From: Roseimicrobium sp. ORNL1
Lineage (GTDB): Bacteria; Verrucomicrobiota; Verrucomicrobiia; Verrucomicrobiales; Verrucomicrobiaceae
Assembly: GCF_011044495.1 (NCBI RefSeq)
Contig: NZ_CP049143.1
Span: forward strand, 3,038,001 to 3,102,000
Direction of reading: 5' to 3'
Length of the DNA: 64,000 nt
This document shows positions 1 through 64,000 of this stretch, one piece after another. Position numbers and translations under genes: made by a program. Under the pieces are notes generated by a model that was not told where the DNA came from, searched no databases, and worked only from the letters and a program-made list of their open reading frames with translations. Positions within the stretch are counted from its first letter, which is position 1, and each line of letters starts with the position of its first letter.

Positions 1-305
1 CCAGCGACGCGGAGCATGTCTGCCGCATTCCGCACTCCATCAATGGCGCGATCCACTTCCACCAGAGCGTCCGTGAGAGGCTTCCCACCTTCACGCGCAA
101 TCTGGAGACCAAAGTGTGCACGCTTGCCTTCCAACAGCGTGCTCAGCCTTCGGAGAATTGCAATTCTCTCGAAGGGCTTGAGCCAGGATTTGCGATCCGC
201 AAAGAGACGGTGTGCTGCTGACAGCTTGCTTTCAAGGGCTGCTGCGTCGTCGGTCTTGAGCGTGGTGATGAGGGCTCGGTCGTATGCTTGGACGATTTCA
301 ATCAT
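1..305 (-). CDS. Aldehyde dehydrogenase, N-terminal part (runs off window)
   Basis: I translated this on the minus strand from an ATG at 305. The first ~101 residues include RRLSTLLEGKR and QIAREGGKPLTDA, followed by EVDRAIDGVRNAAD. That is the usual N-terminal signature of the NAD(P)-dependent aldehyde dehydrogenase superfamily, which oxidises aldehydes to carboxylates in the cytoplasm. The catalytic Cys and Glu lie beyond the window edge, so substrate cannot be judged. It starts 47 bases after the stop of the aldo-keto reductase, on the same strand and with no terminator between, so the two are probably one transcript: one enzyme reduces and the other oxidises reactive aldehydes. The partial state is due to the window edge, not a visible mutation. 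Confidence 0.85.
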   Translation of the reverse strand, partial: MIEIVQAYDRALITTLKTDDAAALESKLSAAHRLFADRKSWLKPFERIAILRRLSTLLEGKRAHFGLQIAREGGKPLTDALVEVDRAIDGVRNAADMLRVA

Positions 306-352
306 GGTGGCCTCCGTTGTTGAGGTGTGGTTGCTCGTTAAGTTGGTCCCCG

Positions 353-1387
353 TCATAGCTGAGAGGTCTCACGCCACAGATCGATTCCAGCGTCCTTGGC
401 GAACGCATCGATCTCCACCAGCTCCTCGGCGCTGAATTCCAGATTCTTCAGCGCATCCAGGGAGTCATCCAGTTGGTCGACACTGCGAGCGCCAATCAGA
501 GCTGAAGTCACGCGGGCATCGCGCAGGACCCAGGCGATGGCCATTTGGGCGAGCGTCTGTCCACGCTTCCGGGCAATGGAAGCCAGTCCGCGGACGTTGC
601 TGAGATTCTTCTCGGAAAGAAACTCCTGCAGGAAGGTCCCACCATCGAGCGCGCGGCCTGTCGGCGCAGCGCCGCTGAGGTATTTGTCCGTCAGCAGACC
701 CTGGGCCAGCGCGGAGAATCCAATGCAGCCAACACCCAACTCACCGAGGACATCCAGAAGGCCCTCCTCGATATGCCGGTTGAGCATGGAGTAGGAGGGT
801 TGATGGATGAGTAGGTGGATGCCCTCACTCTTCAGGAGCTCGTGAGCACGCCGGGTCCTCTCAGGGCTGTAGGAGGAGATGCCCACATGCAGGGTCTTTC
901 CCTGCTTCACGAGCTGAGTCAGCGCTGACATGGTCTCCTCCATCGGTTCCTCAGGCCACGGGCGGTGGGCGTAGAAGATGTCCACGTACTCTACGCCCAG
1001 TCGCTGCAGGCTCTGGTCGAGCGAGGCGATGAGGTGCTTCTTCGAAGCGCCGATGCCATAAGGTCCCGGCCACATCCCATATCCGGCCTTCGTGGATATC
1101 AGCAGCTCGTCACGCAGATGACCTCCGAAGTCCTTCTTTAAGATGGCCCCGAGATTCTCTTCAGCGCTGCCGTTCGGAGGTCCATACATGTTTGCCAGAT
1201 CGAAGTGCGTCACTCCGCGATCGAACGCGCGCCGGACTACTGCGCGGCAAGTCTCGAAGACATTCACGCCACCGAAGTTCTGCCAGAACCCCAATGAAAT
1301 GGCTGGCAGTGACAGGCCGCTCTTTCCGCAGCGGCGGAATTTCGCACTCTCGTATCGTGTTGGATTTGGATGGTAGGTCGCGAGCAT
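353..1387 (-). CDS. Aldo/keto reductase, YghZ/Gpr type (L-glyceraldehyde 3-phosphate reductase family)
   Basis: 344 aa, full length for the AKR14/YghZ family, which reduces L-glyceraldehyde 3-phosphate and methylglyoxal with NADPH and is linked to methylglyoxal detoxification. Family landmarks align throughout: NPTRYES near the start, RRCGKSGLSLPAISLG, then the catalytic tetrad D63 (HFDLANMYG), Y68, K100 (STKAGYGMWPGPYG) and H141 (FYAHRP), followed by VGISSYSPERT, IHQPSYSMLNR and ALAQGLLTDKYL. The start at 1387 matches the usual N-terminus of the family. No good Shine-Dalgarno is visible, and a sigma-54-like element lies only 15 bases upstream, which would give a nearly leaderless mRNA. Probably co-transcribed with the aldehyde dehydrogenase at 1-305. 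Exact substrate is inferred. Confidence 0.93.
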   Translation of the reverse strand: MLATYHPNPTRYESAKFRRCGKSGLSLPAISLGFWQNFGGVNVFETCRAVVRRAFDRGVTHFDLANMYGPPNGSAEENLGAILKKDFGGHLRDELLISTKAGYGMWPGPYGIGASKKHLIASLDQSLQRLGVEYVDIFYAHRPWPEEPMEETMSALTQLVKQGKTLHVGISSYSPERTRRAHELLKSEGIHLLIHQPSYSMLNRHIEEGLLDVLGELGVGCIGFSALAQGLLTDKYLSGAAPTGRALDGGTFLQEFLSEKNLSNVRGLASIARKRGQTLAQMAIAWVLRDARVTSALIGARSVDQLDDSLDALKNLEFSAEELVEIDAFAKDAGIDLWRETSQL

Positions 1388-1401
1388 GATGCGACTACCA
1401 A

Positions 1402-1417
1402 GTCACTTTCCGTGCCA
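1402..1417 (-). promoter_or_regulatory. Sigma-54-like promoter P1 (aldo-keto reductase / aldehyde dehydrogenase)
   Basis: The minus strand reads TGGCACGGAAAGTGAC. The -24 half (TGGCACG) is a perfect match to the sigma-54 consensus. The -12 half sits at the correct spacing but reads GTGAC instead of TTGCW. The same deviation occurs at the promoter at 5372. The predicted start of transcription is about 1391, only ~4 bases before the ATG, so either the mRNA is leaderless or the element has another role. Paired dyads lie 73 and 90 bases upstream, as at the other three promoters of this island. Confidence 0.55.
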
Positions 1418-1489
1418 TCTGCTTCCGGGAGCAATGGTCGCCTGAGCAAGAGGGCCTTGCACCGATGCAAGCTGTCCAGGCGTGGACTG

Positions 1490-1516
1490 CGAAACTTCGT
1501 TCTTTGCGAGTTCTCG
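1490..1516. promoter_or_regulatory. Tandem dyad pair upstream of P1 (putative activator sites)
   Basis: CGAAACTTCG at 1490-1499, then a 7-base spacer, then CGAGTTCTCG at 1507-1516. The near edges are 73 and 90 bases from the upstream end of the -24 element. A 9/10 match to the first box (CGAAACTTCA) follows at 1529-1538. The arrangement repeats at three other promoters in the window. I infer binding sites for an enhancer-binding regulator such as the NtrC-type protein encoded at 6729-8126. The interval 1388-1549 holds no gene. Confidence 0.6.
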
Positions 1517-1549
1517 CGAACGTGAAAACGAAACTTCACCTGTCTCCCA

Positions 1550-3487
1550 TCAAGGAATCAGCCGCGTGTCGATGGGCAACGTGAACTGAAACGTCGCACC
1601 GTGTGTTGGATTGGAAATCGCCACGAGGCGTCCACCATGGGAGACTACGATGGATTGGCAGATGGCAAGGCCCATGCCCAGCCCCTCCGGTTTGGTGGTG
1701 AAGAAGCGCTCGAAGAGGCGTCCGACGGTTTCAGGGTCCAGCCCCGTGCCAGAGTCTTCCACCTTGACCACCAGCGTTTCCGCATCCCTTCCGGTATGGA
1801 TGCGCAGCACGCGGGGCCGATCTGAGATGCCATTCATCGCATCAAGGCTATTGATGACCAGATTCATGATGACCTGCTGAATCTGCACGCGGTCGATGGC
1901 CACTTCTGGAAGGTCGGGACTCAAGCAGCATTGCAGCTCTACACCCCGGCGCCGTATGTCAGTCTCCAGCAGGGGCAGCAGCTCTTCGATGACCGCGTTG
2001 ATATTTGAGGATTCGCGGATGAGTTTTTCCTTCGCAAGCAGCGCACGGATGCGCACCACGATCTGAACCATGCGGTCCGCGTCCCCGATGATCCGCTGCG
2101 TCGCGGCGCGCGCCTCCTCGATATCGCATCGATCGGGGCTCAGCCAGCGGAGGCTGGCACTGGCATTGGTCGTGATGCCTGCGAGGGGCTGACTGATCTC
2201 ATGCGCGATCGATGCAGTGAACTCCCCGAGCGCAGTCGCGCGTGCCATGCGGGTGAGCTCGTTTTCAGCTTTGCGCAGGGCGACTTCCTTCATGCGGGCG
2301 AGTTCACTACGCAGGCGCTGGTGCGCGATGTAGCGACTCAAGGCAAACACGAGCGCGCCCACTCCCGCCACCGCCAGCGCCCAAACCCATCCCTGTTGCC
2401 ACCAGGGTGCCAGGATGATGATTTCCAGCGTCGTCTCTTCCCCATCAGGCTGACCTTGCAGGTCGATGGGACGAACGCGGAACTGATAAGTCCCTGGCGG
2501 TGGACGTCTGTAATCCTGAAACCACATAAACCCTCCGCTGACACTGCTGGCCTCCTCCCACTCCAAGTCCAGTCGGTCACCTTCACTCACTGCAGGAGCG
2601 TTATCTGCTCCTGTCCGCCATTCCGCGTGTCCGTTGGCATCATCATCAATAATCGCGAAGCATTCCTCCGGCTGCCCATCGGGCAGGGTCGATGTCAGGG
2701 TGAGGAGACTGGCCATTTTCGGACGTTTGCCATCCGCCGTGAAACCCGTGGGTGCCGGCAGCACGGGCCCCCGCACACGCGGGTCGTGACCCACCGGTGC
2801 GCGCATGATCAGTTCTGGCAGCCCACCAGTGCGAGTCCTGCTGATTTTCACACCTTTGATAAGAAGAGTGCCGAGCGTATCCGGTGGGCCCGCCGAGGAG
2901 ATCACGAGCCAGCAACTGTGCGCGCCTGGGGGCGCAGTCGCTGTCATCTTCCGCTTCACAAAGACAGGCGTTTGCAGGCTGCCATTCCAACCCTGCGTTT
3001 CACCCTTGATGGCTTCCGAGTCCTGCTGCAGCGGCTGTCCCGCCGCGTTGAGAAAACGCAGGGTGATGGACATTTCGCAGGGGTTCTCTTTCCATTTGGA
3101 ATCGACGCCCTCCAATTGATACCGCCGCCGTCTGGGGCGCTCCGGAGTCATGTAGATGGTGAAGCGTTGCGAGACTGGCGGCAAAGAAACGGACGGAAGC
3201 CCCAGCGTGGGCAATGAGTCTCCGTTCATCACGATCTCGATGCTCTCCTTGCCATGCAAGGTAGGCCGCCGCTGAGTAGCGAATGGTGCGCTGACGGATT
3301 GGGCTGTCGCCGGACAGGCGAAGGCGATTCCGCAGAAAAGCACGCCGGCAATCGGGCGCCACCAGCAGTGATCGGGTCGTCGGAATGCCCCAAAGGGCAG
3401 GCGACCCTCAAGAGTGGCGGTCTGCCGCGTAGCTAACAAATGAGGGCGAGGCAGCAGGCAATACATAAGACGTTTTGCAAACGGCAC
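1550..3487 (-). CDS. Membrane sensor histidine kinase 1 with large exported sensor region
   Basis: 645 aa. A hydrophobic leader lies at about residues 44-63. An exported region (~80-355) follows, with motifs such as VSLPPVSQRFTIYM, PPGAHSCWLVI and PGTYQFRVRPIDLQG; the last part resembles the Ig-like Y_Y_Y fold placed before the membrane in many sensors. A transmembrane helix (~367-384) follows, then HisKA with the phosphorylated H429 (SIAHEISQPL), and a HATPase domain with N546 in the N-box and the G-boxes DSGTGLDPET and GLGMGLAI. It is the last gene of the leftward unit 5342-1550, 33 bases after the HbpS/GlcG-like gene, so the P2 promoter probably drives it. It is a close paralogue of the kinase at 9340-11172. 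The input signal is unknown. Confidence 0.92.
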   Translation of the reverse strand: MPFAKRLMYCLLPRPHLLATRQTATLEGRLPFGAFRRPDHCWWRPIAGVLFCGIAFACPATAQSVSAPFATQRRPTLHGKESIEIVMNGDSLPTLGLPSVSLPPVSQRFTIYMTPERPRRRRYQLEGVDSKWKENPCEMSITLRFLNAAGQPLQQDSEAIKGETQGWNGSLQTPVFVKRKMTATAPPGAHSCWLVISSAGPPDTLGTLLIKGVKISRTRTGGLPELIMRAPVGHDPRVRGPVLPAPTGFTADGKRPKMASLLTLTSTLPDGQPEECFAIIDDDANGHAEWRTGADNAPAVSEGDRLDLEWEEASSVSGGFMWFQDYRRPPPGTYQFRVRPIDLQGQPDGEETTLEIIILAPWWQQGWVWALAVAGVGALVFALSRYIAHQRLRSELARMKEVALRKAENELTRMARATALGEFTASIAHEISQPLAGITTNASASLRWLSPDRCDIEEARAATQRIIGDADRMVQIVVRIRALLAKEKLIRESSNINAVIEELLPLLETDIRRRGVELQCCLSPDLPEVAIDRVQIQQVIMNLVINSLDAMNGISDRPRVLRIHTGRDAETLVVKVEDSGTGLDPETVGRLFERFFTTKPEGLGMGLAICQSIVVSHGGRLVAISNPTHGATFQFTLPIDTRLIP

Positions 3488-3520
3488 AGACGTCCGTAGT
3501 CGATGCGATCGTGAGTTGCG

Positions 3521-3949
3521 TCAAGGACCAGGAGCACTCGCCGCCGCTCCTGCCAGCGCCACGGCGCGATCGTTTTCCACGGTCGAGCCGGAGACTCCAA
3601 TCGCGCCGATTACCACTCCATCCGGTGACTTGAGGGGGACTCCACCGGGAAAGGAAATGAGACCTCCATTGGAATGCTCGATGTTGTACAGCGGGCCGCC
3701 CGGTTGGGAGAGCTCGCCGATGCCGCCTGTCTCCGTCTCGAAGAGACAGGCGGTGCGGGCTTTTTTCAGCGCGACATCAATGGCTCCCAGAAGGGCTCCA
3801 TCCATGCGGATGAAGCCCTTCAAGTTGGGTCCGGCATCGACCACGGCAATGTTCACCTGGACTCCCAGGCTGCCGGCCTTCTCAGTCGCTGTCTTGAGGA
3901 TGAGAGTGGCCAGATCGAGAGACAGTTCAGCAGGGGAGGAGTGCGTCAT
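3521..3949 (-). CDS. HbpS/GlcG family (former DUF336) protein
   Basis: 142 aa, typical size for the GlcG/HbpS fold. Visible landmarks are [35 protein letters not shown] and the C-terminal [30 protein letters not shown]. Members include Streptomyces HbpS, a haem-binding protein that modulates the neighbouring sensor kinase SenS in a redox response, and accessory proteins in glycolate or diol catabolic operons. This copy has no signal peptide, so it is probably cytoplasmic. It sits between the alcohol dehydrogenase (49 bases after its stop) and histidine kinase 1, which suggests either a sensory accessory role or an aldehyde/haem binding role. Haem binding here is inference only. Confidence 0.85.
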
Positions 3950-3998
3950 GGCGAGCTTTGCTTTCGAAGGATTAGTTGATGGCGTGCCTGTGCGGTGG

Positions 3999-5054
3999 TC
4001 AGAACTTGATCACCGCCCGTCCGACGACTTCATTCGTTCTCAGCAGGTCGAGGTATTCGTTGACCTGCTCGAACGCGATGGTCTTGATGGTATGGCGAAT
4101 CTTGTCCTGTGCGGCCAGGGCCATGACCTCGGTCAAGTCGGCATTGTTTCCCCAGAACGAACCATGGAAGGTCTGCTCGCGGGAGACGCGTGGGAAGAGC
4201 GGAATATCGATGCGGTCGCCGACAAAGCCGACATCGACATAGTGACCGGAGATGCCCAGCAGGCTGAATCCCAGTTGCATCATCTCCGGAGCACCCACGG
4301 AATCGATGATGGCATCGAGATCACCCTGGCCTGTGGCCTTGGTGAGTTCCGCAGCCACCTCCTTCGGGGTCTTGTTCTTGATGCTGATGACGTGGTCGGC
4401 CCCGTAGCCCTTCGCGATTGCGAGTTTGTCGGGGTTGCGTGCGAAGGCAACGACCAACGCGCCTCCTCCGAGGAGCTTGGCATACTGCACCGCGTATACG
4501 CCAAGTCCACCGACGCCAAAAACTCCGATGACCCGGCCCGGGCCTAGTGCCCCGGCATCGCGGAGTTTCTTCACCCCTCGATAAGGGGTCAAACCCGCAT
4601 CGGTGAGCGGCGCCAGTTCCTCGAATTTCAGACGGCGCTCCACCTTGATGGCATAGCGCGCCGGGACGGGAAGATACTCCGCGAACCCGCCATGAAGTCC
4701 AAACCCGGGCCAGCGCACGTGAGTGCAGATCTGGGTGTTCCCCACCAGGCAATGGCGGCAGGTGCCATCGCCCCATCCTGGGGCGACGACCACATGGTCG
4801 CCTTCCTCGAATCCCGCCGACTTCGATACGGCTCCGCCCATCTTGCTGACAATGCCGGTGATCTCATGGCCCGGGGTGACGGGAGGCTTGATGTCTCCAT
4901 AACCCTGGAAAAACTTGTCCACCAGGAGCACGTCACTACGGCACATGCCGCAGGCCTTGACGTTGACGAGAATTTCGTCGGGCTGGATATCCGGCACAGG
5001 GATGTCTTCAAGGACGAGAGGCTTGCCGTATTCGTGTATGCGGGCTGCTTTCAT
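3999..5054 (-). CDS. Zinc-dependent medium-chain alcohol dehydrogenase
   Basis: 351 aa from the ATG at 5054, chosen because [10 protein letters not shown] is the normal start of the family; an upstream in-frame Met at 5120 would add 22 residues unlike it. Catalytic zinc ligands C38 (GMCRSD) and H63-E64 (PGHEITG) are present, and the Rossmann motif [13 protein letters not shown] spans 177-189. The structural zinc loop keeps C99, C102 and C110, but the first Cys is replaced by Asp (D96 in [10 protein letters not shown]), an oddity that may weaken this site. It catalyses NAD(P)-linked interconversion of alcohols and aldehydes in the cytosol. Second gene of the P2 unit, between a 66-aa protein and the HbpS/GlcG-like gene, consistent with aldehyde disposal. 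Confidence 0.93.
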
Positions 5055-5141
5055 GTCTTTTTTCTTTCTACTGTTGTGGGTTGGCTGAAATGTTGAATGG
5101 CCCTGATGGAGCGCTGGCATTGACGGTGGATGGAGGCCCGG

Positions 5142-5342
5142 TCAGCCAGAGTTCCTTTCGCTCGGGTGCACCTCTCCACTCGCGGATGGTGCACTGAGGC
5201 CGAGGAGTTCGGTGAGTCGTGCCTCGTAGTTGTCGTAGATGGGCGAGGCGCCGTCGGGCTGCACCCAATTCGGATTCTGGTCGCGGAGAGCCTCCAGCAT
5301 CTCCTGTTGGAGCTCGGCAAAAGAGAGACGCTTGGCATTCAT
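5142..5342 (-). CDS. Small conserved-looking protein, first gene of the P2 unit
   Basis: 66 aa with no recognised family. It is acidic and helix-prone at the start (FAELQQEMLEALRDQNPNWVQPDG), followed by ASPIYDNYEARLTELLGL. It has no leader or membrane segment. It is supported as a gene by its position: its ATG lies about 20 bases after the predicted start site of P2, and it is followed at 88 bases by the alcohol dehydrogenase on the same strand. No clear Shine-Dalgarno is visible. Possible roles are an accessory or regulatory peptide for the dehydrogenase, but nothing in the sequence decides this. Confidence 0.6.
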   Translation of the reverse strand: MNAKRLSFAELQQEMLEALRDQNPNWVQPDGASPIYDNYEARLTELLGLSAPSASGEVHPSERNSG

Positions 5343-5371
5343 GGTGCAGAGGGGTGGTCTGCATCATGAGG

Positions 5372-5387
5372 TTCACGTTTCGTGCCA
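5372..5387 (-). promoter_or_regulatory. Sigma-54-like promoter P2 (66-aa protein / ADH / HbpS-like / kinase 1)
   Basis: The minus strand reads TGGCACGAAACGTGAA: a perfect -24 half and a variant -12 half (GTGAA) at the right spacing. The predicted start is about 5361, giving a ~19-base leader to the ATG at 5342. The flanking bases also match P1 (GATGGCACG before, GTGA in the -12 half). Because histidine kinase 1 is the last gene of the unit, activation here would raise the level of its own sensor. Confidence 0.6.
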
Positions 5388-5459
5388 TCAGTGATGGCCG
5401 GCGGTTAATCACTCACGGCGAGGCTGTTGAGAAATTGATGCCTGCGCACTGAATCACTT

Positions 5460-5486
5460 CGAAACTTCGCGACCTACGAAATGTCG
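5460..5486. promoter_or_regulatory. Tandem dyad pair upstream of P2
   Basis: CGAAACTTCG at 5460-5469 is identical to the first P1 box. A 7-base spacer follows, then CGAAATGTCG at 5477-5486. Offsets from the -24 end are 73 and 90 bases, exactly as at P1. The pair lies in the divergent spacer between this unit and the response-regulator genes starting at 5594, so it could influence both directions. Confidence 0.62.
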
Positions 5487-5593
5487 CTGCCAGTCACGCG
5501 TTGACTCGTGCACAAACTGAATCATCCATGGATGCAGTGGTGACAGACCAAACTCCGGTGTAGAGAGCTCCATGCACATCCCTCAAATTTTCG

Positions 5594-6223
5594 ATGGCAA
5601 ACAGCAAGCTTGAGAAACCGCCTACGGTCTTCGTGGTGGACGATGATCCGTCCATACGCGAGTCGCTCAGTGGCCTGGTTCGTTCTGTCGGGCTGCGGGT
5701 CGAGACGTTTTCTGCCGCTGCTCAGTTTCTCCGGCGACCGCTGCCGGAGGAGCCGTCGTGTCTGGTGCTCGATGTAGGCTTGCCGGATCTGAGTGGCATT
5801 GAACTTCAGCGCGTGCTTCTCGACGCGCAACGCGTCATCCCCATCATCTTCATCACGGGCCATGGTGATATTCCGATGACGGTGCAGGCGATGAAGGCGG
5901 GCGCCGTGGAGTTTTTGACGAAGCCCTTTCGCGAGGATGTCCTGCTGGATGCAATTCACCAGGCGCTCGCCCGTGATCGGGAAGCTCTCGTGGGGCGTGC
6001 TGAATCAAGCACCCTCCGCGCTCGCTACGAAACGCTGACTGCTCGCGAACGCGAGGTGATGACTCTCGTGGTCCAGGGGTTGATGAACAAGCAGGTGGCG
6101 GCGGAACTGGGCACGCAGGAGATCACTGTGAAAACTCATCGTGGCCGGGTGATGCGCAAGATGATGGCGGAATCACTCGCCGATTTGGTGCGCATGGCGG
6201 AAAAACTGGAACGACGGGTGTGA
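5594..6223 (+). CDS. FixJ-type response regulator (receiver + LuxR HTH)
   Basis: 209 aa. The receiver domain has the acidic pocket [10 protein letters not shown], phosphorylated D60 ([12 protein letters not shown]), T/S switch in [10 protein letters not shown] and K110 (FLTKPF). The C-terminal LuxR/GerE helix-turn-helix has [26 protein letters not shown] and [13 protein letters not shown]. It is a DNA-binding transcription factor, presumably phosphorylated by one of the two FixL-like kinases in the island. First of three rightward regulator genes, divergent from the P2 unit. Its target is not shown by the sequence. Confidence 0.94.
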
Positions 6224-6272
6224 AGGACTGGAACACTCGAAGCCTGCGGTACCTCCATTCATGAGACCTAGG

Positions 6273-6278
6273 TATAAT
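6273..6278 (+). promoter_or_regulatory. Perfect -10 hexamer before the receiver-only gene
   Basis: TATAAT occurs at 6273-6278 in the 100-base gap before the 6324 gene. The -35 position 17 bases upstream (TACCTC) is poor. It could be an internal housekeeping promoter allowing the second and third regulators to be made independently of the first. A short GCGG/CCGC inverted repeat follows immediately (6280-6291). Confidence 0.35.
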
Positions 6279-6323
6279 AGCGGCTAACCGCGAAAAGAGG
6301 CACCGTGGTGGAAAGTATATCCG

Positions 6324-6689
6324 ATGACCAAGGTGCCCCTCATTTCCGTGGTAGATGACGACGAATCTCTCCGCGAGTCGCTCAAGGGCCTGCTGAGATC
6401 TCTCGGCTACGGGCATGCGGTGTTCTCCTCCGCCGAAAGTTTTCTGGAGTCGGATGCGCTGGCCACGGCGGACTGCCTCATCCTCGATGTCTGCATGCCC
6501 GGGATGAGTGGACCTGAGCTGCAGCGGGAACTCATCGCGCGGGGGCAGAAGATTCCCATCATCTTCATCACGGCGCACGGAGATGAGAATGCCGCGCGCT
6601 TGAAGGCCGCCGGTGCGGTGGACTGCCTGCTCAAGCCGTTCAGTGAGGAATCCTTGTTGAAGGCGATCGATCGCGCCCTGTCCAGCTAG
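6324..6689 (+). CDS. Stand-alone receiver domain protein
   Basis: 121 aa, exactly one CheY-like receiver with no output domain. It has VVDDDESLRES, phosphorylated D55 (LILDVCMPGMSG), FITAHGDENA and K104 (CLLKPF). The sequence is closest in style to the receivers of its two neighbours, so it probably arose by duplication and loss of the DNA-binding end. Such proteins act as phosphate sinks, phosphorelay intermediates or kinase modulators; with two kinases and two transcription-factor partners in the island, a balancing role is reasonable inference. Second gene of the rightward regulator set, 39 bases before the NtrC-type gene. Confidence 0.92.
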   Translation: MTKVPLISVVDDDESLRESLKGLLRSLGYGHAVFSSAESFLESDALATADCLILDVCMPGMSGPELQRELIARGQKIPIIFITAHGDENAARLKAAGAVDCLLKPFSEESLLKAIDRALSS

Positions 6690-6728
6690 TCGATTCGCCA
6701 TGGAAAACACCCCGACCCGATACGTGTC

Positions 6729-8126
6729 ATGAGAAATGTCGACGCTCTCGTCTGTGTAGTTGATGATGATGTCTCCATCCGGGAATCTGTCCGTGGATTG
6801 CTGCGTGCGGAGGGATTGCGCGTGGAGACCTATGGTTCCGCGGATGATTTCCTGGCGCGCTCCCGTGGCGAGCCACCTGGCTGCCTGGTGCTGGATGTGG
6901 AGTTGCCGGGGTTGAGCGGTCTGCAGTTGCAGCGCGAGCTTTTCCGGAGTGAGCCTCATATCCCCATCGTGTTCCTGACAGGCCATGGTGATATCTCCAT
7001 GTCGGTACGTGCGATCAAGGCGGGCGCATTTGAATTTCTGACGAAGCCCTTCGATCCTGAGGAGCTGCTCGACGCCGTTCAGGAGAGTCTGCTCACCCGC
7101 GAATACGGCGGCCATCGCTCGAAAGACCAGTCATCGGCACAATCCAATGAGATTGTCGGAATCGGTGGCGGCTATCGGACGCTGATCAAACAAATTTCCA
7201 TGGTGGCACCGACCGATTCCACCGTCCTGATCGAGGGAGAAACGGGCACGGGGAAGGAGCTTGTCGCGCGTGAGATCCACAAGCTCAGCCGTCGCAAGGA
7301 GCAGGCCCTCGTGCGTGTGAATTGCGCCTCCATCCCAAAGGAGTTGTATGAGAGCGAATTCTTCGGGCACGCGCGTGGTGCATTCACCGGGGCCATCAAG
7401 GACCGCATGGGACGTTTTGAAGCAGCCAATGGCGGGACGCTCTTCCTGGATGAAATCGGCGAAATCCCCCTCGAACTCCAAAGCAAACTCCTGCGCGCCC
7501 TGCAGGAGAAGCAGTTCGAGCGGGTGGGGGAGGAACGAACGCGGCGGGTGGATGTGCGCGTGGTCGCGGCGACGAACCGCGACCTGAAAGCCGAGGTGGC
7601 TGCAGGCAGGTTTCGCGAAGACCTCTACTATCGACTGAATGTCTTCCCGGTGCGGGTCAGTCCGCTGCGCGATCGACGGGAGGATATTCCCATGCTGGCC
7701 AAATACTTCGTGGAGCTGCTCGCCAAGGAGATGAAGTGCACGAAGCCCCGGCTTACCGAAGCGGGCGTGATCCGATTGCAGGAATACGACTGGCCGGGCA
7801 ACATCCGTGAACTGCGCAATGTCATCGAACGCGCCACCATTCTGGCACGAGGGAAGGTGCTTGAGTTCGACCTTCCGACCACGACGACCGAGGCCCCGGC
7901 TTTGCCCTCGCCGCGTTCCTTGAACCAGGACAAGGCGGAACCGGAATTCATGACGGAGCCGGAAATTCAGCGTCGTGAGCGCGAGAATCTGCGCGTCGTC
8001 TTGAACAAGACCGGCTGGAAAGTCGGAGGCCCCAGCGGCGCTGCGGAGCTTTTGGGAGTCAAGCCCACGACCTTGATCTCACGCATCAAGAAGATGGGGT
8101 TGAGTCGCGACGCGGCGACGCGGTAG
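6729..8126 (+). CDS. NtrC-type sigma-54 activator (receiver-AAA+-Fis HTH)
   Basis: 465 aa with three domains. The receiver (1-120) has D56 ([12 protein letters not shown]) and K106 (FLTKPF). The AAA+ domain (~143-375) has Walker A GETGTGKE at 170-177, the sigma-54 contact loop GAFTGA at 217-222, Walker [12 protein letters not shown] at ~235-245 and [11 protein letters not shown] near its end. A Fis-type HTH (~415-460, [21 protein letters not shown]) follows. GAFTGA shows that it can open sigma-54 promoters. It is flanked by two histidine kinases and by four genes or operons with sigma-54-like promoters, so I infer it is their activator. It ends in front of a hairpin at 8146. Confidence 0.96.
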
Positions 8127-8145
8127 GACTGCTTCTTAACGCGGG

Positions 8146-8170
8146 CCGGAGTGAATGGTCTCCGGCTTTG
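8146..8170 (+). terminator. Hairpin after the response-regulator genes
   Basis: GCCGGAG (8146-8152) and CTCCGGC (8161-8167) form a 7-bp GC-rich stem with an 8-base loop, followed only by TTT. It starts 20 bases after the stop of the NtrC-type gene. The short T-run makes it a weak intrinsic terminator. A second 7-bp stem (CCGGGAC at 8189, GTCCCGG at 8200) follows before the convergent DJ-1 gene. Confidence 0.5.
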
Positions 8171-8225
8171 CTGGGATGACGATGGCCCCGGGACCTGCGT
8201 CCCGGAGCCTGAGCTTGGAGGTTCT

Positions 8226-9023
8226 CTATTTTTTGATAAGCCAGTCCTTCAGGGCGATGGAGAAATCAGCCACGTCGATGGGGTGCCGGCTGGTGATGAG
8301 ATTGCCGTCGACCACCACGGGTTGCTCCAGCACCTGTCCACCTGCATTGGTGAGATCGCTCTGGATATTCCAGTAGCCGGTGAGTTTCCTGCCCTTGAGG
8401 ATATCCGCGGATGCCAGCACGACCGGGGCATGGCAGATGGCGGCAATCAGTTTGCCAGCTTTGTTGAACTCCTGCACGAAGCGGATCACGTCCTTGTCGT
8501 AGCGCAGGTTATCGGGATTCCAGGCGCCGCCGGGAATGAAGATGGCATCGTATTCGTCCACCTTGATTTTGTCAGCCGTGCGGTCGACCTTGAGCCAGCC
8601 GACGGGGTTGAGATACTGGATCGCCATGATGTGATCCTTCGCCATCTCCGGCGTGCTGAGGCCGTATCTTGCTGGAGCGGGGTTGAACTTCGGCGCCACG
8701 ATATCAACTTTTGCGCCCAGGGCTTTGAGATACCACACGGGTCCCGTCAGCTCGATCTCCTCGAAGCCGTCCGCGGCCAGCACTGCGATGCGTTTCCCCT
8801 TGAGCAGGGTCGCATCCTTCACTGGGGTGAAGAAGAAAGCTTTCAGGGCTTCATTGCCCGGGGCATTGAGCAACTGGGAGACGGGCATCGTGGAGACGGC
8901 CGTCTTGGTGGCGAGTTGATTGATGACATCCAGCTCGTAGGAGCTGTTCCCCTGAGCTGCGGCGTCGAATGCGGCGAGCGCACTGATAGCGCCGGCTAGA
9001 AGGATGGTGTTCACGGTTTTCAT
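8226..9023 (-). CDS. Exported DJ-1/PfpI family protein
   Basis: 265 aa. A Sec signal peptide (MKTVNTILLAGAISALAAFDAAAQ) is followed by a DJ-1/PfpI fold: KRIAVLAADGFEEIELTGP with the conserved E89, a VDIVAPK strand, YDAIFIPGGAWNPDNLR, and the nucleophile elbow AAICHAPVVLAS with C197-H198. Members include proteases, chaperones and glyoxalase III-like enzymes that convert methylglyoxal or repair glycated molecules; which of these applies is unknown. The ~70 residues before the fold are of unknown role. It is transcribed alone from the canonical sigma-54 promoter P3, with a ~100-base leader. It converges with the NtrC-type gene. Confidence 0.92.
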   Translation of the reverse strand: MKTVNTILLAGAISALAAFDAAAQGNSSYELDVINQLATKTAVSTMPVSQLLNAPGNEALKAFFFTPVKDATLLKGKRIAVLAADGFEEIELTGPVWYLKALGAKVDIVAPKFNPAPARYGLSTPEMAKDHIMAIQYLNPVGWLKVDRTADKIKVDEYDAIFIPGGAWNPDNLRYDKDVIRFVQEFNKAGKLIAAICHAPVVLASADILKGRKLTGYWNIQSDLTNAGGQVLEQPVVVDGNLITSRHPIDVADFSIALKDWLIKK

Positions 9024-9133
9024 GAATTCAGTCGGTCTGTGTTTTTGGGGTTATGACGAAGCGCAGGACCACGGCTGGAATGGCGGCAGCCCACGCATGG
9101 TTTTGTGAGGACGAATGTCCCGCCATCCTCTTA

Positions 9134-9149
9134 AGCAAAGCAGATGCCA
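9134..9149 (-). promoter_or_regulatory. Sigma-54 promoter P3 (exported DJ-1/PfpI gene)
   Basis: The minus strand reads TGGCATCTGCTTTGCT. It has TGGCA in the -24 half and a perfect TTGCT -12 half with exact GG-to-GC spacing, so it is the best sigma-54 match in the window. The predicted start is about 9123. This supports reading the more divergent P1, P2 and P4 elements as sigma-54 promoters too. The spacer 9024-9339 contains no gene. Confidence 0.72.
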
Positions 9150-9220
9150 CGTGTGTTATTCTGCATAACCACCTGTTTGATAATGCGTTAAGAGCCCTCT
9201 GCTGACTCCGCGATCAATGT

Positions 9221-9248
9221 CGATATTTTGGAGGCGAACGAAAGTTCG
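9221..9248. promoter_or_regulatory. Dyad pair upstream of P3
   Basis: CGAAAGTTCG at 9239-9248 starts exactly 90 bases from the -24 end, as at P1, P2 and P4. The nearer site is degenerate: CGATATTTTG at 9221-9230, offset 72. The 90-base site also lies inside a longer hairpin, GCGAAC (9234-9239), GAAA loop, GTTCGC (9244-9249). The bases from 9238 to 9253 agree with the P2 far box and its flank in 14 of 16 positions, including CGCTGCC. Confidence 0.58.
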
Positions 9249-9339
9249 CTGCCCCGGTGCAACGATTCGTGTTTGGCGGACGGAACTCGGGCAAGGGAGA
9301 GTGGCTGCGCGGTGAAACCACGACCTCCGCCCTGAACCA

Positions 9340-11172
9340 CTACTCGATCGGTAGCGTGAATACAAACGTCGCGCCGTGGCCTTCGTTGGGCCGGGCAACG
9401 AGGCGTCCTCCATGGGATGTGACAATCGACTGGCAGATGGCGAGTCCCATGCCCAGCCCTTCCTGCTTCGTGGTAAAGAATCGATCAAAGAGGCGCTCGA
9501 TCGTGGCAGGGCTCAGGCCCACTCCGGTGTCTTCCACCTGTACGGAGACAGCTTCCGCTTCGCGCCCGGTACGAATCCGCAGCACACGGGGGCGATCTGC
9601 GATGCCGTTCATGGCGTCGATGCCATTTCTCACGAGGTTCATGATCACCTGCTGGATCTGCACGCGGTCAATCGCCACCTCCGGAAGGTCGTCACTGAGG
9701 TCGCATTCCAATTTCACGCCCCGTTTCCGGATGTCCGTGGTGAGCAGCGGTAGAACCTCCTCGATAACCGCATTGATGCTGGATGACTCACGGATAGGCT
9801 TGTCTTTCGCGAGCAGGGCGCGGATGCGCATGATGATCTGCACCGCACGATCTCCGTCGCCAATGATGCGCTGGGCGGCGGCGCGCGCCTCGTCAATATC
9901 GCAGCGCTCCGGACTCAGCCAGCGCAGACAGGTGCTCGCATTGGTGGTCATTGCCGTGAGGGGCTGGCTGATCTCGTGGGCGATGGACGCTGTAAACTCA
10001 CCGAGAGTCGTCGCGCGCGCCATGCGATTCATTTCCACCTCTGCCTTGCGCAGCGCGACCTCCTTCATCCGGTTGAGCTCTTCACGCAGGCGTTGATGCG
10101 CGATGTAGCGGCTCAACGCGAAGGCCAGTGCGCCCACGACCAGGGCCGTCAGAGTCCACACCCACTTCTGCTTCCACCAGGGTGGGAGCACGGAGATCAT
10201 CAGGGTGGTCTCCGCGCCATTGGGCATTCCTTGCAGATCCACAGGCTGAACGCGGAGCTTGTAGTTCCCTGGTGCGGGATTGTTGTAATCCTGCACGGAG
10301 AGCGTTCCTCCGCCGACGCTGTGAGCCTGACTCCATTCGATTTCCAGTTGGTCACCCTCGATGACTGCGAGAGCATCCTCCTTCACCGTGCGCCATTCGG
10401 CATGCGCGCCCACGTCATCATCGATGAGGGCAAAACACTGGTCCCCTTGTCCATCACCCGATGCTGGCGCGAGGGTAAGGAGCCGGGCCATTTTCGGGCG
10501 GATGCCATCGGCGACGAACCCATTCGGCGCAGGCAGCACCGGGGAGAAGCGCGTATCATTTCCCACTGGGGCGCGCATGACCACCTCCGGTGTCTCACCG
10601 CCACGGGTGCGCGTGATTTTCAGGTCCTTCACCAGCAGCGTGCCCAAGGTATCCGGAGGGCCTCCTCCTGAGGTGATGATGAGCCAGAGACGCTGGGCAC
10701 CCGGAGGAGCGGTGACCGTCGCCTTCCGCGGCTCGAACACAGGCTTCTCCAAGCTGCCATTCCATTCGGCGGTTTCACCAATGACACTCTCGATTTCCTG
10801 CTCCACCGGCTCGCCCTTGTCATTGAAGAAGCGAACACGGATACCCATCTGGCAGGTGTTTTCGCGCCACTGCGTATCAATCCCCTCCAGGATGTACTTC
10901 CGTCGCCGCGGCTGACCCGGATTCATGTAGACGGCGAACCGTCGAATCGCGGGCGGCAAGGACAGGGATGGCATCCCGAGCGTGGGAAAGATTTCTCCAT
11001 CAATGGCGACCTCAATGATTTCTGCGCTGGGCTGGGAAGGCAGAGACAGGGGAATCGACTGCGCCTGGACGTCTTGAGCTGGTACCAGACTCGCGATGGG
11101 AAGCACGCAGCAAAACAGCCATGCGAGCGAGTGATGCCAACGGTCAAAACAGGAGCGAACTACAGGGAGCAT
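9340..11172 (-). CDS. Membrane sensor histidine kinase 2 (paralogue of kinase 1)
   Basis: 610 aa with the same architecture as the kinase at 1550-3487 and high identity along its whole length, including the exported sensor region. It has a signal peptide (~12-38), sensor region to ~330 with LSLPPAIRRFAVYM and VQPVDLQGMPNG, a transmembrane helix (~337-356), HisKA with H399 (SIAHEISQPLTAMTTNAS), and HATPase with NLVRNGIDAMNG, DTGVGLSPAT and GLGMGLAI. It lies between the two DJ-1 family genes, on their strand. The 163-base gap upstream (11173-11335) shows no sigma-54 element, so unlike kinase 1 it may be expressed constitutively. The shared sensor region suggests that both kinases detect related signals. 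Confidence 0.92.
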   Translation of the reverse strand: MLPVVRSCFDRWHHSLAWLFCCVLPIASLVPAQDVQAQSIPLSLPSQPSAEIIEVAIDGEIFPTLGMPSLSLPPAIRRFAVYMNPGQPRRRKYILEGIDTQWRENTCQMGIRVRFFNDKGEPVEQEIESVIGETAEWNGSLEKPVFEPRKATVTAPPGAQRLWLIITSGGGPPDTLGTLLVKDLKITRTRGGETPEVVMRAPVGNDTRFSPVLPAPNGFVADGIRPKMARLLTLAPASGDGQGDQCFALIDDDVGAHAEWRTVKEDALAVIEGDQLEIEWSQAHSVGGGTLSVQDYNNPAPGNYKLRVQPVDLQGMPNGAETTLMISVLPPWWKQKWVWTLTALVVGALAFALSRYIAHQRLREELNRMKEVALRKAEVEMNRMARATTLGEFTASIAHEISQPLTAMTTNASTCLRWLSPERCDIDEARAAAQRIIGDGDRAVQIIMRIRALLAKDKPIRESSSINAVIEEVLPLLTTDIRKRGVKLECDLSDDLPEVAIDRVQIQQVIMNLVRNGIDAMNGIADRPRVLRIRTGREAEAVSVQVEDTGVGLSPATIERLFDRFFTTKQEGLGMGLAICQSIVTSHGGRLVARPNEGHGATFVFTLPIE

Positions 11173-11335
11173 GGGCGCGTGGACTATCCTCTACAGGCGA
11201 CTCAAAGCAACCAGCCAACGAATGAGTGTGGCGAAACATGGTGACCATAGACCAGTGCGACCTGCTGCATCGTGTGTCACGGGGACTGCTCCATCTTGTT
11301 TCCCAGACGCCACTGGAACAAGTGTCCGGCGCGAA

Positions 11336-12799
11336 TCACTCGCGCGCAGCAGGCGCAAACTCGACCAGGAGGTGAAGCCCTGCCTGGAAGGGCTGCTTCT
11401 GAATGCTCGTCTGAAGATAGGCGAGCACCGGCTTGATGGGCGGGAAGTCCAGGTGGCGCTGGAAAGCGTCCTTGCTGCGGAACTTTTCGAAGGTGACAAA
11501 CTTCGTGTCCTCGCCTTCCACGCGTGACAGTTGATAAGTGACCACGCCTGGCTGACCGCGGAACGGCGGCATGGCCACGTGATACGTATCCATGAAGGTC
11601 TGCTGTGTTCCTGGTTTCGAATCGACGAAGAGCATCACCGTGAGTGGTTGGTCCTCCGCTCGTGGGGTCCGGCGCCACTGCTCCTTCGAGAGTGGCTCCA
11701 AGTCCTTCACATGGTAAGTCTCCTCTTTGGCATCCAGCGCCTCGGACTTCAGCGCATCCATGGCTTTTGCCTGCGGACTGCTGCTGAATCGCTGGAGCTC
11801 GTTCCTGTCCTTCCATCGTTCGATGAGCCAGAAGATGGCGGTCTTGTCCTGCTCTGAAAAAGCCTCCGCTTGAATGTTGCCCTCCTCATCTCGCGCTTGC
11901 GTCACGTAGTCTGTCAGTGCCTTGCGGAAGGCCTCGTGTGATTCCGGCTTCACGGAATAGCGGGTGAGCTTTCCCTGCACGGCGATGTGTTTCAGCTCCT
12001 CGAGCACGGTTTTCCCCACCGCCGTTGCCGACTGGGGATTTTGTCCCGTGACTAGTCGCTGGTCGGCGACGGCGTGAGATTGAAAAGGAGCAGACTTCTC
12101 GAAGATGGCGCCACGCTCGGTCAACTTCGACTCGAGCAGAAACGGAACCACCTTATCCAGCTTCACTGCCACCTCTTCTTCATTGGTGAAGGCGTTGACC
12201 TTCTTGTCTTGTACCAGGTATTTGCCACTGGAGAGCTTGATGTTCACCAATCCAGCAGGACCATGACACACTGCACTCACGATGCCGTTGTTCTCGTAGA
12301 TCGTGGCCGCAATCTTCGCCAGGGCGACATTGTCGGGGAAGTCCCACATGGTGCCGTGGCCTCCGGCGAAATGAATCGCGACATACTCCCTGGGGTCGAC
12401 CTCCGAAGGTTTCTTCGTGTGCTCGATTTTGTCCCGGTACACCTTGTCCTCCCAGAACTTCTGATTGATGGGGTCCGCAAGGTCGAAGCCGTCCACGGGC
12501 GCTTTCCCGCCCTCCGGACTTACGAAGTCGATTTCATAGCCGGCATTCACCAGCACCTCCCAGGGATGCGCGACTTCCGACAGGTAGAAGCCTGTGGGCT
12601 CCCCGGTATCCCCTTTTTTGTCATGGCTGGTGACTGCAAACAACACCTTGCCCTTCTGCTTTTCCAATGTTTGCGCCTGCGCTTGTGCCTGTGTGGGTGC
12701 GAGGTTCGTGATGACCATAAGGATTGCGAGCGTGATCACCGCCCCGCTTCTGGAGCCCGGAGTCAGCGTGCTGGAGTTTCTCTCTGGGGAAGCATTCAT
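11336..12799 (-). CDS. DJ-1/PfpI (Hsp31-like) protein fused to two ABM-like modules
   Basis: 487 aa from the ATG at 12799; an in-frame upstream Met at 12910 would place promoter sequence P4 inside the gene and is rejected. A leader (VITLAILMVITNLAPTQAQA, 21-40) is followed by an Hsp31-type DJ-1 domain (~50-272) with AIHFAGGHGTMWDFPD and the nucleophile VSAVCHGPAGL, C178-H179. Two segments, ~278-365 and ~385-484, each resemble the ABM ferredoxin-like fold (antibiotic biosynthesis monooxygenase/YgiN quinone monooxygenase); the second has MDTYHVAMPPFRGQPGVVTYQLSRVEG and FEKFRSKDAFQRHL. Hsp31 proteins are glyoxalase III enzymes acting on methylglyoxal, and ABM proteins act on quinones, so the fusion fits exported electrophile defence. 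Transcribed from P4. Confidence 0.88.
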   Translation of the reverse strand: MNASPERNSSTLTPGSRSGAVITLAILMVITNLAPTQAQAQAQTLEKQKGKVLFAVTSHDKKGDTGEPTGFYLSEVAHPWEVLVNAGYEIDFVSPEGGKAPVDGFDLADPINQKFWEDKVYRDKIEHTKKPSEVDPREYVAIHFAGGHGTMWDFPDNVALAKIAATIYENNGIVSAVCHGPAGLVNIKLSSGKYLVQDKKVNAFTNEEEVAVKLDKVVPFLLESKLTERGAIFEKSAPFQSHAVADQRLVTGQNPQSATAVGKTVLEELKHIAVQGKLTRYSVKPESHEAFRKALTDYVTQARDEEGNIQAEAFSEQDKTAIFWLIERWKDRNELQRFSSSPQAKAMDALKSEALDAKEETYHVKDLEPLSKEQWRRTPRAEDQPLTVMLFVDSKPGTQQTFMDTYHVAMPPFRGQPGVVTYQLSRVEGEDTKFVTFEKFRSKDAFQRHLDFPPIKPVLAYLQTSIQKQPFQAGLHLLVEFAPAARE

Positions 12800-12889
12800 G
12801 CGTTGTGTTGTGTTGTGGTCTGGCTTGGTTTGGTGAGGAGAGTCACGCTGTGCGGGCGCTGCCGGTTTCGTGTGTGTGCGTGTGAGATG

Positions 12890-12905
12890 CTCAGATTCCA
12901 TGCCA
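12890..12905 (-). promoter_or_regulatory. Sigma-54-like promoter P4 (DJ-1/ABM fusion)
   Basis: The minus strand reads TGGCATGGAATCTGAG. The -24 half is TGGCATG and the -12 half CTGAG has TGA at the place where P1 and P2 have TGA. The predicted start is about 12879, giving an ~80-base leader. On its own this would be a weak call; the correctly spaced dyad pair upstream raises it. Confidence 0.5.
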
Positions 12906-12977
12906 ACCACACTTCACTCGCGCTATGCGCTGAGCGTGAGCGCTATTTCCGCGAACGATTCACTGCTGGGATGGATG

Positions 12978-13004
12978 CGGAATCTCGCAGGCAACGAAAT
13001 ATTG
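12978..13004. promoter_or_regulatory. Dyad pair upstream of P4
   Basis: CGGAATCTCG at 12978-12987 and CGAAATATTG at 12995-13004 lie 73 and 90 bases from the -24 end with a 7-base spacer, the same geometry as P1 and P2. Each matches the CGAAACTTCG core at 7 of 10 positions. An overlapping inverted repeat, GGCAA(7)TTGCC, spans 12990-13006 approximately. Confidence 0.5.
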
Positions 13005-13098
13005 CCGTTCACTGACGAGGGCTCGCCGTTTCCACCAGGCCTGTTGGCCCGGGCTTGCGACGTCTTGTTTCGACTTGATGGATGATGGCTTGGGGGTG

Positions 13099-13349
13099 TC
13101 AGGCCGGGAACCACCGGATCACGCACCCACCCAACCATCATTCCGTCCCGGAGGGATGGCGGAAGGTGTCGCATGAGACATCACACCAAACGCGTCTGTG
13201 GTAACCACCTGGTCCCGCATGCCAACGCACTGGCTGTGGTCGGCGTTCATCACTTCGCATCACTCCTTCCGGCGTACCTCCGGCACGCGGACATCTTCTT
13301 CTGGTGAGGTCCGGTGGTTCCCGGCCTGATTACAGGCCTTCACCACCGG
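13099..13349. repeat. Inverted repeat pair and imperfect palindrome in the 13.0-13.4 kb spacer
   Basis: The 19-mer TCAGGCCGGGAACCACCGG (13099-13117) recurs as its exact reverse complement at 13311-13329. The right copy also forms a 39-base imperfect hairpin by itself: CCGGTGGT and GGCCTG pair with CAGGCC and ACCACCGG around an ATTA loop (13311-13349). Near each copy is a CCGGGACG-A-T string (minus strand around 13146-13156, plus strand around 13367-13377). No coding sequence is supported between 13005 and 13425. This looks like a dispersed non-coding repeat or MITE-like remnant; mobility is not shown. Confidence 0.6.
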
Positions 13350-13425
13350 CTACCATCCAGCGTCCTTCCGGGACGAATACGGCCTTATTCGCCTCACTTA
13401 TGGCTATAGTCTTAATGAAAATGTT

Positions 13426-14076
13426 CTAAGGTCCGGCGAGCGCGTTCACCGTGAAGGCGAGGATTCCCATGTTGAAGAGGAATGCGGCCATCGAATGGCC
13501 CAGCACGACTTTGCGGAGGTGTGGGCCATGGATGCTGACGTCGGAGGTCTGGAAGGTCATACCAAGGGTGAAGCTGAAGTACAGGAAGTCCCAGTAGTCG
13601 GGCTCGGTGGTATTGGGAAACCCCAGCCCTTTCCTATCTCCGTTGTCCCCCGGCAGGTAATAGAGATGCGCGTAGTGCAGTGCGTAGACCGTGTTGGCGA
13701 AAAACCATGCCAGAACCAGCGTCCCCACCACAAGAGTCACTTCCTGCCATGGGTGTGAGTCCTTGCTGGCGATGAGTGTGCCGATGGCAAACAGGAGCAC
13801 GAGGGAAATCAGGACGGTGATGGCCAGCATTGCGGGCCGGTTCACATCATTTACCTGCGCTGCATGGCGCATTTTACCAGCATCGTCATTCAATAGTGGC
13901 AGCAGTGAAACCAGGAAAATGAGGGCCGCCGCATCAAAGCCACCTAGAAGTGCGGTACGTGGATCCGACCACAGCACACCGGCGAGAGCGGCGGTGCACA
14001 CAAAGATGGCCCCAAACAGGAGAAACCGGGGAGGAGCGACGCTCCTTTCGAGGCGGATACGCAGTTCGCGGAACAT
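13426..14076 (-). CDS. DUF1345 family integral membrane protein
   Basis: 216 aa with five or so hydrophobic helices: about 18-36, 43-62, 82-103, 114-132 and 188-210. The central signature is FANTVYALHYAHLYY, followed by EPDYWDFLYFSFTLGMTFQTSDVSI, which is diagnostic of DUF1345. The family is of unknown function; the second motif resembles the pore region of two-helix ion channels, but that is only a resemblance. It stands 18 bases downstream of the DUF3601-like gene on the same strand and may be co-transcribed with it. Confidence 0.88.
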   Translation of the reverse strand: MFRELRIRLERSVAPPRFLLFGAIFVCTAALAGVLWSDPRTALLGGFDAAALIFLVSLLPLLNDDAGKMRHAAQVNDVNRPAMLAITVLISLVLLFAIGTLIASKDSHPWQEVTLVVGTLVLAWFFANTVYALHYAHLYYLPGDNGDRKGLGFPNTTEPDYWDFLYFSFTLGMTFQTSDVSIHGPHLRKVVLGHSMAAFLFNMGILAFTVNALAGP

Positions 14077-14094
14077 GAGGATCAGGGGCAGCCA

Positions 14095-14364
14095 TCACAC
14101 CTCTACCACAAATTCAGAGAAGAAATCAATGATGGAAGCTTGGGCTTCCGGCCGCCATTGCAGGCGGAAGATGCCATTCCTCCCATGGTGCTCCGTGTAA
14201 ATGGTCAGGCCGTCGTCGTACGGAAGGAAATTCTTTGCCACGAACGTCCACGTCTCGCCGGGGGAGTGAAGGAGGCCGTCATAGTCGAGGAACTCCTTCA
14301 CCACACGATAGGTTTTGCCAGGAACGAGATCCGAGGCCGTGAATGCGGGGGAGCTGGATGCCAT
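14095..14364 (-). CDS. Small DUF3601-like protein
   Basis: 89 aa, soluble, no leader. The sequence LVPGKTYRVVKEFLDYDGLLHSPGETWTFVAKNFLPYDDGLTIY fits my recollection of the DUF3601 family, a short SH3-like beta barrel of unknown function; the assignment is moderately sure. It is followed by the DUF1345 membrane protein. The 104-base gap to the giant gene's stop at 14469 shows no clear terminator. Confidence 0.7.
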   Translation of the reverse strand: MASSSPAFTASDLVPGKTYRVVKEFLDYDGLLHSPGETWTFVAKNFLPYDDGLTIYTEHHGRNGIFRLQWRPEAQASIIDFFSEFVVEV

Positions 14365-14468
14365 GGACGGAGAGACGGTCAGTCGGCTGCATCATGTTGG
14401 CGCCGCCTTCCAGGTTCAAATAGATTCTGGAGAGAGGAATAGTTCGGGCTGCTCCGCTCTCCGCGAGC

Positions 14469-17400
14469 CTATTGCTTTTTGAAACCTGCCCCACGTCGGC
14501 GGCGAAGGAGCAGCATGCTGATGCCGCCGAGAAGAAGCAGCGCACGTGAGGGCTCGGGAACAACGGCAGCCGTCACGATGGAGATCTGGCCGGTGGTGTA
14601 GAGACCGCTCCAGTCCCAGGCGTAGCCGCTGCCGAGCTGCGGGAGGTCTGTCAGGCCATTGCCTTGGGCGGCACCGTTCAGGTTGCTGAATCCACCGAGG
14701 TAGTTTGTTTCGGTGAGCACGCCGGACCAGTCGAAGAGCTGCCAGGTGCCGAATGTGGCATTCAGGAAGAAGTTCGCGTCTCCGGTGGAGTTGACGATAT
14801 GGAGGGAGCCATTCAGTACGACCTCCTCATTGCTGAAGAGTGCAAGCCTGTCGCTGTCGCCCGCACCGAAGACATCAAACTCAAAGGCACTGCCATCGGC
14901 GAGCGTGATGACGCCTGTGCTGTCTTCGCTGCCGGTGCCCAAGGTCAGGACCTTTCCTGTCGTATCCCCCGATGCATTGCCGACGAACAGGGTGGCTGCG
15001 TTCGTCCCATCACCGATGGTGATGTTGCTGGTCAGCACGCCACCGGTGTAGCCCACTGTTCCTGTGCCGCCCAGTTTGCCGGAGCCTCTCACTACCACAT
15101 GGCCGGTGCCAGTCGCGGAGCCGCCTACGTTGTTGGCGAGCAGTGTTCCCTGATTCACCGTGGTGCCTCCCGTATAGGTATTCATCCCTGAGAGAATCTG
15201 GGTGCCTGTGCCGGACTTTGCCAGTGCCAGCGTATTCGCACCCGCATCAGCGAGGGTACCACTGAAGTCACCTGAACCATTGCCAGCACCGACGGTGAGT
15301 GTGCCATTGATGCCAGTGACATTGACTGTGCCGGCGCCGTTGAGTCCATCGATGGATTCAGCCACGCTGCCGAGGGTGTAGCGAGCTCCAGCTTCCACGG
15401 TCACATCACTGGCATCCGGGATGTAGTTGGTGCCTGTGGTCTCACCAGTTCCCGTTTGGAGGTAACCGGCGCCGTTGGTGGCTACGGTGACATTTCCCAC
15501 GAAGGTGTTTGTGCCTCCGAGGATGGTCCGTCCCGTGCCGGTCACACGGATGTCGCCTGTGCCGGTGATGTTTCGATAGTCGGTGCGGGCAGCCGCATTG
15601 GAGTCAAAGATGACACTGCGCTGGAGGGTGATGCTGGTGAAGTTGTTGTTGTCTCCTGTGCCGGTGACGGTGCTGCGGCTTCCCAAGGTGACCGTACCTG
15701 TACCCTGGCTGCTTACCGTGATGGCTCGGGCGAACTGGATGCGATTGGTATCGAGATAGAGGGCGATACTATTACTGCCCGTGAATTCATCACCCAGAAC
15801 CACGGCCCCGGTTCCCAAGGCGGTCGCAGTGGTGACACGCACTTCACCGGCGCGGATCAAGGTGCCTCCCGTATAAGTATTGGCCGTGCTGAGAGTGAGC
15901 AGGCCGGTACCGTCTTTCACCAGGCGACCGGCACCCGCAATATTGCCCGAGCCGCTGAGGACGTAGGCGGTGTTGCTATTGTTGAAGGTGACCGAGGAAG
16001 GCGTGACAATGCTGTTAATCGCGACAGTCCCAAAGGCGGAGGTGTCATTGAACGTGACGGCATCCCAGTTGTAGAACTTCTCCGCACCTGCATTCCAGTT
16101 CTGGCTGCTATTCACATCCCAGGTGCCGGGACCAGACCAAACGAGAGAGCCGATGCTTCCCGTGACTTTCAGGAGCACACTTCCTGGTGTGGAAGTGGTG
16201 TCCAGCGCAAAGGTCTGGCGGGTATTTGCCACAATGCCAGAAAGGGCCAGATTTGAAGCGTCGCCAGTGAGTGAGGTGATGCCGCTAATCAACGTGTAGC
16301 TTCCGGAAGAGGTCAGCAGGGATGAATTGAGAGCCGCAACCTGAATCGTGGTCACACCGGTGAGGGAAAGGCTGTTTCCCAGCAGCAATTGATCGTTCCC
16401 GGCGGAGGCATTGTTCGTGAGGTCAAAGCGAATCGTGCCACCCGTGAGTGACGTTGCACCCTGTACGGTGAAACTCCCCACAGTGCCAGTGCCGGCGATA
16501 TTGATGGTGGTGCCGCTGCCTGTGGAAAGTGTTCCACCGAGGACATCGCCTGCCTTCGTCACCAGGGTCACCGTTCCGCTGTTGGTGGTGGAGAGCACCA
16601 GGTTGCCTGCACCGGAGATGCCGCCATTCAAGGTGAAGGCGGGATTGGCGCTGGTGAAGGTGGTGGTTCCGCTTTCCAGCGTGATCGGAGAGGCGAGCAT
16701 GGGACTTTGCGATGCCACGCCCTCGGCAGCAATGGTGCCGCCTTTCGATACAATGGCCCGGGTGATATTGATGGCCACATTGTAGTTGCCGACACTCATG
16801 GTGGCCCCGTTTGCAATGGTGATGGTTCCGTTGCCAGTTGCGGACGTGCCCTGCAGAAAGGCGAGGGTGCCTTCATTGATGGCGATGTTTCCTTCGCTGA
16901 CGGCGGCATTGACGATTCCGACATATCCAGAGCCAATCTTGGTCAGCGTATGACCTGCCAGGTCGAGAGTGGATGTGCCTGCGGTGCCGTCCCCACGGAT
17001 GTCCCAGCGGAACGCTCCGAAGCCAAAGGTGGCGTCACCGGTGAGCGTCACGTACCGAAGCGCATTGAGTTGCTGGGCTCCACCGTTGTTCACGATCGCG
17101 CCTGCGCCGTTCACCCCGCTGCCGGAAACCTGGATTTGTTCCGAGCCCAAGTTGAATCCGAAGACGTCCAGCGTGGCTCCATTTTGGATGACGGTGCCCC
17201 CCGCCGTGTCTCCCAAAGCGCTCACACTTCCCGCGCGGAAGATGCCTTCACTGATGGTGAGTGTGCCGGTGTAGTCATTCAGTCCTGAGAAGAAGAGGAT
17301 GCCTGCTCCAGTCTTCTGCAGATTGCCGCTGCCACTGACGGCGCCACTGACCGCGAGGGAGGAACTTGCTTCCACGACTTCGATGCGGCCACCCCCGGCT

Positions 17401-20400
17401 TCAAGCTGGATGCTCTTATTCATGATGGCGCCTGCAGGACTGGTATAGCGCAGCGTGCCGGTGGTGGTTGCTCCACCGAGCACGATCTTCGAGCCTGCGC
17501 CCAAAGCGCTGGCAGTACCGGCGTGGGACACCGTATCCGCGCTCAGCACCCCTTCGCGAATATCCACGATGCCAGAAAAGGTATTCTGCAAACCGATGGT
17601 CAGTGTGCCGGTGCCGGTTTTCAGGATTCCAGTGGTGCCGGCGATGCTCCCGGTGCCGGTGAAGCTATAGGCTGTGGTGCTGTTGTTCACGGTCACCGAG
17701 AGCGGCTGGACATAGCCGTCGACCAGCACATCTCCCACGGTGGACGTGTCGTTGAACGTGACGTTATCCAGATTGAAGAATTTCTGGTCAGGAGCTCCGG
17801 TCCAGTTGGCTGTCGTGTTCACATCCCAGTGGGGATTTACATTGCCCTTCCATACCAGGTCGGCAGCAGAACCCGTGGCGGTGAGCAATACGGCACCTGG
17901 AGTGGTGGTGGTATCGAAGGTATAGGTCTGTCGTGTGCCTGAACTGCCGAAGGCAAAATTCGCAGCGGACAAACCGGCACCAAAGGAAGCCGCGCTGAAC
18001 AGCCGGTAGGTCACTCCGCTGACGGGTACCGAGGATGGCGCCAGAATCGTGGTGATACCGCTGGCATTCAGAATGCCGGTGAGGGTGATCAAATCATTAA
18101 CTCCGCTTCCGACAGTGCCGGCCGCTCCAAAATCGAAACGGATGGTGCCGCCATCCTGCAGGGTGAGATTACCATCGATGGTCAGCGTGGCTGGAGAAGA
18201 GTCGCCACCAGGGTTCAGGGTGCCGTTGTTCACGAGGGAGCCCAGCACATCCGTTCCCGGCGCGGTGGTGCGGCCCGCCTGAAGTGTCTGCGATGCTCCC
18301 AACGTGTATCCTGACGCGTGGGCGCTGACGTTCAGCACGGCACCGGAGTCAATCTTGATGAGTGCACTGCTGGCGATGCTTCCTGTGCTCGCGAGAGCGA
18401 GAGTGCCGGACTGTACATGAGTGGTGCCCGTGTAGGTATTCACTGCGGAGAGCGTCAGCAGACCGGCTCCTGATTTGATTAGTGAACTGGCTTGGAATTC
18501 GGTGTTCGCCGTATTCCGGCCATTCCACAGCGCGGCGCTGATGAGCAAGTCCGTGGCCGCTGCGCCGTCAGCGACATCGAAAATCACTTCGGTGACTTCA
18601 GCTTCTCCCAGGGCGACGCCGGCATTCGTGCCTGAGCCGGAGATGGTGGAGGTCACCGCGCCGCCATTCACAGTGACATTGCCCTTGAGTGCCCAGGAGG
18701 GCAGAGAGGTGCCGGAGCCGCCTACGCTGTTGAGGGTTCCGCCATTCAGCGTCAGCGGACCCAGGATATTGAAGAAGGCGCCCTGATTGGTGACGGTACC
18801 ACCCGCATTGACCACGATGGGAGCATTGGCTACTGCGGCATAGTTCCCGAAGACGTTGCTCTTTCCGAAGATGAGGCTGCCACCGTTGTTCACGGTGAAG
18901 ACGTTGGTGGAGACATTCTGCAGCGTGCCTGAGTCTGTGACCAGCAGAGCGCCTCCATTGATGGTGGCACCGTTCGCAAAGGTCGTGGTATTTGCCAGTT
19001 GGAGCACGCCGCCATTCACCGTGACGGTGCCAGCGAAGGTGTTTGTGCCGGTGAAGTGCAAGGTGCCGGCATTGACCGTGACGTTTCCGGTGAAGGTATT
19101 GGCAGCAGACGAAAGGAGCCGGCCGCTTCCATTCTTGATGAGTGAGCTGGGTCTGAAGGCATCATTGGCCACATTGCGGGAATCTCTCAGGCTGGCGGAA
19201 ATGAGCAGGTCCGTGAAGGAGGCACCGTCTGCCACGTCAAAGGTCACTGTATCCACCGTGTTGTGGCCCAGCTGAACACCGGAGGTGGAGTTATTGGTAG
19301 AGTGGATGGTGGAGGTGACATCTCCATTTACCGTCACCGTGCCGCGCAGGCCCCACGACTGGAAGTTGGCATTGCGTCCTCCTACGGAAGTCAATGTGCC
19401 ACCGCTCAGGGTGAAGTCTCCCAGAGTACCGTATTGCCCCGCAGCTTCATTGGTGAGCACGCCCCCGGCTTCGATGGTCAGCGGATTGACTGGGATGACC
19501 GCGTTGCCCAAGTCGTAATTGTAGCTGAGCGTGGCTCCATTGCGGATGATGATGGCATTGGCAGCATTGTTGGACAGGGCTGAGTTCACCACGACTCTGC
19601 CCTGATTCACCACCAGGCCACCCGTGAATGAATTCGTACCGGCGAGTATGGCAGTGCCGAGGCCGGTCTTTACCACTTTGGTGCTGGTATTGTTGTTGAT
19701 GGTCGAGCTGATGGTCAGCGTATTCGCCGTGTTGTGCTGCTGAATGATGAGTTCGCCGCTGGCCGCACCACGGAGATTGCCACCAGTGATGACCACGGCG
19801 TTGTTCCCCACGTTGGGTGTGACGAGGATGCCACCGTTGAGGATGTTGTTGTTCCCGGTCAGCGTCAGAGTGAATGCGCCTGCGGTATTGAATCGCAAAG
19901 TGTAGGGTGTGATGGCGCCACCGAATGTCTGGGAGGAGGTGACATCCACGTGCTTGTTCGCGTAGTTGCCTTGAGTGTTCCCGCCGGTGGTGGTGGTGTA
20001 GTAGGAGGCAGCACTGAGTGCATCGATGCGGCCATCAGCGGCATTGCTGCTGTTCACCGCCCAGTCCGTGCCATTGATCGTGGCCCAGCCGCCAAGAATA
20101 CTGTTCGTATTGGTGTTGTCCGTGGTGATGGAGGCCACGCCTGCCCCGGTACCTGCATAGGTGAAGTTTACAGTAGAGGATCCGCTCCGGGTGATCGTGT
20201 TCAGATTCAGGGTCGCGTTGTTCCCGGCATCGTTCTTGGTCACGGTAAAGGTGTTCGCACCGCTCAGAAGCGTGGCGCCCTGCACGCTTTGTGTAATGTC
20301 CTGGGCCGCATTTGGAGTGAGTGAGAGCGCGCCACTGCTCAGCGTGAGCGCGGATGCAGCGTTCAGCTTGTCATTGTTCGCCGTGGTGAGATCGAGAATC

Positions 20401-22055
20401 AGCGTGCCACCCAAGATGGTGGTGCTGCCGGTGAAGGTGTTCGCCCCGGCGAGGGTGAGGGTGCCAGGGCCGTACTTTGTGAAGCTTCCGGTGCCGTCGA
20501 GCACACCGGTGAGGACTAGTGTTCCGCTTGATGAAGCCACCGCTACCACACCACCTGCTGCACCGAGAGTCACGGTGCGATTGGTGCTCCCTGAGGTACC
20601 CGTGAAGAGCAGCGTGCCAAAGGTGGAACCATCCCCGAGTGAGAGAGTGGTGCCGGCGCCCAGATTGCTGGTGACACCACCATCTGCCACGGTGCTGACG
20701 CTGAGGACGCCCTGATTCACCACCACTCCTCCGGTGAAGGTGTTCACGCCACCCAGTACCAGCACGCCACCACCCGTCTTCACCAGTCCACCGGCGGCCT
20801 GATTGGTGATGATGGCATTCACAATCACATCCGCAGAGAGGTTGTGCTGATGGAAAATGAGATCCGCGCCGGAAGCTGCGCGCAGGTTCGAGCCATTGAT
20901 TGTCGTGGTGAATGCTCCCACCTGTGAGGTGATGAGGATGCCGCCAGAGGTGATGGTTTTTGCTCCGGTTCCCAAGCCCAGGGTCTTCGTGCCAAGTTGG
21001 TTGAAGCGCAGAGAGTTTGTCGTCAGCACCGCATTTCCAGGCCCTGCCCCTGCCACAGTGATGTCTGTGTTGTTGCCTGCGGCGAAGGTATCATTGGTGT
21101 ACGTGGCCAGACCGCCGATGGCGCCATCGGAGGTATTGGAGGAATTCACCGCCCAGGTGGAGCCGTTGAACGTGGCCCATCCTCCCAGGATGCCGTTGGT
21201 ATTCGTATTGTCCGTGGTGGCCACAGCGATACCTGCGCCAGTGCCTCCGTAGACGATGTTCAGCACCGAACCGGAAGTCCGCGTGATGCCGTTCAGGTGC
21301 AGTGTGGTGTTGTTCCCTGCGGCATTCTTGTTCACCGTGACGGTGGAGCTGCCTGCGTTGATCACGGTATTCAGGACGGACTGCACCGTATCCGCCGCTT
21401 CATTCGGCGTGATGATGAGACGCGTGCCTGCCAGTGTGAGTGCGGCATTGCTGTCGAGCTTGCTGGTGTTATCTGAAACGTAATCCAAGGTCACTTGGCC
21501 CCCTTGCAGCGTGGTTGCGCCGGTGAAAACATTGGCGCCAGAGACGGTGAGTGCACCGGCTCCGGTCTTGGTAATGCCAGAGGTACCTCTAACTGCTGCA
21601 TTGATGCGCAGAGAAGCGCCCGAGGCCACATGCAGGGCTCCATTGACCGCTCCAAAGTCCAGGGCATCAGACGCGGAGGCTGGAGTCAGCGTCACGCTGC
21701 CCGTGTTCACCCGCAGTGCAGAAAGGTTGAGGTTCCCACCGCTGCCCAAGGTTACCACATAACTTCCGGTGGCATCATTTCCTGCGGCAAAGACCGCGGT
21801 CTCGAGACCGGTGTTTCCCCACAGCGCAGTGGTACCGGTGCCAGGCAGGTCATTCCAACGGAAGGAACTCAGGTCCCAGCTTCCTGTCGGCGTAGCACTA
21901 CCCGCACCGGCAGTGGTGCCATTCACATCCCAGTAGAGTGTCTGGGCGGGCGCTACTCTAAACGCGCCAAGTAGCAGTGCGAGTAATAGACCACTTCGAA
22001 GCCAATCAGGGATGAGTGCGAAAAGAGAAAGGCGATGAGCAAACTGGGGGCGCAT
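14469..22055 (-). CDS. Giant autotransporter-strand-repeat (PATR) protein with PEP-CTERM anchor
   Basis: 2,528 aa from the ATG at 22055; a GTG at 22136 would add 27 residues before a normal signal peptide (LRSGLLLALLLGAFRVAPAQ) and is less likely. At least ten beta-helix PATR units are visible, each of the form K-x-G-x-G-x-L-x-L-x-G-x-N-T-F/Y-T-G followed by G-x-L, for example KTGAGALTVSGANVFTGATT and KSGTGTQILSGMNTYTGGTT. Two larger modules share a FNDTS...FNNSNTAY pattern. The end, VVPEPSRALLLLGGISMLLLRRRR, is a PEP-CTERM sorting signal (VPEP, helix, Arg cluster), not an outer-membrane barrel, so an exosortase system encoded elsewhere should process it. Probably a secreted or surface passenger-like protein. 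No export partner is nearby. Confidence 0.92.
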   Translation of the reverse strand: MRPQFAHRLSLFALIPDWLRSGLLLALLLGAFRVAPAQTLYWDVNGTTAGAGSATPTGSWDLSSFRWNDLPGTGTTALWGNTGLETAVFAAGNDATGSYVVTLGSGGNLNLSALRVNTGSVTLTPASASDALDFGAVNGALHVASGASLRINAAVRGTSGITKTGAGALTVSGANVFTGATTLQGGQVTLDYVSDNTSKLDSNAALTLAGTRLIITPNEAADTVQSVLNTVINAGSSTVTVNKNAAGNNTTLHLNGITRTSGSVLNIVYGGTGAGIAVATTDNTNTNGILGGWATFNGSTWAVNSSNTSDGAIGGLATYTNDTFAAGNNTDITVAGAGPGNAVLTTNSLRFNQLGTKTLGLGTGAKTITSGGILITSQVGAFTTTINGSNLRAASGADLIFHQHNLSADVIVNAIITNQAAGGLVKTGGGVLVLGGVNTFTGGVVVNQGVLSVSTVADGGVTSNLGAGTTLSLGDGSTFGTLLFTGTSGSTNRTVTLGAAGGVVAVASSSGTLVLTGVLDGTGSFTKYGPGTLTLAGANTFTGSTTILGGTLILDLTTANNDKLNAASALTLSSGALSLTPNAAQDITQSVQGATLLSGANTFTVTKNDAGNNATLNLNTITRSGSSTVNFTYAGTGAGVASITTDNTNTNSILGGWATINGTDWAVNSSNAADGRIDALSAASYYTTTTGGNTQGNYANKHVDVTSSQTFGGAITPYTLRFNTAGAFTLTLTGNNNILNGGILVTPNVGNNAVVITGGNLRGAASGELIIQQHNTANTLTISSTINNNTSTKVVKTGLGTAILAGTNSFTGGLVVNQGRVVVNSALSNNAANAIIIRNGATLSYNYDLGNAVIPVNPLTIEAGGVLTNEAAGQYGTLGDFTLSGGTLTSVGGRNANFQSWGLRGTVTVNGDVTSTIHSTNNSTSGVQLGHNTVDTVTFDVADGASFTDLLISASLRDSRNVANDAFRPSSLIKNGSGRLLSSAANTFTGNVTVNAGTLHFTGTNTFAGTVTVNGGVLQLANTTTFANGATINGGALLVTDSGTLQNVSTNVFTVNNGGSLIFGKSNVFGNYAAVANAPIVVNAGGTVTNQGAFFNILGPLTLNGGTLNSVGGSGTSLPSWALKGNVTVNGGAVTSTISGSGTNAGVALGEAEVTEVIFDVADGAAATDLLISAALWNGRNTANTEFQASSLIKSGAGLLTLSAVNTYTGTTHVQSGTLALASTGSIASSALIKIDSGAVLNVSAHASGYTLGASQTLQAGRTTAPGTDVLGSLVNNGTLNPGGDSSPATLTIDGNLTLQDGGTIRFDFGAAGTVGSGVNDLITLTGILNASGITTILAPSSVPVSGVTYRLFSAASFGAGLSAANFAFGSSGTRQTYTFDTTTTPGAVLLTATGSAADLVWKGNVNPHWDVNTTANWTGAPDQKFFNLDNVTFNDTSTVGDVLVDGYVQPLSVTVNNSTTAYSFTGTGSIAGTTGILKTGTGTLTIGLQNTFSGIVDIREGVLSADTVSHAGTASALGAGSKIVLGGATTTGTLRYTSPAGAIMNKSIQLEAGGGRIEVVEASSSLAVSGAVSGSGNLQKTGAGILFFSGLNDYTGTLTISEGIFRAGSVSALGDTAGGTVIQNGATLDVFGFNLGSEQIQVSGSGVNGAGAIVNNGGAQQLNALRYVTLTGDATFGFGAFRWDIRGDGTAGTSTLDLAGHTLTKIGSGYVGIVNAAVSEGNIAINEGTLAFLQGTSATGNGTITIANGATMSVGNYNVAINITRAIVSKGGTIAAEGVASQSPMLASPITLESGTTTFTSANPAFTLNGGISGAGNLVLSTTNSGTVTLVTKAGDVLGGTLSTGSGTTINIAGTGTVGSFTVQGATSLTGGTIRFDLTNNASAGNDQLLLGNSLSLTGVTTIQVAALNSSLLTSSGSYTLISGITSLTGDASNLALSGIVANTRQTFALDTTSTPGSVLLKVTGSIGSLVWSGPGTWDVNSSQNWNAGAEKFYNWDAVTFNDTSAFGTVAINSIVTPSSVTFNNSNTAYVLSGSGNIAGAGRLVKDGTGLLTLSTANTYTGGTLIRAGEVRVTTATALGTGAVVLGDEFTGSNSIALYLDTNRIQFARAITVSSQGTGTVTLGSRSTVTGTGDNNNFTSITLQRSVIFDSNAAARTDYRNITGTGDIRVTGTGRTILGGTNTFVGNVTVATNGAGYLQTGTGETTGTNYIPDASDVTVEAGARYTLGSVAESIDGLNGAGTVNVTGINGTLTVGAGNGSGDFSGTLADAGANTLALAKSGTGTQILSGMNTYTGGTTVNQGTLLANNVGGSATGTGHVVVRGSGKLGGTGTVGYTGGVLTSNITIGDGTNAATLFVGNASGDTTGKVLTLGTGSEDSTGVITLADGSAFEFDVFGAGDSDRLALFSNEEVVLNGSLHIVNSTGDANFFLNATFGTWQLFDWSGVLTETNYLGGFSNLNGAAQGNGLTDLPQLGSGYAWDWSGLYTTGQISIVTAAVVPEPSRALLLLGGISMLLLRRRRGAGFKKQ

Positions 22056-22936
22056 GAGGACGGGGAGGAGAGATGTCTCGTGAGGGAATGTTGCGGGCGC
22101 GATGTGGCACCCGCGGCTCGGCCGTGTGTCGCGCACTTAGTGGCGCTCGGGCGCGCTCCGAAGGGCGTGATGGGGAGCGGGGCGGTGGGCTCGCTGTTGC
22201 ATCTGCCCATGCGCGCGCGTTTTGCGCGGAGGCTCTTCGCTTCGGAGAGCGAGTCTTGCCCGATTGGCCCGGCTGATGCGGTGCTGCAAACGGCGGCTGC
22301 GTGGGAGGCGGTGACGCCAGCCTAGTGGGAAGATGATGCCGAACTGAATTTGGAGATCGCGAAGAAGGGGCATGAAGAGACGTCGGGACGCGCTGCGATG
22401 CAGGCATCACGAGGGGGGTGTCCCTTACCTTCGACGTTTAAGATCGGTATAGGGCTGGCTTGGCAGTCGCCTTCCGAATTCGGATCGGCAGTGAACTCGT
22501 CCGGAAAACCGTCTCGTTCATATTACACTAATGAAGTAGGATTTAGGTCTGTCAAATTCTTCGACACCATTTGCAGCAACATGAGACCCCGGCAGTGCTG
22601 CCGACAGCGTGAAAATGTTGGGACGGTGCTGACCCTGCAGCAGAGAACCTGGTGAGGGGGTCGCAGCGATGTTCTCGGGGGTTCGAGATTACAGGCGCCA
22701 ACGTGTGGGCCTCCCTCCAAGTTGCATCACGCCCCGAGAACAAGGGCAAGCTCATTGTTACTGTGGGCTGCAGTACGGGGGAACACTATTTGTCGACTGC
22801 ACTTGCGGAGGATGCCCGTTTGCGAACAGCATAGGCGACTCGGTTTTCAGACGCACGATTGCAGTGTGACTAATTGGCAAGGCTCCGCGCCTACCGCCGG
22901 CGGCCCCTCGCAGGGAGTTGGCTTGCCGAAGGGGCA
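22056..22936. other. 881-base spacer without a supported gene
   Basis: This lies between the giant PATR gene's start and the stop of the gluconate-dehydrogenase-subunit-3-like gene, both leftward, so it should hold the PATR promoter. On the minus strand a TTGACA hexamer lies near 22550 but no well-spaced -10 follows. A compact 14-base hairpin, CGGCAGTGCTGCCG, is at 22590-22603. Short reading frames here lack coding character on either strand. No tRNA or repeat seen. Confidence 0.5.
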
Positions 22937-23593
22937 TCACGCCAGCCCCACATGCTTGAGCGCCTCGATAGGAGGACCATCGAAGGTGGCCGATGCTTTG
23001 TTTCCCACATAGCCGATGGCCTTCATGCCTTCGGCGGTAGTGTAGTAGCCTCCGGCGGTGAGATCGCGATAACGTTTGAAGAAGGTCACGGCTGTCTTGT
23101 ACTCAGGCTTTGTCTTTGTCGACTGGCTGAGGTCATCACAGATGGTGATCTGCTGTTCGCTCGTGAGGTCGGCGAAGGTCCTTTTGAAGCGGCGGTTCGC
23201 TTCGCCATCGATCCAATTCAGGCCCTCTAGAACGGTGCGGCGGTCGGCTGCCTGGGCGGGATAGGGCGAGCTGATCCATTCGTCGATGAAGTCGGGCACC
23301 CCCACGGCGGAGGCGCTCGGCGAACTCTCGTCTGCCGGGATGATGACATCGCACAAGGCACGTGCCGCATGCCGCTGTGGCTCCGTGAGGGTGAGCGGCC
23401 ACACGTCGCCTGGTTGGTACACCTTCACCATGCTCGGGTCGGGTCCATAACCTTTCGCCAGGGGTGGGGTAGCGGTGGCGCCTTCTGCGGCGTGCAGGCC
23501 GGTGTCGCGGGCGGCGACCGTGGCCGCGGCACTGAGCATCCATTGGATGGCCTTGCGGCGGTCCATGCGAGGGAGGTCGACTGGCGTGCTCAT
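22937..23593 (-). CDS. Gluconate 2-dehydrogenase subunit 3-like protein, Tat leader
   Basis: 218 aa. A twin-arginine-like leader (MDRRKAIQWMLSAAATVAA) precedes a domain typical of the gluconate 2-dehydrogenase subunit 3 family: LTEPQRHAARALCDVIIPADESSPSASAVGVPDFIDEWIS at ~69-108 and LSQSTKTKPEYKTAVTFFKRYRDLTAGGYYTTAEGMKAIGY. These small subunits pair with a GMC-type FAD subunit and help its export and electron transfer. Here the GMC gene ends one base before this start, so the two are translationally coupled. No cytochrome c subunit follows within the window. Confidence 0.9.
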   Translation of the reverse strand: MSTPVDLPRMDRRKAIQWMLSAAATVAARDTGLHAAEGATATPPLAKGYGPDPSMVKVYQPGDVWPLTLTEPQRHAARALCDVIIPADESSPSASAVGVPDFIDEWISSPYPAQAADRRTVLEGLNWIDGEANRRFKRTFADLTSEQQITICDDLSQSTKTKPEYKTAVTFFKRYRDLTAGGYYTTAEGMKAIGYVGNKASATFDGPPIEALKHVGLA

Positions 23594-23594
23594 C

Positions 23595-25406
23595 TTAGAT
23601 ATTTCCTTTCTTCAATTCATCCATCAAATGGTCGGCCATACGCCAGGCCAGTGCCATGATGGTGAGGGTGGGATTCTTGTCTGCGGTGCTGGCAAAGGGA
23701 GCGCCGTCCGCGAGGAACAGGTTCTTCACATCCCAGGTCTGGCTCCATTGATTCGTCACTGAGGTCTCGCGATCCGCGCCCATGATGGCTCCTCCCACCT
23801 CGTGAATCACCGAGCCGCCGGGCTTCATCGTTTTGAAGATGTCGGCGTCCCCCTTGGGGGAGACCGTGCCACCCGCCGCTTGAAGCAATTCGCTGATGAA
23901 CTTCTGCTGATGGCGCACCTGGTTGAGTTCGAAGTCCGTCCACTTCCAGTGGAACCGCAGCACCGGAATGCCCCACTGGTCCTTCAAGGTGGGATCGAGT
24001 TCGCAGTAGGTGCCGTCATTCGGCAGCATGGTGCCCTGTGCTCCAAAGCCCAGGTTGCATCCGTAAAAGCGCCGCGCGTCCTCCTTGAGTTTCTTGCCAT
24101 AGACGGTGCCACCATCGCCGGAGAGCCGGTCAATGCCATTCACCACGGTCAGCGATGGCATCTGCCGTCCTGTCGTGAATTCCAGATGATAGCCACCGGG
24201 GAAGCCCAGCTCACCGTTTCGATTCTGGTCATGAAGCGTCCACGGCACATAGGCGTGCGGCCCGCCTGCGCCATCCTCGTTGTGCACCGGCATATTCTCG
24301 AACGCCGGTATGTGAGCGCCCACACTGCTGGAAACGGAATCGGTGATGTACTTGCCCACCTTGCCGCTGGAGTTTGCGAGGCCATGGGGGAACAGCGCCG
24401 ACTTGGAGTTCAGCAACAGGCGCACCGATTCCTGTGAGCTCGCCGCCAGCACTACCACGCGTCCTGCCGCATGGCGTTCCTGGCCGTTCGTCTTGTCGAT
24501 GAACGTGACCCCAGTGGCCTTGCCCTGCTTGTCGATGGTGACTTCGCGGACCATCGCGTTGGGCAGGATGTCGAGATTCTCCGTCGCGAGTGCGGGCCGC
24601 AGGTGCACGGTTTGAGAATCGTAGTTTGCGCGGATGGCGCAGCCGCGATGGCAGTCCGTGGCCCAGAAACAGGGCGCCCGCATCCGCATGTGTTCGGCGA
24701 GGATGCGTTGCGCCTTGGCATTCTTCGGGTGCAGCTTTGCCGGCAGCGTGTCGGCATCCTGTGGCCGCGTCAGCACTGCACGGTGGATGGGCACAATCTT
24801 CGCGCCGACCTTCCGGCCGTGCTTCTGCGCATACAGTTCGCCCACGCGCAGCTTCGGCGCCGGTTGCAATACTCCGGGCGATGAATCGGGTGAATTCTCC
24901 AGGCCCTCATTCGTGCCGAACACTCCTACCAGCATCTCCACCTTGTCGTAGTACGGCGCGACATCTTCGTAGCCGATGGGCCAGTCAAACCCCGCACCGA
25001 AGCGTGTGCGCGGCTTGAAGTCGTAAGGACCGTTGCGCAGCGAGATGCGGCCCCAGTGATTCGTGCGGCCACCCATCATGCGTTGCCGCCACCAGCGGAA
25101 TTGATTTGCCGGTTCTGGGTTCGCGTTCGTGTAGGGCTCGCCGGGAATGTTCCAGCCGCTGTTGATGGAGCAATCGTGGAAACCGTATTGCTTGTCCGGT
25201 GTGCTCACGCCACGCAGGGGCGCATGACTCGGCAGCTGGAACATGGCCACTTCACTCGCGGGATCAAACGAACGCCCGGCCTCCAGCATGAGCACCTTCA
25301 CGCCTTCCATGGTCAGCGTGTAGGCCGTCTGGCCACCGCCTGCGCCGGAGCCTACGATGATGACATCGTAGGTGTCTTTGAGTGTCTTGGAGGTGATGAC
25401 AGGCAT
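23595..25406 (-). CDS. GMC family FAD oxidoreductase
   Basis: 603 aa. The FAD-binding VIIVGSGAGGGQTAYTLTMEG spans ~15-35, NHWGRISLRNGPYDF lies in the GMC signature region, and the C-terminal GMC_oxred_C domain has the active-site pair H535 (SVIHEVGGAIMG) and N578 (ADKNPTLTIMALAWRMADH). Related enzymes oxidise sugars or polyols (gluconate 2-dehydrogenase or glucoside 3-dehydrogenase type). It has no leader of its own; it is probably carried to the periplasm with the Tat-bearing small subunit encoded next. It follows the DJ-1 gene by 15 bases. Substrate unknown. Confidence 0.93.
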   Translation of the reverse strand: MPVITSKTLKDTYDVIIVGSGAGGGQTAYTLTMEGVKVLMLEAGRSFDPASEVAMFQLPSHAPLRGVSTPDKQYGFHDCSINSGWNIPGEPYTNANPEPANQFRWWRQRMMGGRTNHWGRISLRNGPYDFKPRTRFGAGFDWPIGYEDVAPYYDKVEMLVGVFGTNEGLENSPDSSPGVLQPAPKLRVGELYAQKHGRKVGAKIVPIHRAVLTRPQDADTLPAKLHPKNAKAQRILAEHMRMRAPCFWATDCHRGCAIRANYDSQTVHLRPALATENLDILPNAMVREVTIDKQGKATGVTFIDKTNGQERHAAGRVVVLAASSQESVRLLLNSKSALFPHGLANSSGKVGKYITDSVSSSVGAHIPAFENMPVHNEDGAGGPHAYVPWTLHDQNRNGELGFPGGYHLEFTTGRQMPSLTVVNGIDRLSGDGGTVYGKKLKEDARRFYGCNLGFGAQGTMLPNDGTYCELDPTLKDQWGIPVLRFHWKWTDFELNQVRHQQKFISELLQAAGGTVSPKGDADIFKTMKPGGSVIHEVGGAIMGADRETSVTNQWSQTWDVKNLFLADGAPFASTADKNPTLTIMALAWRMADHLMDELKKGNI

Positions 25407-25421
25407 GGGGTGAAGGGGCCG

Positions 25422-26108
25422 TTATTTGCCGCAGAAGGTCTCCAGCATCTTGATCCACGGACCCACGTAGTGGCCGTTGTCGTGGAAGGTGCGGCCACTG
25501 ACCATATGACGATCGATGACGCACGGTTCATTCACGTAGATGCCGCCGCAGACCTCGAGGTCGAACTTGCACTTCGCCACCGTCGCCATGCGCAGCCCCT
25601 TCACGATGCCGGCACGAGCGGGAATCTCGACGCCATGGCAGACGCTCGCCATGGGTCTGCCGTTCTCCCAGAACCAGCGTGTGGCGCGCAACAGGTCCTC
25701 GTCCTCGCGGATGTACTCCGGAGCGCGGCCACCGCTGAAGAAGATGCCTGCGTAGTCCTCGGGCTTGATGTCCTTGAAGGTGAGGTCGGCATTGATGGTG
25801 TAGCCCTCCCACTCCTTCGTGATGGTCCAGCCGGGCTTCACCTCGTGCAGCACCATCTGGTAGCGGCGCTTCTCCGGCGCGGCGACCACGGGCTCGAAGC
25901 CACCTTCAATGAGACGATAGTACGGATACAGCGTGTCCACGGTTTCTGTGGCGTCGCCGACGATGACGAGAACTTTGGGCTTGGTCATGGATGGTGATGG
26001 GTGCTGAGTCGGAGTTTGAGATGTCTCGTGTGCCGCGCGGAGCCCGGTGGAGCTTGCGACGGCAAGACTGGAGAGGGCGACAAACTGCCGACGGTTCATG
26101 TCTTCCAA
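25422..26108 (-). CDS. Tat-exported DJ-1/PfpI family protein
   Basis: 228 aa. A twin-arginine leader (MNRRQFVALSSLAVASSTGLRA) is followed by a DJ-1/PfpI domain: PKVLVIVGDATETVDTLYPYYRL, IFFSGGRAPEYIREDE and the nucleophile elbow MASVCHGVEIPARAG. Third member of this superfamily in the window, but sequence and neighbours differ from the 8226 and 11336 genes, and no sigma-54 element is upstream. It leads a three-gene operon with the GMC oxidoreductase and its small subunit, and is divergent from a XylR-type regulator, suggesting a role in the handling of the sugar-derived product or its glycation by-products. That role is inference. Confidence 0.88.
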   Translation of the reverse strand: MEDMNRRQFVALSSLAVASSTGLRAAHETSQTPTQHPSPSMTKPKVLVIVGDATETVDTLYPYYRLIEGGFEPVVAAPEKRRYQMVLHEVKPGWTITKEWEGYTINADLTFKDIKPEDYAGIFFSGGRAPEYIREDEDLLRATRWFWENGRPMASVCHGVEIPARAGIVKGLRMATVAKCKFDLEVCGGIYVNEPCVIDRHMVSGRTFHDNGHYVGPWIKMLETFCGK

Positions 26109-26185
26109 TACGCCGCTTGGCGGATGCCGCCAATACAGCTATGGTGCAGGGAACCTCAGGTTTTTCGTCACTTCACTTTCCGCCC

Positions 26186-27355
26186 ATGGGCATCCCAAAA
26201 CGCCGCCGCATTCCTCGTGTGGCACTCCTCATTGAGACGACACGCACGTTCTCTCGCGAGATGCTTTCCGGCGTGCGCCGCTACGTGGCTGAGCATGGAC
26301 CGTGGTCCACCTTCCTCGAACTCCGCGCTCCGGACTCCTCGCCTCCCGCATGGCTGCGGCACTGGGACGGCGACGGGATTCTGACGCGCACGTTTACTCA
26401 GGAAATGGCGGACCTCGTCACCGCCACCGGCCTGCCTGCCGTGGAGGTGCGCTCCAAGGCGCTCGCTGGCACGCGCCCCTTTGTGGGCATCGACAACGCT
26501 CACATCGGGCGCGCGGTCGCCGAGCATTTCTTTGAGCGAGGGTACCGGAGGTTCGCGGTGTACAGCCTGCAATCCGAAAGCTTTTTCGTCGAGCGTGTAC
26601 GGAATTTTGTCAGCGCCGTGGAGTCCTGCGGATGCCACTGCTCGGAACTTCCCGAAACCAAGTCCGACAGCGTGGCAGACTGGGAGCAGAGTCAGGCCCG
26701 CCTCATCGCGTGGCTTTCACAACTGCCGAAGCCGGTCGGCGTTTTTGCCGCCAACGATCAGCTTGGTGTCCGTCTTCTCGAGGCATGCCAGCGCGCAGGA
26801 GTCGCCGTGCCCGAGGAGGTCGCCGTCGTGGGTGCTGAGAATGAGGAAACCCTTTGTACCTTCGCCACGCCTCCTCTGACGAGTGTCCGGTTCGATGGCC
26901 AGACCGTGGGTTACACGGCGGCCGGTGTGCTGGACAGGATGATGCATGGCAAGGCGCCGCGCCGTCGCGAGACTCTCATCCCTCCCAAGGGGATTGTCGT
27001 GCGTGGATCCTCCGATGAACTGGTGATCAATGACAGTCTCGTGGCCCACGCCGCACGTCTCATTCGGGAAAACGCGATGACCGGCATCAACGTCGATGAC
27101 CTTTGTCGCAAACTCAACGCCTCGCGCAGCACCCTCGACCGTCGCATGAAAGCGGCCTTGAACCGTTCACCAAAGCAGGAGATCATGCGCATCCGCTTCC
27201 GCGAGATTGAGCGCCTGCTTCTCGAGACGGACCTCACGATTGACGTCATCGCCCGGCAAACCGGCTTCACTCACAGCCACTATCTCCAGGCAGTCTTCAA
27301 GCAATTCTATAACCAGACGCCCGGCGCGTTTCGGAGCAGAAACGGAGTCAGGTGA
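26186..27355 (+). CDS. XylR-type transcriptional regulator (LacI-like sensor + AraC HTH)
   Basis: 389 aa from the ATG at 26186 (MGIPKRRRIPRVALLIETTR); in-frame Mets at 25991 and 26141 would extend it into sequence without family character. The periplasmic-binding-protein-like domain (~10-275) has RPFVGIDNAHIGRAVAEHFFERGYRRFAVY, VGVFAANDQLGVRLLEACQ and VPEEVAVVGAENEE. A C-terminal AraC-type DNA-binding domain (~285-385) has LNASRSTLDRRMKAALNRSPKQEI and IDVIARQTGFTHSHYLQAVFKQFYNQTPGAFR. This is the layout of XylR, which binds a sugar and regulates catabolic genes. It is divergent from the DJ-1/GMC operon with only 77 bases between, so that operon is its likely target. Confidence 0.93.
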   Translation: MGIPKRRRIPRVALLIETTRTFSREMLSGVRRYVAEHGPWSTFLELRAPDSSPPAWLRHWDGDGILTRTFTQEMADLVTATGLPAVEVRSKALAGTRPFVGIDNAHIGRAVAEHFFERGYRRFAVYSLQSESFFVERVRNFVSAVESCGCHCSELPETKSDSVADWEQSQARLIAWLSQLPKPVGVFAANDQLGVRLLEACQRAGVAVPEEVAVVGAENEETLCTFATPPLTSVRFDGQTVGYTAAGVLDRMMHGKAPRRRETLIPPKGIVVRGSSDELVINDSLVAHAARLIRENAMTGINVDDLCRKLNASRSTLDRRMKAALNRSPKQEIMRIRFREIERLLLETDLTIDVIARQTGFTHSHYLQAVFKQFYNQTPGAFRSRNGVR

Positions 27356-27369
27356 CCCTCGTGAAAAAG

Positions 27370-27399
27370 AGACAGCCGGAGTTTTCACTCCGGCTGTCT
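27370..27399 (-). terminator. Strong intrinsic terminator between convergent genes
   Basis: A perfect 13-bp stem, AGACAGCCGGAGT (27370-27382) with ACTCCGGCTGTCT (27387-27399), has a 4-base loop. On the minus strand it is followed by CTTTTTC, so it terminates the glutathione peroxidase transcript well. On the plus strand it is followed by GAAAAC, so termination of the XylR-type gene would rely on the stem alone. Confidence 0.85.
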
Positions 27400-27425
27400 G
27401 AAAACGGTAGGGAGGCGAGTACGGG

Positions 27426-27974
27426 TTACTTTGCAGCCAGTGCTTGCTCAATAGCTGCGGCGACGCTTGGATCATCAACCTTGGTCTTGGGCTCGATTCG
27501 CAGGATGGGCTTGCCGTCGCGACCGATGAGGAACTTGCCGAAGTTCCATTTCACGTCGCCGGGGAAGGCCCCCTTCTTCCCTGTGAGCGCTTCATAGAGC
27601 GGATGTTTTGGTTCGCCCTTCACTTGCACCTTGTCGAACATGGGGAAGCTGACGTTGTATTTTGTGGTGCAGAAGGTTTTCACTTCCTCATTCGTGCCGG
27701 GTTCCTGCCCACCGAAGTCATTGCAGGGAAAGCCCATCACGACGAGGCCGCGGCCCTTGTATTTCTCGTAAAGGGCTTCGAGGTCCTTGTACTGGGGAGT
27801 ATTGCCGCACTTCGAGGCGACGTTTACGACGAGCAGCACTTTGCCGGAGTAGGCTTTCAGGGAAGTCTCCTTCCCGTCAATGTCCTTGAGCGGGACATCC
27901 TTGAGAGGCTTCTGATTCTCCGCTCCGAGAGCGGCGGTGGCAGCGAGCATGAGGGTGACCAGGATGTGTTTCAT
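27426..27974 (-). CDS. Glutathione peroxidase family protein, exported, Cys type
   Basis: 182 aa from the ATG at 27974, giving a normal leader (MKHILVTLMLAATAALGAEN); an in-frame Met 13 codons earlier is less likely. Peroxidase residues are C56 (NVASKCGNTPQY, Cys in place of Sec), the GFPCNDFGGQEPG signature with Q90, and W143-N144 (VKWNFGKFLI). Such Cys-type bacterial GPx usually reduce peroxides with thioredoxin rather than glutathione. Export to the periplasm is inferred from the leader. Its upstream gap (27975-28069) separates it from the DUF58 gene; no sigma-54 element seen. Confidence 0.93.
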   Translation of the reverse strand: MKHILVTLMLAATAALGAENQKPLKDVPLKDIDGKETSLKAYSGKVLLVVNVASKCGNTPQYKDLEALYEKYKGRGLVVMGFPCNDFGGQEPGTNEEVKTFCTTKYNVSFPMFDKVQVKGEPKHPLYEALTGKKGAFPGDVKWNFGKFLIGRDGKPILRIEPKTKVDDPSVAAAIEQALAAK

Positions 27975-28069
27975 GAGGAGGATGAAGACGTCCCGGGCGC
28001 GTCCACCTTTCAAAACACCCAGCGCTCGTCCGATATTTGCGGTGGCATCGTCAGCCTACTACGCAAGGC

Positions 28070-28954
28070 TCAATAAACCAGCCAGGTGCGCAGGGTGGAC
28101 ACCAGGGATTCCGCCGTGGTGATGCTGTGCCAGCGGATGCCGTGTGACTCGGCCTGGTGGCGAAGGCTGGCGCGCCAGTCGGCTACCTTTCGGGCATAGG
28201 CCACACGGATGGGCTCGGCGGCGGCGCGGACGCGGGTGTTGTTTTCGGGCTCGATGAAGTCGAAGTCACCGCCTTCGGGCAGGGCAACCTCCATGGGGTC
28301 GAGCACCTGGAGTGCAAAGACATCATGGCCCTGTGCGCGGTAGACAGCGAGCTCTGCCAGCGTTTCTTGCTCGTTATCCAGGAAGTCGGAGATGAACAGC
28401 AGGAAACCACGCTGCCGGCAGAAGGTGCGTGAGGTGCGCAAGGCATCCACCATGCTGATGGCTCCCACTGCGGAAGACTGTGAGAGCATCGCACAGATGG
28501 CGGATACATGGTCGGCGCTGCTGCGTGGAGGCAGGGCGGCATCGGCAGACAGGTGCAATGCAGGTGCGTCTCCCTGGCGTCGCGCGAGGTGCGCGGCTCC
28601 GGCCAAGGCGCGCTTGCCATACTGGAGCTTCGAGCTGGGGCCGTGATGGATGGACATGGAGGCGCTGGTATCCAGCAGCAGATGCACCGGGCGGCGGGAC
28701 TCGGCACGACTCTCGCGGGTGTAGAGACGGTGATGACGCGCGAGGAGTGACCAATTCACCCGCCGCAGATCATCGCCCGCTTGATAGGGCCGATGACTGT
28801 GGAACTCGACGCCCGGACCTCTCAGCAGACTCTGGTGCTGGCCATGCCAGACGGCATCGGCAAGGCCGCGACCGACGAGGTCGAGATCATCGATGGCCAG
28901 GAAGACTTCCGGATCTTCCACAGCGTGCGCTGCTGCTGGGGCGGAGGCGTTCAT
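28070..28954 (-). CDS. DUF58 / vWA-like protein of the MoxR operon
   Basis: 294 aa from the ATG at 28954, which overlaps the MoxR stop (ATGA); a longer upstream frame has no protein-like character. The DUF58 signature HRPYQAGDDLRRVNWSLLARHHRLYTRE is followed by a MIDAS-like LLLDTSASMS and GFLLFISDFLDNEQETL, all in a soluble protein. DUF58 proteins are standard partners of MoxR ATPases, where the vWA fold is thought to bring a substrate to the ATPase for metal insertion or remodelling. Last gene of an eight-gene leftward operon. Confidence 0.93.
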   Translation of the reverse strand: MNASAPAAAHAVEDPEVFLAIDDLDLVGRGLADAVWHGQHQSLLRGPGVEFHSHRPYQAGDDLRRVNWSLLARHHRLYTRESRAESRRPVHLLLDTSASMSIHHGPSSKLQYGKRALAGAAHLARRQGDAPALHLSADAALPPRSSADHVSAICAMLSQSSAVGAISMVDALRTSRTFCRQRGFLLFISDFLDNEQETLAELAVYRAQGHDVFALQVLDPMEVALPEGGDFDFIEPENNTRVRAAAEPIRVAYARKVADWRASLRHQAESHGIRWHSITTAESLVSTLRTWLVY

Positions 28955-29952
28955 GCGTTGTCCTGGGGAACGTGAGCAAGCAGCCTCGCGATGATGGCAT
29001 CCGCATCGGTCTTCTCCGCACGGGCGCGGAAGTTCAGCACGAGACGATGACGCAACACTGCCGGAGCAAGCGCGCGGATATCCGCAAAGTCCACATGAGC
29101 GCGTCCGTTGAGATGAGCACGTGCCTTGCCGGCGAGAACGAGGGCTTGCGAGGCACGGGGGCTCGCGCCGCATTCGATGAACTCAGTCACTCCGGCGACG
29201 CTGCCGGACTGTGGCCGTGTCGCGGATACCAGTCGCACCGCATAGCGGCCCACATCCGTCGCAATAGGCACCGCCTGCACGGTCTTTTGCAACGCGTGCA
29301 GCGCCTCCGCATCGAGCACAGCATTCACCGTGGAGAGCGCGTTTCCGGGAGCATTCAGCGCGATGGAGAGTTCGTCCTCCAGACTGGGATACTCCACGCG
29401 GATGCAGAAGAAGAAGCGGTCGAGCTGGGCTTCGGGCAGGGGATAGGTGCCTTCCATCTCGATGGGATTCTGCGTGGCCAGCACGAGGAAGGGCGAGGGG
29501 AGTTTATGCGTCTCGCGTCCGATGGTGACTTCACCTTCCTGCATGGCCTGCAGCAGAGCGGCCTGGGTCTTCGGTGGTGTGCGATTGATTTCATCCGCGA
29601 GCAGGACATTCGCGAAGAGCGGCCCCTGCATCACGATGCGACGGTAGCGACCGGTGGCAGGGTCTTCTTCCAGGACCTCGGTGCCTGTGATATCGCCGGG
29701 CATGAGATCCGGCGTGAACTGCACACGGTGGAACTCCAGGTGCAAGGCCTTCGCGAGCGTGGCGCTCATGAGCGTCTTTCCCACACCCGGCACTCCGAGC
29801 AACAGGGCGTGCCCGCGGCAGAGCAGCGTGAGCAGCAGCAGCTCGGCAGTATCCTCCTGGCCGACGATGCATTTTTTCAATTCATTCCTCAACGCTTCGC
29901 GGGCAGCGGAGAGGCGGGCGACGGGATCGCTGGGAGTGGAGGTGGTGGACAT
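28951..29952 (-). CDS. MoxR-type AAA+ ATPase
   Basis: 333 aa. Walker A is GVPGVGKT (53-60), Walker B is LLADEINR (117-124), with ATQNPIEMEGTYPLPEAQLDRF as sensor 1/arginine-finger region, all diagnostic of the MoxR subfamily. These chaperone-like ATPases work with DUF58 and vWA membrane proteins in envelope stress and enzyme maturation. It is translationally coupled to the DUF58 gene and preceded at 42 bases by the C13-like gene. Confidence 0.96.
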   Translation of the reverse strand: MSTTSTPSDPVARLSAAREALRNELKKCIVGQEDTAELLLLTLLCRGHALLLGVPGVGKTLMSATLAKALHLEFHRVQFTPDLMPGDITGTEVLEEDPATGRYRRIVMQGPLFANVLLADEINRTPPKTQAALLQAMQEGEVTIGRETHKLPSPFLVLATQNPIEMEGTYPLPEAQLDRFFFCIRVEYPSLEDELSIALNAPGNALSTVNAVLDAEALHALQKTVQAVPIATDVGRYAVRLVSATRPQSGSVAGVTEFIECGASPRASQALVLAGKARAHLNGRAHVDFADIRALAPAVLRHRLVLNFRARAEKTDADAIIARLLAHVPQDNA

Positions 29953-29994
29953 GATGTGAATGGAAAGTGGGGATGGAGCGAATGGGGAGAGGTG

Positions 29995-30963
29995 CTATTC
30001 GAATTTCGGACGGCCACCGCCGATGGCGAGGCCGATGCGCTGTGCAGGGTCGGCATCCTCCGGCGCGGGACGCTGGGTGCCTTTGCCATCGCCGTTGCCA
30101 TCGAGTTGCGCATGCTCGGTGATGACGTAGTTGCCCTTCTTGTAGATGGCGAGCACTTGCTCATAGGTGGCGAGGAAGAGCTCGGTAAAGGTCAGCACGC
30201 CGTCTTGATTCGCATCGCTCGCATCGGCGGCCAGCGCCTGCGCCAGAGCACGGGGAAACTCGGTCTCGCTCTCCTTGTCCCCGGCAGAGCTGGCGGTGAT
30301 GACGTAGCGTCCCGGACCGGAGACACGCTTCATCAAGTCCGTGCTCACCGTGGTGGTGCCCAGCATCAGCAGCGGTACTTCTGGGGAGCATTCCTTCAGT
30401 GCGGCGCCGATTTCGCGCATGCTGACGTCTGGTCCTGGCAAATTGAACATGGCGCCGCCGGGGATGCCATTGGCGTGACCTTCGAGAATGATCCACGCCG
30501 GTCCCGCTCCAGCCGTCTTGGTATGCGCCACGACCTTCTCCAGTTCGGCGAGCAGTGCCTCCCGTGTGCAGGGGCCGTCGTAGCCGGCGCTCTTGGGCCC
30601 GTACAGCACCGTGATGTTCGCCGCAGGCACGGCGAAGCGTTGCGTCAGTGAGGAGCGAAGGGATTGCAGGTTCGCTTCATAGAACTCGTGATGCTCGTCA
30701 TCGCCTGGGGTGCCGTTGAAAATCCACACGCGGGGAGTGGTCGTGTTGATGGATGGCTTCACGGCTGATTCCTGACTGAAGCAGAGCCCATGTATGACGA
30801 GGAATAATACGCACAGACGAAGGCTCAGGCAAAGTAGCTTCGGCTTTAGCCGAATGAAGGCGTTCAATCTCGCGAGCGACTTGGCCGTCTTTCCTGTGCA
30901 GCGCCACACTGATTCGGCTGAAGCCGAAGCTACTTTCTTGATGATGTGCAAGTATATCATCAT
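29995..30963 (-). CDS. C13 (legumain/caspase-like) protein lacking the catalytic Cys, with EF-hand loop
   Basis: 322 aa from the ATG at 30963. The fold markers are PRVWIFNGTPGDDEHHEFYEANL, VLYGPKSAGYDGPCTREALLAEL, H163 in WIILEGHANG and YVITASSAGDKESETEFPRAL. In active C13/C14 peptidases a Cys follows the ITA strand, but here it is Ser (S225-S226), so this is probably a pseudo-peptidase. Two acidic loops follow: a canonical 12-residue EF-hand loop D250-E261 (DANQDGVLTFTE) and DGNGDGKGT. Similar proteins occur in MoxR/Bat operons. The hydrophobic leader (LSLRLCVLFLVIHGLCFS) has no ATG close before it because a REP doublet occupies that place; the start is therefore uncertain. Confidence 0.75.
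   Translation of the reverse strand: MMIYLHIIKKVASASAESVWRCTGKTAKSLARLNAFIRLKPKLLCLSLRLCVLFLVIHGLCFSQESAVKPSINTTTPRVWIFNGTPGDDEHHEFYEANLQSLRSSLTQRFAVPAANITVLYGPKSAGYDGPCTREALLAELEKVVAHTKTAGAGPAWIILEGHANGIPGGAMFNLPGPDVSMREIGAALKECSPEVPLLMLGTTTVSTDLMKRVSGPGRYVITASSAGDKESETEFPRALAQALAADASDANQDGVLTFTELFLATYEQVLAIYKKGNYVITEHAQLDGNGDGKGTQRPAPEDADPAQRIGLAIGGGRPKFE
30831..30936. repeat. REP doublet (REPIN) of GTAG type
   Basis: The first arm, 30831-30855, begins AAAGTAGC and contains the hairpin TTCGGCTTTAGCCGAA. The second, 30912-30936, is its reverse complement with one mismatch in 25 bases. The two enclose 56 bases. The GTAG tetranucleotide next to a hairpin, in inverted pairs, is the defining form of REP sequences mobilised by RAYT transposases. 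No RAYT gene is in the window. It overlaps the N-terminal codons of the C13-like gene. Confidence 0.8.
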
Positions 30964-30971
30964 ATATCAGT

Positions 30972-32219
30972 TCAGCGTGTGGCCGAATTCGTCGATTGGC
31001 GCTTCTTCCAGATGAGGATGCGGTTGTCGAACGTCTTCACGGCTATCTGGTCGGGTCCGAGAATCGTCACGTGATAACATCCCGTGGGCGCGGGAGCTGC
31101 GGTCCACATCTCTTCACCACTCGGCACGGCGAGCTGGCGCACGGGAGCATTCGCCCGGCCGGAGGTGAGGAAGGCGCTTTTGAAGTCAGGCGCGTAGGCG
31201 ACGGACGTGAGGTCGTCGATGGAGCGGCTCACCGTGATCGCCAGCGGCGCATCTGCCGCGCAGCGCACCACACCGCGCTCACGCATGGCGACCAGAGCCT
31301 CCGAGCCATCTTGATTCACGGCAATCCAGCGTGGGGTGACGGAGATTTTCGAAACCCACAGGACCTTCATGTCGGCGAGAGAGAGCATCGCCACCAGGTC
31401 ATCCTCCGGTCCGGGTACCTCGAAGGCCAGACCCACTGCTTTGCCATCAGCGGACACGGCCATGGATTGTGCGAGGATGTTGCGTGTGATTTCAGGGAAT
31501 ATTTCCTTCACGCTCATGCGGCGGGGCTCACCGGCGGGAGCGGGTTCGTGGAGCGTGAGGCCTGCATTGGTGAAGACCAGCAAACTCTGCGTGCCCGGCA
31601 CGAACTCCACCGCGACAGGTGGCGCCATCTGCTTCGCGTTGGGATTGTTGGGATTTATCTGCCGCATCTCCGGTGGCAGGGTGAGCAGTCGCTTGCCTGC
31701 GTCATCCTCTACCATCACCGCGCCGGATTGGTTGGAGAAGGCGATGCGCTTCCCATCCGGAGCCCATGCCAGCGCGCGTAGCGTGAGAGTGCCCGTGGTG
31801 GACTTCCCCAAGGTGCGCACCACGGCGAGATCCGTGGCATCCAGAATTTCGATGCCCGCGCTGTGCAGACTCGCCAGCAGAGTGCCTTTCACTGCGGTGC
31901 GTAAGGGCCCGCGGTCCAGACCTACGGCGGATACCGCCTGCTGGATCTCGATGGTCCACAAACCGTCGCGGAATCCTTTGAGAATCCGCTTCAGTCGCAG
32001 TCGTGCCTCTTCACTGGAATGCGACGCCATGGCGGCTCGCATCGCCGGTTCGGAGTCAATCATCTGCGAGAGCGCCTGCTGCGCCTCATCCCGCAGACGC
32101 ACCTTGGGAGCGGCGAGCTGATCGATGAGTTCCTGAAGGCGCGCACCTTCTGGCGCCGGCTCCTGGGCGGAGAGCGCCGTGGCAAAGCCAAGGCATAGGA
32201 TGGTGAGGAGCCTCTTCAT
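30972..32219 (-). CDS. Secreted protein with helical N-part and propeller-like C-part
   Basis: 415 aa from the ATG at 32219, which overlaps the previous stop (ATGA) and gives a proper signal peptide (MKRLLTILCLGFATALSAQE). Residues ~22-100 are helical and charged (LQELIDQLAAPKVRLRDEAQQALSQMI), resembling a HEAT-like repeat. The rest has WD40-like blades: TLRALAWAPDGKRIAFSNQSGAV, VAVEFVPGTQSLLVF, TSVAYAPDFKSAFLTSG and IAVKTFDNRILIWKK. It probably acts as a periplasmic scaffold in the MoxR/vWA complex; no catalytic motif is visible. Confidence 0.82.
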   Translation of the reverse strand: MKRLLTILCLGFATALSAQEPAPEGARLQELIDQLAAPKVRLRDEAQQALSQMIDSEPAMRAAMASHSSEEARLRLKRILKGFRDGLWTIEIQQAVSAVGLDRGPLRTAVKGTLLASLHSAGIEILDATDLAVVRTLGKSTTGTLTLRALAWAPDGKRIAFSNQSGAVMVEDDAGKRLLTLPPEMRQINPNNPNAKQMAPPVAVEFVPGTQSLLVFTNAGLTLHEPAPAGEPRRMSVKEIFPEITRNILAQSMAVSADGKAVGLAFEVPGPEDDLVAMLSLADMKVLWVSKISVTPRWIAVNQDGSEALVAMRERGVVRCAADAPLAITVSRSIDDLTSVAYAPDFKSAFLTSGRANAPVRQLAVPSGEEMWTAAPAPTGCYHVTILGPDQIAVKTFDNRILIWKKRQSTNSATR

Positions 32220-34666
32220 GCGGAGGTGGAGACAGGAGTTCGTGGCGTGTAGCGCCCCGCACGGCGAAGCACCCATTCCAGGCTCAACAGCGCGAGCACG
32301 GCGGACCACCATGGCCAGCGGCTCCAGATGGGTGCCGGCCATGCACGTGCATCACGCGCGGCCCGCGCTTCAGAAGCCGCACGGCACGCCGCGACGGCAG
32401 ACTCGGGTGTGGTGAGCACCGTGCCACCACCCGCCTGGGCGAGCTCCGTCATCAGCGTGACGTCCGGTGCGGAGCGGGTGTATTCGCTGTTCTGCACCAG
32501 CACTCCGCAATGCACCGCATCGGTGAGTGATTCGCGTCCGGCAGTGGTGTCGAAAAGCACCTGCACTTCTTTCACTGTGAGATCCGCTGGAACAGACAAG
32601 GTGCCGGTGAACTCACGGCGATCGCGATCATAGATGAGGCGGACACGCGGGCTGCCGGGCACATCAAGCCGCGCGCCAATTTCCTGCACGGCTATTTTTG
32701 CAGGGTCTGACTCCGCGAGGAATTCTGCCGCCACGGGGAGTGGTGTGCCCGGTCGTGCTTGTGCTGCCAGAATCTTTCCGGAGAGCTTGTCACGCCGCCA
32801 GCGGATGCTGTTTTCCGCGAGCCATTTCATCGTATTCACCCAGAAGGCTGCGTAGTACGGAGAGGGATGTGGCGGGCGCGGAGTGGCGGGGGCGCGTGCT
32901 TCGCTGGGATGCGTGGTAAGGGATGCTCCCTGACCCAGCTCAATGCGATCTCCCAGCGTGGGCGCGTTGTCACTGCTCCAGCGGATGACGTATTCACCCC
33001 AGCCACCATTCGGATCCGGCAGGTAGGCAATGGAACGTCCGCGTCCGTAATTCTGCGCGGCGATGACTGGCTGCTCGGGTTCATCCTGCACCACGGCGAG
33101 CACGGTGGCGCCGGGCTTCGCGCGGCGCACACGGTTCATGCCGCCGAACTTCGGATGTGTATCGAGGATGGCAGCGTTCTCTTTTGCATCCGGCGTCATC
33201 TGCCAGATGGGATGTGTCCGCACGGAGAGGGGAATGGTGACCTCCAGTGCCTTGCCATAGTGACCATCGCCATAGTCCAGCATGTCCACCGGCGTGATCT
33301 TTTCCCACGGGGTGCGGTCATAGTTGCCGGTATCAAAGGCGGTATTGCCACCCGCCATGAGGAATCCACCCCCGCGCTCCACCACCCAGTCCACGACCCA
33401 TTGCATCTGCTCCGGTGAGAAGTTTCCCACCGGCACATCGCTGACCATGATTACGTCATAGCTGTGCAGTTCCTCCCGCGTGGTGGGGAAGGGGCGAGAG
33501 GAATCCACGAGCATCTCACCGTTGGCAAACTTCACGGCAAAGAGATTCGGCTTGTCCACATACTGGCTCACCGGGGTGAAGGTCACGCATTCGATCTCTC
33601 CGGTGCCGGTGCAGGCTGCGGTGATCATCTCGATGTCATTCACAAAGTGCCCCTCGGAACCCAGCGAGCGTTTGGCATGCGTTCCCTCGGCGAGGAGCAC
33701 GCGCAGCTTCGTGGTCACCACCTCCAGCGTGAAGCTGAAGCGGTTGTCCTCCAGCGTGGCTTCGGTGCCCGGGCCGGAAAGTTCCAACGTATAACGTGCC
33801 GTCTGTGCCGGGGTCACGAAGCTGACCTTGCGCGACGCGGTGGCGAAGCCGGAATCCGGTGATGGCGATGAAAAGCGAACAGGCTGACGCGCGACTTCCG
33901 CGCCCTCTTCATCCCGGAGGATGAGTTCAAAGTTTTCATTGGGAGTCACGCCGCCCGCCTCCAGTTCCACGGGTACGATCACGCGTGATTGCGCTCGCAC
34001 CATGCGCGGTGGGAGCACGGAGAGGAGTGTCGCATTCCGGGCTGGGACATCGCGACCCACCACTTTCGTGGAGACGCGGATGCCCGCATCATGCAGACCT
34101 CCCAGGGCAGCGCTGAGGCGGGATGCGTCCTGGGTGCAGCCATCAGACACGACAATCACGTGGTCGATGCTCGTGCCACTTCCGCTGCTTGCCAGTTTTT
34201 CCAACGCTCCTGCGAGCTTGGTCTGTTGGCCATTTGGCAGGTTGCTGTCCGCCTGCAGCATGGCAGCAGAGATGATGGTGGAATCTCCCGCGAACCGATG
34301 CATCTCTGGCTCGGGCAATCCTGCGGACTTCAAGGACGCACCCAGGTCGTGCGTCCACTTCAGCGCTTCTTCCCATCGCGTGCCGCTTTCCGTTCCCGCG
34401 AGCGTCATGCTGGCAGAGGCATCCAGCAGCACCGCACTGTGTGACGTCTTCGTGGGAGTGCTTACATTCACCGAAGGATTCAGCAGGATGAAGGTGAGCA
34501 AGGCGATGGTTCCGAGCCGCAACACGAGAACAGGAGCTTGAAGCCATGAGGGACGCAGCGGCCTGCCTCGCATCGCCGCCATCACTGCGACCACGGCAGC
34601 ACAACCGCCCAGACCGGCGATCAGCGCGACGGGCAAAGCGGGTTGAAGTGTGGAGTAAAAGTCCAT
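32216..34666 (-). CDS. Membrane protein with vWA and glutamine-amidotransferase-like domains
   Basis: 816 aa. Two N-terminal transmembrane helices (~13-32 and ~44-62) are followed by a vWA domain with MIDAS motif LLDASASM (~81-88), beta-sandwich segments, a type-1 amidotransferase-like segment (SYDVIMVSDVPVGNFSPEQMQWVVDWVVERGGGFLMAGGNTAFD) without an obvious catalytic Cys, and a C-terminal helix (WWSAVLALLSLEWVLRRAGRY). This layout is common beside BatA proteins in MoxR operons. It probably anchors the complex in the inner membrane with the vWA part accessible to partners. Translationally coupled to the next gene. Confidence 0.87.
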   Translation of the reverse strand: MDFYSTLQPALPVALIAGLGGCAAVVAVMAAMRGRPLRPSWLQAPVLVLRLGTIALLTFILLNPSVNVSTPTKTSHSAVLLDASASMTLAGTESGTRWEEALKWTHDLGASLKSAGLPEPEMHRFAGDSTIISAAMLQADSNLPNGQQTKLAGALEKLASSGSGTSIDHVIVVSDGCTQDASRLSAALGGLHDAGIRVSTKVVGRDVPARNATLLSVLPPRMVRAQSRVIVPVELEAGGVTPNENFELILRDEEGAEVARQPVRFSSPSPDSGFATASRKVSFVTPAQTARYTLELSGPGTEATLEDNRFSFTLEVVTTKLRVLLAEGTHAKRSLGSEGHFVNDIEMITAACTGTGEIECVTFTPVSQYVDKPNLFAVKFANGEMLVDSSRPFPTTREELHSYDVIMVSDVPVGNFSPEQMQWVVDWVVERGGGFLMAGGNTAFDTGNYDRTPWEKITPVDMLDYGDGHYGKALEVTIPLSVRTHPIWQMTPDAKENAAILDTHPKFGGMNRVRRAKPGATVLAVVQDEPEQPVIAAQNYGRGRSIAYLPDPNGGWGEYVIRWSSDNAPTLGDRIELGQGASLTTHPSEARAPATPRPPHPSPYYAAFWVNTMKWLAENSIRWRRDKLSGKILAAQARPGTPLPVAAEFLAESDPAKIAVQEIGARLDVPGSPRVRLIYDRDRREFTGTLSVPADLTVKEVQVLFDTTAGRESLTDAVHCGVLVQNSEYTRSAPDVTLMTELAQAGGGTVLTTPESAVAACRAASEARAARDARAWPAPIWSRWPWWSAVLALLSLEWVLRRAGRYTPRTPVSTSA

Positions 34667-34692
34667 GCAGGAGAAGAGCAGCGGGATGGCGA

Positions 34693-36138
34693 TTACTCTT
34701 GCTCTGCGTCCATGGGCAGACGGATGGCGAGTGTTTGCTCTTCCAGTCCGGTTCTCGTCTTCACTCGATTGACTCCCTCAATGAGCGCTGCCTGCGCAGC
34801 GGTAAAGTCGGTCACGGGTTTGCCATTGATCTCGGTGATGTCCATGCCCACTGCGAGCCCGGTCTTCGCCTTCTCGCGCTTCCCAATCTGCGCGACGGTG
34901 ATAGCGCCCTGTGCCTTGCGAAAGTCGATCCCGGGCAGCGCATCCAGGCGGAAGGTCGTGCTCGCTGCGACGGCGGATGATTCATTGCGCCCGGCAGTGA
35001 GTGTGGCGATGAGTTCTTTTCCTCCGCGTTGATACGTCAGCGGCAACGTGCCGCCCGGCTTCACCAGGGAAGAGAGGAAGCGGAGATCTCCGCGTGAAAA
35101 AACTCTCTGGCCCGCGGCCGCGAGGATGATGTCACCTTGCTTCAAGCCGCCTGAGGATGCAGGCCCATTTTCCATCACTTGAGAGAGTTTTGCGCCCGCC
35201 ATGCTGATGAGCCCGGCTGCTTCCATGTCCTTGCGTGTAGGCTCTTCGATCTGCCATCCGAAGAACCCGCGCTCCACCTTTCCTGTTTCAGCAAGTTGGG
35301 AGACCACACTCCGCACGAGGTTCGAGGGGATGGCAAAACCAATGCCTACATTGAAGCGTCCCGCGGCACCCCAGATGGCGGTGTTGATACCCACCAGCCT
35401 TCCGTGCTGATCTGCAAGCACGCCGCCGGAATTGCCAGGATTGATGGCCGCATCCGTTTGGATGTAGCTCTCATAACCACCCTGCGTGGTGAGATTGAGA
35501 TTCGCGCGACGGACGGCGGACACCATACCCTTCGTCGCGGTGATGCCTATCTTGAAGGGATTGCCCACCGCGTACACCGGATCGCCCACGCGCACGCCGT
35601 CGCTGTCAGCGAGGTGCAGAAACGGCAGGCTGGTTGCCTTGATTTTCAGCAGTGCCAGATCGGTGAGTGGATCGTCGCCGATGACTTCCGCATCGTAGCG
35701 TCGCCGGTCCGGGAACTCCACGGAGATCGCATCCGCTTGCTTGCCGTTGGAAAGATGAATCACGTGACTGTTGGTGACGATCCAGCCCTCCGGACCAATC
35801 ACTACGCCGGAGCCCACGCCCTGCACCCGCTCGTTCTCACGACTGCCACCGTCTCCACCTTTGCCCTTTGGTCCGGAGAGATCACGGTTGAAGAATTGAT
35901 CGAGCGGGTTTTTCGCGTCCTCACCTTCGACAATGCGCGCGGGAAATACGGAGACCACCGCTGGCGTGACCACATCGATCAAATCGGCGTCACTGGTATA
36001 CACCTTGGCAGCACCGGTGGGCGCGGCGAAGGCGACTGCCGCCTGTCCCGCAGCCATGCGTGAAGGCTCGGCGTGCAGCATGAGGGCGCCCGCGAGAAAG
36101 AAGAGTCCTGCGAGTGCGGCGGGCTTATTGGGATTCAT
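34693..36138 (-). CDS. HtrA/Deg-type serine protease with PDZ domain(s)
   Basis: 481 aa from the ATG at 36138, giving signal peptide MNPNKPAALAGLFFLAGALMLHA; an ATG at 36150 is also possible. The trypsin-like triad is H125 (IVTNSHVIH), D160 (PLTDLALLKI) and S237 (NPGNSGGVL), followed by one clear PDZ domain (~285-375, SQVMENGPASSGGLKQGDIILAAAGQ) and a divergent second one (~390-475, LAVGMDITEINGKPV). It is a periplasmic quality-control protease. The start overlaps the stop of the coiled-coil gene by 14 bases, so it is firmly part of the MoxR/Bat operon, an unusual partnership pointing to envelope proteostasis. Confidence 0.94.
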   Translation of the reverse strand: MNPNKPAALAGLFFLAGALMLHAEPSRMAAGQAAVAFAAPTGAAKVYTSDADLIDVVTPAVVSVFPARIVEGEDAKNPLDQFFNRDLSGPKGKGGDGGSRENERVQGVGSGVVIGPEGWIVTNSHVIHLSNGKQADAISVEFPDRRRYDAEVIGDDPLTDLALLKIKATSLPFLHLADSDGVRVGDPVYAVGNPFKIGITATKGMVSAVRRANLNLTTQGGYESYIQTDAAINPGNSGGVLADQHGRLVGINTAIWGAAGRFNVGIGFAIPSNLVRSVVSQLAETGKVERGFFGWQIEEPTRKDMEAAGLISMAGAKLSQVMENGPASSGGLKQGDIILAAAGQRVFSRGDLRFLSSLVKPGGTLPLTYQRGGKELIATLTAGRNESSAVAASTTFRLDALPGIDFRKAQGAITVAQIGKREKAKTGLAVGMDITEINGKPVTDFTAAQAALIEGVNRVKTRTGLEEQTLAIRLPMDAEQE

Positions 36139-39100
36139 TGCCAAAGTCATCTGAAAGGTTGCGGAAGTAGGCTTCAATCTCGCGCCGGTACTGCTCTGGT
36201 ACACGGCTCTGCGCGGCCTGGACGGTCCCGCTGCCGGGGAGGGCGGTCATGAGCAAGTCGAGACGTTCGATGATGCCGTCGAAGGCAGGCACGAGAGGCA
36301 CGCCTGTGGCCAGTTGATTTGCCAGTCCAGAAATCGTGCCATCACCAAGACGTTGTGCCTCCAGCGCGAAGCGCTCGATGTCAGCCCTGGGAGTGCCAGG
36401 GCCGGGTTTTCCTTCCTTGTTTTCGGTTCCCACGCCTGAACCTTTGCCGGGCATGGCCTGGGCGGGGATGGTGATCTTCTTGCCGTTGATGTTCACGGTC
36501 TGACCGGGCTGCATTCCCTGCGCGAGAAGTCTTTCGATGAGCCTCTGCTCCTCTGCCGTTCGCGCGGCCTCAGCCTCCTTTGCGGCCTTGTCGCGCAAGC
36601 CTTTCGCTTTCTCGCGCACGTCCGCGAGATGGGCAAGGCGTGTGGCATTGAGCCGGGCAGCCTCAGCGTTCAAGGCCTTTGCCATCTTGTCGAGTCGTGC
36701 GGCGATGTCCTTGCCATCCGGAGCGCCTGCGCCCGGTTGTTGTCCATCACCCGGCTTGGTACTCGTGCCTGCGCCGGGTTTTGTCCCATCGCCAGCGGTG
36801 CCGCCTTCGGCAGGCTGTTGCTTGCCATCGCCCGTCTTGCCGCTGCCATTGCCTGCGGTGAGTTGCTTCAAGTCTTTGGACAGCGCTTCCGTGCCGGCGC
36901 GTGCCCGGAGAGCAGCGAGTTCCGCTGCGCTCAAGCCGCCGGTGCCGGCTCCTTCCTGCTTTCCGTTCTTACCGGGTCCTTCAGAATCACCTTTGCCACC
37001 CTCCGCTGCGAGTTCTGCCAGTGCCTTCAGGATTTCATCGGCGAGTCCTGCATTGCGTGCGGCTTCTTTGAGTGCCTGCTGTTCGGCTTGCTTCTTTTGT
37101 TTGTCCTCGTTCTTGTTGTTGGTAGCGACTTCTTCCTGTTTTTCACCAGCGCGCTTGCCCTGACCTGAGCCCTCGCCCTCACCGCTGCCTTTGCCCTGGC
37201 CATCTCCTTTTCCTTTCCCTTCTCCGGATTTCTTGCTGTCGGATTGTGCCTTGCCCGCCATCTGCTTCAGCGTTTCCGCGAGTCTCTCTTCAACCATGGC
37301 GCGAATGAAGTCGGCGAGATCGCGAAGCTGATGTTCGGCGTCAGCCAGCGGTTGCTGGGCGGTGACATGCTCTTTCGTGTGCAGACGCTCATCGGCTTCG
37401 CGCATGAATCTTTCGGACGCAGCCATGAGCTTGAGCATCTGCTCATTCTTTTTCGGATGCGCCACGATGGCGGAGAACAGCTCGCCACCATCCGTCGCGG
37501 CCACTTCCTGCTGCCGGCGTGACGACTCCAGCGGCGCCGTGGCCTTCCTCTCTCCGGTTGCAATCTGTTCCCGCACGGATTTCTCTTCATTGGCGAGGCG
37601 TTCCGCTTCTTTGGCAAGTTCCTCCAGGGGCTTTGGCTTGCTGTCATCCTCTTCGTCGACGTCATCCTCTTCTCCGAACGGGCTGTGGATGAGAATGAGG
37701 TGCTTGCGGATCTGCAGCAGTGAGGCAAGCGCACGATCTGAGGCTGGATGTGCCTGCTCCGTCAGCATGCGTGCGAGGTAGCGGCTGGTGTCGCCCATCT
37801 GTGCTGCCGCGGTGAGGAGGAGGGCGAGGTCATCACGGGGCACAGATGGCAGCTTGTCCCACACGGCGTAGAGTTCGTTTGTCTTCGCGATGACATCCTG
37901 CTGCTTCACGTCCGTCTCCTGACACCTGGGGACGATGCCTTCCGCCTGCTCGTTCTTCGCGTCCTCTTTCAGCACATGGCAATCGGAAACGACGACACGC
38001 TGGGCGCGGATAAGCTGGTTCAGCTTGGCGAATTGCTGCTTCTCCATCGGCGGCGGTTTTTCCCCGCCCGCTTGCATTTCAAGCTTCTTGAAGTCACGAA
38101 TGTCGATGCAGCGGAGTGGGCTCACGCTGCGAGGGCCGCCGCGTGGCTTGTGATCCAGCGCATAGGCGTAGAGTTTTACGTTATCGCGAAGTGTCAGCGG
38201 CACGGTCTCCAGCATGGCGCGTGTGAGCTCGGAAATGTCGCGCTGGTCCTTCTCGGTGATCACCTTTTCCAGAGTCCAGAGGGTCTGGCCTGCCGCCTCC
38301 ATGATGAGCCCCACCTCGGCGACGCCGAAGTCGTCACGTGCGCGAATGCGTACGGGCAGCTCAGTCACACACGTGGCCTGGCGATCCTTCACCGGCTCGA
38401 GTAGCTCCACCGTTGGCAGCTTGTCCACCGCGCCCACGACTTCATATCTCCAGGAGTCGATGGTGGCGCCCTCGTGGTCATAGATGGTCAGCACGCCGAC
38501 ATACTTGCCCAGCGGTGCTTTCCAAGAGGCTTGCACGGTGGGACCATCATGCTTAAGGGGCAGTTTCTCAGGAGTGCTGGTGTCAGAGGCCAGGGTCCAC
38601 TCCACGCGATCGGGCGGTGTATTGAAGCGGAAGCTCCAGTCCAAGGTGCTGCCTTCCACCACACTGGCGTCTGCACCCTGACGCTCTTCAGGAGCCTGGC
38701 CGGTGTAGTCCGGAAAACGAATCGCGACCTTAGCCTCTTCAAGACGAGGAATGGAGCGGTACTTCACGACTTGCATGGGAGATGCACCATCGCCTGCCGT
38801 GACGCGCAATTCGATGTCTCCTGTCATGCCGGTGAGCACGGCATCATAGGTGCGTCCTTCGGCGAGGGCATTGAGGGGGTGTGTCTGCCATTCCGTCGAG
38901 CCGCTCTCCCGCACATGAAGCTCCGGCATGGCGGCTCTGCCGGAAAGCAACACGGCCACGCGCGGGGGATGCCGATCATCATAGTGCGTGGGAGGTGATT
39001 GCCATTCCGCCGTGGTATAGGTGGGAGCGCCAAGAGGCATGGCGATGCGATGCAATGCCGTGCGAAACTCAGGAGAATTCCAGGCTGTGATGAGCATCAG

Positions 39101-39592
39101 CGCTGCAAGAAAAACACAGACCGCCATCCCACGCACCATGCGAGCGGAAGGCGCCAAGGATTCCCAGCCACGGCTGTTCATCTGCTGCTGCGCTTCCGTC
39201 AGCAGACGGTTGGTGAAATGCTTGTGCTCGTCTGTGGGTGAAGTGGCCGCGTCCCGCTGAGCGACCTCCCATGCCGTGCGCAACTGTTGGCCGCTGGCAG
39301 GATGGGCCGCTTCCATCTCACGCACCACGGTGTGAGCATCGTTCCCTTTCCTACCCGAGAGCCACAGCCACACGGCGAGTACCAGGGCGCTCGCTGCCGC
39401 GACGCTGATCAAGCACAACCGCAGCGACTCGCTCCATGCCGCCTCGATGTCGCGGAGAGCGAGCAGCAAAACAACGCCCAGCAGCAGTGCCGCCCCAGAC
39501 ACAACTGCAGTGGTGCGATTGATGAAACCGCGCCGCCTCACGATGGCATGCACCGGAGCCTGGTCGAACAGGTCGTGGAGTGGGGGAGTCAT
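36125..39592 (-). CDS. Giant membrane protein with Gly/Lys/Gln-rich coiled-coil region (DUF4175-like)
   Basis: 1,155 aa. Three N-terminal transmembrane helices (~28-46, ~56-76, ~150-168) precede a beta-rich middle part (~185-480), a helical region (~520-800) and a long low-complexity stretch (~800-1000) rich in KGKGDGQGKGSGEGEG-type sequence, with coiled-coil segments (LNAEAARLNATRLAHLADVREKAKGLRDKAAKEAEAA). The layout resembles the DUF4175 group of large proteins with glutamine/glycine-rich tails. It starts 3 bases after the BatA/vWA stop. Likely a periplasm-spanning scaffold; function unknown. Confidence 0.82.
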   Translation of the reverse strand: MTPPLHDLFDQAPVHAIVRRRGFINRTTAVVSGAALLLGVVLLLALRDIEAAWSESLRLCLISVAAASALVLAVWLWLSGRKGNDAHTVVREMEAAHPASGQQLRTAWEVAQRDAATSPTDEHKHFTNRLLTEAQQQMNSRGWESLAPSARMVRGMAVCVFLAALMLITAWNSPEFRTALHRIAMPLGAPTYTTAEWQSPPTHYDDRHPPRVAVLLSGRAAMPELHVRESGSTEWQTHPLNALAEGRTYDAVLTGMTGDIELRVTAGDGASPMQVVKYRSIPRLEEAKVAIRFPDYTGQAPEERQGADASVVEGSTLDWSFRFNTPPDRVEWTLASDTSTPEKLPLKHDGPTVQASWKAPLGKYVGVLTIYDHEGATIDSWRYEVVGAVDKLPTVELLEPVKDRQATCVTELPVRIRARDDFGVAEVGLIMEAAGQTLWTLEKVITEKDQRDISELTRAMLETVPLTLRDNVKLYAYALDHKPRGGPRSVSPLRCIDIRDFKKLEMQAGGEKPPPMEKQQFAKLNQLIRAQRVVVSDCHVLKEDAKNEQAEGIVPRCQETDVKQQDVIAKTNELYAVWDKLPSVPRDDLALLLTAAAQMGDTSRYLARMLTEQAHPASDRALASLLQIRKHLILIHSPFGEEDDVDEEDDSKPKPLEELAKEAERLANEEKSVREQIATGERKATAPLESSRRQQEVAATDGGELFSAIVAHPKKNEQMLKLMAASERFMREADERLHTKEHVTAQQPLADAEHQLRDLADFIRAMVEERLAETLKQMAGKAQSDSKKSGEGKGKGDGQGKGSGEGEGSGQGKRAGEKQEEVATNNKNEDKQKKQAEQQALKEAARNAGLADEILKALAELAAEGGKGDSEGPGKNGKQEGAGTGGLSAAELAALRARAGTEALSKDLKQLTAGNGSGKTGDGKQQPAEGGTAGDGTKPGAGTSTKPGDGQQPGAGAPDGKDIAARLDKMAKALNAEAARLNATRLAHLADVREKAKGLRDKAAKEAEAARTAEEQRLIERLLAQGMQPGQTVNINGKKITIPAQAMPGKGSGVGTENKEGKPGPGTPRADIERFALEAQRLGDGTISGLANQLATGVPLVPAFDGIIERLDLLMTALPGSGTVQAAQSRVPEQYRREIEAYFRNLSDDFGNESQ

Positions 39593-39595
39593 CGG

Positions 39596-41533
39596 TCAGG
39601 CGTTGCTGGTGGGGCGCCGGGTGGCGACGATGTTTTCGACCATGAGCAGCACCAGGAGCAAGGCCACTGCCCAGGGCCAGAGTTCCTGACGCCACGGCAC
39701 CGAGGCCGCTGCCAGCGCGACGTCATCGTGTGGTATGATGGTTTGTATCGTGGTGTCCGGAACTCCGAAGGCAAGGCGCAGGGCCTCTGGAGTGGCCGTG
39801 ACCACGGACGATTCACCCGGTGCCGCCGCGACAATTTCCGTCCCACCAACTGCATTGTCATACAGACCTGGCACGCGCTTTTCATGCAGGCCGGGATGCC
39901 TGGGGCTCAACTCAGAGGCGGGGTTCTCAGCCCGCGACGCATACGTGAAAAGACTTTTCACGAAGGGCACAAACAAAGGGTCGCGCGGGAGATCCGTCCA
40001 CTCACGCGTGAGCGAGTGTGCCAGCACCAGCACGCGGCCTTTCTGTGTTGGTGTGGTCTTCTCAAGCAGCAGCGCGTGACCGCCATCCAGCTTCGCCAGG
40101 GCCTTCCAGCCATCTCCCTCGGGAATGTCAAAGCAGTCACGCCACTCCATTTCACGCAAGTCGCCGCCTTCCCTGCCGTCGAATGCGGCGAGGACGGGAT
40201 GTGTCCGCTCCCATTGGGTGATGGCTCGCACGGGACCGGCTTCATCCGCACTCGCGGGCATCGTTGCTGCTGCGGCGGGTCGTGTGCCGGAGGGGAGCAG
40301 TCCCGCAGTCTCCAGCACCGCGGAGGCACCACGAGTCCACCGCGCATCCAGCAGCACCATGAGTCCACCACCCGACTCCACATATTGGGCAAGCTGACGC
40401 GCATCCGCGGTGGAGAGATTGGGAAGGCCGCACAACGCCACTGCGCCCACGCCACTGAGATCTGCCGCGCCTTGCCGGCCGGAGAGGCCATACACGATGT
40501 CGGGCTGGAAGGGCGTTTTCCCATGAGCCGCGCCGGAGGCGGTGAGCGCCTTCTCTCCGAAGTAGGCCTGGCCTTCGAATGGCGTGCTTCCAGGGTCGCC
40601 GTCGATGAGCTTCACCTTGCGAGGTTGCACCCAGCGCACCGCAAAGGCTCGTGCATCATCCGCAGACCACGCATCTCCACCCGCCACGGAAATGGTGCCG
40701 CGCACTTCATCGCGTGGAGGATTGATCTTAAAGATGACCCGGTCCGTGCCCTCCAGCACTTCCTGGGTGGCGGTGATGCCCTCCGCTTTCAATGTCACCG
40801 TGCGGTCCGCACCCGGGGGCAGCATGACCTCCGCCTCGATCTCCATCTGCTCCATGATATAGGGAGTGAGCAGGGAGACATTCCGCACCGCGGCATTCAC
40901 GGTCGACGGTGGCGTGAGCACGTGGACTTCCAACGAGATCCCCGGAGGCCAGACGCGTGGAGGATTGGGGGGCAGATCACCCTCCGCGAGATGGGCGATG
41001 AGGACAATCTTTCCCGCGCGCTGCGTGCCTGCGCCACCCAGCCGATCCAGAGCCCATCCCATGGCGCGCGTCAGATCCGTGGGCGCTCCCGCACGCGGCA
41101 TCCACTTGTCCGCAGCGGTGATGGCTTCCACTTCATCGGAAAACTGGGCCAGCGTGAGCTTGCTGCCTTCCGCTACCTGTTGGGTGCTCTGCAGCAGCAG
41201 CTTCAGCCCTGCATTTTTCATGTTCTCAGTGACACTGCCCGAGGCGTCCAGCAGAACCACGGTCTCGGCGGGTGACTCAGCGGCCTTTTCACGAGAGTTC
41301 AGAAACGGGCGGGTGAACGCCAGCGCCAGCAACGCCACGGCCAGCAGTCGCAGCAGCAGCAGGGGAATTTCTTCAAACCGCGCACGCTTGCGCCGTTCCT
41401 TCAGCACTTCATTGAGAAACCGCAGCGTGCCCACCGGCAGCTCTGTATAGCGGCGGCGCCTGCTGAGATGGATCCACAACGGCACCGCCAGGGCCGCCAG
41501 GGCCCACAGGAAGCCGGGGTGCATGAACCACAT
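39596..41533 (-). CDS. BatA-type membrane protein with vWA domain, first gene of the operon
   Basis: 645 aa. The N-terminus (MHPGFLWALAALAVPLWIHLSRRRR, then EEIPLLLLRLLAVALLALAFTRP) is the double-transmembrane BatA N-terminal domain. A vWA domain with LLDASGSVT (~92-100) follows, then beta-sandwich and amidotransferase-like segments (YVESGGGLMVLLDARW) and a C-terminal helix (ELWPWAVALLLVLLMVENIV). Bat proteins form MoxR-linked complexes in envelope stress tolerance. The 138-base spacer 41534-41671 to the divergent gene should hold the promoter of the whole operon; no clear promoter was recognised. Confidence 0.9.
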   Translation of the reverse strand: MWFMHPGFLWALAALAVPLWIHLSRRRRYTELPVGTLRFLNEVLKERRKRARFEEIPLLLLRLLAVALLALAFTRPFLNSREKAAESPAETVVLLDASGSVTENMKNAGLKLLLQSTQQVAEGSKLTLAQFSDEVEAITAADKWMPRAGAPTDLTRAMGWALDRLGGAGTQRAGKIVLIAHLAEGDLPPNPPRVWPPGISLEVHVLTPPSTVNAAVRNVSLLTPYIMEQMEIEAEVMLPPGADRTVTLKAEGITATQEVLEGTDRVIFKINPPRDEVRGTISVAGGDAWSADDARAFAVRWVQPRKVKLIDGDPGSTPFEGQAYFGEKALTASGAAHGKTPFQPDIVYGLSGRQGAADLSGVGAVALCGLPNLSTADARQLAQYVESGGGLMVLLDARWTRGASAVLETAGLLPSGTRPAAAATMPASADEAGPVRAITQWERTHPVLAAFDGREGGDLREMEWRDCFDIPEGDGWKALAKLDGGHALLLEKTTPTQKGRVLVLAHSLTREWTDLPRDPLFVPFVKSLFTYASRAENPASELSPRHPGLHEKRVPGLYDNAVGGTEIVAAAPGESSVVTATPEALRLAFGVPDTTIQTIIPHDDVALAAASVPWRQELWPWAVALLLVLLMVENIVATRRPTSNA

Positions 41534-41671
41534 CGGGCAGAATCATAGGTGAAAATCTCGCAGCCTGACAAGCTGGCAATTGTGCAATGTCATGTTCATT
41601 TGGTTTGGCAGTTCATGCTGAATTTCACCGACCCTTGACCCCTGTGGAAGGATCGACGAGGAAGGCGGCAG

Positions 41672-42217
41672 ATGCCGCTGCTCATTCTTGCCCTGGGATT
41701 GATGGCGTTTCTTGTGCTCATCACGCTCACGCTGCCGTTTTCGATTATTAACCGCTATCGCGCGGGCACCGCCCGGCGACGGGCCCGTCCTTGGCTGGCA
41801 TTGACGAATATCTTCAGCCTTGGCATTTCCGCTTTGTTCTTTCTTGTGACTGCGGTGGTGAGTAGTTTCTGGGTTCCACGGCTGTTGAGCTTCTGTGCCG
41901 GTGGATTTCTAGGAGGGCTGGTCCTCGGGATCGTCGGTCTGCGACTCACGCGATGGGAAGCAACATCGCAGGCGCTCTATTACCTACCCAACCGGTGGCT
42001 GGTGCTCGCCATCACGGTGGGTGTGTCTCTCCGGCTGGCCTTCGGATTCTGGCGCGTATGGGATACGTGGCATACCTCTCCTGCGGGTCATTCGTGGCTG
42101 GCTGAGTCCGGCTTTGCAGGTTCCATGGCAGCGGGTGCGGTACTGCTCGGGTATTACCTCACCTATTGGTTCGGAATTTGGATGCGCGTGCGGCGTGCTG
42201 TAGCGCCATCGAAGTGA
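41672..42217 (+). CDS. Integral membrane protein, unknown family
   Basis: 181 aa with five probable helices: ~2-24, ~43-66, ~70-90, ~106-124 and ~146-170. A basic loop (NRYRAGTARRRARP) lies after helix 1. The layout is reminiscent of the CcdC/DUF1453 group, but I cannot confirm it. A good ribosome binding site (GAGGAAGG) lies 9 bases before the ATG. It is divergent from the BatA operon and 72 bases before the ceramidase-like gene, possibly co-transcribed. Confidence 0.75.
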   Translation: MPLLILALGLMAFLVLITLTLPFSIINRYRAGTARRRARPWLALTNIFSLGISALFFLVTAVVSSFWVPRLLSFCAGGFLGGLVLGIVGLRLTRWEATSQALYYLPNRWLVLAITVGVSLRLAFGFWRVWDTWHTSPAGHSWLAESGFAGSMAAGAVLLGYYLTYWFGIWMRVRRAVAPSK

Positions 42218-42289
42218 GTTCGGCACAAAAGTCACCATGCTCGCTTCAAATGAGCTGCTAAAAGCAGGGTCTGAAAGTGTATTGAGTGA

Positions 42290-43738
42290 ATGCGCTGTTT
42301 CCTCTTGTCCCTTTTCCTGCTGGCTGGTGCGGTAAACGCTGCGGACGCTGCCAAAGCCAAAGCTCCGCTCCAGGCGGGCGCGGCCACCAGCAACATCACG
42401 CCGGCCCTGGGCGGTGACATCATCGGTGGGTTCCTGCCTTTTCCGGCGACGCACATCCATGATGAACTGCATGCGCGCTGTCTGGTGCTGGATGATGGAA
42501 CGTCCAAGGTGGCTCTCGTGGTGTGCGATCTCCTCGGGTTGCACCGCAGCGTGTCGGTGGAGGCACGAAAGTTGATTGAAGCCGAAACAGGCATTCCCGC
42601 AGCGAATGTGCTCATCTCCGGCACGCACACGCACTCGGCCACCAGCGCCCTTGGGGGTACGACCCGCAGCTATGTGTCCGACATGGAGCTGACGGACTAC
42701 CAGAAATTTGTCGCGAGGCGCATTGCGGATGGCGTGCGGCGCGCAGTGAACCTGCTGCGTCCTGCAGAGATCGCCTTCGGCACGGTGGAGGCACCGGAAC
42801 ATGTCTTCATCCGCCGCTGGTTCCTCAAGGAGGGGGCGATGCCTCCGAATCCCTTTGGCAAGATCGACAAGGTGAAGATGAATCCCGGCGCCGGTAATGC
42901 AAATCTGGTGGAGCCTGCGGGTGTGACCGATCCCACGGTGTCCTTCATCGCCGTGCGAGAACCCGGCGGGCGCTTGATCTCGGTCTACTCCGCTTATTCG
43001 CTGCACTATGTCGGTGGCGTGGGTGGCGGTCACATCTCGGCGGACTACTACGGGATGTACTGCGAGGCCTTGAAGAACCTTCAGAAAGGTTCGAGCGAGG
43101 ATCCTCCTTTCGTCGCGATTATGGCGAATGGCACCAGTGGTGACGTGAACAACATCAACTTCCGCACTCCGCGCCCCGGCAAGCCACCGTATGTGCAGAT
43201 GCGCGCTGTTGCGGAGGATCTTGCCGCGAAGGTGAACGGTGCCATCGCCAAGGTGACGTGGCAGAGCAGCGCACCTCTCGCTACGCGTTACCGTGAGCTG
43301 GGCGTTGCCTGGCGCAAGATCGACCCTGAGCTCATCACCTGGGCGAAGGAGACGGAGAAGAACACGCCTCGCATCCAGGGAAAGGCCGATCTGCCACTTT
43401 CCTATGCAGGCCGGGTGCAGCGCCTGGCAGAGGCCAGCCCTGAGACGAAAGCTCCCGTGCAGATCCTGCGCATCGGCGATGTCTGCATTGGCACCACACC
43501 GTGCGAGACGTTTGCGGAGACCGGCCTGGAGTTCAAGAAGCGCAGCCCCTTCACCAAGTCATTCATGGTGGAGCTGAGCCACGGCTACTATGGATACATG
43601 CCCACCCCGCGCCACTTTGAGCTCGGTGGCTACGAGACCTGGCCCGGCACGAACAACCTGGAACCGCAAGCTTCCGTCAAGATGATGGATGCCCTGCTGG
43701 AGATGGCCGCGGAGGTCAAGGAAGCCGCGGCCCAGTAG
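42290..43738 (+). CDS. Neutral/alkaline ceramidase N-terminal-domain-like secreted hydrolase
   Basis: 482 aa with a signal peptide (MRCFLLSLFLLAGAVNAAD). The neutral ceramidase catalytic-domain pattern is seen: AGAATSNITPALGGDIIGG, then VLISGTHTHSA with the zinc-binding HxH, and MANGTSGDVNNINF around the expected nucleophile Ser. It lacks the C-terminal Ig-like domain of classical ceramidases, as do many Planctomycete and Verrucomicrobial relatives. Such proteins hydrolyse an amide or ester bond of an extracellular substrate; ceramide itself is not assured. Ends 27 bases before the convergent metallophosphoesterase. Confidence 0.88.
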   Translation: MRCFLLSLFLLAGAVNAADAAKAKAPLQAGAATSNITPALGGDIIGGFLPFPATHIHDELHARCLVLDDGTSKVALVVCDLLGLHRSVSVEARKLIEAETGIPAANVLISGTHTHSATSALGGTTRSYVSDMELTDYQKFVARRIADGVRRAVNLLRPAEIAFGTVEAPEHVFIRRWFLKEGAMPPNPFGKIDKVKMNPGAGNANLVEPAGVTDPTVSFIAVREPGGRLISVYSAYSLHYVGGVGGGHISADYYGMYCEALKNLQKGSSEDPPFVAIMANGTSGDVNNINFRTPRPGKPPYVQMRAVAEDLAAKVNGAIAKVTWQSSAPLATRYRELGVAWRKIDPELITWAKETEKNTPRIQGKADLPLSYAGRVQRLAEASPETKAPVQILRIGDVCIGTTPCETFAETGLEFKKRSPFTKSFMVELSHGYYGYMPTPRHFELGGYETWPGTNNLEPQASVKMMDALLEMAAEVKEAAAQ

Positions 43739-43765
43739 TAGTGAGTTGCCGAGCGCTTGAGCGTT

Positions 43766-44704
43766 TCAGCTTCTGCCAAGCGGCAAATCGATTGTCGCGC
43801 CCTCTTCAGGATGCTTCTTGTCGAGGGCGTGAAGACGGAAGCTGGCCGTTGCGGGTGTGGTTGTCACTTCCACCCAACCGTTGGGACGTTCCTTCTGAAA
43901 CACATAAGCGACCGGCGGCAGGTTGATGAGGTGTAGTCCTGATTCCCGCTTCTGGTGGGCCCAGGTGTGAGTGTGCCCATAGACATAGGCCTTCACGTGA
44001 CGATGTCCTTCGAGCAAGGTGATGAAGGCTTCGGTATCCACCAGTCCGGTCACCTTGACTGTCGTGCTCTCAGCGTTGTCGGGCTGCGGAGCGGGGAGGA
44101 ATTGGGGATTGTGATGGCCCACGACAATGGCTGGCTTGTCCGCATGAGCCTTCAATGCGGCATCCAGCCAGCGGTGTTGCTCTTCGCCCAGCTCTCCTTC
44201 CACCTTGTTGGTCACGCGCAGCGTGTCGATGAGGAACCAGTTCACATGACGTCCCTCCACGAGCGCGACATGCTTGCTCTCGATGAGTGTCGGAGTACCG
44301 GGCTTCACCACGGCACGGAAATTCGCGCGGTCATCATGGTTGCCCATGCCGATGTGCAGTGGTGGGGCCGAGCTGCCAAGCAGCGGGGCGAGTTGTGTCA
44401 GTAGTTGTTCGTAATCCCCCACCTGACCCTCATTGAGTGCGGCGTCACCATTCAGCAGTACAGCGGAAGGGGATGCTGTCATGGCCTTGACCTCGGCCAC
44501 CACGGCTTTCAGGTTCGCACAGAGGTTTGTCTCGCGGAGGACTTTGTCAGGGTCGGCCGCGATGTGCGTGTCCGAGAGGATGGCAAAGGATTCAGCATCG
44601 CTCGCTGCAGCGGAGGCACCGAACCGGGGCAGAAGGCCTCCACCGAGCAATGCAGTGGCGCCAAGAAAGCGACGGCGGGAACAAGAGGCAAAATGGATGG
44701 GCAT
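43766..44704 (-). CDS. Tat-exported metallophosphoesterase
   Basis: 312 aa from the ATG at 44704, which places a twin-arginine leader (SRRRFLGATALLGGG) at the start; a Met 29 codons earlier is unlikely. The calcineurin-like metal-binding motifs are FAILSDTHIA (DxH), VLLNGDAA (GDxx; usually GD..D), GMGNHDDR (GNHD), VVGHHNP and VYGHTHTW (GHxH). Periplasmic phosphohydrolase or phosphodiesterase; substrate unknown. It is convergent with the ceramidase-like gene and divergent from the FAD oxidoreductase. Confidence 0.92.
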   Translation of the reverse strand: MPIHFASCSRRRFLGATALLGGGLLPRFGASAAASDAESFAILSDTHIAADPDKVLRETNLCANLKAVVAEVKAMTASPSAVLLNGDAALNEGQVGDYEQLLTQLAPLLGSSAPPLHIGMGNHDDRANFRAVVKPGTPTLIESKHVALVEGRHVNWFLIDTLRVTNKVEGELGEEQHRWLDAALKAHADKPAIVVGHHNPQFLPAPQPDNAESTTVKVTGLVDTEAFITLLEGHRHVKAYVYGHTHTWAHQKRESGLHLINLPPVAYVFQKERPNGWVEVTTTPATASFRLHALDKKHPEEGATIDLPLGRS

Positions 44705-44896
44705 GGCAAAGGGGCGTGGAGAGAACCAGATGAAGTCGTCTTGATGAGAAGACGCAGCCAGCAGTGCGGACGTTTCAAGATGCCGACTCAAACAGGAGCG
44801 TCTTATGCTCGTCTGATTCGCAAGGTGAAACTCAGGAGCAAGGTAAGCATCTGCCTATCTTGACAAAGGGCTGGCTGCCCTGCCTTGTGCAGGCGC

Positions 44897-46963
44897 ATGA
44901 TTTCTTTCGCTGCCTTCTCACGCACTGCCGCGTTGCTATGCGGCCTCACGCTCTCACTCCATGCCGCCACGGAGGCGGACGTGGTGGTGTATGGCGCCAC
45001 TCCGGGGGGATTCTGCGCTGCCATCGCCGCCGCGCGGGAGGGCTCCTCGGTGGTGCTCCTGGAGCCGACGGATCACGTCGGTGGAGTGAATACCGGAGGT
45101 CTGAGCTTCAGCGATTCCAATCAAACGGTGCGCACCACCGTGCTTGGGCTCTTTGAGGAATGGCACCTCCGCGTTGAAAAGAACTACCAGGAGCGCGGCA
45201 TCGCACTGCCCTACAAGGTGAGCGAGAAAGATACCAAGCCCTGGACCTATGAACCCCATGTGGCTGCGAAGATCACGAAGCAAATGCTCGATGAAGCCGG
45301 CGTGAAGGTGATGACGAAGCGCGTCCTGAAGAGTGTGGTCAAGGATGGCGGACGCATCAAGCATGTCGCGACAAGTGACGGCGAGTTCGCCGCCAAGGTC
45401 TTTGTGGATGCCACGTACGAAGGTGACTTGATGGCGGCCGCAGGAGTGAGCTGGACTATCGGTCGCGAGGGGAAAAAGGAATACAACGAATCATTCGCGG
45501 GCAAGCAGTACCCCAAGGGGAAGATGGCCATCTCCGGTGTGGATGCCTCAGGCCGTCCGCTGCCGCTCATCACCACCACCGACGCGGGTCCTGAGGATGA
45601 AGGCGATAAGAATGTGATGGTCTACAGCTTCCGCCTCTGCGTTACCAAGAATCCGGCGAATCGTGTGCCCTTCCCCAAGCCAGCGAATTACGATCCCGCC
45701 CGCTTCGAGGTGGTGCGGCGCTATTATGCGCAGGAGAAGCGCCCGCATCTGCTGTGGGACCTGTACGCGCTACCGGATGGCGACAAGTTCGATGCCAACA
45801 ACGGGATTGGAAAACAATTCTCCATGGGGCTCGTGGGTGCGTGCAATGGATGGAGCGAGGCGGATGAAGCGGGCCGTGCCAAAATCTGGGAGGAGCACAA
45901 GCAGTACACCCTTGAGCTGTATCATTTCCTCACGACGGACCCGGTGGTGCCGGAGAATCTGCGCAAGCAACTCGGAGAACTCGGCCTGTGCCGTGATGAA
46001 TTCGCGAACTACGGCCACTGGTCTCCCCAGCTCTATGTGCGTGAAGGGCGCCGCATGAAGGGCATGTATGTCGTGAGCCAGAAGGACATCATGGACGAGC
46101 CCGCGAAGGAGGACCCCATCGTGGTATCCTCCTTCCCGATTGACTCGCACGACTGCCAGCGCGTGGCCACGGCGGATGGTGTGATCAACGAAGGCACCAT
46201 CTTCCCTGTGCGCATGGAGCGGCGCAGAAACGGTTACCCCTATCATATTCCTTACCGCGCCATTCTCCCGAAGCCGGGCGAGTGTGAGAATCTGCTCGTA
46301 CCGGTGGCGCTCTCCTGCACGCACGTGGCCATCTCGTCCATCCGCGTGGAACCGACCTGGATGATCCTGGGCCAAAGCGCGGGCGTCGCCGCCGCACTGA
46401 GTGCGAAGCAGAATGTCTCTGTGCAGCAGCTTCCCTATCCAGTGCTGCGTGAGCGCTTGCTGGCCCAGAAGCAGGTGCTGGATCTGCCCGTACTGCCGGA
46501 CCTTCCTCCGGAGGCCAAGGGCACGGTGAGCATTGACCCCAAGACTCTCCCAGGCATCGTGCTTGACGATGCGAAGGCAGAGCTGAAGGGGCCCTGGAGC
46601 AGCTCCAGCAGCTTCAAGCCGCATGTAGGAACCGGCTATCTTCACGATGACCGCCGCGCTGATGGCCAATCCATCGCCACGTTCCGCTTCAAGGTACCGG
46701 ACTCAGGCCACTACGAGGTTCGCATGGCCTACTCCCCACATCAAACGCGGGCGGCCAAAGTGCCGGTGATCATCCAGAGCGGTGATCGCAAGGTGGAGCT
46801 GACTGTCGATCAAACACAGCCGCTTCCTGCAGGCGAGGCCTTCCGGAGCGTGGGCTCAGTGCAGCTCGAGCGCGGAGTGGAGACCACCCTGCAGATCAGC
46901 AACAAGGACACGGACGGATTTGTCATCCTGGATGCCGTGCAGCTCTTGAAGGAGAAGGAGTGA
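44897..46963 (+). CDS. Exported FAD-dependent oxidoreductase with golvesin-like C-terminal domain
   Basis: 688 aa from the ATG at 44897; an in-frame TTG four codons earlier is a less likely start. A signal peptide (SFAAFSRTAALLCGLTLSLHA) is followed by an FAD-binding Rossmann motif, VVVYGATPGGFCAAIAAAREG, and EPTDHVGGVNTGGLSFSD, typical of FAD_oxidored (PF12831). A second FAD contact lies at VEPTWMILGQSAGVAAALS. The last ~140 residues (GTGYLHDDRRADGQSIATFRFKVPDSGHYEVRMAYS) form a golvesin C-terminal-like carbohydrate-associated beta domain. Common in Planctomycetes and Verrucomicrobia and thought to act on sugars or polysaccharides; substrate unknown. Confidence 0.92.
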   Translation: MISFAAFSRTAALLCGLTLSLHAATEADVVVYGATPGGFCAAIAAAREGSSVVLLEPTDHVGGVNTGGLSFSDSNQTVRTTVLGLFEEWHLRVEKNYQERGIALPYKVSEKDTKPWTYEPHVAAKITKQMLDEAGVKVMTKRVLKSVVKDGGRIKHVATSDGEFAAKVFVDATYEGDLMAAAGVSWTIGREGKKEYNESFAGKQYPKGKMAISGVDASGRPLPLITTTDAGPEDEGDKNVMVYSFRLCVTKNPANRVPFPKPANYDPARFEVVRRYYAQEKRPHLLWDLYALPDGDKFDANNGIGKQFSMGLVGACNGWSEADEAGRAKIWEEHKQYTLELYHFLTTDPVVPENLRKQLGELGLCRDEFANYGHWSPQLYVREGRRMKGMYVVSQKDIMDEPAKEDPIVVSSFPIDSHDCQRVATADGVINEGTIFPVRMERRRNGYPYHIPYRAILPKPGECENLLVPVALSCTHVAISSIRVEPTWMILGQSAGVAAALSAKQNVSVQQLPYPVLRERLLAQKQVLDLPVLPDLPPEAKGTVSIDPKTLPGIVLDDAKAELKGPWSSSSSFKPHVGTGYLHDDRRADGQSIATFRFKVPDSGHYEVRMAYSPHQTRAAKVPVIIQSGDRKVELTVDQTQPLPAGEAFRSVGSVQLERGVETTLQISNKDTDGFVILDAVQLLKEKE

Positions 46964-47080
46964 TGTGGTCTAAGCCTGGCGTCTCGGTGCATTCGTCAGG
47001 AACAGACTGGGGTGGGGGATGAAGATGAAAAGGAAATCGCTTGAGAAGCGTTTTCCACCTTCTCCCTCGCTTCAAATCAA

Positions 47081-48091
47081 ATGATACGCCTCCTCCTCCT
47101 GATGGCAGTCTTCTCGTCTGCCGTCCCTGCCTTTGCGGACCCCGAATATGAAGTCGTGCGCGACTGGCCGGCGCTGCCCGAGGGAAAGTCACTCGGCTTG
47201 TGTGCCGGTGTGGGGATTGACTCCCATGACAATGTCCTTGTCTTCCACCGCAACGGCCGCGCCTGGTCGAATCCCTTTCCCACGGAACCCATTGCAGGGC
47301 CGACTGTCAGCCTCATCGATGGTCGCACCGGAAAGCTGCTCGCCTCATGGGGAGCGGGCGAGTTCATCATGCCGCATGGGCTCACCGTGGATCATGAGGA
47401 CAACGTCTGGCTCACGGACGTGGGCCGCCAGCAGGTGTTCAAGTACAGCCATGATGGGCGTCTCCTGCTGACGCTCGGCGAGCGCGGAAAACCGGGTGCG
47501 GACAAGGAGCATTTCAACTATCCGACCGATGTCACGGTGCTGTCCGATGGCTCGTTCTACGTGAGCGATGGCTATCGGAATACACGGGTGGTGAAGTTCA
47601 ATCCTGCCGGGCAGTACGAATTCGAGTGGGGCACCAAGGGCAGCGGACCGGGACAGTTCAATCTTCCCCATGGCATCGCGATCGATGGTGGTGGACGTGT
47701 AGTTGTCTGTGATCGAAGCAATGCACGCCTGCAGGTCTTCGACCCGCGCGGTGGATTTATCGCCGAGTGGAAAGGCCCTGAGATTGGGCGTCCCTATGGA
47801 GTGAGTGTCGACGCGCATGGGCATGTCTTTGCGATCGATGGTGGAGATCAGTTAAAGGGTAAGCTCGATCGCTCGAAGGCCGTGGAACTCGATGCTGCAG
47901 GCGCCGTGGTGAACACCTTTGGATCTTTTGGCGCAGGGCCTGGGCAGTTCCAGCTCGGGCACGACATCGCGGTGGCCCACGACGGCTCTGTTTATGTCGC
48001 GGAAGGAAAGGGGCAGCGAGTGCAGAAATTCATTCGCCGATCCAGCGGTGATCGTGAGGGTGGGGGAGCGGCATCTCCCTCGCCCCGGTGA
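47081..48091 (+). CDS. Secreted NHL-repeat six-bladed beta-propeller protein
   Basis: 336 aa with signal peptide MIRLLLLMAVFSSAVPAFA. NHL blades repeat the pattern LPHGIAIDGGGRVVVCDRSNARLQVFD, MPHGLTVDHEDNVWLTDVGRQQVFKYS and LGHDIAVAHDGSVYVAEGKGQRVQKF. The sequence is close to peptidyl-alpha-hydroxyglycine alpha-amidating-lyase-type propellers, but amidation is not implied in bacteria. It follows the FAD oxidoreductase by 117 bases. Its 3' end overlaps the convergent methyltransferase gene by 62 bases. Confidence 0.9.
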   Translation: MIRLLLLMAVFSSAVPAFADPEYEVVRDWPALPEGKSLGLCAGVGIDSHDNVLVFHRNGRAWSNPFPTEPIAGPTVSLIDGRTGKLLASWGAGEFIMPHGLTVDHEDNVWLTDVGRQQVFKYSHDGRLLLTLGERGKPGADKEHFNYPTDVTVLSDGSFYVSDGYRNTRVVKFNPAGQYEFEWGTKGSGPGQFNLPHGIAIDGGGRVVVCDRSNARLQVFDPRGGFIAEWKGPEIGRPYGVSVDAHGHVFAIDGGDQLKGKLDRSKAVELDAAGAVVNTFGSFGAGPGQFQLGHDIAVAHDGSVYVAEGKGQRVQKFIRRSSGDREGGGAASPSPR

Positions 48092-48692
48092 GAGTGTGCG
48101 ATTGGGCCTGCGTTGGTTGGAGAGGACCGATGGGACCTTTTACCCAAAGCCTCAGCTGACCCTTGAATGCTGTTTCCTCACAGCGGTAGCAGGAGGGGAT
48201 TTCCTCGCAGTCACCCCAGTAGGTGACTACCCGAGTGCCCTCGGGGAGGAGAGAAAGCTCGGTGTGAACCCACTTCGTGTAAGCGAGATAGAGGGTGTCA
48301 TCCAGCGTCACCGCTTCATCGATACGCAGTGACTCAATCACATTCTCTTCAAAGGGATTAAAGATGTAGAAGGCATCGAAGTCCCGGAAATTCACGTCGG
48401 TGATATTGGCCTGAATGATCTCTGCGCGCGGGATGTCATACTTCCGGAACATGCTCCTCCCCGTGCGGCATAGATGCCCCCGCTGCTCCACCCCGGTGAA
48501 ATGCCCGGGAGTAGTGGCGGCTCCAATGGCGCAAAATTTTCCGGGGCCGCATCCTACATCCAGCACGCGGGTGCCAGGCTCTGTCACCAGCCACTGGGCT
48601 GCCTGACGGGCGGCGTCCACCGAAGTCCAATGACAGGGAGAGAGATTTTGGATGTTCTCTGGGAATGCCTCGTCAAAGTTCTCATCACTCAT
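48030..48692 (-). CDS. SAM-dependent methyltransferase
   Basis: 220 aa from the ATG at 48692 (MSDENFDEAFPENIQNLSP); starts at 48761 and 48779 are open but add low-complexity Ala/Pro/Arg residues. Motif I of class I methyltransferases is VLDVGCGPGKFCAIGA, followed by FTGVEQRGHLC and AEIIQANITDVNFRDFDAFYIFNPFEEN. The substrate cannot be read from the sequence. The C-terminal ~20 residues (REMPLPHPHDH) are encoded in the overlap with the NHL gene and are probably an extension beyond the fold. Confidence 0.85.
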   Translation of the reverse strand: MSDENFDEAFPENIQNLSPCHWTSVDAARQAAQWLVTEPGTRVLDVGCGPGKFCAIGAATTPGHFTGVEQRGHLCRTGRSMFRKYDIPRAEIIQANITDVNFRDFDAFYIFNPFEENVIESLRIDEAVTLDDTLYLAYTKWVHTELSLLPEGTRVVTYWGDCEEIPSCYRCEETAFKGQLRLWVKGPIGPLQPTQAQSHTLTGAREMPLPHPHDHRWIGE

Positions 48693-49367
48693 CAGGTGAA
48701 GAGGTTTCCCTGCGCGGCCGCGGGATGGTGGCGCGGCTGCGGCAAGAGATTCTGAAGGCATGCCCCCACAGTAGCGCACTTGCCGTGCAAGTCTCCTTCA
48801 ACCTGCATCTCGCCAGAAGCCAGCCCCGTAGCGAGAGGGCTTCCATGTCTGCCCACTGCGAATTTGTATGCGTGCCTGCTCCATGGTGTGAGAGGGAATG
48901 ATGACGTGTATCAGGAGAAGGCGGCGTCCTCCCCTTGCGGTGTGTTGCGGGGCAGGTCCCCCGGGAATCCTCGCGAGGGCAGGGGAGGATGCCGGTCGTG
49001 ATAGGTCTCCTTTATAAGTCTTATGCCTAAAAAATGACTTAGAACTGATATTTTTATTGCATTAGTTGTGCTAAAATTGCAGAATTTAGTCCTGCACATC
49101 ATACACAGGTATTTCGATTTTAAGTCTCCCAACGTCTTCCGAATCCCGACTGCCGTCTCCAATTCAAAGTCGTATTTGCGACTGGTGGCGATGGCTCATG
49201 AGAGCTGAATGCTTGGCTCTTATGGTGTTGGAACGGAGTCTCTTCCAGCGCGGGATTACCTCCCGCATACCCCCGCTCTAAGTTTCGCTCGCCAGCTAGG
49301 GGTAATTAGTCCTTTGGGTATATGAAATTTATGGTTTTTGTTCGAAATTCGATAAAGATCTAAACGC
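48693..49367. other. Promoter-rich AT-biased spacer before the secreted protease
   Basis: No gene is supported here. From about 49010 on it is much more AT-rich than the flanking genes, as expected for a regulated promoter region or for acquired DNA. An element CTAGGGGTAATTAG lies at 49296-49309, followed by TCCTTTGGGTATAT, 59 bases before the protease start. A related CTAA(TCCC)TTAG palindrome lies upstream of the adhesin gene (50489-50500). Both could be sites for one regulator. Confidence 0.45.
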
Positions 49368-50216
49368 ATGATAAAGCATTCGCTGTTCGCTGTTCTCTGC
49401 CTGACCGTGATGGATCTCCATGCTATTGTGCTCTCTCCGAGCACTTTGCAGGTCTCAGGCCATCAGCAACCGCAAAGCATTCAGAAGGCAGCCTCAGGCG
49501 TAGGAATGGGCGAAGCAGGCGTGGAGCCGACTGCGTTTCCTTTTTGGGAGAATATCGGGACCGTGGGCATGGGCACGGGACTCTACTTGGGAGATGGCTG
49601 GGTACTCACGAGTACCCACGTGGGATGCCTGCCCTTCGTCCTCTCCGATGGCAGTGTCTACCGGCCGATTGCAGGGACTTGGCAGCCGCTCAAGAATGCA
49701 GATGGCTCCAAGTCAGATGTGGCTGTGTTTCAGGTCAATCAAGGGGTGAGTGACTCCGCATTGCGGAAGCTGTCCGGCATTTCCATCTCGACGGATACGG
49801 TGGAAGCACAGACCCCAGTGCTCCTCGTGGGAACTGGGTATGTGGAGAAGAAATCCGCAGGGGAACAGAATCCCGTGCGCTTCGGCGCCTACCAAAGGAC
49901 TACCCGGGAGAAGCGCTGGGCCCTGGCCACCACGAATGAAGTCACTGCCCCAGCAGCGACCCAAGGCGGGCTGAAGACCCATTGCTTCGCGACGACTTTC
50001 CGTGCACAAGCCTTTGGCGGTCAGGCGGCTGAGGGGGACTCGGGTGGAGCTGCTTTTGTCTTCGATGCCGATGAGCGGCAGTGGAAGCTGGCGGGATGCA
50101 TCTTTGCTGTCTCCCAAGTGAACGCGTTTGTGCCATACGGTGCCAGGACGTACGTAGGAGATTTGGCAGTGTACAGCTCGCAGATTGACGAGCTCGCCTG
50201 CTGTTCCGGTCACTGA
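49368..50216 (+). CDS. Secreted trypsin-like serine protease
   Basis: 282 aa with signal peptide MIKHSLFAVLCLTVMDLHA. Catalytic triad candidates are H in VLTSTHVGCL (usually TAAHC), D in KSDVAVFQV and S in AAEGDSGGAAFVFD, in the order and spacing of the S1 family. Cys residues near the His (THVGC) and the C-terminus (ELACCSGH) may form disulfides. It is the gene just before the giant adhesin, so shaping or releasing surface adhesin is one possible role; it is not homologous in motif to LapG-type Cys proteases. Preceded by an AT-rich regulatory spacer. Confidence 0.87.
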   Translation: MIKHSLFAVLCLTVMDLHAIVLSPSTLQVSGHQQPQSIQKAASGVGMGEAGVEPTAFPFWENIGTVGMGTGLYLGDGWVLTSTHVGCLPFVLSDGSVYRPIAGTWQPLKNADGSKSDVAVFQVNQGVSDSALRKLSGISISTDTVEAQTPVLLVGTGYVEKKSAGEQNPVRFGAYQRTTREKRWALATTNEVTAPAATQGGLKTHCFATTFRAQAFGGQAAEGDSGGAAFVFDADERQWKLAGCIFAVSQVNAFVPYGARTYVGDLAVYSSQIDELACCSGH

Positions 50217-50682
50217 TTTGGTGGCGCAATGTTACTGCTGCCATTCCTGAGGTAAAGGTTGCCCCTGCACGTACAGGGGGAGGAAAGGGATTTTGTCGCC
50301 TCGCAGGCCTGAAATTCAGGCCGAAATTGCATTCTATTTAAATTTTTTTATACAAATGCGGCTCGTTGGCAATGAGGAGCTAAAGAAGTATTGCAATTTG
50401 TAAAAATGTTCGTCAGAGAAATAATTGTTCAGAAATTTCTAGACAACTCTGAATGTCGGTTTACTCGTGGTGGAAAGAAGTCATGGAGCTAATCCCTTAG
50501 TTCCTTCGTCGGTAAATCCCCGCAACAGTTTCAGTAACACACTGGAGAGTCAGTAATTCGGTTCGGATTATCGTTCCTGTCACAACACGCGTGATCGCGC
50601 GTCTTCGCGTCATTGCATATCTGCGTCGCACTTGTGTGAATGGCGAACCTCGCACCCTCAGGCCCACCTATGACCACTCGCC
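50217..50682. other. 466-base spacer with hairpins before the adhesin gene
   Basis: No gene supported. Two hairpins follow the protease: CCCCTG/CAGGGG at 50262-50279 and the near-perfect palindrome GGCCTGAAATTCAGGCC at 50306-50322. A T-rich stretch lies further on (50338-50351), so terminator activity is possible but not typical. The centre (50323-50440) is AT-rich. A CTAATCCCTTAG palindrome is at 50489-50500, ~180 bases before the adhesin ATG. Confidence 0.45.
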
Positions 50683-53600
50683 ATGAAGATTTCAATCACC
50701 GAGTCCAATGCCTCAACAGGGAGGCACGAGACCAAAAACGTGGATGTCCAATCGGAAGCCCGCATTCCGGTTCAGCTTCAAGGTAACGTTCAGATTTCGA
50801 GAGACGGCGAACCGCCCGCCAGTGTCACAAAGTTGGCGGATGGCGTGGTGATTCAGTGGAAGGATGGGACTTTCGTGGTGTTGGTGCCCGAGGACGGCAA
50901 CAACCTGGACCAACTCAAGCAGGTGAGCATCAATTCCGTGATGGATGGTGCGGCGGTGGATGAGTTCATGCTGTGGCGCGCGTCGTACGAAGACAGTCCG
51001 CTCGACTTTGCTGGGATGGGGCCCTATGGCCTGCCACTGCGCGACGTGGAGCAGGAAAATGCTGACCTCTTCAAGGAACCGGTCGCGGAGTCGGAACCCG
51101 CGGTCGCACCCCCGGCACCGCCTGCGCCTGACGTGGCGCCGGTGATCATCCCACCGCCTCCCGTGGATCTTCCTCCAAGCGCGGTTGATGACTCCAATTT
51201 CATCATCGAGTCGGACATCACGCCTTCCATCGCCGCGGGGAATGTGCTGCAGAATTTGATTCATGGGTTGTACAAGAACATTGGCCCGTTCTCGGATGTG
51301 GCCGATTCGGAACCCGAAGGCGGTCTTTTAACGCTCGTGAAGGCCGGTGTGCAGGGAGCGCTGGGAGCTGCGCTGGGCTTCAACGGAGTGACGGTGCAAG
51401 GGCAGTACGGCACGCTGATCATCCAGGCGAATGGGTCCTACATCTATGCCCTCAATCAGAACAATCCAGCTCCCGAAGCGCTCGACGAAGGAGAGAGCCT
51501 GGTAGAGACATTTTTCTACACCGTGTCAGACGCTACGGGGCAGACGGCCCAGGCCACGCTGACGATCACCATCTTCGGTACCAATGATGCCCCGGTGGCC
51601 AATGCGGATACGAACTGGGCTCAGGAGGATGTGTCCAATGCCAGCGGCAATGTGTTGCAGACGCTGGCACACAATGGAGCGCCCAACAACGGTCCGTTCA
51701 GTGATGTGGCGGATACCGATGTGGATATCGAGCCGCTGAGTGTTGGTTCGGTCAATGGAAGCGCGCTCAATGTGGGAGTTGCTGTGGCCGGCGCCTACGG
51801 CACGCTGACCCTCAATGCGGATGGCACCTACAACTATGTGCTCGACGCTCAAAATGCCACGGTGGATGGCCTTGATGACGGCGAGACGCTGACAGATGTC
51901 TTCAGCTACACTGCGACCGATGGTGATGCCAACGCTGGTGCCACACTGACGATCACCATCTTTGGCTCCAATGATGCGCCTATTGCCAATGCGGATACCA
52001 ACTGGGCGCAGGAAGATGCGTCCGACGCGAGCGGCAATGTCCTGTTGACCCTCGCGCACAACGGAGCACCCAGCGGCGTGTTCAGCGACATCGCGGATAC
52101 CGATGTGGATGGTGAGTCACTGACGGTGAGTGAGGTCAACGGTAGCGCGGGGAATGTGGGCGCGGCCGTGACCGGGACCTACGGCTCGGTGACGCTCAAT
52201 GCGAACGGCACCTACAACTACGTGCTCAATAACGGTCACGCCGATGTGCAGGCCCTGGATGATGGTGAAACGTTGACTGATGTTTTCAACTACACCGCGA
52301 CCGATGGCACAGCCAGTGCGGGAGCCACGCTGACGATCACCATCTTCGGGTCGAACGACACGCCGGTGGCCAATGCGGATACCAACTGGGCGAAGGAGGA
52401 TGTGGTCGATGCCTCGGGCAATGTGCTGCTGACCCTGGCGCACAACGGAGCACCCAGCGGCGTGTTCAGTGACATCGCCGATACCGATGTGGACATTGAG
52501 CCGCTGACGGTGAGTGAGGTCAACGGTAGCGCGGGGAATGTGGGCGCGGCCGTGGCCGGGACCTACGGCTCGGTGACGCTCAATGCGAACGGCACCTACA
52601 ACTACGTGCTCAATAACGGTCACGCCGATGTGCAGGCCCTGGATGATGGTGAAACGTTGACTGATGTTTTCAACTACACCGCGACCGATGGCACGGCCAG
52701 TGCGGGAGCCACGCTGACGATCACCATCTTCGGGTCGAACGACACCCCAGTGGCGAATGCGGACACGAACTGGGCGAAGGAGGATGTGGTCGATGCTTCG
52801 GGCAATGTGCTACTGACCCTGGCGCACAACGGAGCACCCAGCGGCGTGTTCAGTGACATCGCCGATACCGATGTGGACATTGAGCCGCTGACGGTGAGTG
52901 AGGTCAACGGTAGCGCGGGGAGTGTGGGCGCGGCCGTGGCCGGGACCTACGGCTCGGTGACACTCAATGCGAATGGTACCTACAACTACGTGCTCAATAA
53001 CGGTCATGCCGATGTGCAGGCCCTGGATGATGGCGAGACACTCACGGACGTCTTCAACTACACCGCGACCGATGGCACGGCCAGTGCGGGAGCCACGCTG
53101 ACGATCACCATCTTCGGGTCGAATGACGCCCCAGTGGCGAATGCGGACACCAACTGGGCCAAGGAGGATGTGGCCAATGCTTCGGGCAATGTGCTGCTCA
53201 CCCTGGCGCATGCGGGTGCCCCGAGCGGCGTATTCAGTGACATCGCGGATACTGACGTGGACATTGAGCCACTTACTGTGAACACGGTCAACGGCGTGGC
53301 AGGCAATGTGGGAGCCGCAGTGCTTGGCACACACGGCACGCTCACACTCAATGGCAATGGCACCTACAACTACGTGCTCAACAACGGCAGCGCGGCTGTG
53401 CAGGCCCTGGACGATGGCGAGACACTCACGGACGTCTTCAACTACACCGCGACCGATGGCACGGCCAACGCAGGAGCCACGCTGACCATTACCATTTTCG
53501 GAACGAATGACGCGCCGGTGGCCAATGCGGACACCAACTGGGCGAAGGAGGATGTGGCCAATGCTTCGGGCAATGTGCTGCTCACCCTGGCTCATGCGGG

Positions 53601-56600
53601 AGCACCCAGCGGTGTATTCAGCGACATCGCGGATACGGATGTGGACATCGAGCCGCTGACTGTAAACACGGTCAATAGCGTGGCGGGCAATGTGGGCGTG
53701 GCGGTGGCAGGGACCTATGGCTCGGTGATGATCAATGGCAATGGCACCTACAACTACGTGCTCAACAATGGCAGCGCGGCTGTGCAGGCCCTGGACGATG
53801 GCGAGACACTCACGGACGTCTTCAACTACACCGCGACCGATGGCACGGCCAACGCGGGCGCCACGCTGACCATTACCATTTTCGGAACGAATGACGCGCC
53901 GGTGGCCAATGCGGACACCAACTGGGCGAAGGAGGATGTGGCCAATGCCTCGGGCAACGTGCTGCTCACCCTGGCGCATGCAGGTGCTCCCAGCGGCGTG
54001 TTCAGTGACATCGCGGACACTGATGTGGACATCGAGCCGCTGACTGTAAACACGGTCAACAGCGTGGCGGGTAATGTGGGCGTAGCGGTGGCAGGGACTT
54101 ATGGCTCGGTGACAATCAATGGCAATGGGACCTACAACTACGTGCTCAACAACGGCAACGCGAGCGTGCAGGCCCTGGATGAGGGTGAGACGCTGACGGA
54201 TGTCTTCAACTACACCGCGACCGACGGCACCGCCAACGCGGGAGCCACGCTGACCATCACCATCTTCGGAACGAACGATGCCCCGGTGGCCAATGCGGAC
54301 ACCAACTGGGCCAAGGAGGATGTCTCCGATGCCACCGGCAATGTGCTGCAGACGCTGGCGCATGCGGGCGCTCCCAGTGGTGTGTTCAGCGACATCGCGG
54401 ATACGGATGTGGATATTGAGCCGCTCACGGTGAGTGCGGTGAATGGCGTGGCTGGCAATGTGGGCATCGCAGTGGCGGGCACGTATGGTGCGCTGACGCT
54501 GGGTTCCAATGGTGCCTACAGCTACATCTTGAATGATGCACATGCCTCAGTGCAGGCTCTGGATGATGGTGAGACCATCACGGACGTTTTCAACTACACC
54601 GCTACGGATGGTACAGCCAGCGCGGGCGCCACGCTGACGATCACCATCTTCGGGACAAATGACGCCCCGGTGGCCAATGCGGATACGAACTGGGCTCAGG
54701 AAGATGGAGCGGATGCGAGTGGCAACGTGCTGCAGACCCTGGTACACAATGGTGCGCCGAGTGGTGTCTTCAGTGACATTGCAGACACAGATGTGGATGT
54801 GGAACCGCTGACGGTGAGTTCCGTGAATGGCGTGGCAGGCAACGTGGGCATCGCAGTGGCGGGCACGTATGGCATGCTGACCTTGGGATCCAATGGTGCG
54901 TATAGTTACATCTTGAATGATGCACATGCGGCGGTGCAGGCCCTGGATGTGGGAGAAACGCTTACAGATGTATTCAGCTACACCGCCAACGACGGCAGTG
55001 CGAACTCGGCAGCGGCGACACTGACGATTACCATTTTCGGGGCGAACGACGCCCCGGTTGCCATTGCGGATACCAACTGGGCGCAGGAAGACGTGTCGGA
55101 CGCCAGCGGCAACGTGTTGCAGACCTTGCTGCACAATGGCGCTCCCAGTGGTGTGTTTAGTGACATCGCAGACACGGACGCGGACTCGGAACCTCTCACC
55201 GTCAGCACGGTGAATGGCGTGGCGGGAAATGTGGGCAACGCGGTCGCGGGTACGTATGGCACGCTCACCCTGGGATCCAATGGTGCGTACAGCTACATTC
55301 TGAATGATGCGCATGCTGCGGTGCAGGCCCTGGACGTAGGCGAGACCATCACGGATGTGTTCACCTACACGGCCAACGACGGCAGCACCAATTCGGCGCC
55401 GGCTACGCTGACGATCACCATCTTCGGGACAAATGACGCCCCGGTGGCCAATGCAGATACCAACTGGGCGAAGGAGGATGTGGCAAACGCCTCGGGCAAT
55501 GTGCTGCTTACCCTGGCGCATGCAGGAGCACCAAGCGGTGTGTTCAGTGACATTGCGGACACTGATGTAGACATCGAGCCGCTGACTGTGAATACGGTCA
55601 ACAGTGTGGCGGGCAATGTGGGCGTGGCGGTCGCAGGGACCTATGGCTCAGTGACGATCAATGGCAATGGTACCTACAACTACGTGCTCAACAACGGCAA
55701 CGCGAGCGTGCAGGCCCTGGATGAGGGTGAGACGCTGACAGATGTCTTCAACTACACCGCCACCGATGGCACGGCCAATGCAGGGGCCACGCTGACGATC
55801 ACCATCTTCGGAACGAACGACGCGCCGATTGCCAATGCGGATACCAACTGGGCGAAGGAGGATGTGGCCAATGCCTCGGGTAATGTGCTGCTTACCCTGG
55901 CGCACGCGGGTGCCCCCAGTGGCGTGTTTAGTGACATCGCAGATACCGATGTGGACATTGAACCGCTGACTGTAAACACGGTCAACAGCGTGGCGGGCAA
56001 TGTGGGCGTGGCGGTCGCAGGGACTTATGGCTCGGTGACGATCAATGGCAATGGCACCTACAACTACGTGCTCAACAATGGCAACGCGAGCGTGCAGGCC
56101 CTGGATGAGGGTGAGACGCTGACGGATGTCTTCAACTACACCGCGACCGACGGCACCGCCAACGGGGGGGCCACGCTGACCATCACCATCTTTGGCACGA
56201 ACGATGCCCCGGTGGCCAATGCGGACACCAACTGGGCCAAGGAGGATGTGGCCAATGCTTCGGGCAATGTGCTGCTCACCCTGGCGCACGCGGGTGCCCC
56301 CAGTGGCGTGTTTAGTGACATCGCGGACACCGATGTGGACATCGAACCGCTGACTGTGAACACGGTCAACAGCGTGGCGGGGAATGTGGGCGTGGCCGTG
56401 GCAGGGACCTATGGCTCAGTGACGATCAATGGCAATGGTACCTACAACTACGTGCTCAACAACGGCAACGCAGCTGTGCAGGGCCTGGATGAGGGCGAGA
56501 CGCTGACGGATGTCTTCAACTACACCGCCACGGACGGCACCGCCAACGCAGGCGCCACGCTGACGATTACCATCTTCGGGACGAATGACGCGCCGGTGGC

Positions 56601-59600
56601 CAATGCGGATACCAACTGGGCCAAGGAGGATTTCTCCGATGCTGCTGGCAATGTGCTGCAGACGCTGGCGCACGCGGGAGCGCCGAGTGGGGTGTTCAGT
56701 GACATCGCGGATACCGATGTGGATGTGGAGCCGCTCACGGTGAGTGCGGTGAATGGTGTGGCAGGCAATGTAGGCATCGCGGTGGCGGGCACGTATGGCA
56801 CGCTGACGCTGGGTTCTAATGGTGCCTACAGCTACATCTTGAACGATGCACATGCCTCAGTGCAGGCTCTGGACGATGGTGAGACCATCACCGATGTGTT
56901 CACCTACACGGCGAGTGATGGCACGGCCAACAGTGCCTCGGCCACCCTGACCATCACCATCTTCGGCACGAACGATGCCCCGGTAGCCAATGCGGACACG
57001 AACTGGGCGCAGGAGGATGGAGCGGATGCCAGTGGCAATGTGCTGCAGACCCTGGCACACAATGGCGCGCCGAGTGGAGCATTCAGCGATATCGCGGACA
57101 CGGATGTGGATGTCGAGCCTCTGACAGTGAGTTCCGTGAATGGTGTGGCTGGTAATGTGGGCATCGCAGTGGCAGGAACGTATGGCACGCTCACCCTGGG
57201 CTCCAACGGAGCGTACAGCTACATCCTCAATGATGCACATGCGGCGGTGCAGGCACTGGATGTGGGTGAGACTATCACGGATGTCTTCAGCTACACGGCC
57301 AATGATGGCACGGCAAACAGCGCCTCCGCTACACTGACCATCACGATCTTCGGCACGAACGACGCCCCGGTGGCCAATGCGGATACGAACTGGGCCAAGG
57401 AGGATGTGGCCAATGCCTCGGGTAATGTGCTGCTCACCCTGGCGCATGCGGGTGCCCCCAGCGGTGTGTTCAGCGACATCGCGGACACTGATGTGGACAT
57501 CGAGCCGCTGACTGTAAACACGGTCAATAGCGTGGCGGGCAATGTGGGCGTGGCAGTGGCAGGGACCTATGGCTCGGTGACGATCAATGGCAATGGGACC
57601 TACAACTATGTGCTCAACAACGGCAACGCGAGTGTGCAGGCCCTGGATGAGGGTGAGACGCTGACGGATGTTTTCAACTACACCGCGACCGATGGTACCG
57701 CCAATGCGGGCGCCACGCTGACCATCACCATCTTTGGAACGAATGACGCGCCGGTGGCCAATGCGGATACGAACTGGGCCAAGGAGGACGTGGCCAATGC
57801 CTCGGGTAATGTGCTGCTCACCCTGGCGCATGCGGGAGCCCCCAGTGGCGTGTTTAGCGACATCGCGGACACCGATGTGGACGTCGAGCCGCTGACTGTG
57901 AACACGGTCAACAGCCTGGCGGGCAATGTGGGCGTGGCGGTGGCAGGGACCTATGGCTCGGTGACAATCAATGGCAATGGGACCTACAACTATGTGCTCA
58001 ACAACGGCAACGCGAGCGTGCAGGCCTTGGATGAGGGCGAGACGCTGACGGATGTCTTCAACTACACCGCGACCGATGGCACGGCCAACGCGGGCGCCAC
58101 GCTGACCATTACCATCTTCGGGACGAATGACGCGCCGGTGGCCAATGCGGATACCAACTGGGCGAAGGAGGATGTGGCCAATGCCTCGGGTAATGTGCTG
58201 CTCACCCTGGCGCACGCAGGCGCCCCGAGCGGTGTGTTTAGCGACATCGCGGACACCGATGTGGATATTGAGCCGCTGACTGTAAACACGGTCAATGCCG
58301 TGGCGGGCAATGTGGGCAATGCGGTGGCAGGGACCTATGGCTCGGTGACGATCAATGGCAATGGGACCTACAACTACGTGCTTAACAATGGCAACGCGAG
58401 CGTGCAGGCACTGGATGATGGCGAGACGCTGACGGATGTCTTCAACTACACCGCGACCGATGGGACGGCCAACGCGGGAGCCACATTGACGATTACCATC
58501 TTCGGAACGAACGATGTTCCGGTCGCGAATGCGGATACGAATTGGGCCAAGGAAGACGTCTCTGATGCCACCGGCAATGTGCTGCTCACCCTGGCGCACG
58601 CAGGTGCCCCCAGTGGTGTGTTCAGCGACATCGCGGATACCGATGTGGACATCGAGACACTCACGGTGAGTACGGTGAATGGGGTGGCTGGCAATGTGGG
58701 CAACGCGGTGGCGGGCACGTATGGCACGCTGACCCTCAACGGCAACGGCACCTACAGCTACATCTTGAATGACGCGCATGCCTCTGTACAGGCGCTGGAT
58801 GATGGCGAGACCATCACCGATGTCTTCAACTACACGGCCAGCGACGGCACGGCCAGTGCAGGAGCCACGCTGACCATCACGATCTTCGGCACGAACGACG
58901 CACCCGTGGCCAATCCGGATACGAACTGGGCGCAGGAAGACGGAGCGGATGCCAGTGGCAATGTGCTCCAGACGCTGGTGCATGCAGGAGCGCCGAGTGG
59001 CTCCTTCAGCGACATTGCGGATACCGACGTGGATGTGGAGTCGCTGACGGTCAGCACGGTGAATGGCAGTGGGGCAAATGTGGGGGCCGCTATCGTTGGC
59101 CTCTACGGCACGCTGACGCTGAACAGCAATGGTTCGTACAACTACATCCTGAATGACGCGCTCGCTGCCGTGCAGGCACTGGATGTGGGAGAGACCCTGT
59201 CGGAGGCGTTTACCTACACCGCGAGCGATGGCACCGCCAGCAGTGCCTCGGCTTCACTCACCATCACCATCTTCGGCACGAACGACGCTCCGGTGGCCAA
59301 TGCGGATACGAACTGGGCACAAGAAGACGGCGCGGATGCCAGCGGTAATGTGCTCCAGACGCTGCCGCACGCGGGCGCTCCGAGTGGTTCCTTCAGCGAT
59401 ATCGCGGATACGGATGTGGACATCGAGCCGCTGACGGTGAGCATGGTCAATGGCAGTGGGGCAAATGTGGGTGTCGCCATCGCAGGTCTCTACGGCACGC
59501 TGACGCTGAACAGCAATGGTTCGTACAACTACATCCTCAATGATGCCAATGCGACCGTGCAGGGGCTGGAAGCAGGGGAGACCATCACGGATGTCTTCAA

Positions 59601-62562
59601 CTACACCGCCAACGATAGCAGCGCCAACAGTGCCTCCGCCACTCTGACCATCACCATCTTTGGATCGAACGACGCACCGCTGGTCGGCACGGGCACAGCT
59701 CTGGTGTCTGAGGAAGGTCTCCTGGGAGCGAACCCGGATACGGTGGGGAATCCTACGGATGGCACGAACAGCGCCACTGCTTCCGGCAGCATTTCCGTTT
59801 CGGATCCTGATGGGCAGCCTCTCACCGTCACGTTGGTGGCGCCTCCGCTGGGTACTTTCACCTCGGGGGGAGTGAATGTCACGTGGGTGGGTGGGGGAAC
59901 GAATCACCTGGTGGGCAGCGTGGGTGCCACTCCGATACTGGATGTGGTGATCAACAACGCGGGCGCCTTTACTGTCACATTGCAAGGCCATATTGACCAT
60001 GCGCCGGGAGATTTCGAGAACCTGTTCGTATTCGCTTTTGATGTGAATGTCTCGGACGGCATCACCACCGTGCCGACCTCGCTGACCGTCACCATCGAGG
60101 ATGACAGCGCCACTGCCGGCAGCAATGCCGCGGTGATTGTAGACGATGATGATGTGGCGGGTGCGGGTGGGAATCCGGGGGGCACCGGCGACTTGGCTCC
60201 GGCCAATGCCACGGGAACGGTGGCCCACAGCTTTGGTGCGGATGGCGGTTCGATTGCCTGGCTGAACACGGGAGCGCCTGCGGGCTTCACCTATCAGGTC
60301 TCTGCCAACAACCTGCTGGTGAAGCAGGGCGCCACCACGGTGCTCACGATCAATCTGAACTCGAGCACCGGTGCCTACTCCGTGGTGCAGAATGCGGCCA
60401 TCCTCCATGCGCTGCTGGCAAATGAGAATGATGCCAACTTCACGCTGAACTACCGCGTCACCGATGCGGATGGAGATTTTGTGGATGGCTCGCTCTCCCT
60501 GACGGTGAATGATGACACGCCGGTGAACATCGCGCCGCAGACGGAGATTCTGGTGAATGCCGCCGGCGCCTCCAGTTCCTCCGACCTTCCGCTGCCGCTG
60601 CTTGATGGGGATGGCAATGTGGACAATAACATGGGTGCTGACAAGCCCGGCACCATCGCCTTTGCGAATATCACGAATGGCCAGCAGGCCACGGGCGTCA
60701 TTGGTGGGAACACGGTGAATCTCAGTTCTGGTGGTTCGCCCATCAAGCTGTACCTGGTGAACCATGACGCGAATGCCGCCACGCCAGATCAGCTGCAAGG
60801 ATGGGTCAATGGGGCTCCGGGGGCTATGGGGGCCACGCAGGTCTTCAATGTCACTCTGAACCATGACCCGACCAATGTGGCGCAGGATACCTATCAGGTG
60901 AATGTGCTCAATCCCATCGGCGTCACGCAGCAGGTGGTGATAACGAATTTCGGGAACGTGGAGTCGGGTAACAATGAATTCCCGGTGCTGCAAAACCCCT
61001 TGGGCGTGAGCATTGACCAGGATCTGCTGTTCTCCTCGTACACTCGTGCGGCCAATGGTACCACCAACATCGCTACAGGTGGCTCGACTGTGAATACCAG
61101 TCAGCAAGGCATAGGTGTGGACAACCAGTCCATGAATGATACGGAAAATCTCCGTATTGATTTTGTTACTGGAGCATCAACCACTGGTGGCACGTACAAC
61201 TACGGTGCCCATTACAATGTAAACAACTTCCTGTTCTCGATATCACAGACCAACAATGGTGGTCCCAATCATATCGAATTCTGGGTCCGGATTTACAATG
61301 CGAACAATGATCCCGGTGGTGCCAACACTGTCGCTGATGCGGTGGCGTTGAATACCGGAGACACGCAGCTTAATACCATCACAGCGTTGCAATGGTTTGA
61401 TGCCAGCAGCAATACCACCACGTCCCTGGCCCTTGGCTCGCTGGTGAATGATGGGGCCGGTGGCTATCTTGTCACCGGACTGGATGTGAATGACACCATC
61501 CTGGTCACGGCATCTGGCGCTGGGTACAATCGGCTGGAAATTGAGAACCCCATATCGGGCGCTCATGGAGTGATCAATGCGGACCTGACAGGTGATAGGT
61601 TTGACATCGGGGGCCTTGCCTACTCCGCGGAAGTCATCAACGTCCCGCAGGTAGGTATGAGCTTCCAGGTGGCGCTGACTGATGCGGATGGTGATACGAC
61701 CATCTCCACCAATCCCATCAATATCACGCTCAATGCGCCGGCACCGCCTGTGGCGCTGGACCTGAATGGCGATGGCGTGCACTACCTGACACACGATGAT
61801 CCGGCAAATCACGTGAAATTCGATTTCAACGGGGACCATGTGGCGGACAAGGTCTCGTGGGTGTCTCATGAAGACGCCGTCCTGGTGCACGATCGCAATG
61901 GGGATCATCAGGTGAATGATTCCAGCGAGTTCGTCTTCACCCAGGGACATCCGGATGCGCACACGGACATGGAGGCGCTCCGCATGTACTTCGATGACAA
62001 TCATGACGGCCTGCTGGATTCCCATGATAGTGTCTTCGCCAATCTCGGCATCTGGCAGGATGCCAACAGCAATGGTGTGAGTGACACAGGTGAGTTCCAC
62101 ACCATGGCGGATGCAGGCATTCAAAGTATTTCCCTGTTTACCGATGCCATAGCCCACACCACCGCCAATGGTGAAGTGCAGGTGCATGGCCAGTCGGTGG
62201 TGACGCATACAGACGGCACCACCAGCATCGCAGAAGATGCGACCTTCTCGGTCTTCTCCCAGCCGCAAGGTGACGCTCCCCAAGGACTGCTCGCAGCAGA
62301 CCACGATACCGTGGAAGCTCTGCTGCCTCCTGTGTCAGCCCAGCCCGCCAGTGCTCCAACTCAGGACGGCGGTGGAGGTGGAGGTGATAGCGGCGGCGGC
62401 TCTGGCGCTCATGATTCTTCAAACTCTGCCCAACTGGCAGATTCGGGTTCCAATGGTGGACCCACGCCGGAACAAGAGGCAGCCCCCATGCCGGAACACC
62501 AGGCAGTTTCCGTCCCGGAATCCGTGGCGGCACCGGAAGATGCTCCCGCAGCCGTCGCTTAA
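50683..62562 (+). CDS. Giant VCBS-repeat surface adhesin, type I secretion substrate
   Basis: 3,959 aa with no signal peptide. The N-terminal domain (~1-125) includes VQLQGNVQISRDGEPPASVTKLADGVVIQWKDG; a Pro-rich linker (~135-170) and one divergent repeat follow. Then come 21 VCBS/cadherin-like repeats of ~128 residues, each with NADTNWAxEDxxxASGNVL, GVFSDIADTDVD, GTYGxLTL, ALDDGETLTDVF and TLTITIFGTNDAPV. After these are bespoke domains (~3000-3680), then Asp-rich calcium loops (LDLNGDGVHY, FDFNGDHVAD, HDRNGDHQVND, FDDNHDGLLDSHD), and a Gly/Ala/Pro-rich tail. No GGxGxD RTX nonapeptide array is visible. The type I secretion ATPase gene starts 56 bases later, supporting export by that system to the cell surface as an adhesin or matrix protein. 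Confidence 0.93.
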   Translation: MKISITESNASTGRHETKNVDVQSEARIPVQLQGNVQISRDGEPPASVTKLADGVVIQWKDGTFVVLVPEDGNNLDQLKQVSINSVMDGAAVDEFMLWRASYEDSPLDFAGMGPYGLPLRDVEQENADLFKEPVAESEPAVAPPAPPAPDVAPVIIPPPPVDLPPSAVDDSNFIIESDITPSIAAGNVLQNLIHGLYKNIGPFSDVADSEPEGGLLTLVKAGVQGALGAALGFNGVTVQGQYGTLIIQANGSYIYALNQNNPAPEALDEGESLVETFFYTVSDATGQTAQATLTITIFGTNDAPVANADTNWAQEDVSNASGNVLQTLAHNGAPNNGPFSDVADTDVDIEPLSVGSVNGSALNVGVAVAGAYGTLTLNADGTYNYVLDAQNATVDGLDDGETLTDVFSYTATDGDANAGATLTITIFGSNDAPIANADTNWAQEDASDASGNVLLTLAHNGAPSGVFSDIADTDVDGESLTVSEVNGSAGNVGAAVTGTYGSVTLNANGTYNYVLNNGHADVQALDDGETLTDVFNYTATDGTASAGATLTITIFGSNDTPVANADTNWAKEDVVDASGNVLLTLAHNGAPSGVFSDIADTDVDIEPLTVSEVNGSAGNVGAAVAGTYGSVTLNANGTYNYVLNNGHADVQALDDGETLTDVFNYTATDGTASAGATLTITIFGSNDTPVANADTNWAKEDVVDASGNVLLTLAHNGAPSGVFSDIADTDVDIEPLTVSEVNGSAGSVGAAVAGTYGSVTLNANGTYNYVLNNGHADVQALDDGETLTDVFNYTATDGTASAGATLTITIFGSNDAPVANADTNWAKEDVANASGNVLLTLAHAGAPSGVFSDIADTDVDIEPLTVNTVNGVAGNVGAAVLGTHGTLTLNGNGTYNYVLNNGSAAVQALDDGETLTDVFNYTATDGTANAGATLTITIFGTNDAPVANADTNWAKEDVANASGNVLLTLAHAGAPSGVFSDIADTDVDIEPLTVNTVNSVAGNVGVAVAGTYGSVMINGNGTYNYVLNNGSAAVQALDDGETLTDVFNYTATDGTANAGATLTITIFGTNDAPVANADTNWAKEDVANASGNVLLTLAHAGAPSGVFSDIADTDVDIEPLTVNTVNSVAGNVGVAVAGTYGSVTINGNGTYNYVLNNGNASVQALDEGETLTDVFNYTATDGTANAGATLTITIFGTNDAPVANADTNWAKEDVSDATGNVLQTLAHAGAPSGVFSDIADTDVDIEPLTVSAVNGVAGNVGIAVAGTYGALTLGSNGAYSYILNDAHASVQALDDGETITDVFNYTATDGTASAGATLTITIFGTNDAPVANADTNWAQEDGADASGNVLQTLVHNGAPSGVFSDIADTDVDVEPLTVSSVNGVAGNVGIAVAGTYGMLTLGSNGAYSYILNDAHAAVQALDVGETLTDVFSYTANDGSANSAAATLTITIFGANDAPVAIADTNWAQEDVSDASGNVLQTLLHNGAPSGVFSDIADTDADSEPLTVSTVNGVAGNVGNAVAGTYGTLTLGSNGAYSYILNDAHAAVQALDVGETITDVFTYTANDGSTNSAPATLTITIFGTNDAPVANADTNWAKEDVANASGNVLLTLAHAGAPSGVFSDIADTDVDIEPLTVNTVNSVAGNVGVAVAGTYGSVTINGNGTYNYVLNNGNASVQALDEGETLTDVFNYTATDGTANAGATLTITIFGTNDAPIANADTNWAKEDVANASGNVLLTLAHAGAPSGVFSDIADTDVDIEPLTVNTVNSVAGNVGVAVAGTYGSVTINGNGTYNYVLNNGNASVQALDEGETLTDVFNYTATDGTANGGATLTITIFGTNDAPVANADTNWAKEDVANASGNVLLTLAHAGAPSGVFSDIADTDVDIEPLTVNTVNSVAGNVGVAVAGTYGSVTINGNGTYNYVLNNGNAAVQGLDEGETLTDVFNYTATDGTANAGATLTITIFGTNDAPVANADTNWAKEDFSDAAGNVLQTLAHAGAPSGVFSDIADTDVDVEPLTVSAVNGVAGNVGIAVAGTYGTLTLGSNGAYSYILNDAHASVQALDDGETITDVFTYTASDGTANSASATLTITIFGTNDAPVANADTNWAQEDGADASGNVLQTLAHNGAPSGAFSDIADTDVDVEPLTVSSVNGVAGNVGIAVAGTYGTLTLGSNGAYSYILNDAHAAVQALDVGETITDVFSYTANDGTANSASATLTITIFGTNDAPVANADTNWAKEDVANASGNVLLTLAHAGAPSGVFSDIADTDVDIEPLTVNTVNSVAGNVGVAVAGTYGSVTINGNGTYNYVLNNGNASVQALDEGETLTDVFNYTATDGTANAGATLTITIFGTNDAPVANADTNWAKEDVANASGNVLLTLAHAGAPSGVFSDIADTDVDVEPLTVNTVNSLAGNVGVAVAGTYGSVTINGNGTYNYVLNNGNASVQALDEGETLTDVFNYTATDGTANAGATLTITIFGTNDAPVANADTNWAKEDVANASGNVLLTLAHAGAPSGVFSDIADTDVDIEPLTVNTVNAVAGNVGNAVAGTYGSVTINGNGTYNYVLNNGNASVQALDDGETLTDVFNYTATDGTANAGATLTITIFGTNDVPVANADTNWAKEDVSDATGNVLLTLAHAGAPSGVFSDIADTDVDIETLTVSTVNGVAGNVGNAVAGTYGTLTLNGNGTYSYILNDAHASVQALDDGETITDVFNYTASDGTASAGATLTITIFGTNDAPVANPDTNWAQEDGADASGNVLQTLVHAGAPSGSFSDIADTDVDVESLTVSTVNGSGANVGAAIVGLYGTLTLNSNGSYNYILNDALAAVQALDVGETLSEAFTYTASDGTASSASASLTITIFGTNDAPVANADTNWAQEDGADASGNVLQTLPHAGAPSGSFSDIADTDVDIEPLTVSMVNGSGANVGVAIAGLYGTLTLNSNGSYNYILNDANATVQGLEAGETITDVFNYTANDSSANSASATLTITIFGSNDAPLVGTGTALVSEEGLLGANPDTVGNPTDGTNSATASGSISVSDPDGQPLTVTLVAPPLGTFTSGGVNVTWVGGGTNHLVGSVGATPILDVVINNAGAFTVTLQGHIDHAPGDFENLFVFAFDVNVSDGITTVPTSLTVTIEDDSATAGSNAAVIVDDDDVAGAGGNPGGTGDLAPANATGTVAHSFGADGGSIAWLNTGAPAGFTYQVSANNLLVKQGATTVLTINLNSSTGAYSVVQNAAILHALLANENDANFTLNYRVTDADGDFVDGSLSLTVNDDTPVNIAPQTEILVNAAGASSSSDLPLPLLDGDGNVDNNMGADKPGTIAFANITNGQQATGVIGGNTVNLSSGGSPIKLYLVNHDANAATPDQLQGWVNGAPGAMGATQVFNVTLNHDPTNVAQDTYQVNVLNPIGVTQQVVITNFGNVESGNNEFPVLQNPLGVSIDQDLLFSSYTRAANGTTNIATGGSTVNTSQQGIGVDNQSMNDTENLRIDFVTGASTTGGTYNYGAHYNVNNFLFSISQTNNGGPNHIEFWVRIYNANNDPGGANTVADAVALNTGDTQLNTITALQWFDASSNTTTSLALGSLVNDGAGGYLVTGLDVNDTILVTASGAGYNRLEIENPISGAHGVINADLTGDRFDIGGLAYSAEVINVPQVGMSFQVALTDADGDTTISTNPINITLNAPAPPVALDLNGDGVHYLTHDDPANHVKFDFNGDHVADKVSWVSHEDAVLVHDRNGDHQVNDSSEFVFTQGHPDAHTDMEALRMYFDDNHDGLLDSHDSVFANLGIWQDANSNGVSDTGEFHTMADAGIQSISLFTDAIAHTTANGEVQVHGQSVVTHTDGTTSIAEDATFSVFSQPQGDAPQGLLAADHDTVEALLPPVSAQPASAPTQDGGGGGGDSGGGSGAHDSSNSAQLADSGSNGGPTPEQEAAPMPEHQAVSVPESVAAPEDAPAAVA
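51601..59682 (+). repeat. Array of 21 near-identical ~384-bp coding repeats
   Basis: The phrase encoding NADTNW recurs at 51601, 51988, 52372, 52756, 53140, 53524, 53908, 54292, 54676, 55063, 55450 and so on to 59299, with periods of 384 or 387 bases. Sequence type varies in order: three AKEDVANAS-type repeats, then one AKEDxSDA-type, then one AQEDGADAS-type. This five-repeat block (~1.92 kb) occurs three times (from 53140, 55450 and 57376; the first block has one extra AQEDVSDAS repeat). It implies recent tandem duplication or gene conversion. Confidence 0.93.
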
Positions 62563-62618
62563 TCGACGGGCGGGAGAGCACTCGCATCATCCATACTCAC
62601 ACACGCACTCCTGGTCTT

Positions 62619-64000
62619 ATGGTCGACCAATACGTTTCGCAGCCTCACGACATATCCGCGCCACCGTGCGCGGATGCTGATGAGCCCACAGATCCGCTTT
62701 TGAGCTGCCTCGCGCGCGTCGCGGAGTGGCATGGCGTTGAGTTCAATACGGAGGTGGTGCTTGCAGGCTTGCCTGTGGGACCGTCCGGAAAACTCACCGT
62801 GAGAGTCTTTGAGAAAGCTGCGCACGCAGCCGGATTCACGATTCAGGTGACCAAGCGGAAGCTTCGCAAACTCGCACGGCCGATTCTCCCAGCCATCCTC
62901 CTGATGAAGGATGAGAGTGTTGGCGTGCTGCTGCCGGGCAGGTCAGGGGACATCGAGTACGAAGCCATGGATGGCTCGGGCTCGGTACTCTCAGGGAATG
63001 CGCGTGCATTGCGCGTGGCCTACTCAGGTTATGCCATCTTGCTGCGCCGCCACGATGACTTCGCCTCGGTGTTGGGCGTGGCGGGGGAACTGGATCATGC
63101 AGCGCAGAGACGCCGCTGGTTCTGGAGCACGCTGTGGAAGTTCCGCGGGGACTACCTGCGACTGCTGCCAGCGTCCTTCCTCGTGAATCTCTTCGCGTTC
63201 GCCCTGCCGTTCTTCACCATGCTGGTGTACAACCGTGTCGTGCCGAACAGTGCGGAGGAGACGTTGTGGGTGCTGGCCACGGGTGTGGCTGCCATCTTTC
63301 TGTTCGAGTATCTCATGCGCCTGATGCGTGGCTTTGTGCTGAAGGAGAGTGGCCGCGAACTGGACAGGGTGCTGGCCAGTGACTTGTTCCTCCAGATCCT
63401 CTCGCTGGAGATGCGCGCGCGTCCTGCATCTTCAGGCTCGCTCGCAGGGCGTGCGAAGTCTTATGAGGTGCTGCGCGACTTCTTCGTCTCCGCCTCGTTG
63501 CTTGCACTGGCGGATGTGCCCTTCGCCATCCTGATGACCGCGGCCACCTTCTTCCTCGGTGGGCAGGTGATTGGCTGGCTCATGATCGCCTCGATTTCCA
63601 TCACCATCTTGTTCCAGATGTTGATTCAGCCGGCATTGCGGCGCTCTGTGGTGGGAGGCTCGGAGTCCGGGTTGGAGCGGCAGACGTTGGTCTCCGAAAC
63701 GGTGAATGGCCTGGAGACGGTGAAGGCCTCGAATGCCGAGGGGGCCCTTCTCGCGAAGTTTGAGCGCGCGGTGACGGAGTCCTCACGCAAGGAGGTGCGC
63801 TCGCACTGGTACTCCCTGCTTGGTGACTCCACCACGAAGGCCATCATCAATCTTACCTCCATCGCGATCGTCGTGGTGTCGGTGTATCAGATTCAGAAAG
63901 GCGAGATGAGCCTCGGCGGCATGATTGCCTGTGTGATGCTCGGTGGCCGCATCATGACACCGCTGGCCATGGCGGCTGGATTGATGACACGGCTCCAGCA
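62619..64000 (+). CDS. Type I secretion ABC transporter, LapB/LssB type (runs off window)
   Basis: An open frame from the ATG at 62619 to the window end (~460 residues). The N-terminal C39-like domain (~28-150) has DPLLSCLARVAEWHGVEFN and LPAILLMKDESVGVLLPG; the region lacks the Cys-His peptidase pair in its usual context, so it is a binding domain as in HlyB/LapB. The transmembrane domain (~175-460) has LPASFLVNLFAFALPFFTMLVYNRVVPNSAEETLWVLATG and LGGRIMTPLAMAAGLMTRLQ, both typical of LapB/LssB exporters of giant adhesins. The nucleotide-binding domain is beyond the edge. Co-transcribed with the adhesin. Confidence 0.92.
   Translation, partial: MVDQYVSQPHDISAPPCADADEPTDPLLSCLARVAEWHGVEFNTEVVLAGLPVGPSGKLTVRVFEKAAHAAGFTIQVTKRKLRKLARPILPAILLMKDESVGVLLPGRSGDIEYEAMDGSGSVLSGNARALRVAYSGYAILLRRHDDFASVLGVAGELDHAAQRRRWFWSTLWKFRGDYLRLLPASFLVNLFAFALPFFTMLVYNRVVPNSAEETLWVLATGVAAIFLFEYLMRLMRGFVLKESGRELDRVLASDLFLQILSLEMRARPASSGSLAGRAKSYEVLRDFFVSASLLALADVPFAILMTAATFFLGGQVIGWLMIASISITILFQMLIQPALRRSVVGGSESGLERQTLVSETVNGLETVKASNAEGALLAKFERAVTESSRKEVRSHWYSLLGDSTTKAIINLTSIAIVVVSVYQIQKGEMSLGGMIACVMLGGRIMTPLAMAAGLMTRLQ

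Follow-up and report, generated by a model that had tools for sequence, protein, structure and literature searches.

A GTAG-type REP doublet in the start region of a minus-strand gene of Roseimicrobium sp. ORNL1, and the corresponding empty site in Verrucomicrobium

The DNA analysed here, referred to throughout as the window, is a stretch of 64,000 nucleotides from the genome of Roseimicrobium sp. ORNL1 (contig NZ_CP049143.1, positions 3,038,001 to 3,102,000), in which two co-directional genes meet at 30974-30963. Both genes and all features described below lie on the minus strand. The upstream gene (30972..32219), which is beta-propeller-like by one weak Pfam match, ends in a TGA stop codon at 30974-30972. 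The downstream gene is represented by an open reading frame of 322 amino acids in its longest form (29995..30963), at the head of which stands a tandem ATG ATG (30958..30963) that begins 8 nt past the upstream stop codon and is kept in the one other genome of the genus compared, hereafter the congener (G001). Hydropathy places a hydrophobic leader core at 30778..30837, approximately residues 43-62 of the longest reading, so that the two ATG codons stand about 42 residues ahead of it. The frame is uninterrupted across the whole of 29995-30963, as the initial annotation had reported, and it passes through a pair of inverted palindromic repeats.

The label C13-like, given to the downstream gene in the initial annotation, found no support in sequence searches, which returned neither a Pfam match at 1e-3 nor a PDB chain at E up to 1, and the structure model is poor (mean pLDDT 42.5). 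A GH motif is present in 17 aligned homologue sequences, and these lack a conserved cysteine at what we take to be the position expected for a C13 or caspase-like enzyme, where 2 of the 17 (L014 and L019) have one. If the protein is of C13/caspase-like fold, its sequence suggests that it may be inactive.

The repeats form a genuine REP doublet, composed of two arms of 25 nt each that are complementary at 24 of 25 positions (96%) and lie 56 nt apart. Arm 1, the first in gene orientation (30912..30936), and arm 2 (30831..30855) both read AAAGTAGCTTCGGCTTYAGCCGAAT from the outside inward, and each folds as a hairpin of its own with GTAG at its foot; arm 1 is identified both by the inverted repeat and by an exact match to the family. 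The element thereby occupies 30831-30936, rather than the 30831-30963 given in the initial annotation, of which 30937-30963 is flanking sequence containing the ATG codons. Between the arms lies the spacer (30856..30911), and in the RNA of the gene strand arm 1 is predicted to pair with arm 2 in a fold (z = -3.96) that was equalled by none of 200 shuffles.

Assignment to the GTAG type, also proposed in the initial annotation, agrees with the structure, number and location of the family's copies. GTAG stands at the foot of a palindrome of 20-40 bp, and a 24-nt pattern allowing up to 3 mismatches found 37 dispersed copies in the source genome and 69 in the congener, against a single hit for the reversed-pattern control in each. 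Many copies form inverted pairs, and the 56 nt between the arms here lie within the 20-100 bp usual for spacers of GTAG-type dimers; five doublets measured in all, including this one, span 66-106 nt. The family is mainly intergenic, 36 of the 37 copies, both arms at this site among them, being without coding signal according to a codon-usage gene caller, which is rough and was trained on 22 long open reading frames of the window; the one copy that overlaps a coding call does so with marginal signal. Across 38 sampled genomes 14 carry copies at up to 2 mismatches, several of them a GTGG-tagged variant, while none was found at that threshold in the sample's four genomes of Verrucomicrobium, one of which is only 76% complete.

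Copies may also be clustered. One 5.6-kb stretch of the source genome (2710330-2715941) holds seven, with two doublets among them, and a similar cluster is found in the congener (L109). Ten of the congener's 69 copies fall within about 250 bases of contig ends, three being the same variant (examples are C4:89, C9:89, C26:89, C6:184, C8:416096 and C21:79657), suggesting that these copies are embedded in a longer repeat, present in multiple copies, at which the assembly was interrupted.

REPINs are inverted pairs of REP sequences, and a REPtron is a RAYT gene flanked by its own REP. The initial annotation had proposed that the cognate RAYT gene be sought elsewhere in the genome, and the search did not locate one: among 17 Y1_Tnp and 17 NF047646 matches in the source genome (overlapping sets), scanned together with 1.5-kb flanks, none had a family copy closer than 1.5 kb when up to 4 mismatches were allowed, the nearest approach being about 1.9 kb (1767538-1767622 and 1769567). 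Of 12 matches in the congener, seven were scanned with their flanks and the other five compared by position, none of these five lying within 1.5 kb of a listed REP copy. With no RAYT gene flanked by this REP within 1.5 kb in the source genome, we make no claim of a REPtron. Several RAYT-type matches in that genome are instead flanked by different GTAG or GTGG hairpins, and RAYT-type genes near their own repeated hairpins of these kinds were observed at six loci (L097, L098, L100, L101, L102 and L104), L098 having the hairpin GTAGCCGACTTTCTCCGAAAGTCG on both sides, so that several distinct REP/RAYT systems seem to coexist there. A RAYT gene of another genus (L120, in genome G007) is flanked on either side by pairs of the GTGG variant; its closest matches in the source genome, L100 and L098, are about 40-42% identical and are accompanied by other hairpins. 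The present family may owe its dispersal to a RAYT that has since been lost. The stop-to-stop open frame of the L120 RAYT (1102-1812) itself runs back through a REP arm, encoding SAKAEAT, and may be another example of an open reading frame headed by a REP.

Comparison with relatives provides both occupied and empty versions of the site. A search within the family found the upstream gene in 5 of 68 genomes, with one further weak partial match, and all five share the order of upstream gene, downstream gene and a MoxR-type ATPase gene. The doublet occupies the same place in two of the five, the source genome and its congener, and is missing from the other three, all Verrucomicrobium. In these three the junction reads TGAcATG, placing the downstream ATG one base past the upstream stop and giving the protein a short N-terminus; between the shared anchors CGCTGA and GCCTGA they have 14 nt, compared with 141 nt in the source genome and 165 nt in the congener. 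Other homologues of the downstream gene, at approximately 30% identity, have neither neighbour gene in the stretches retrieved (15 loci, L014-L028).

These comparisons point to an insertion over the start region, as the initial annotation had supposed from a single genome; a long N-terminus lacking REP sequence, which would have argued the other way, was seen in none of the five genomes. The difference between occupied and empty sites follows directly from the comparison, and its direction we infer from the distribution of the family. Given two occupied genomes, three empty ones and the absence of the REP family from Verrucomicrobium, insertion in the source genus is a simpler history than loss in Verrucomicrobium, and the arrival of the doublet between the two co-directional genes most likely dates from the ancestor of that genus, the source genus.

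Five canonical codons stand in frame ahead of the leader core: ATG 30963, ATG 30960, TTG 30951, GTG 30909 and TTG 30867. The next, GTG 30762, lies beyond the core. The initial annotation recognised only one upstream ATG, which holds insofar as the tandem pair provides the sole in-frame ATGs before the leader; the TTG and GTG codons are in frame there as well. No ATG, GTG or TTG falls in frame between the element and the leader; hence, provided that translation begins at a canonical codon and the leader is retained, arm 2 at the least must be translated, and in the frame of the gene this arm encodes the basic residues RLKPK immediately ahead of the leader core. The suggestion that insertion forced either an N-terminal extension or a non-ATG start is on this basis supported in part: REP sequence would be coding under those two provisos, with ATG 30963/30960, GTG 30909 and TTG 30867 as candidate starts. 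GTG (30907..30909) is present in the congener too and overlaps a GAATCAG stretch found behind several of the family's REP arms, while TTG (30865..30867), located in the spacer, is absent from the congener, whose spacer has in-frame ATGs instead. Counted from its first ATG, the congener has in-frame ATGs at offsets 0, 3, 36, 96 and 99 and a GTG at 78 before its leader. By eye, no Shine-Dalgarno-like sequence precedes the ATG, and RNA folding and accessibility around the starts neither favoured the ATG nor separated the candidates.

Substitutions between the two congeners are distributed unevenly along this region. The junction that separates arm 1 from the upstream stop codon (30937..30971) differs at only 3 of 35 aligned positions, set against a third-position rate of 84/233 in the mature part of the protein (binomial P about 2e-4); the congener has in addition a 24-nt in-frame insertion between the upstream stop and arm 1. 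The spacer differs at 21 of 56 positions, with 9, 7 and 5 substitutions at the three codon positions and so without the third-position bias of the mature part (17, 10 and 84), so that it evolves as if non-coding and shows no constraint at the level of protein. This pattern would suit a linker that is translated without constraint as well as a spacer that is not translated at all. Codon usage over the 36-codon extension ranks at the 8th percentile among coding windows and at the 86th among shifted-frame windows, and over the spacer alone at the 22nd and 89th percentiles respectively; on 18-36 codons the measure is ambiguous, being too noisy to decide. The rough caller detects coding signal only from 65 nt beyond the element. 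The open frame itself is weak evidence because a second frame is also open across the doublet in the source genome.

The arms differ from those of the congener at 1 of 50 positions, far fewer than the spacer, which might be taken to mean that the protein needs the residues they encode. Ten orthologous doublet pairs were aligned. Four (L050, L190, L031 and L044) were excluded on visual inspection for want of a well-kept shared doublet, the pair at L031 being degraded in source genome and congener alike; of the six counted, L038 was dropped when its second arm exceeded the 5-mismatch limit, the pair at the present site is reported apart, and four were pooled. In these four, which the congener shares and over which the caller sees no coding signal, substitutions affect 16 of 184 arm positions and 30 of 125 spacer positions, although one of them, L035, shows little contrast (8/48 in arms, 7/32 in spacer). 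Arm conservation therefore looks like a property of the REP family that requires no protein-level explanation here, and a need for arm-encoded residues strikes us as most improbable.

The reading that we hold to be probable overall, if only moderately so, is an ancestral insertion followed by read-through from the tandem ATG at 30963/30960. On this reading, a doublet from a lineage-specific REP family of GTAG type would have inserted into a short two-gene junction in the ancestor of the two congeners, moving the leader of the downstream gene away from a start position that is still used in the sister genus; the gene would have survived because the frame through the element was open. Translation would most likely begin at the tandem ATG behind the upstream stop, perhaps coupled to that stop, and continue through the doublet into the old leader, the basic N-terminal side of which would now be supplied by arm 2. 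The tandem ATG is favoured because the junction is conserved; such a start also keeps close to the upstream stop, where that of Verrucomicrobium lies, and the additional 24 nt of the congener keep the frame. The doublet itself resembles the usual REP hairpins that separate genes within an operon, and no evidence for a gene-specific regulatory role was found. Against this reading, the element is present at this site in two genomes only.

Since the spacer evolves like non-coding DNA, a later, internal start that skips part of the element is possible. On this alternative the doublet would be effectively intergenic, with translation starting inside it at TTG 30867 or GTG 30909 (or at the spacer ATGs of the congener), so that arm 2 alone, or arm 2 together with the spacer, would be coding and the long open reading frame would be an artefact of annotation. 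We regard this as a serious contender of lesser probability than read-through. It accommodates the unconstrained spacer, the weak codon usage of the extension and a coding signal that the caller picks up only past the element, and TTG 30867 would yield a leader with a short front part; in the same vein, a 2013 survey of GTAG and CGTC repeats allows that many of the REPs located at the N-termini of ORFs could be extragenic, with translation perhaps starting downstream (PMC3733652). Yet no internal start appears to be kept for its own sake, TTG 30867 being absent from the congener and GTG 30909 overlapping sequence that follows several of the REP arms, and the conserved junction with its ATG pair would be left unexplained.

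Domestication of the doublet into the front of an exported protein is, in our estimation, unlikely; arm 2 would then serve as the basic region of the leader, and the strong REP-REP hairpin behind a stop-coupled ATG would set the balance of output between that ATG and the in-loop starts. The conserved junction could alternatively be a promoter, producing a separate transcript from near arm 1 that is translated from an internal start: the motif TGATATACT at 30959-30951, presumably comparable to an extended -10, is identical in both congeners. A consensus scan of 30700-31200, however, found no promoter-like pair there, the only one being further downstream at 30832-30804 (shuffles averaged 0.3), and we give this explanation little credence.

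The locus provides a natural example, for which occupied as well as empty relatives exist, of a mobile-looking palindrome that has probably landed on a start region while the gene survived. It also serves as a warning that long open reading frames called through REPs may be wrong, and offers a simple site for measuring translation starts where a hairpin replaces the old start; its usefulness derives mainly from the empty site available in the sister genus.

Among known systems, the doublet resembles REPINs and RAYT/REPtron systems in being an inverted REP pair, and a related GTGG family flanks the RAYT gene at L120 in another genus; it departs from RAYT/REPtron systems in that no copy of the family in the source genome lies within 1.5 kb of a RAYT or Y1_Tnp match. 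With Rickettsia palindromic elements (RPE) it would share an in-frame reading as part of a protein, N-termini included, but the repeat is a different one, RPE-4 and RPE-6 falling under the CGTC repeats, and N-terminal copies of RPE-1 are stated in the 2013 survey to be expressed in vivo (PMC3733652). In form the doublet is like the GTAG-tagged families of that survey, whose short palindromes have GTAG at their foot and whose head-to-head inverted dimers carry it on the outside (PMC3733652). The survey lists 24 GTAG families, includes GTAG REPs in Verrucomicrobia (Opitutus terrae), and describes these REPs as mostly intergenic, with most dimers having spacers of 20-100 bp (PMC3733652). It also records REPs inside open reading frames, a number of them at N-termini, and some copies of the GTAG families overlap ORF N-termini as the doublet does here; a REP at a gene start is, by that account, a phenomenon already described in other bacteria (PMC3733652).
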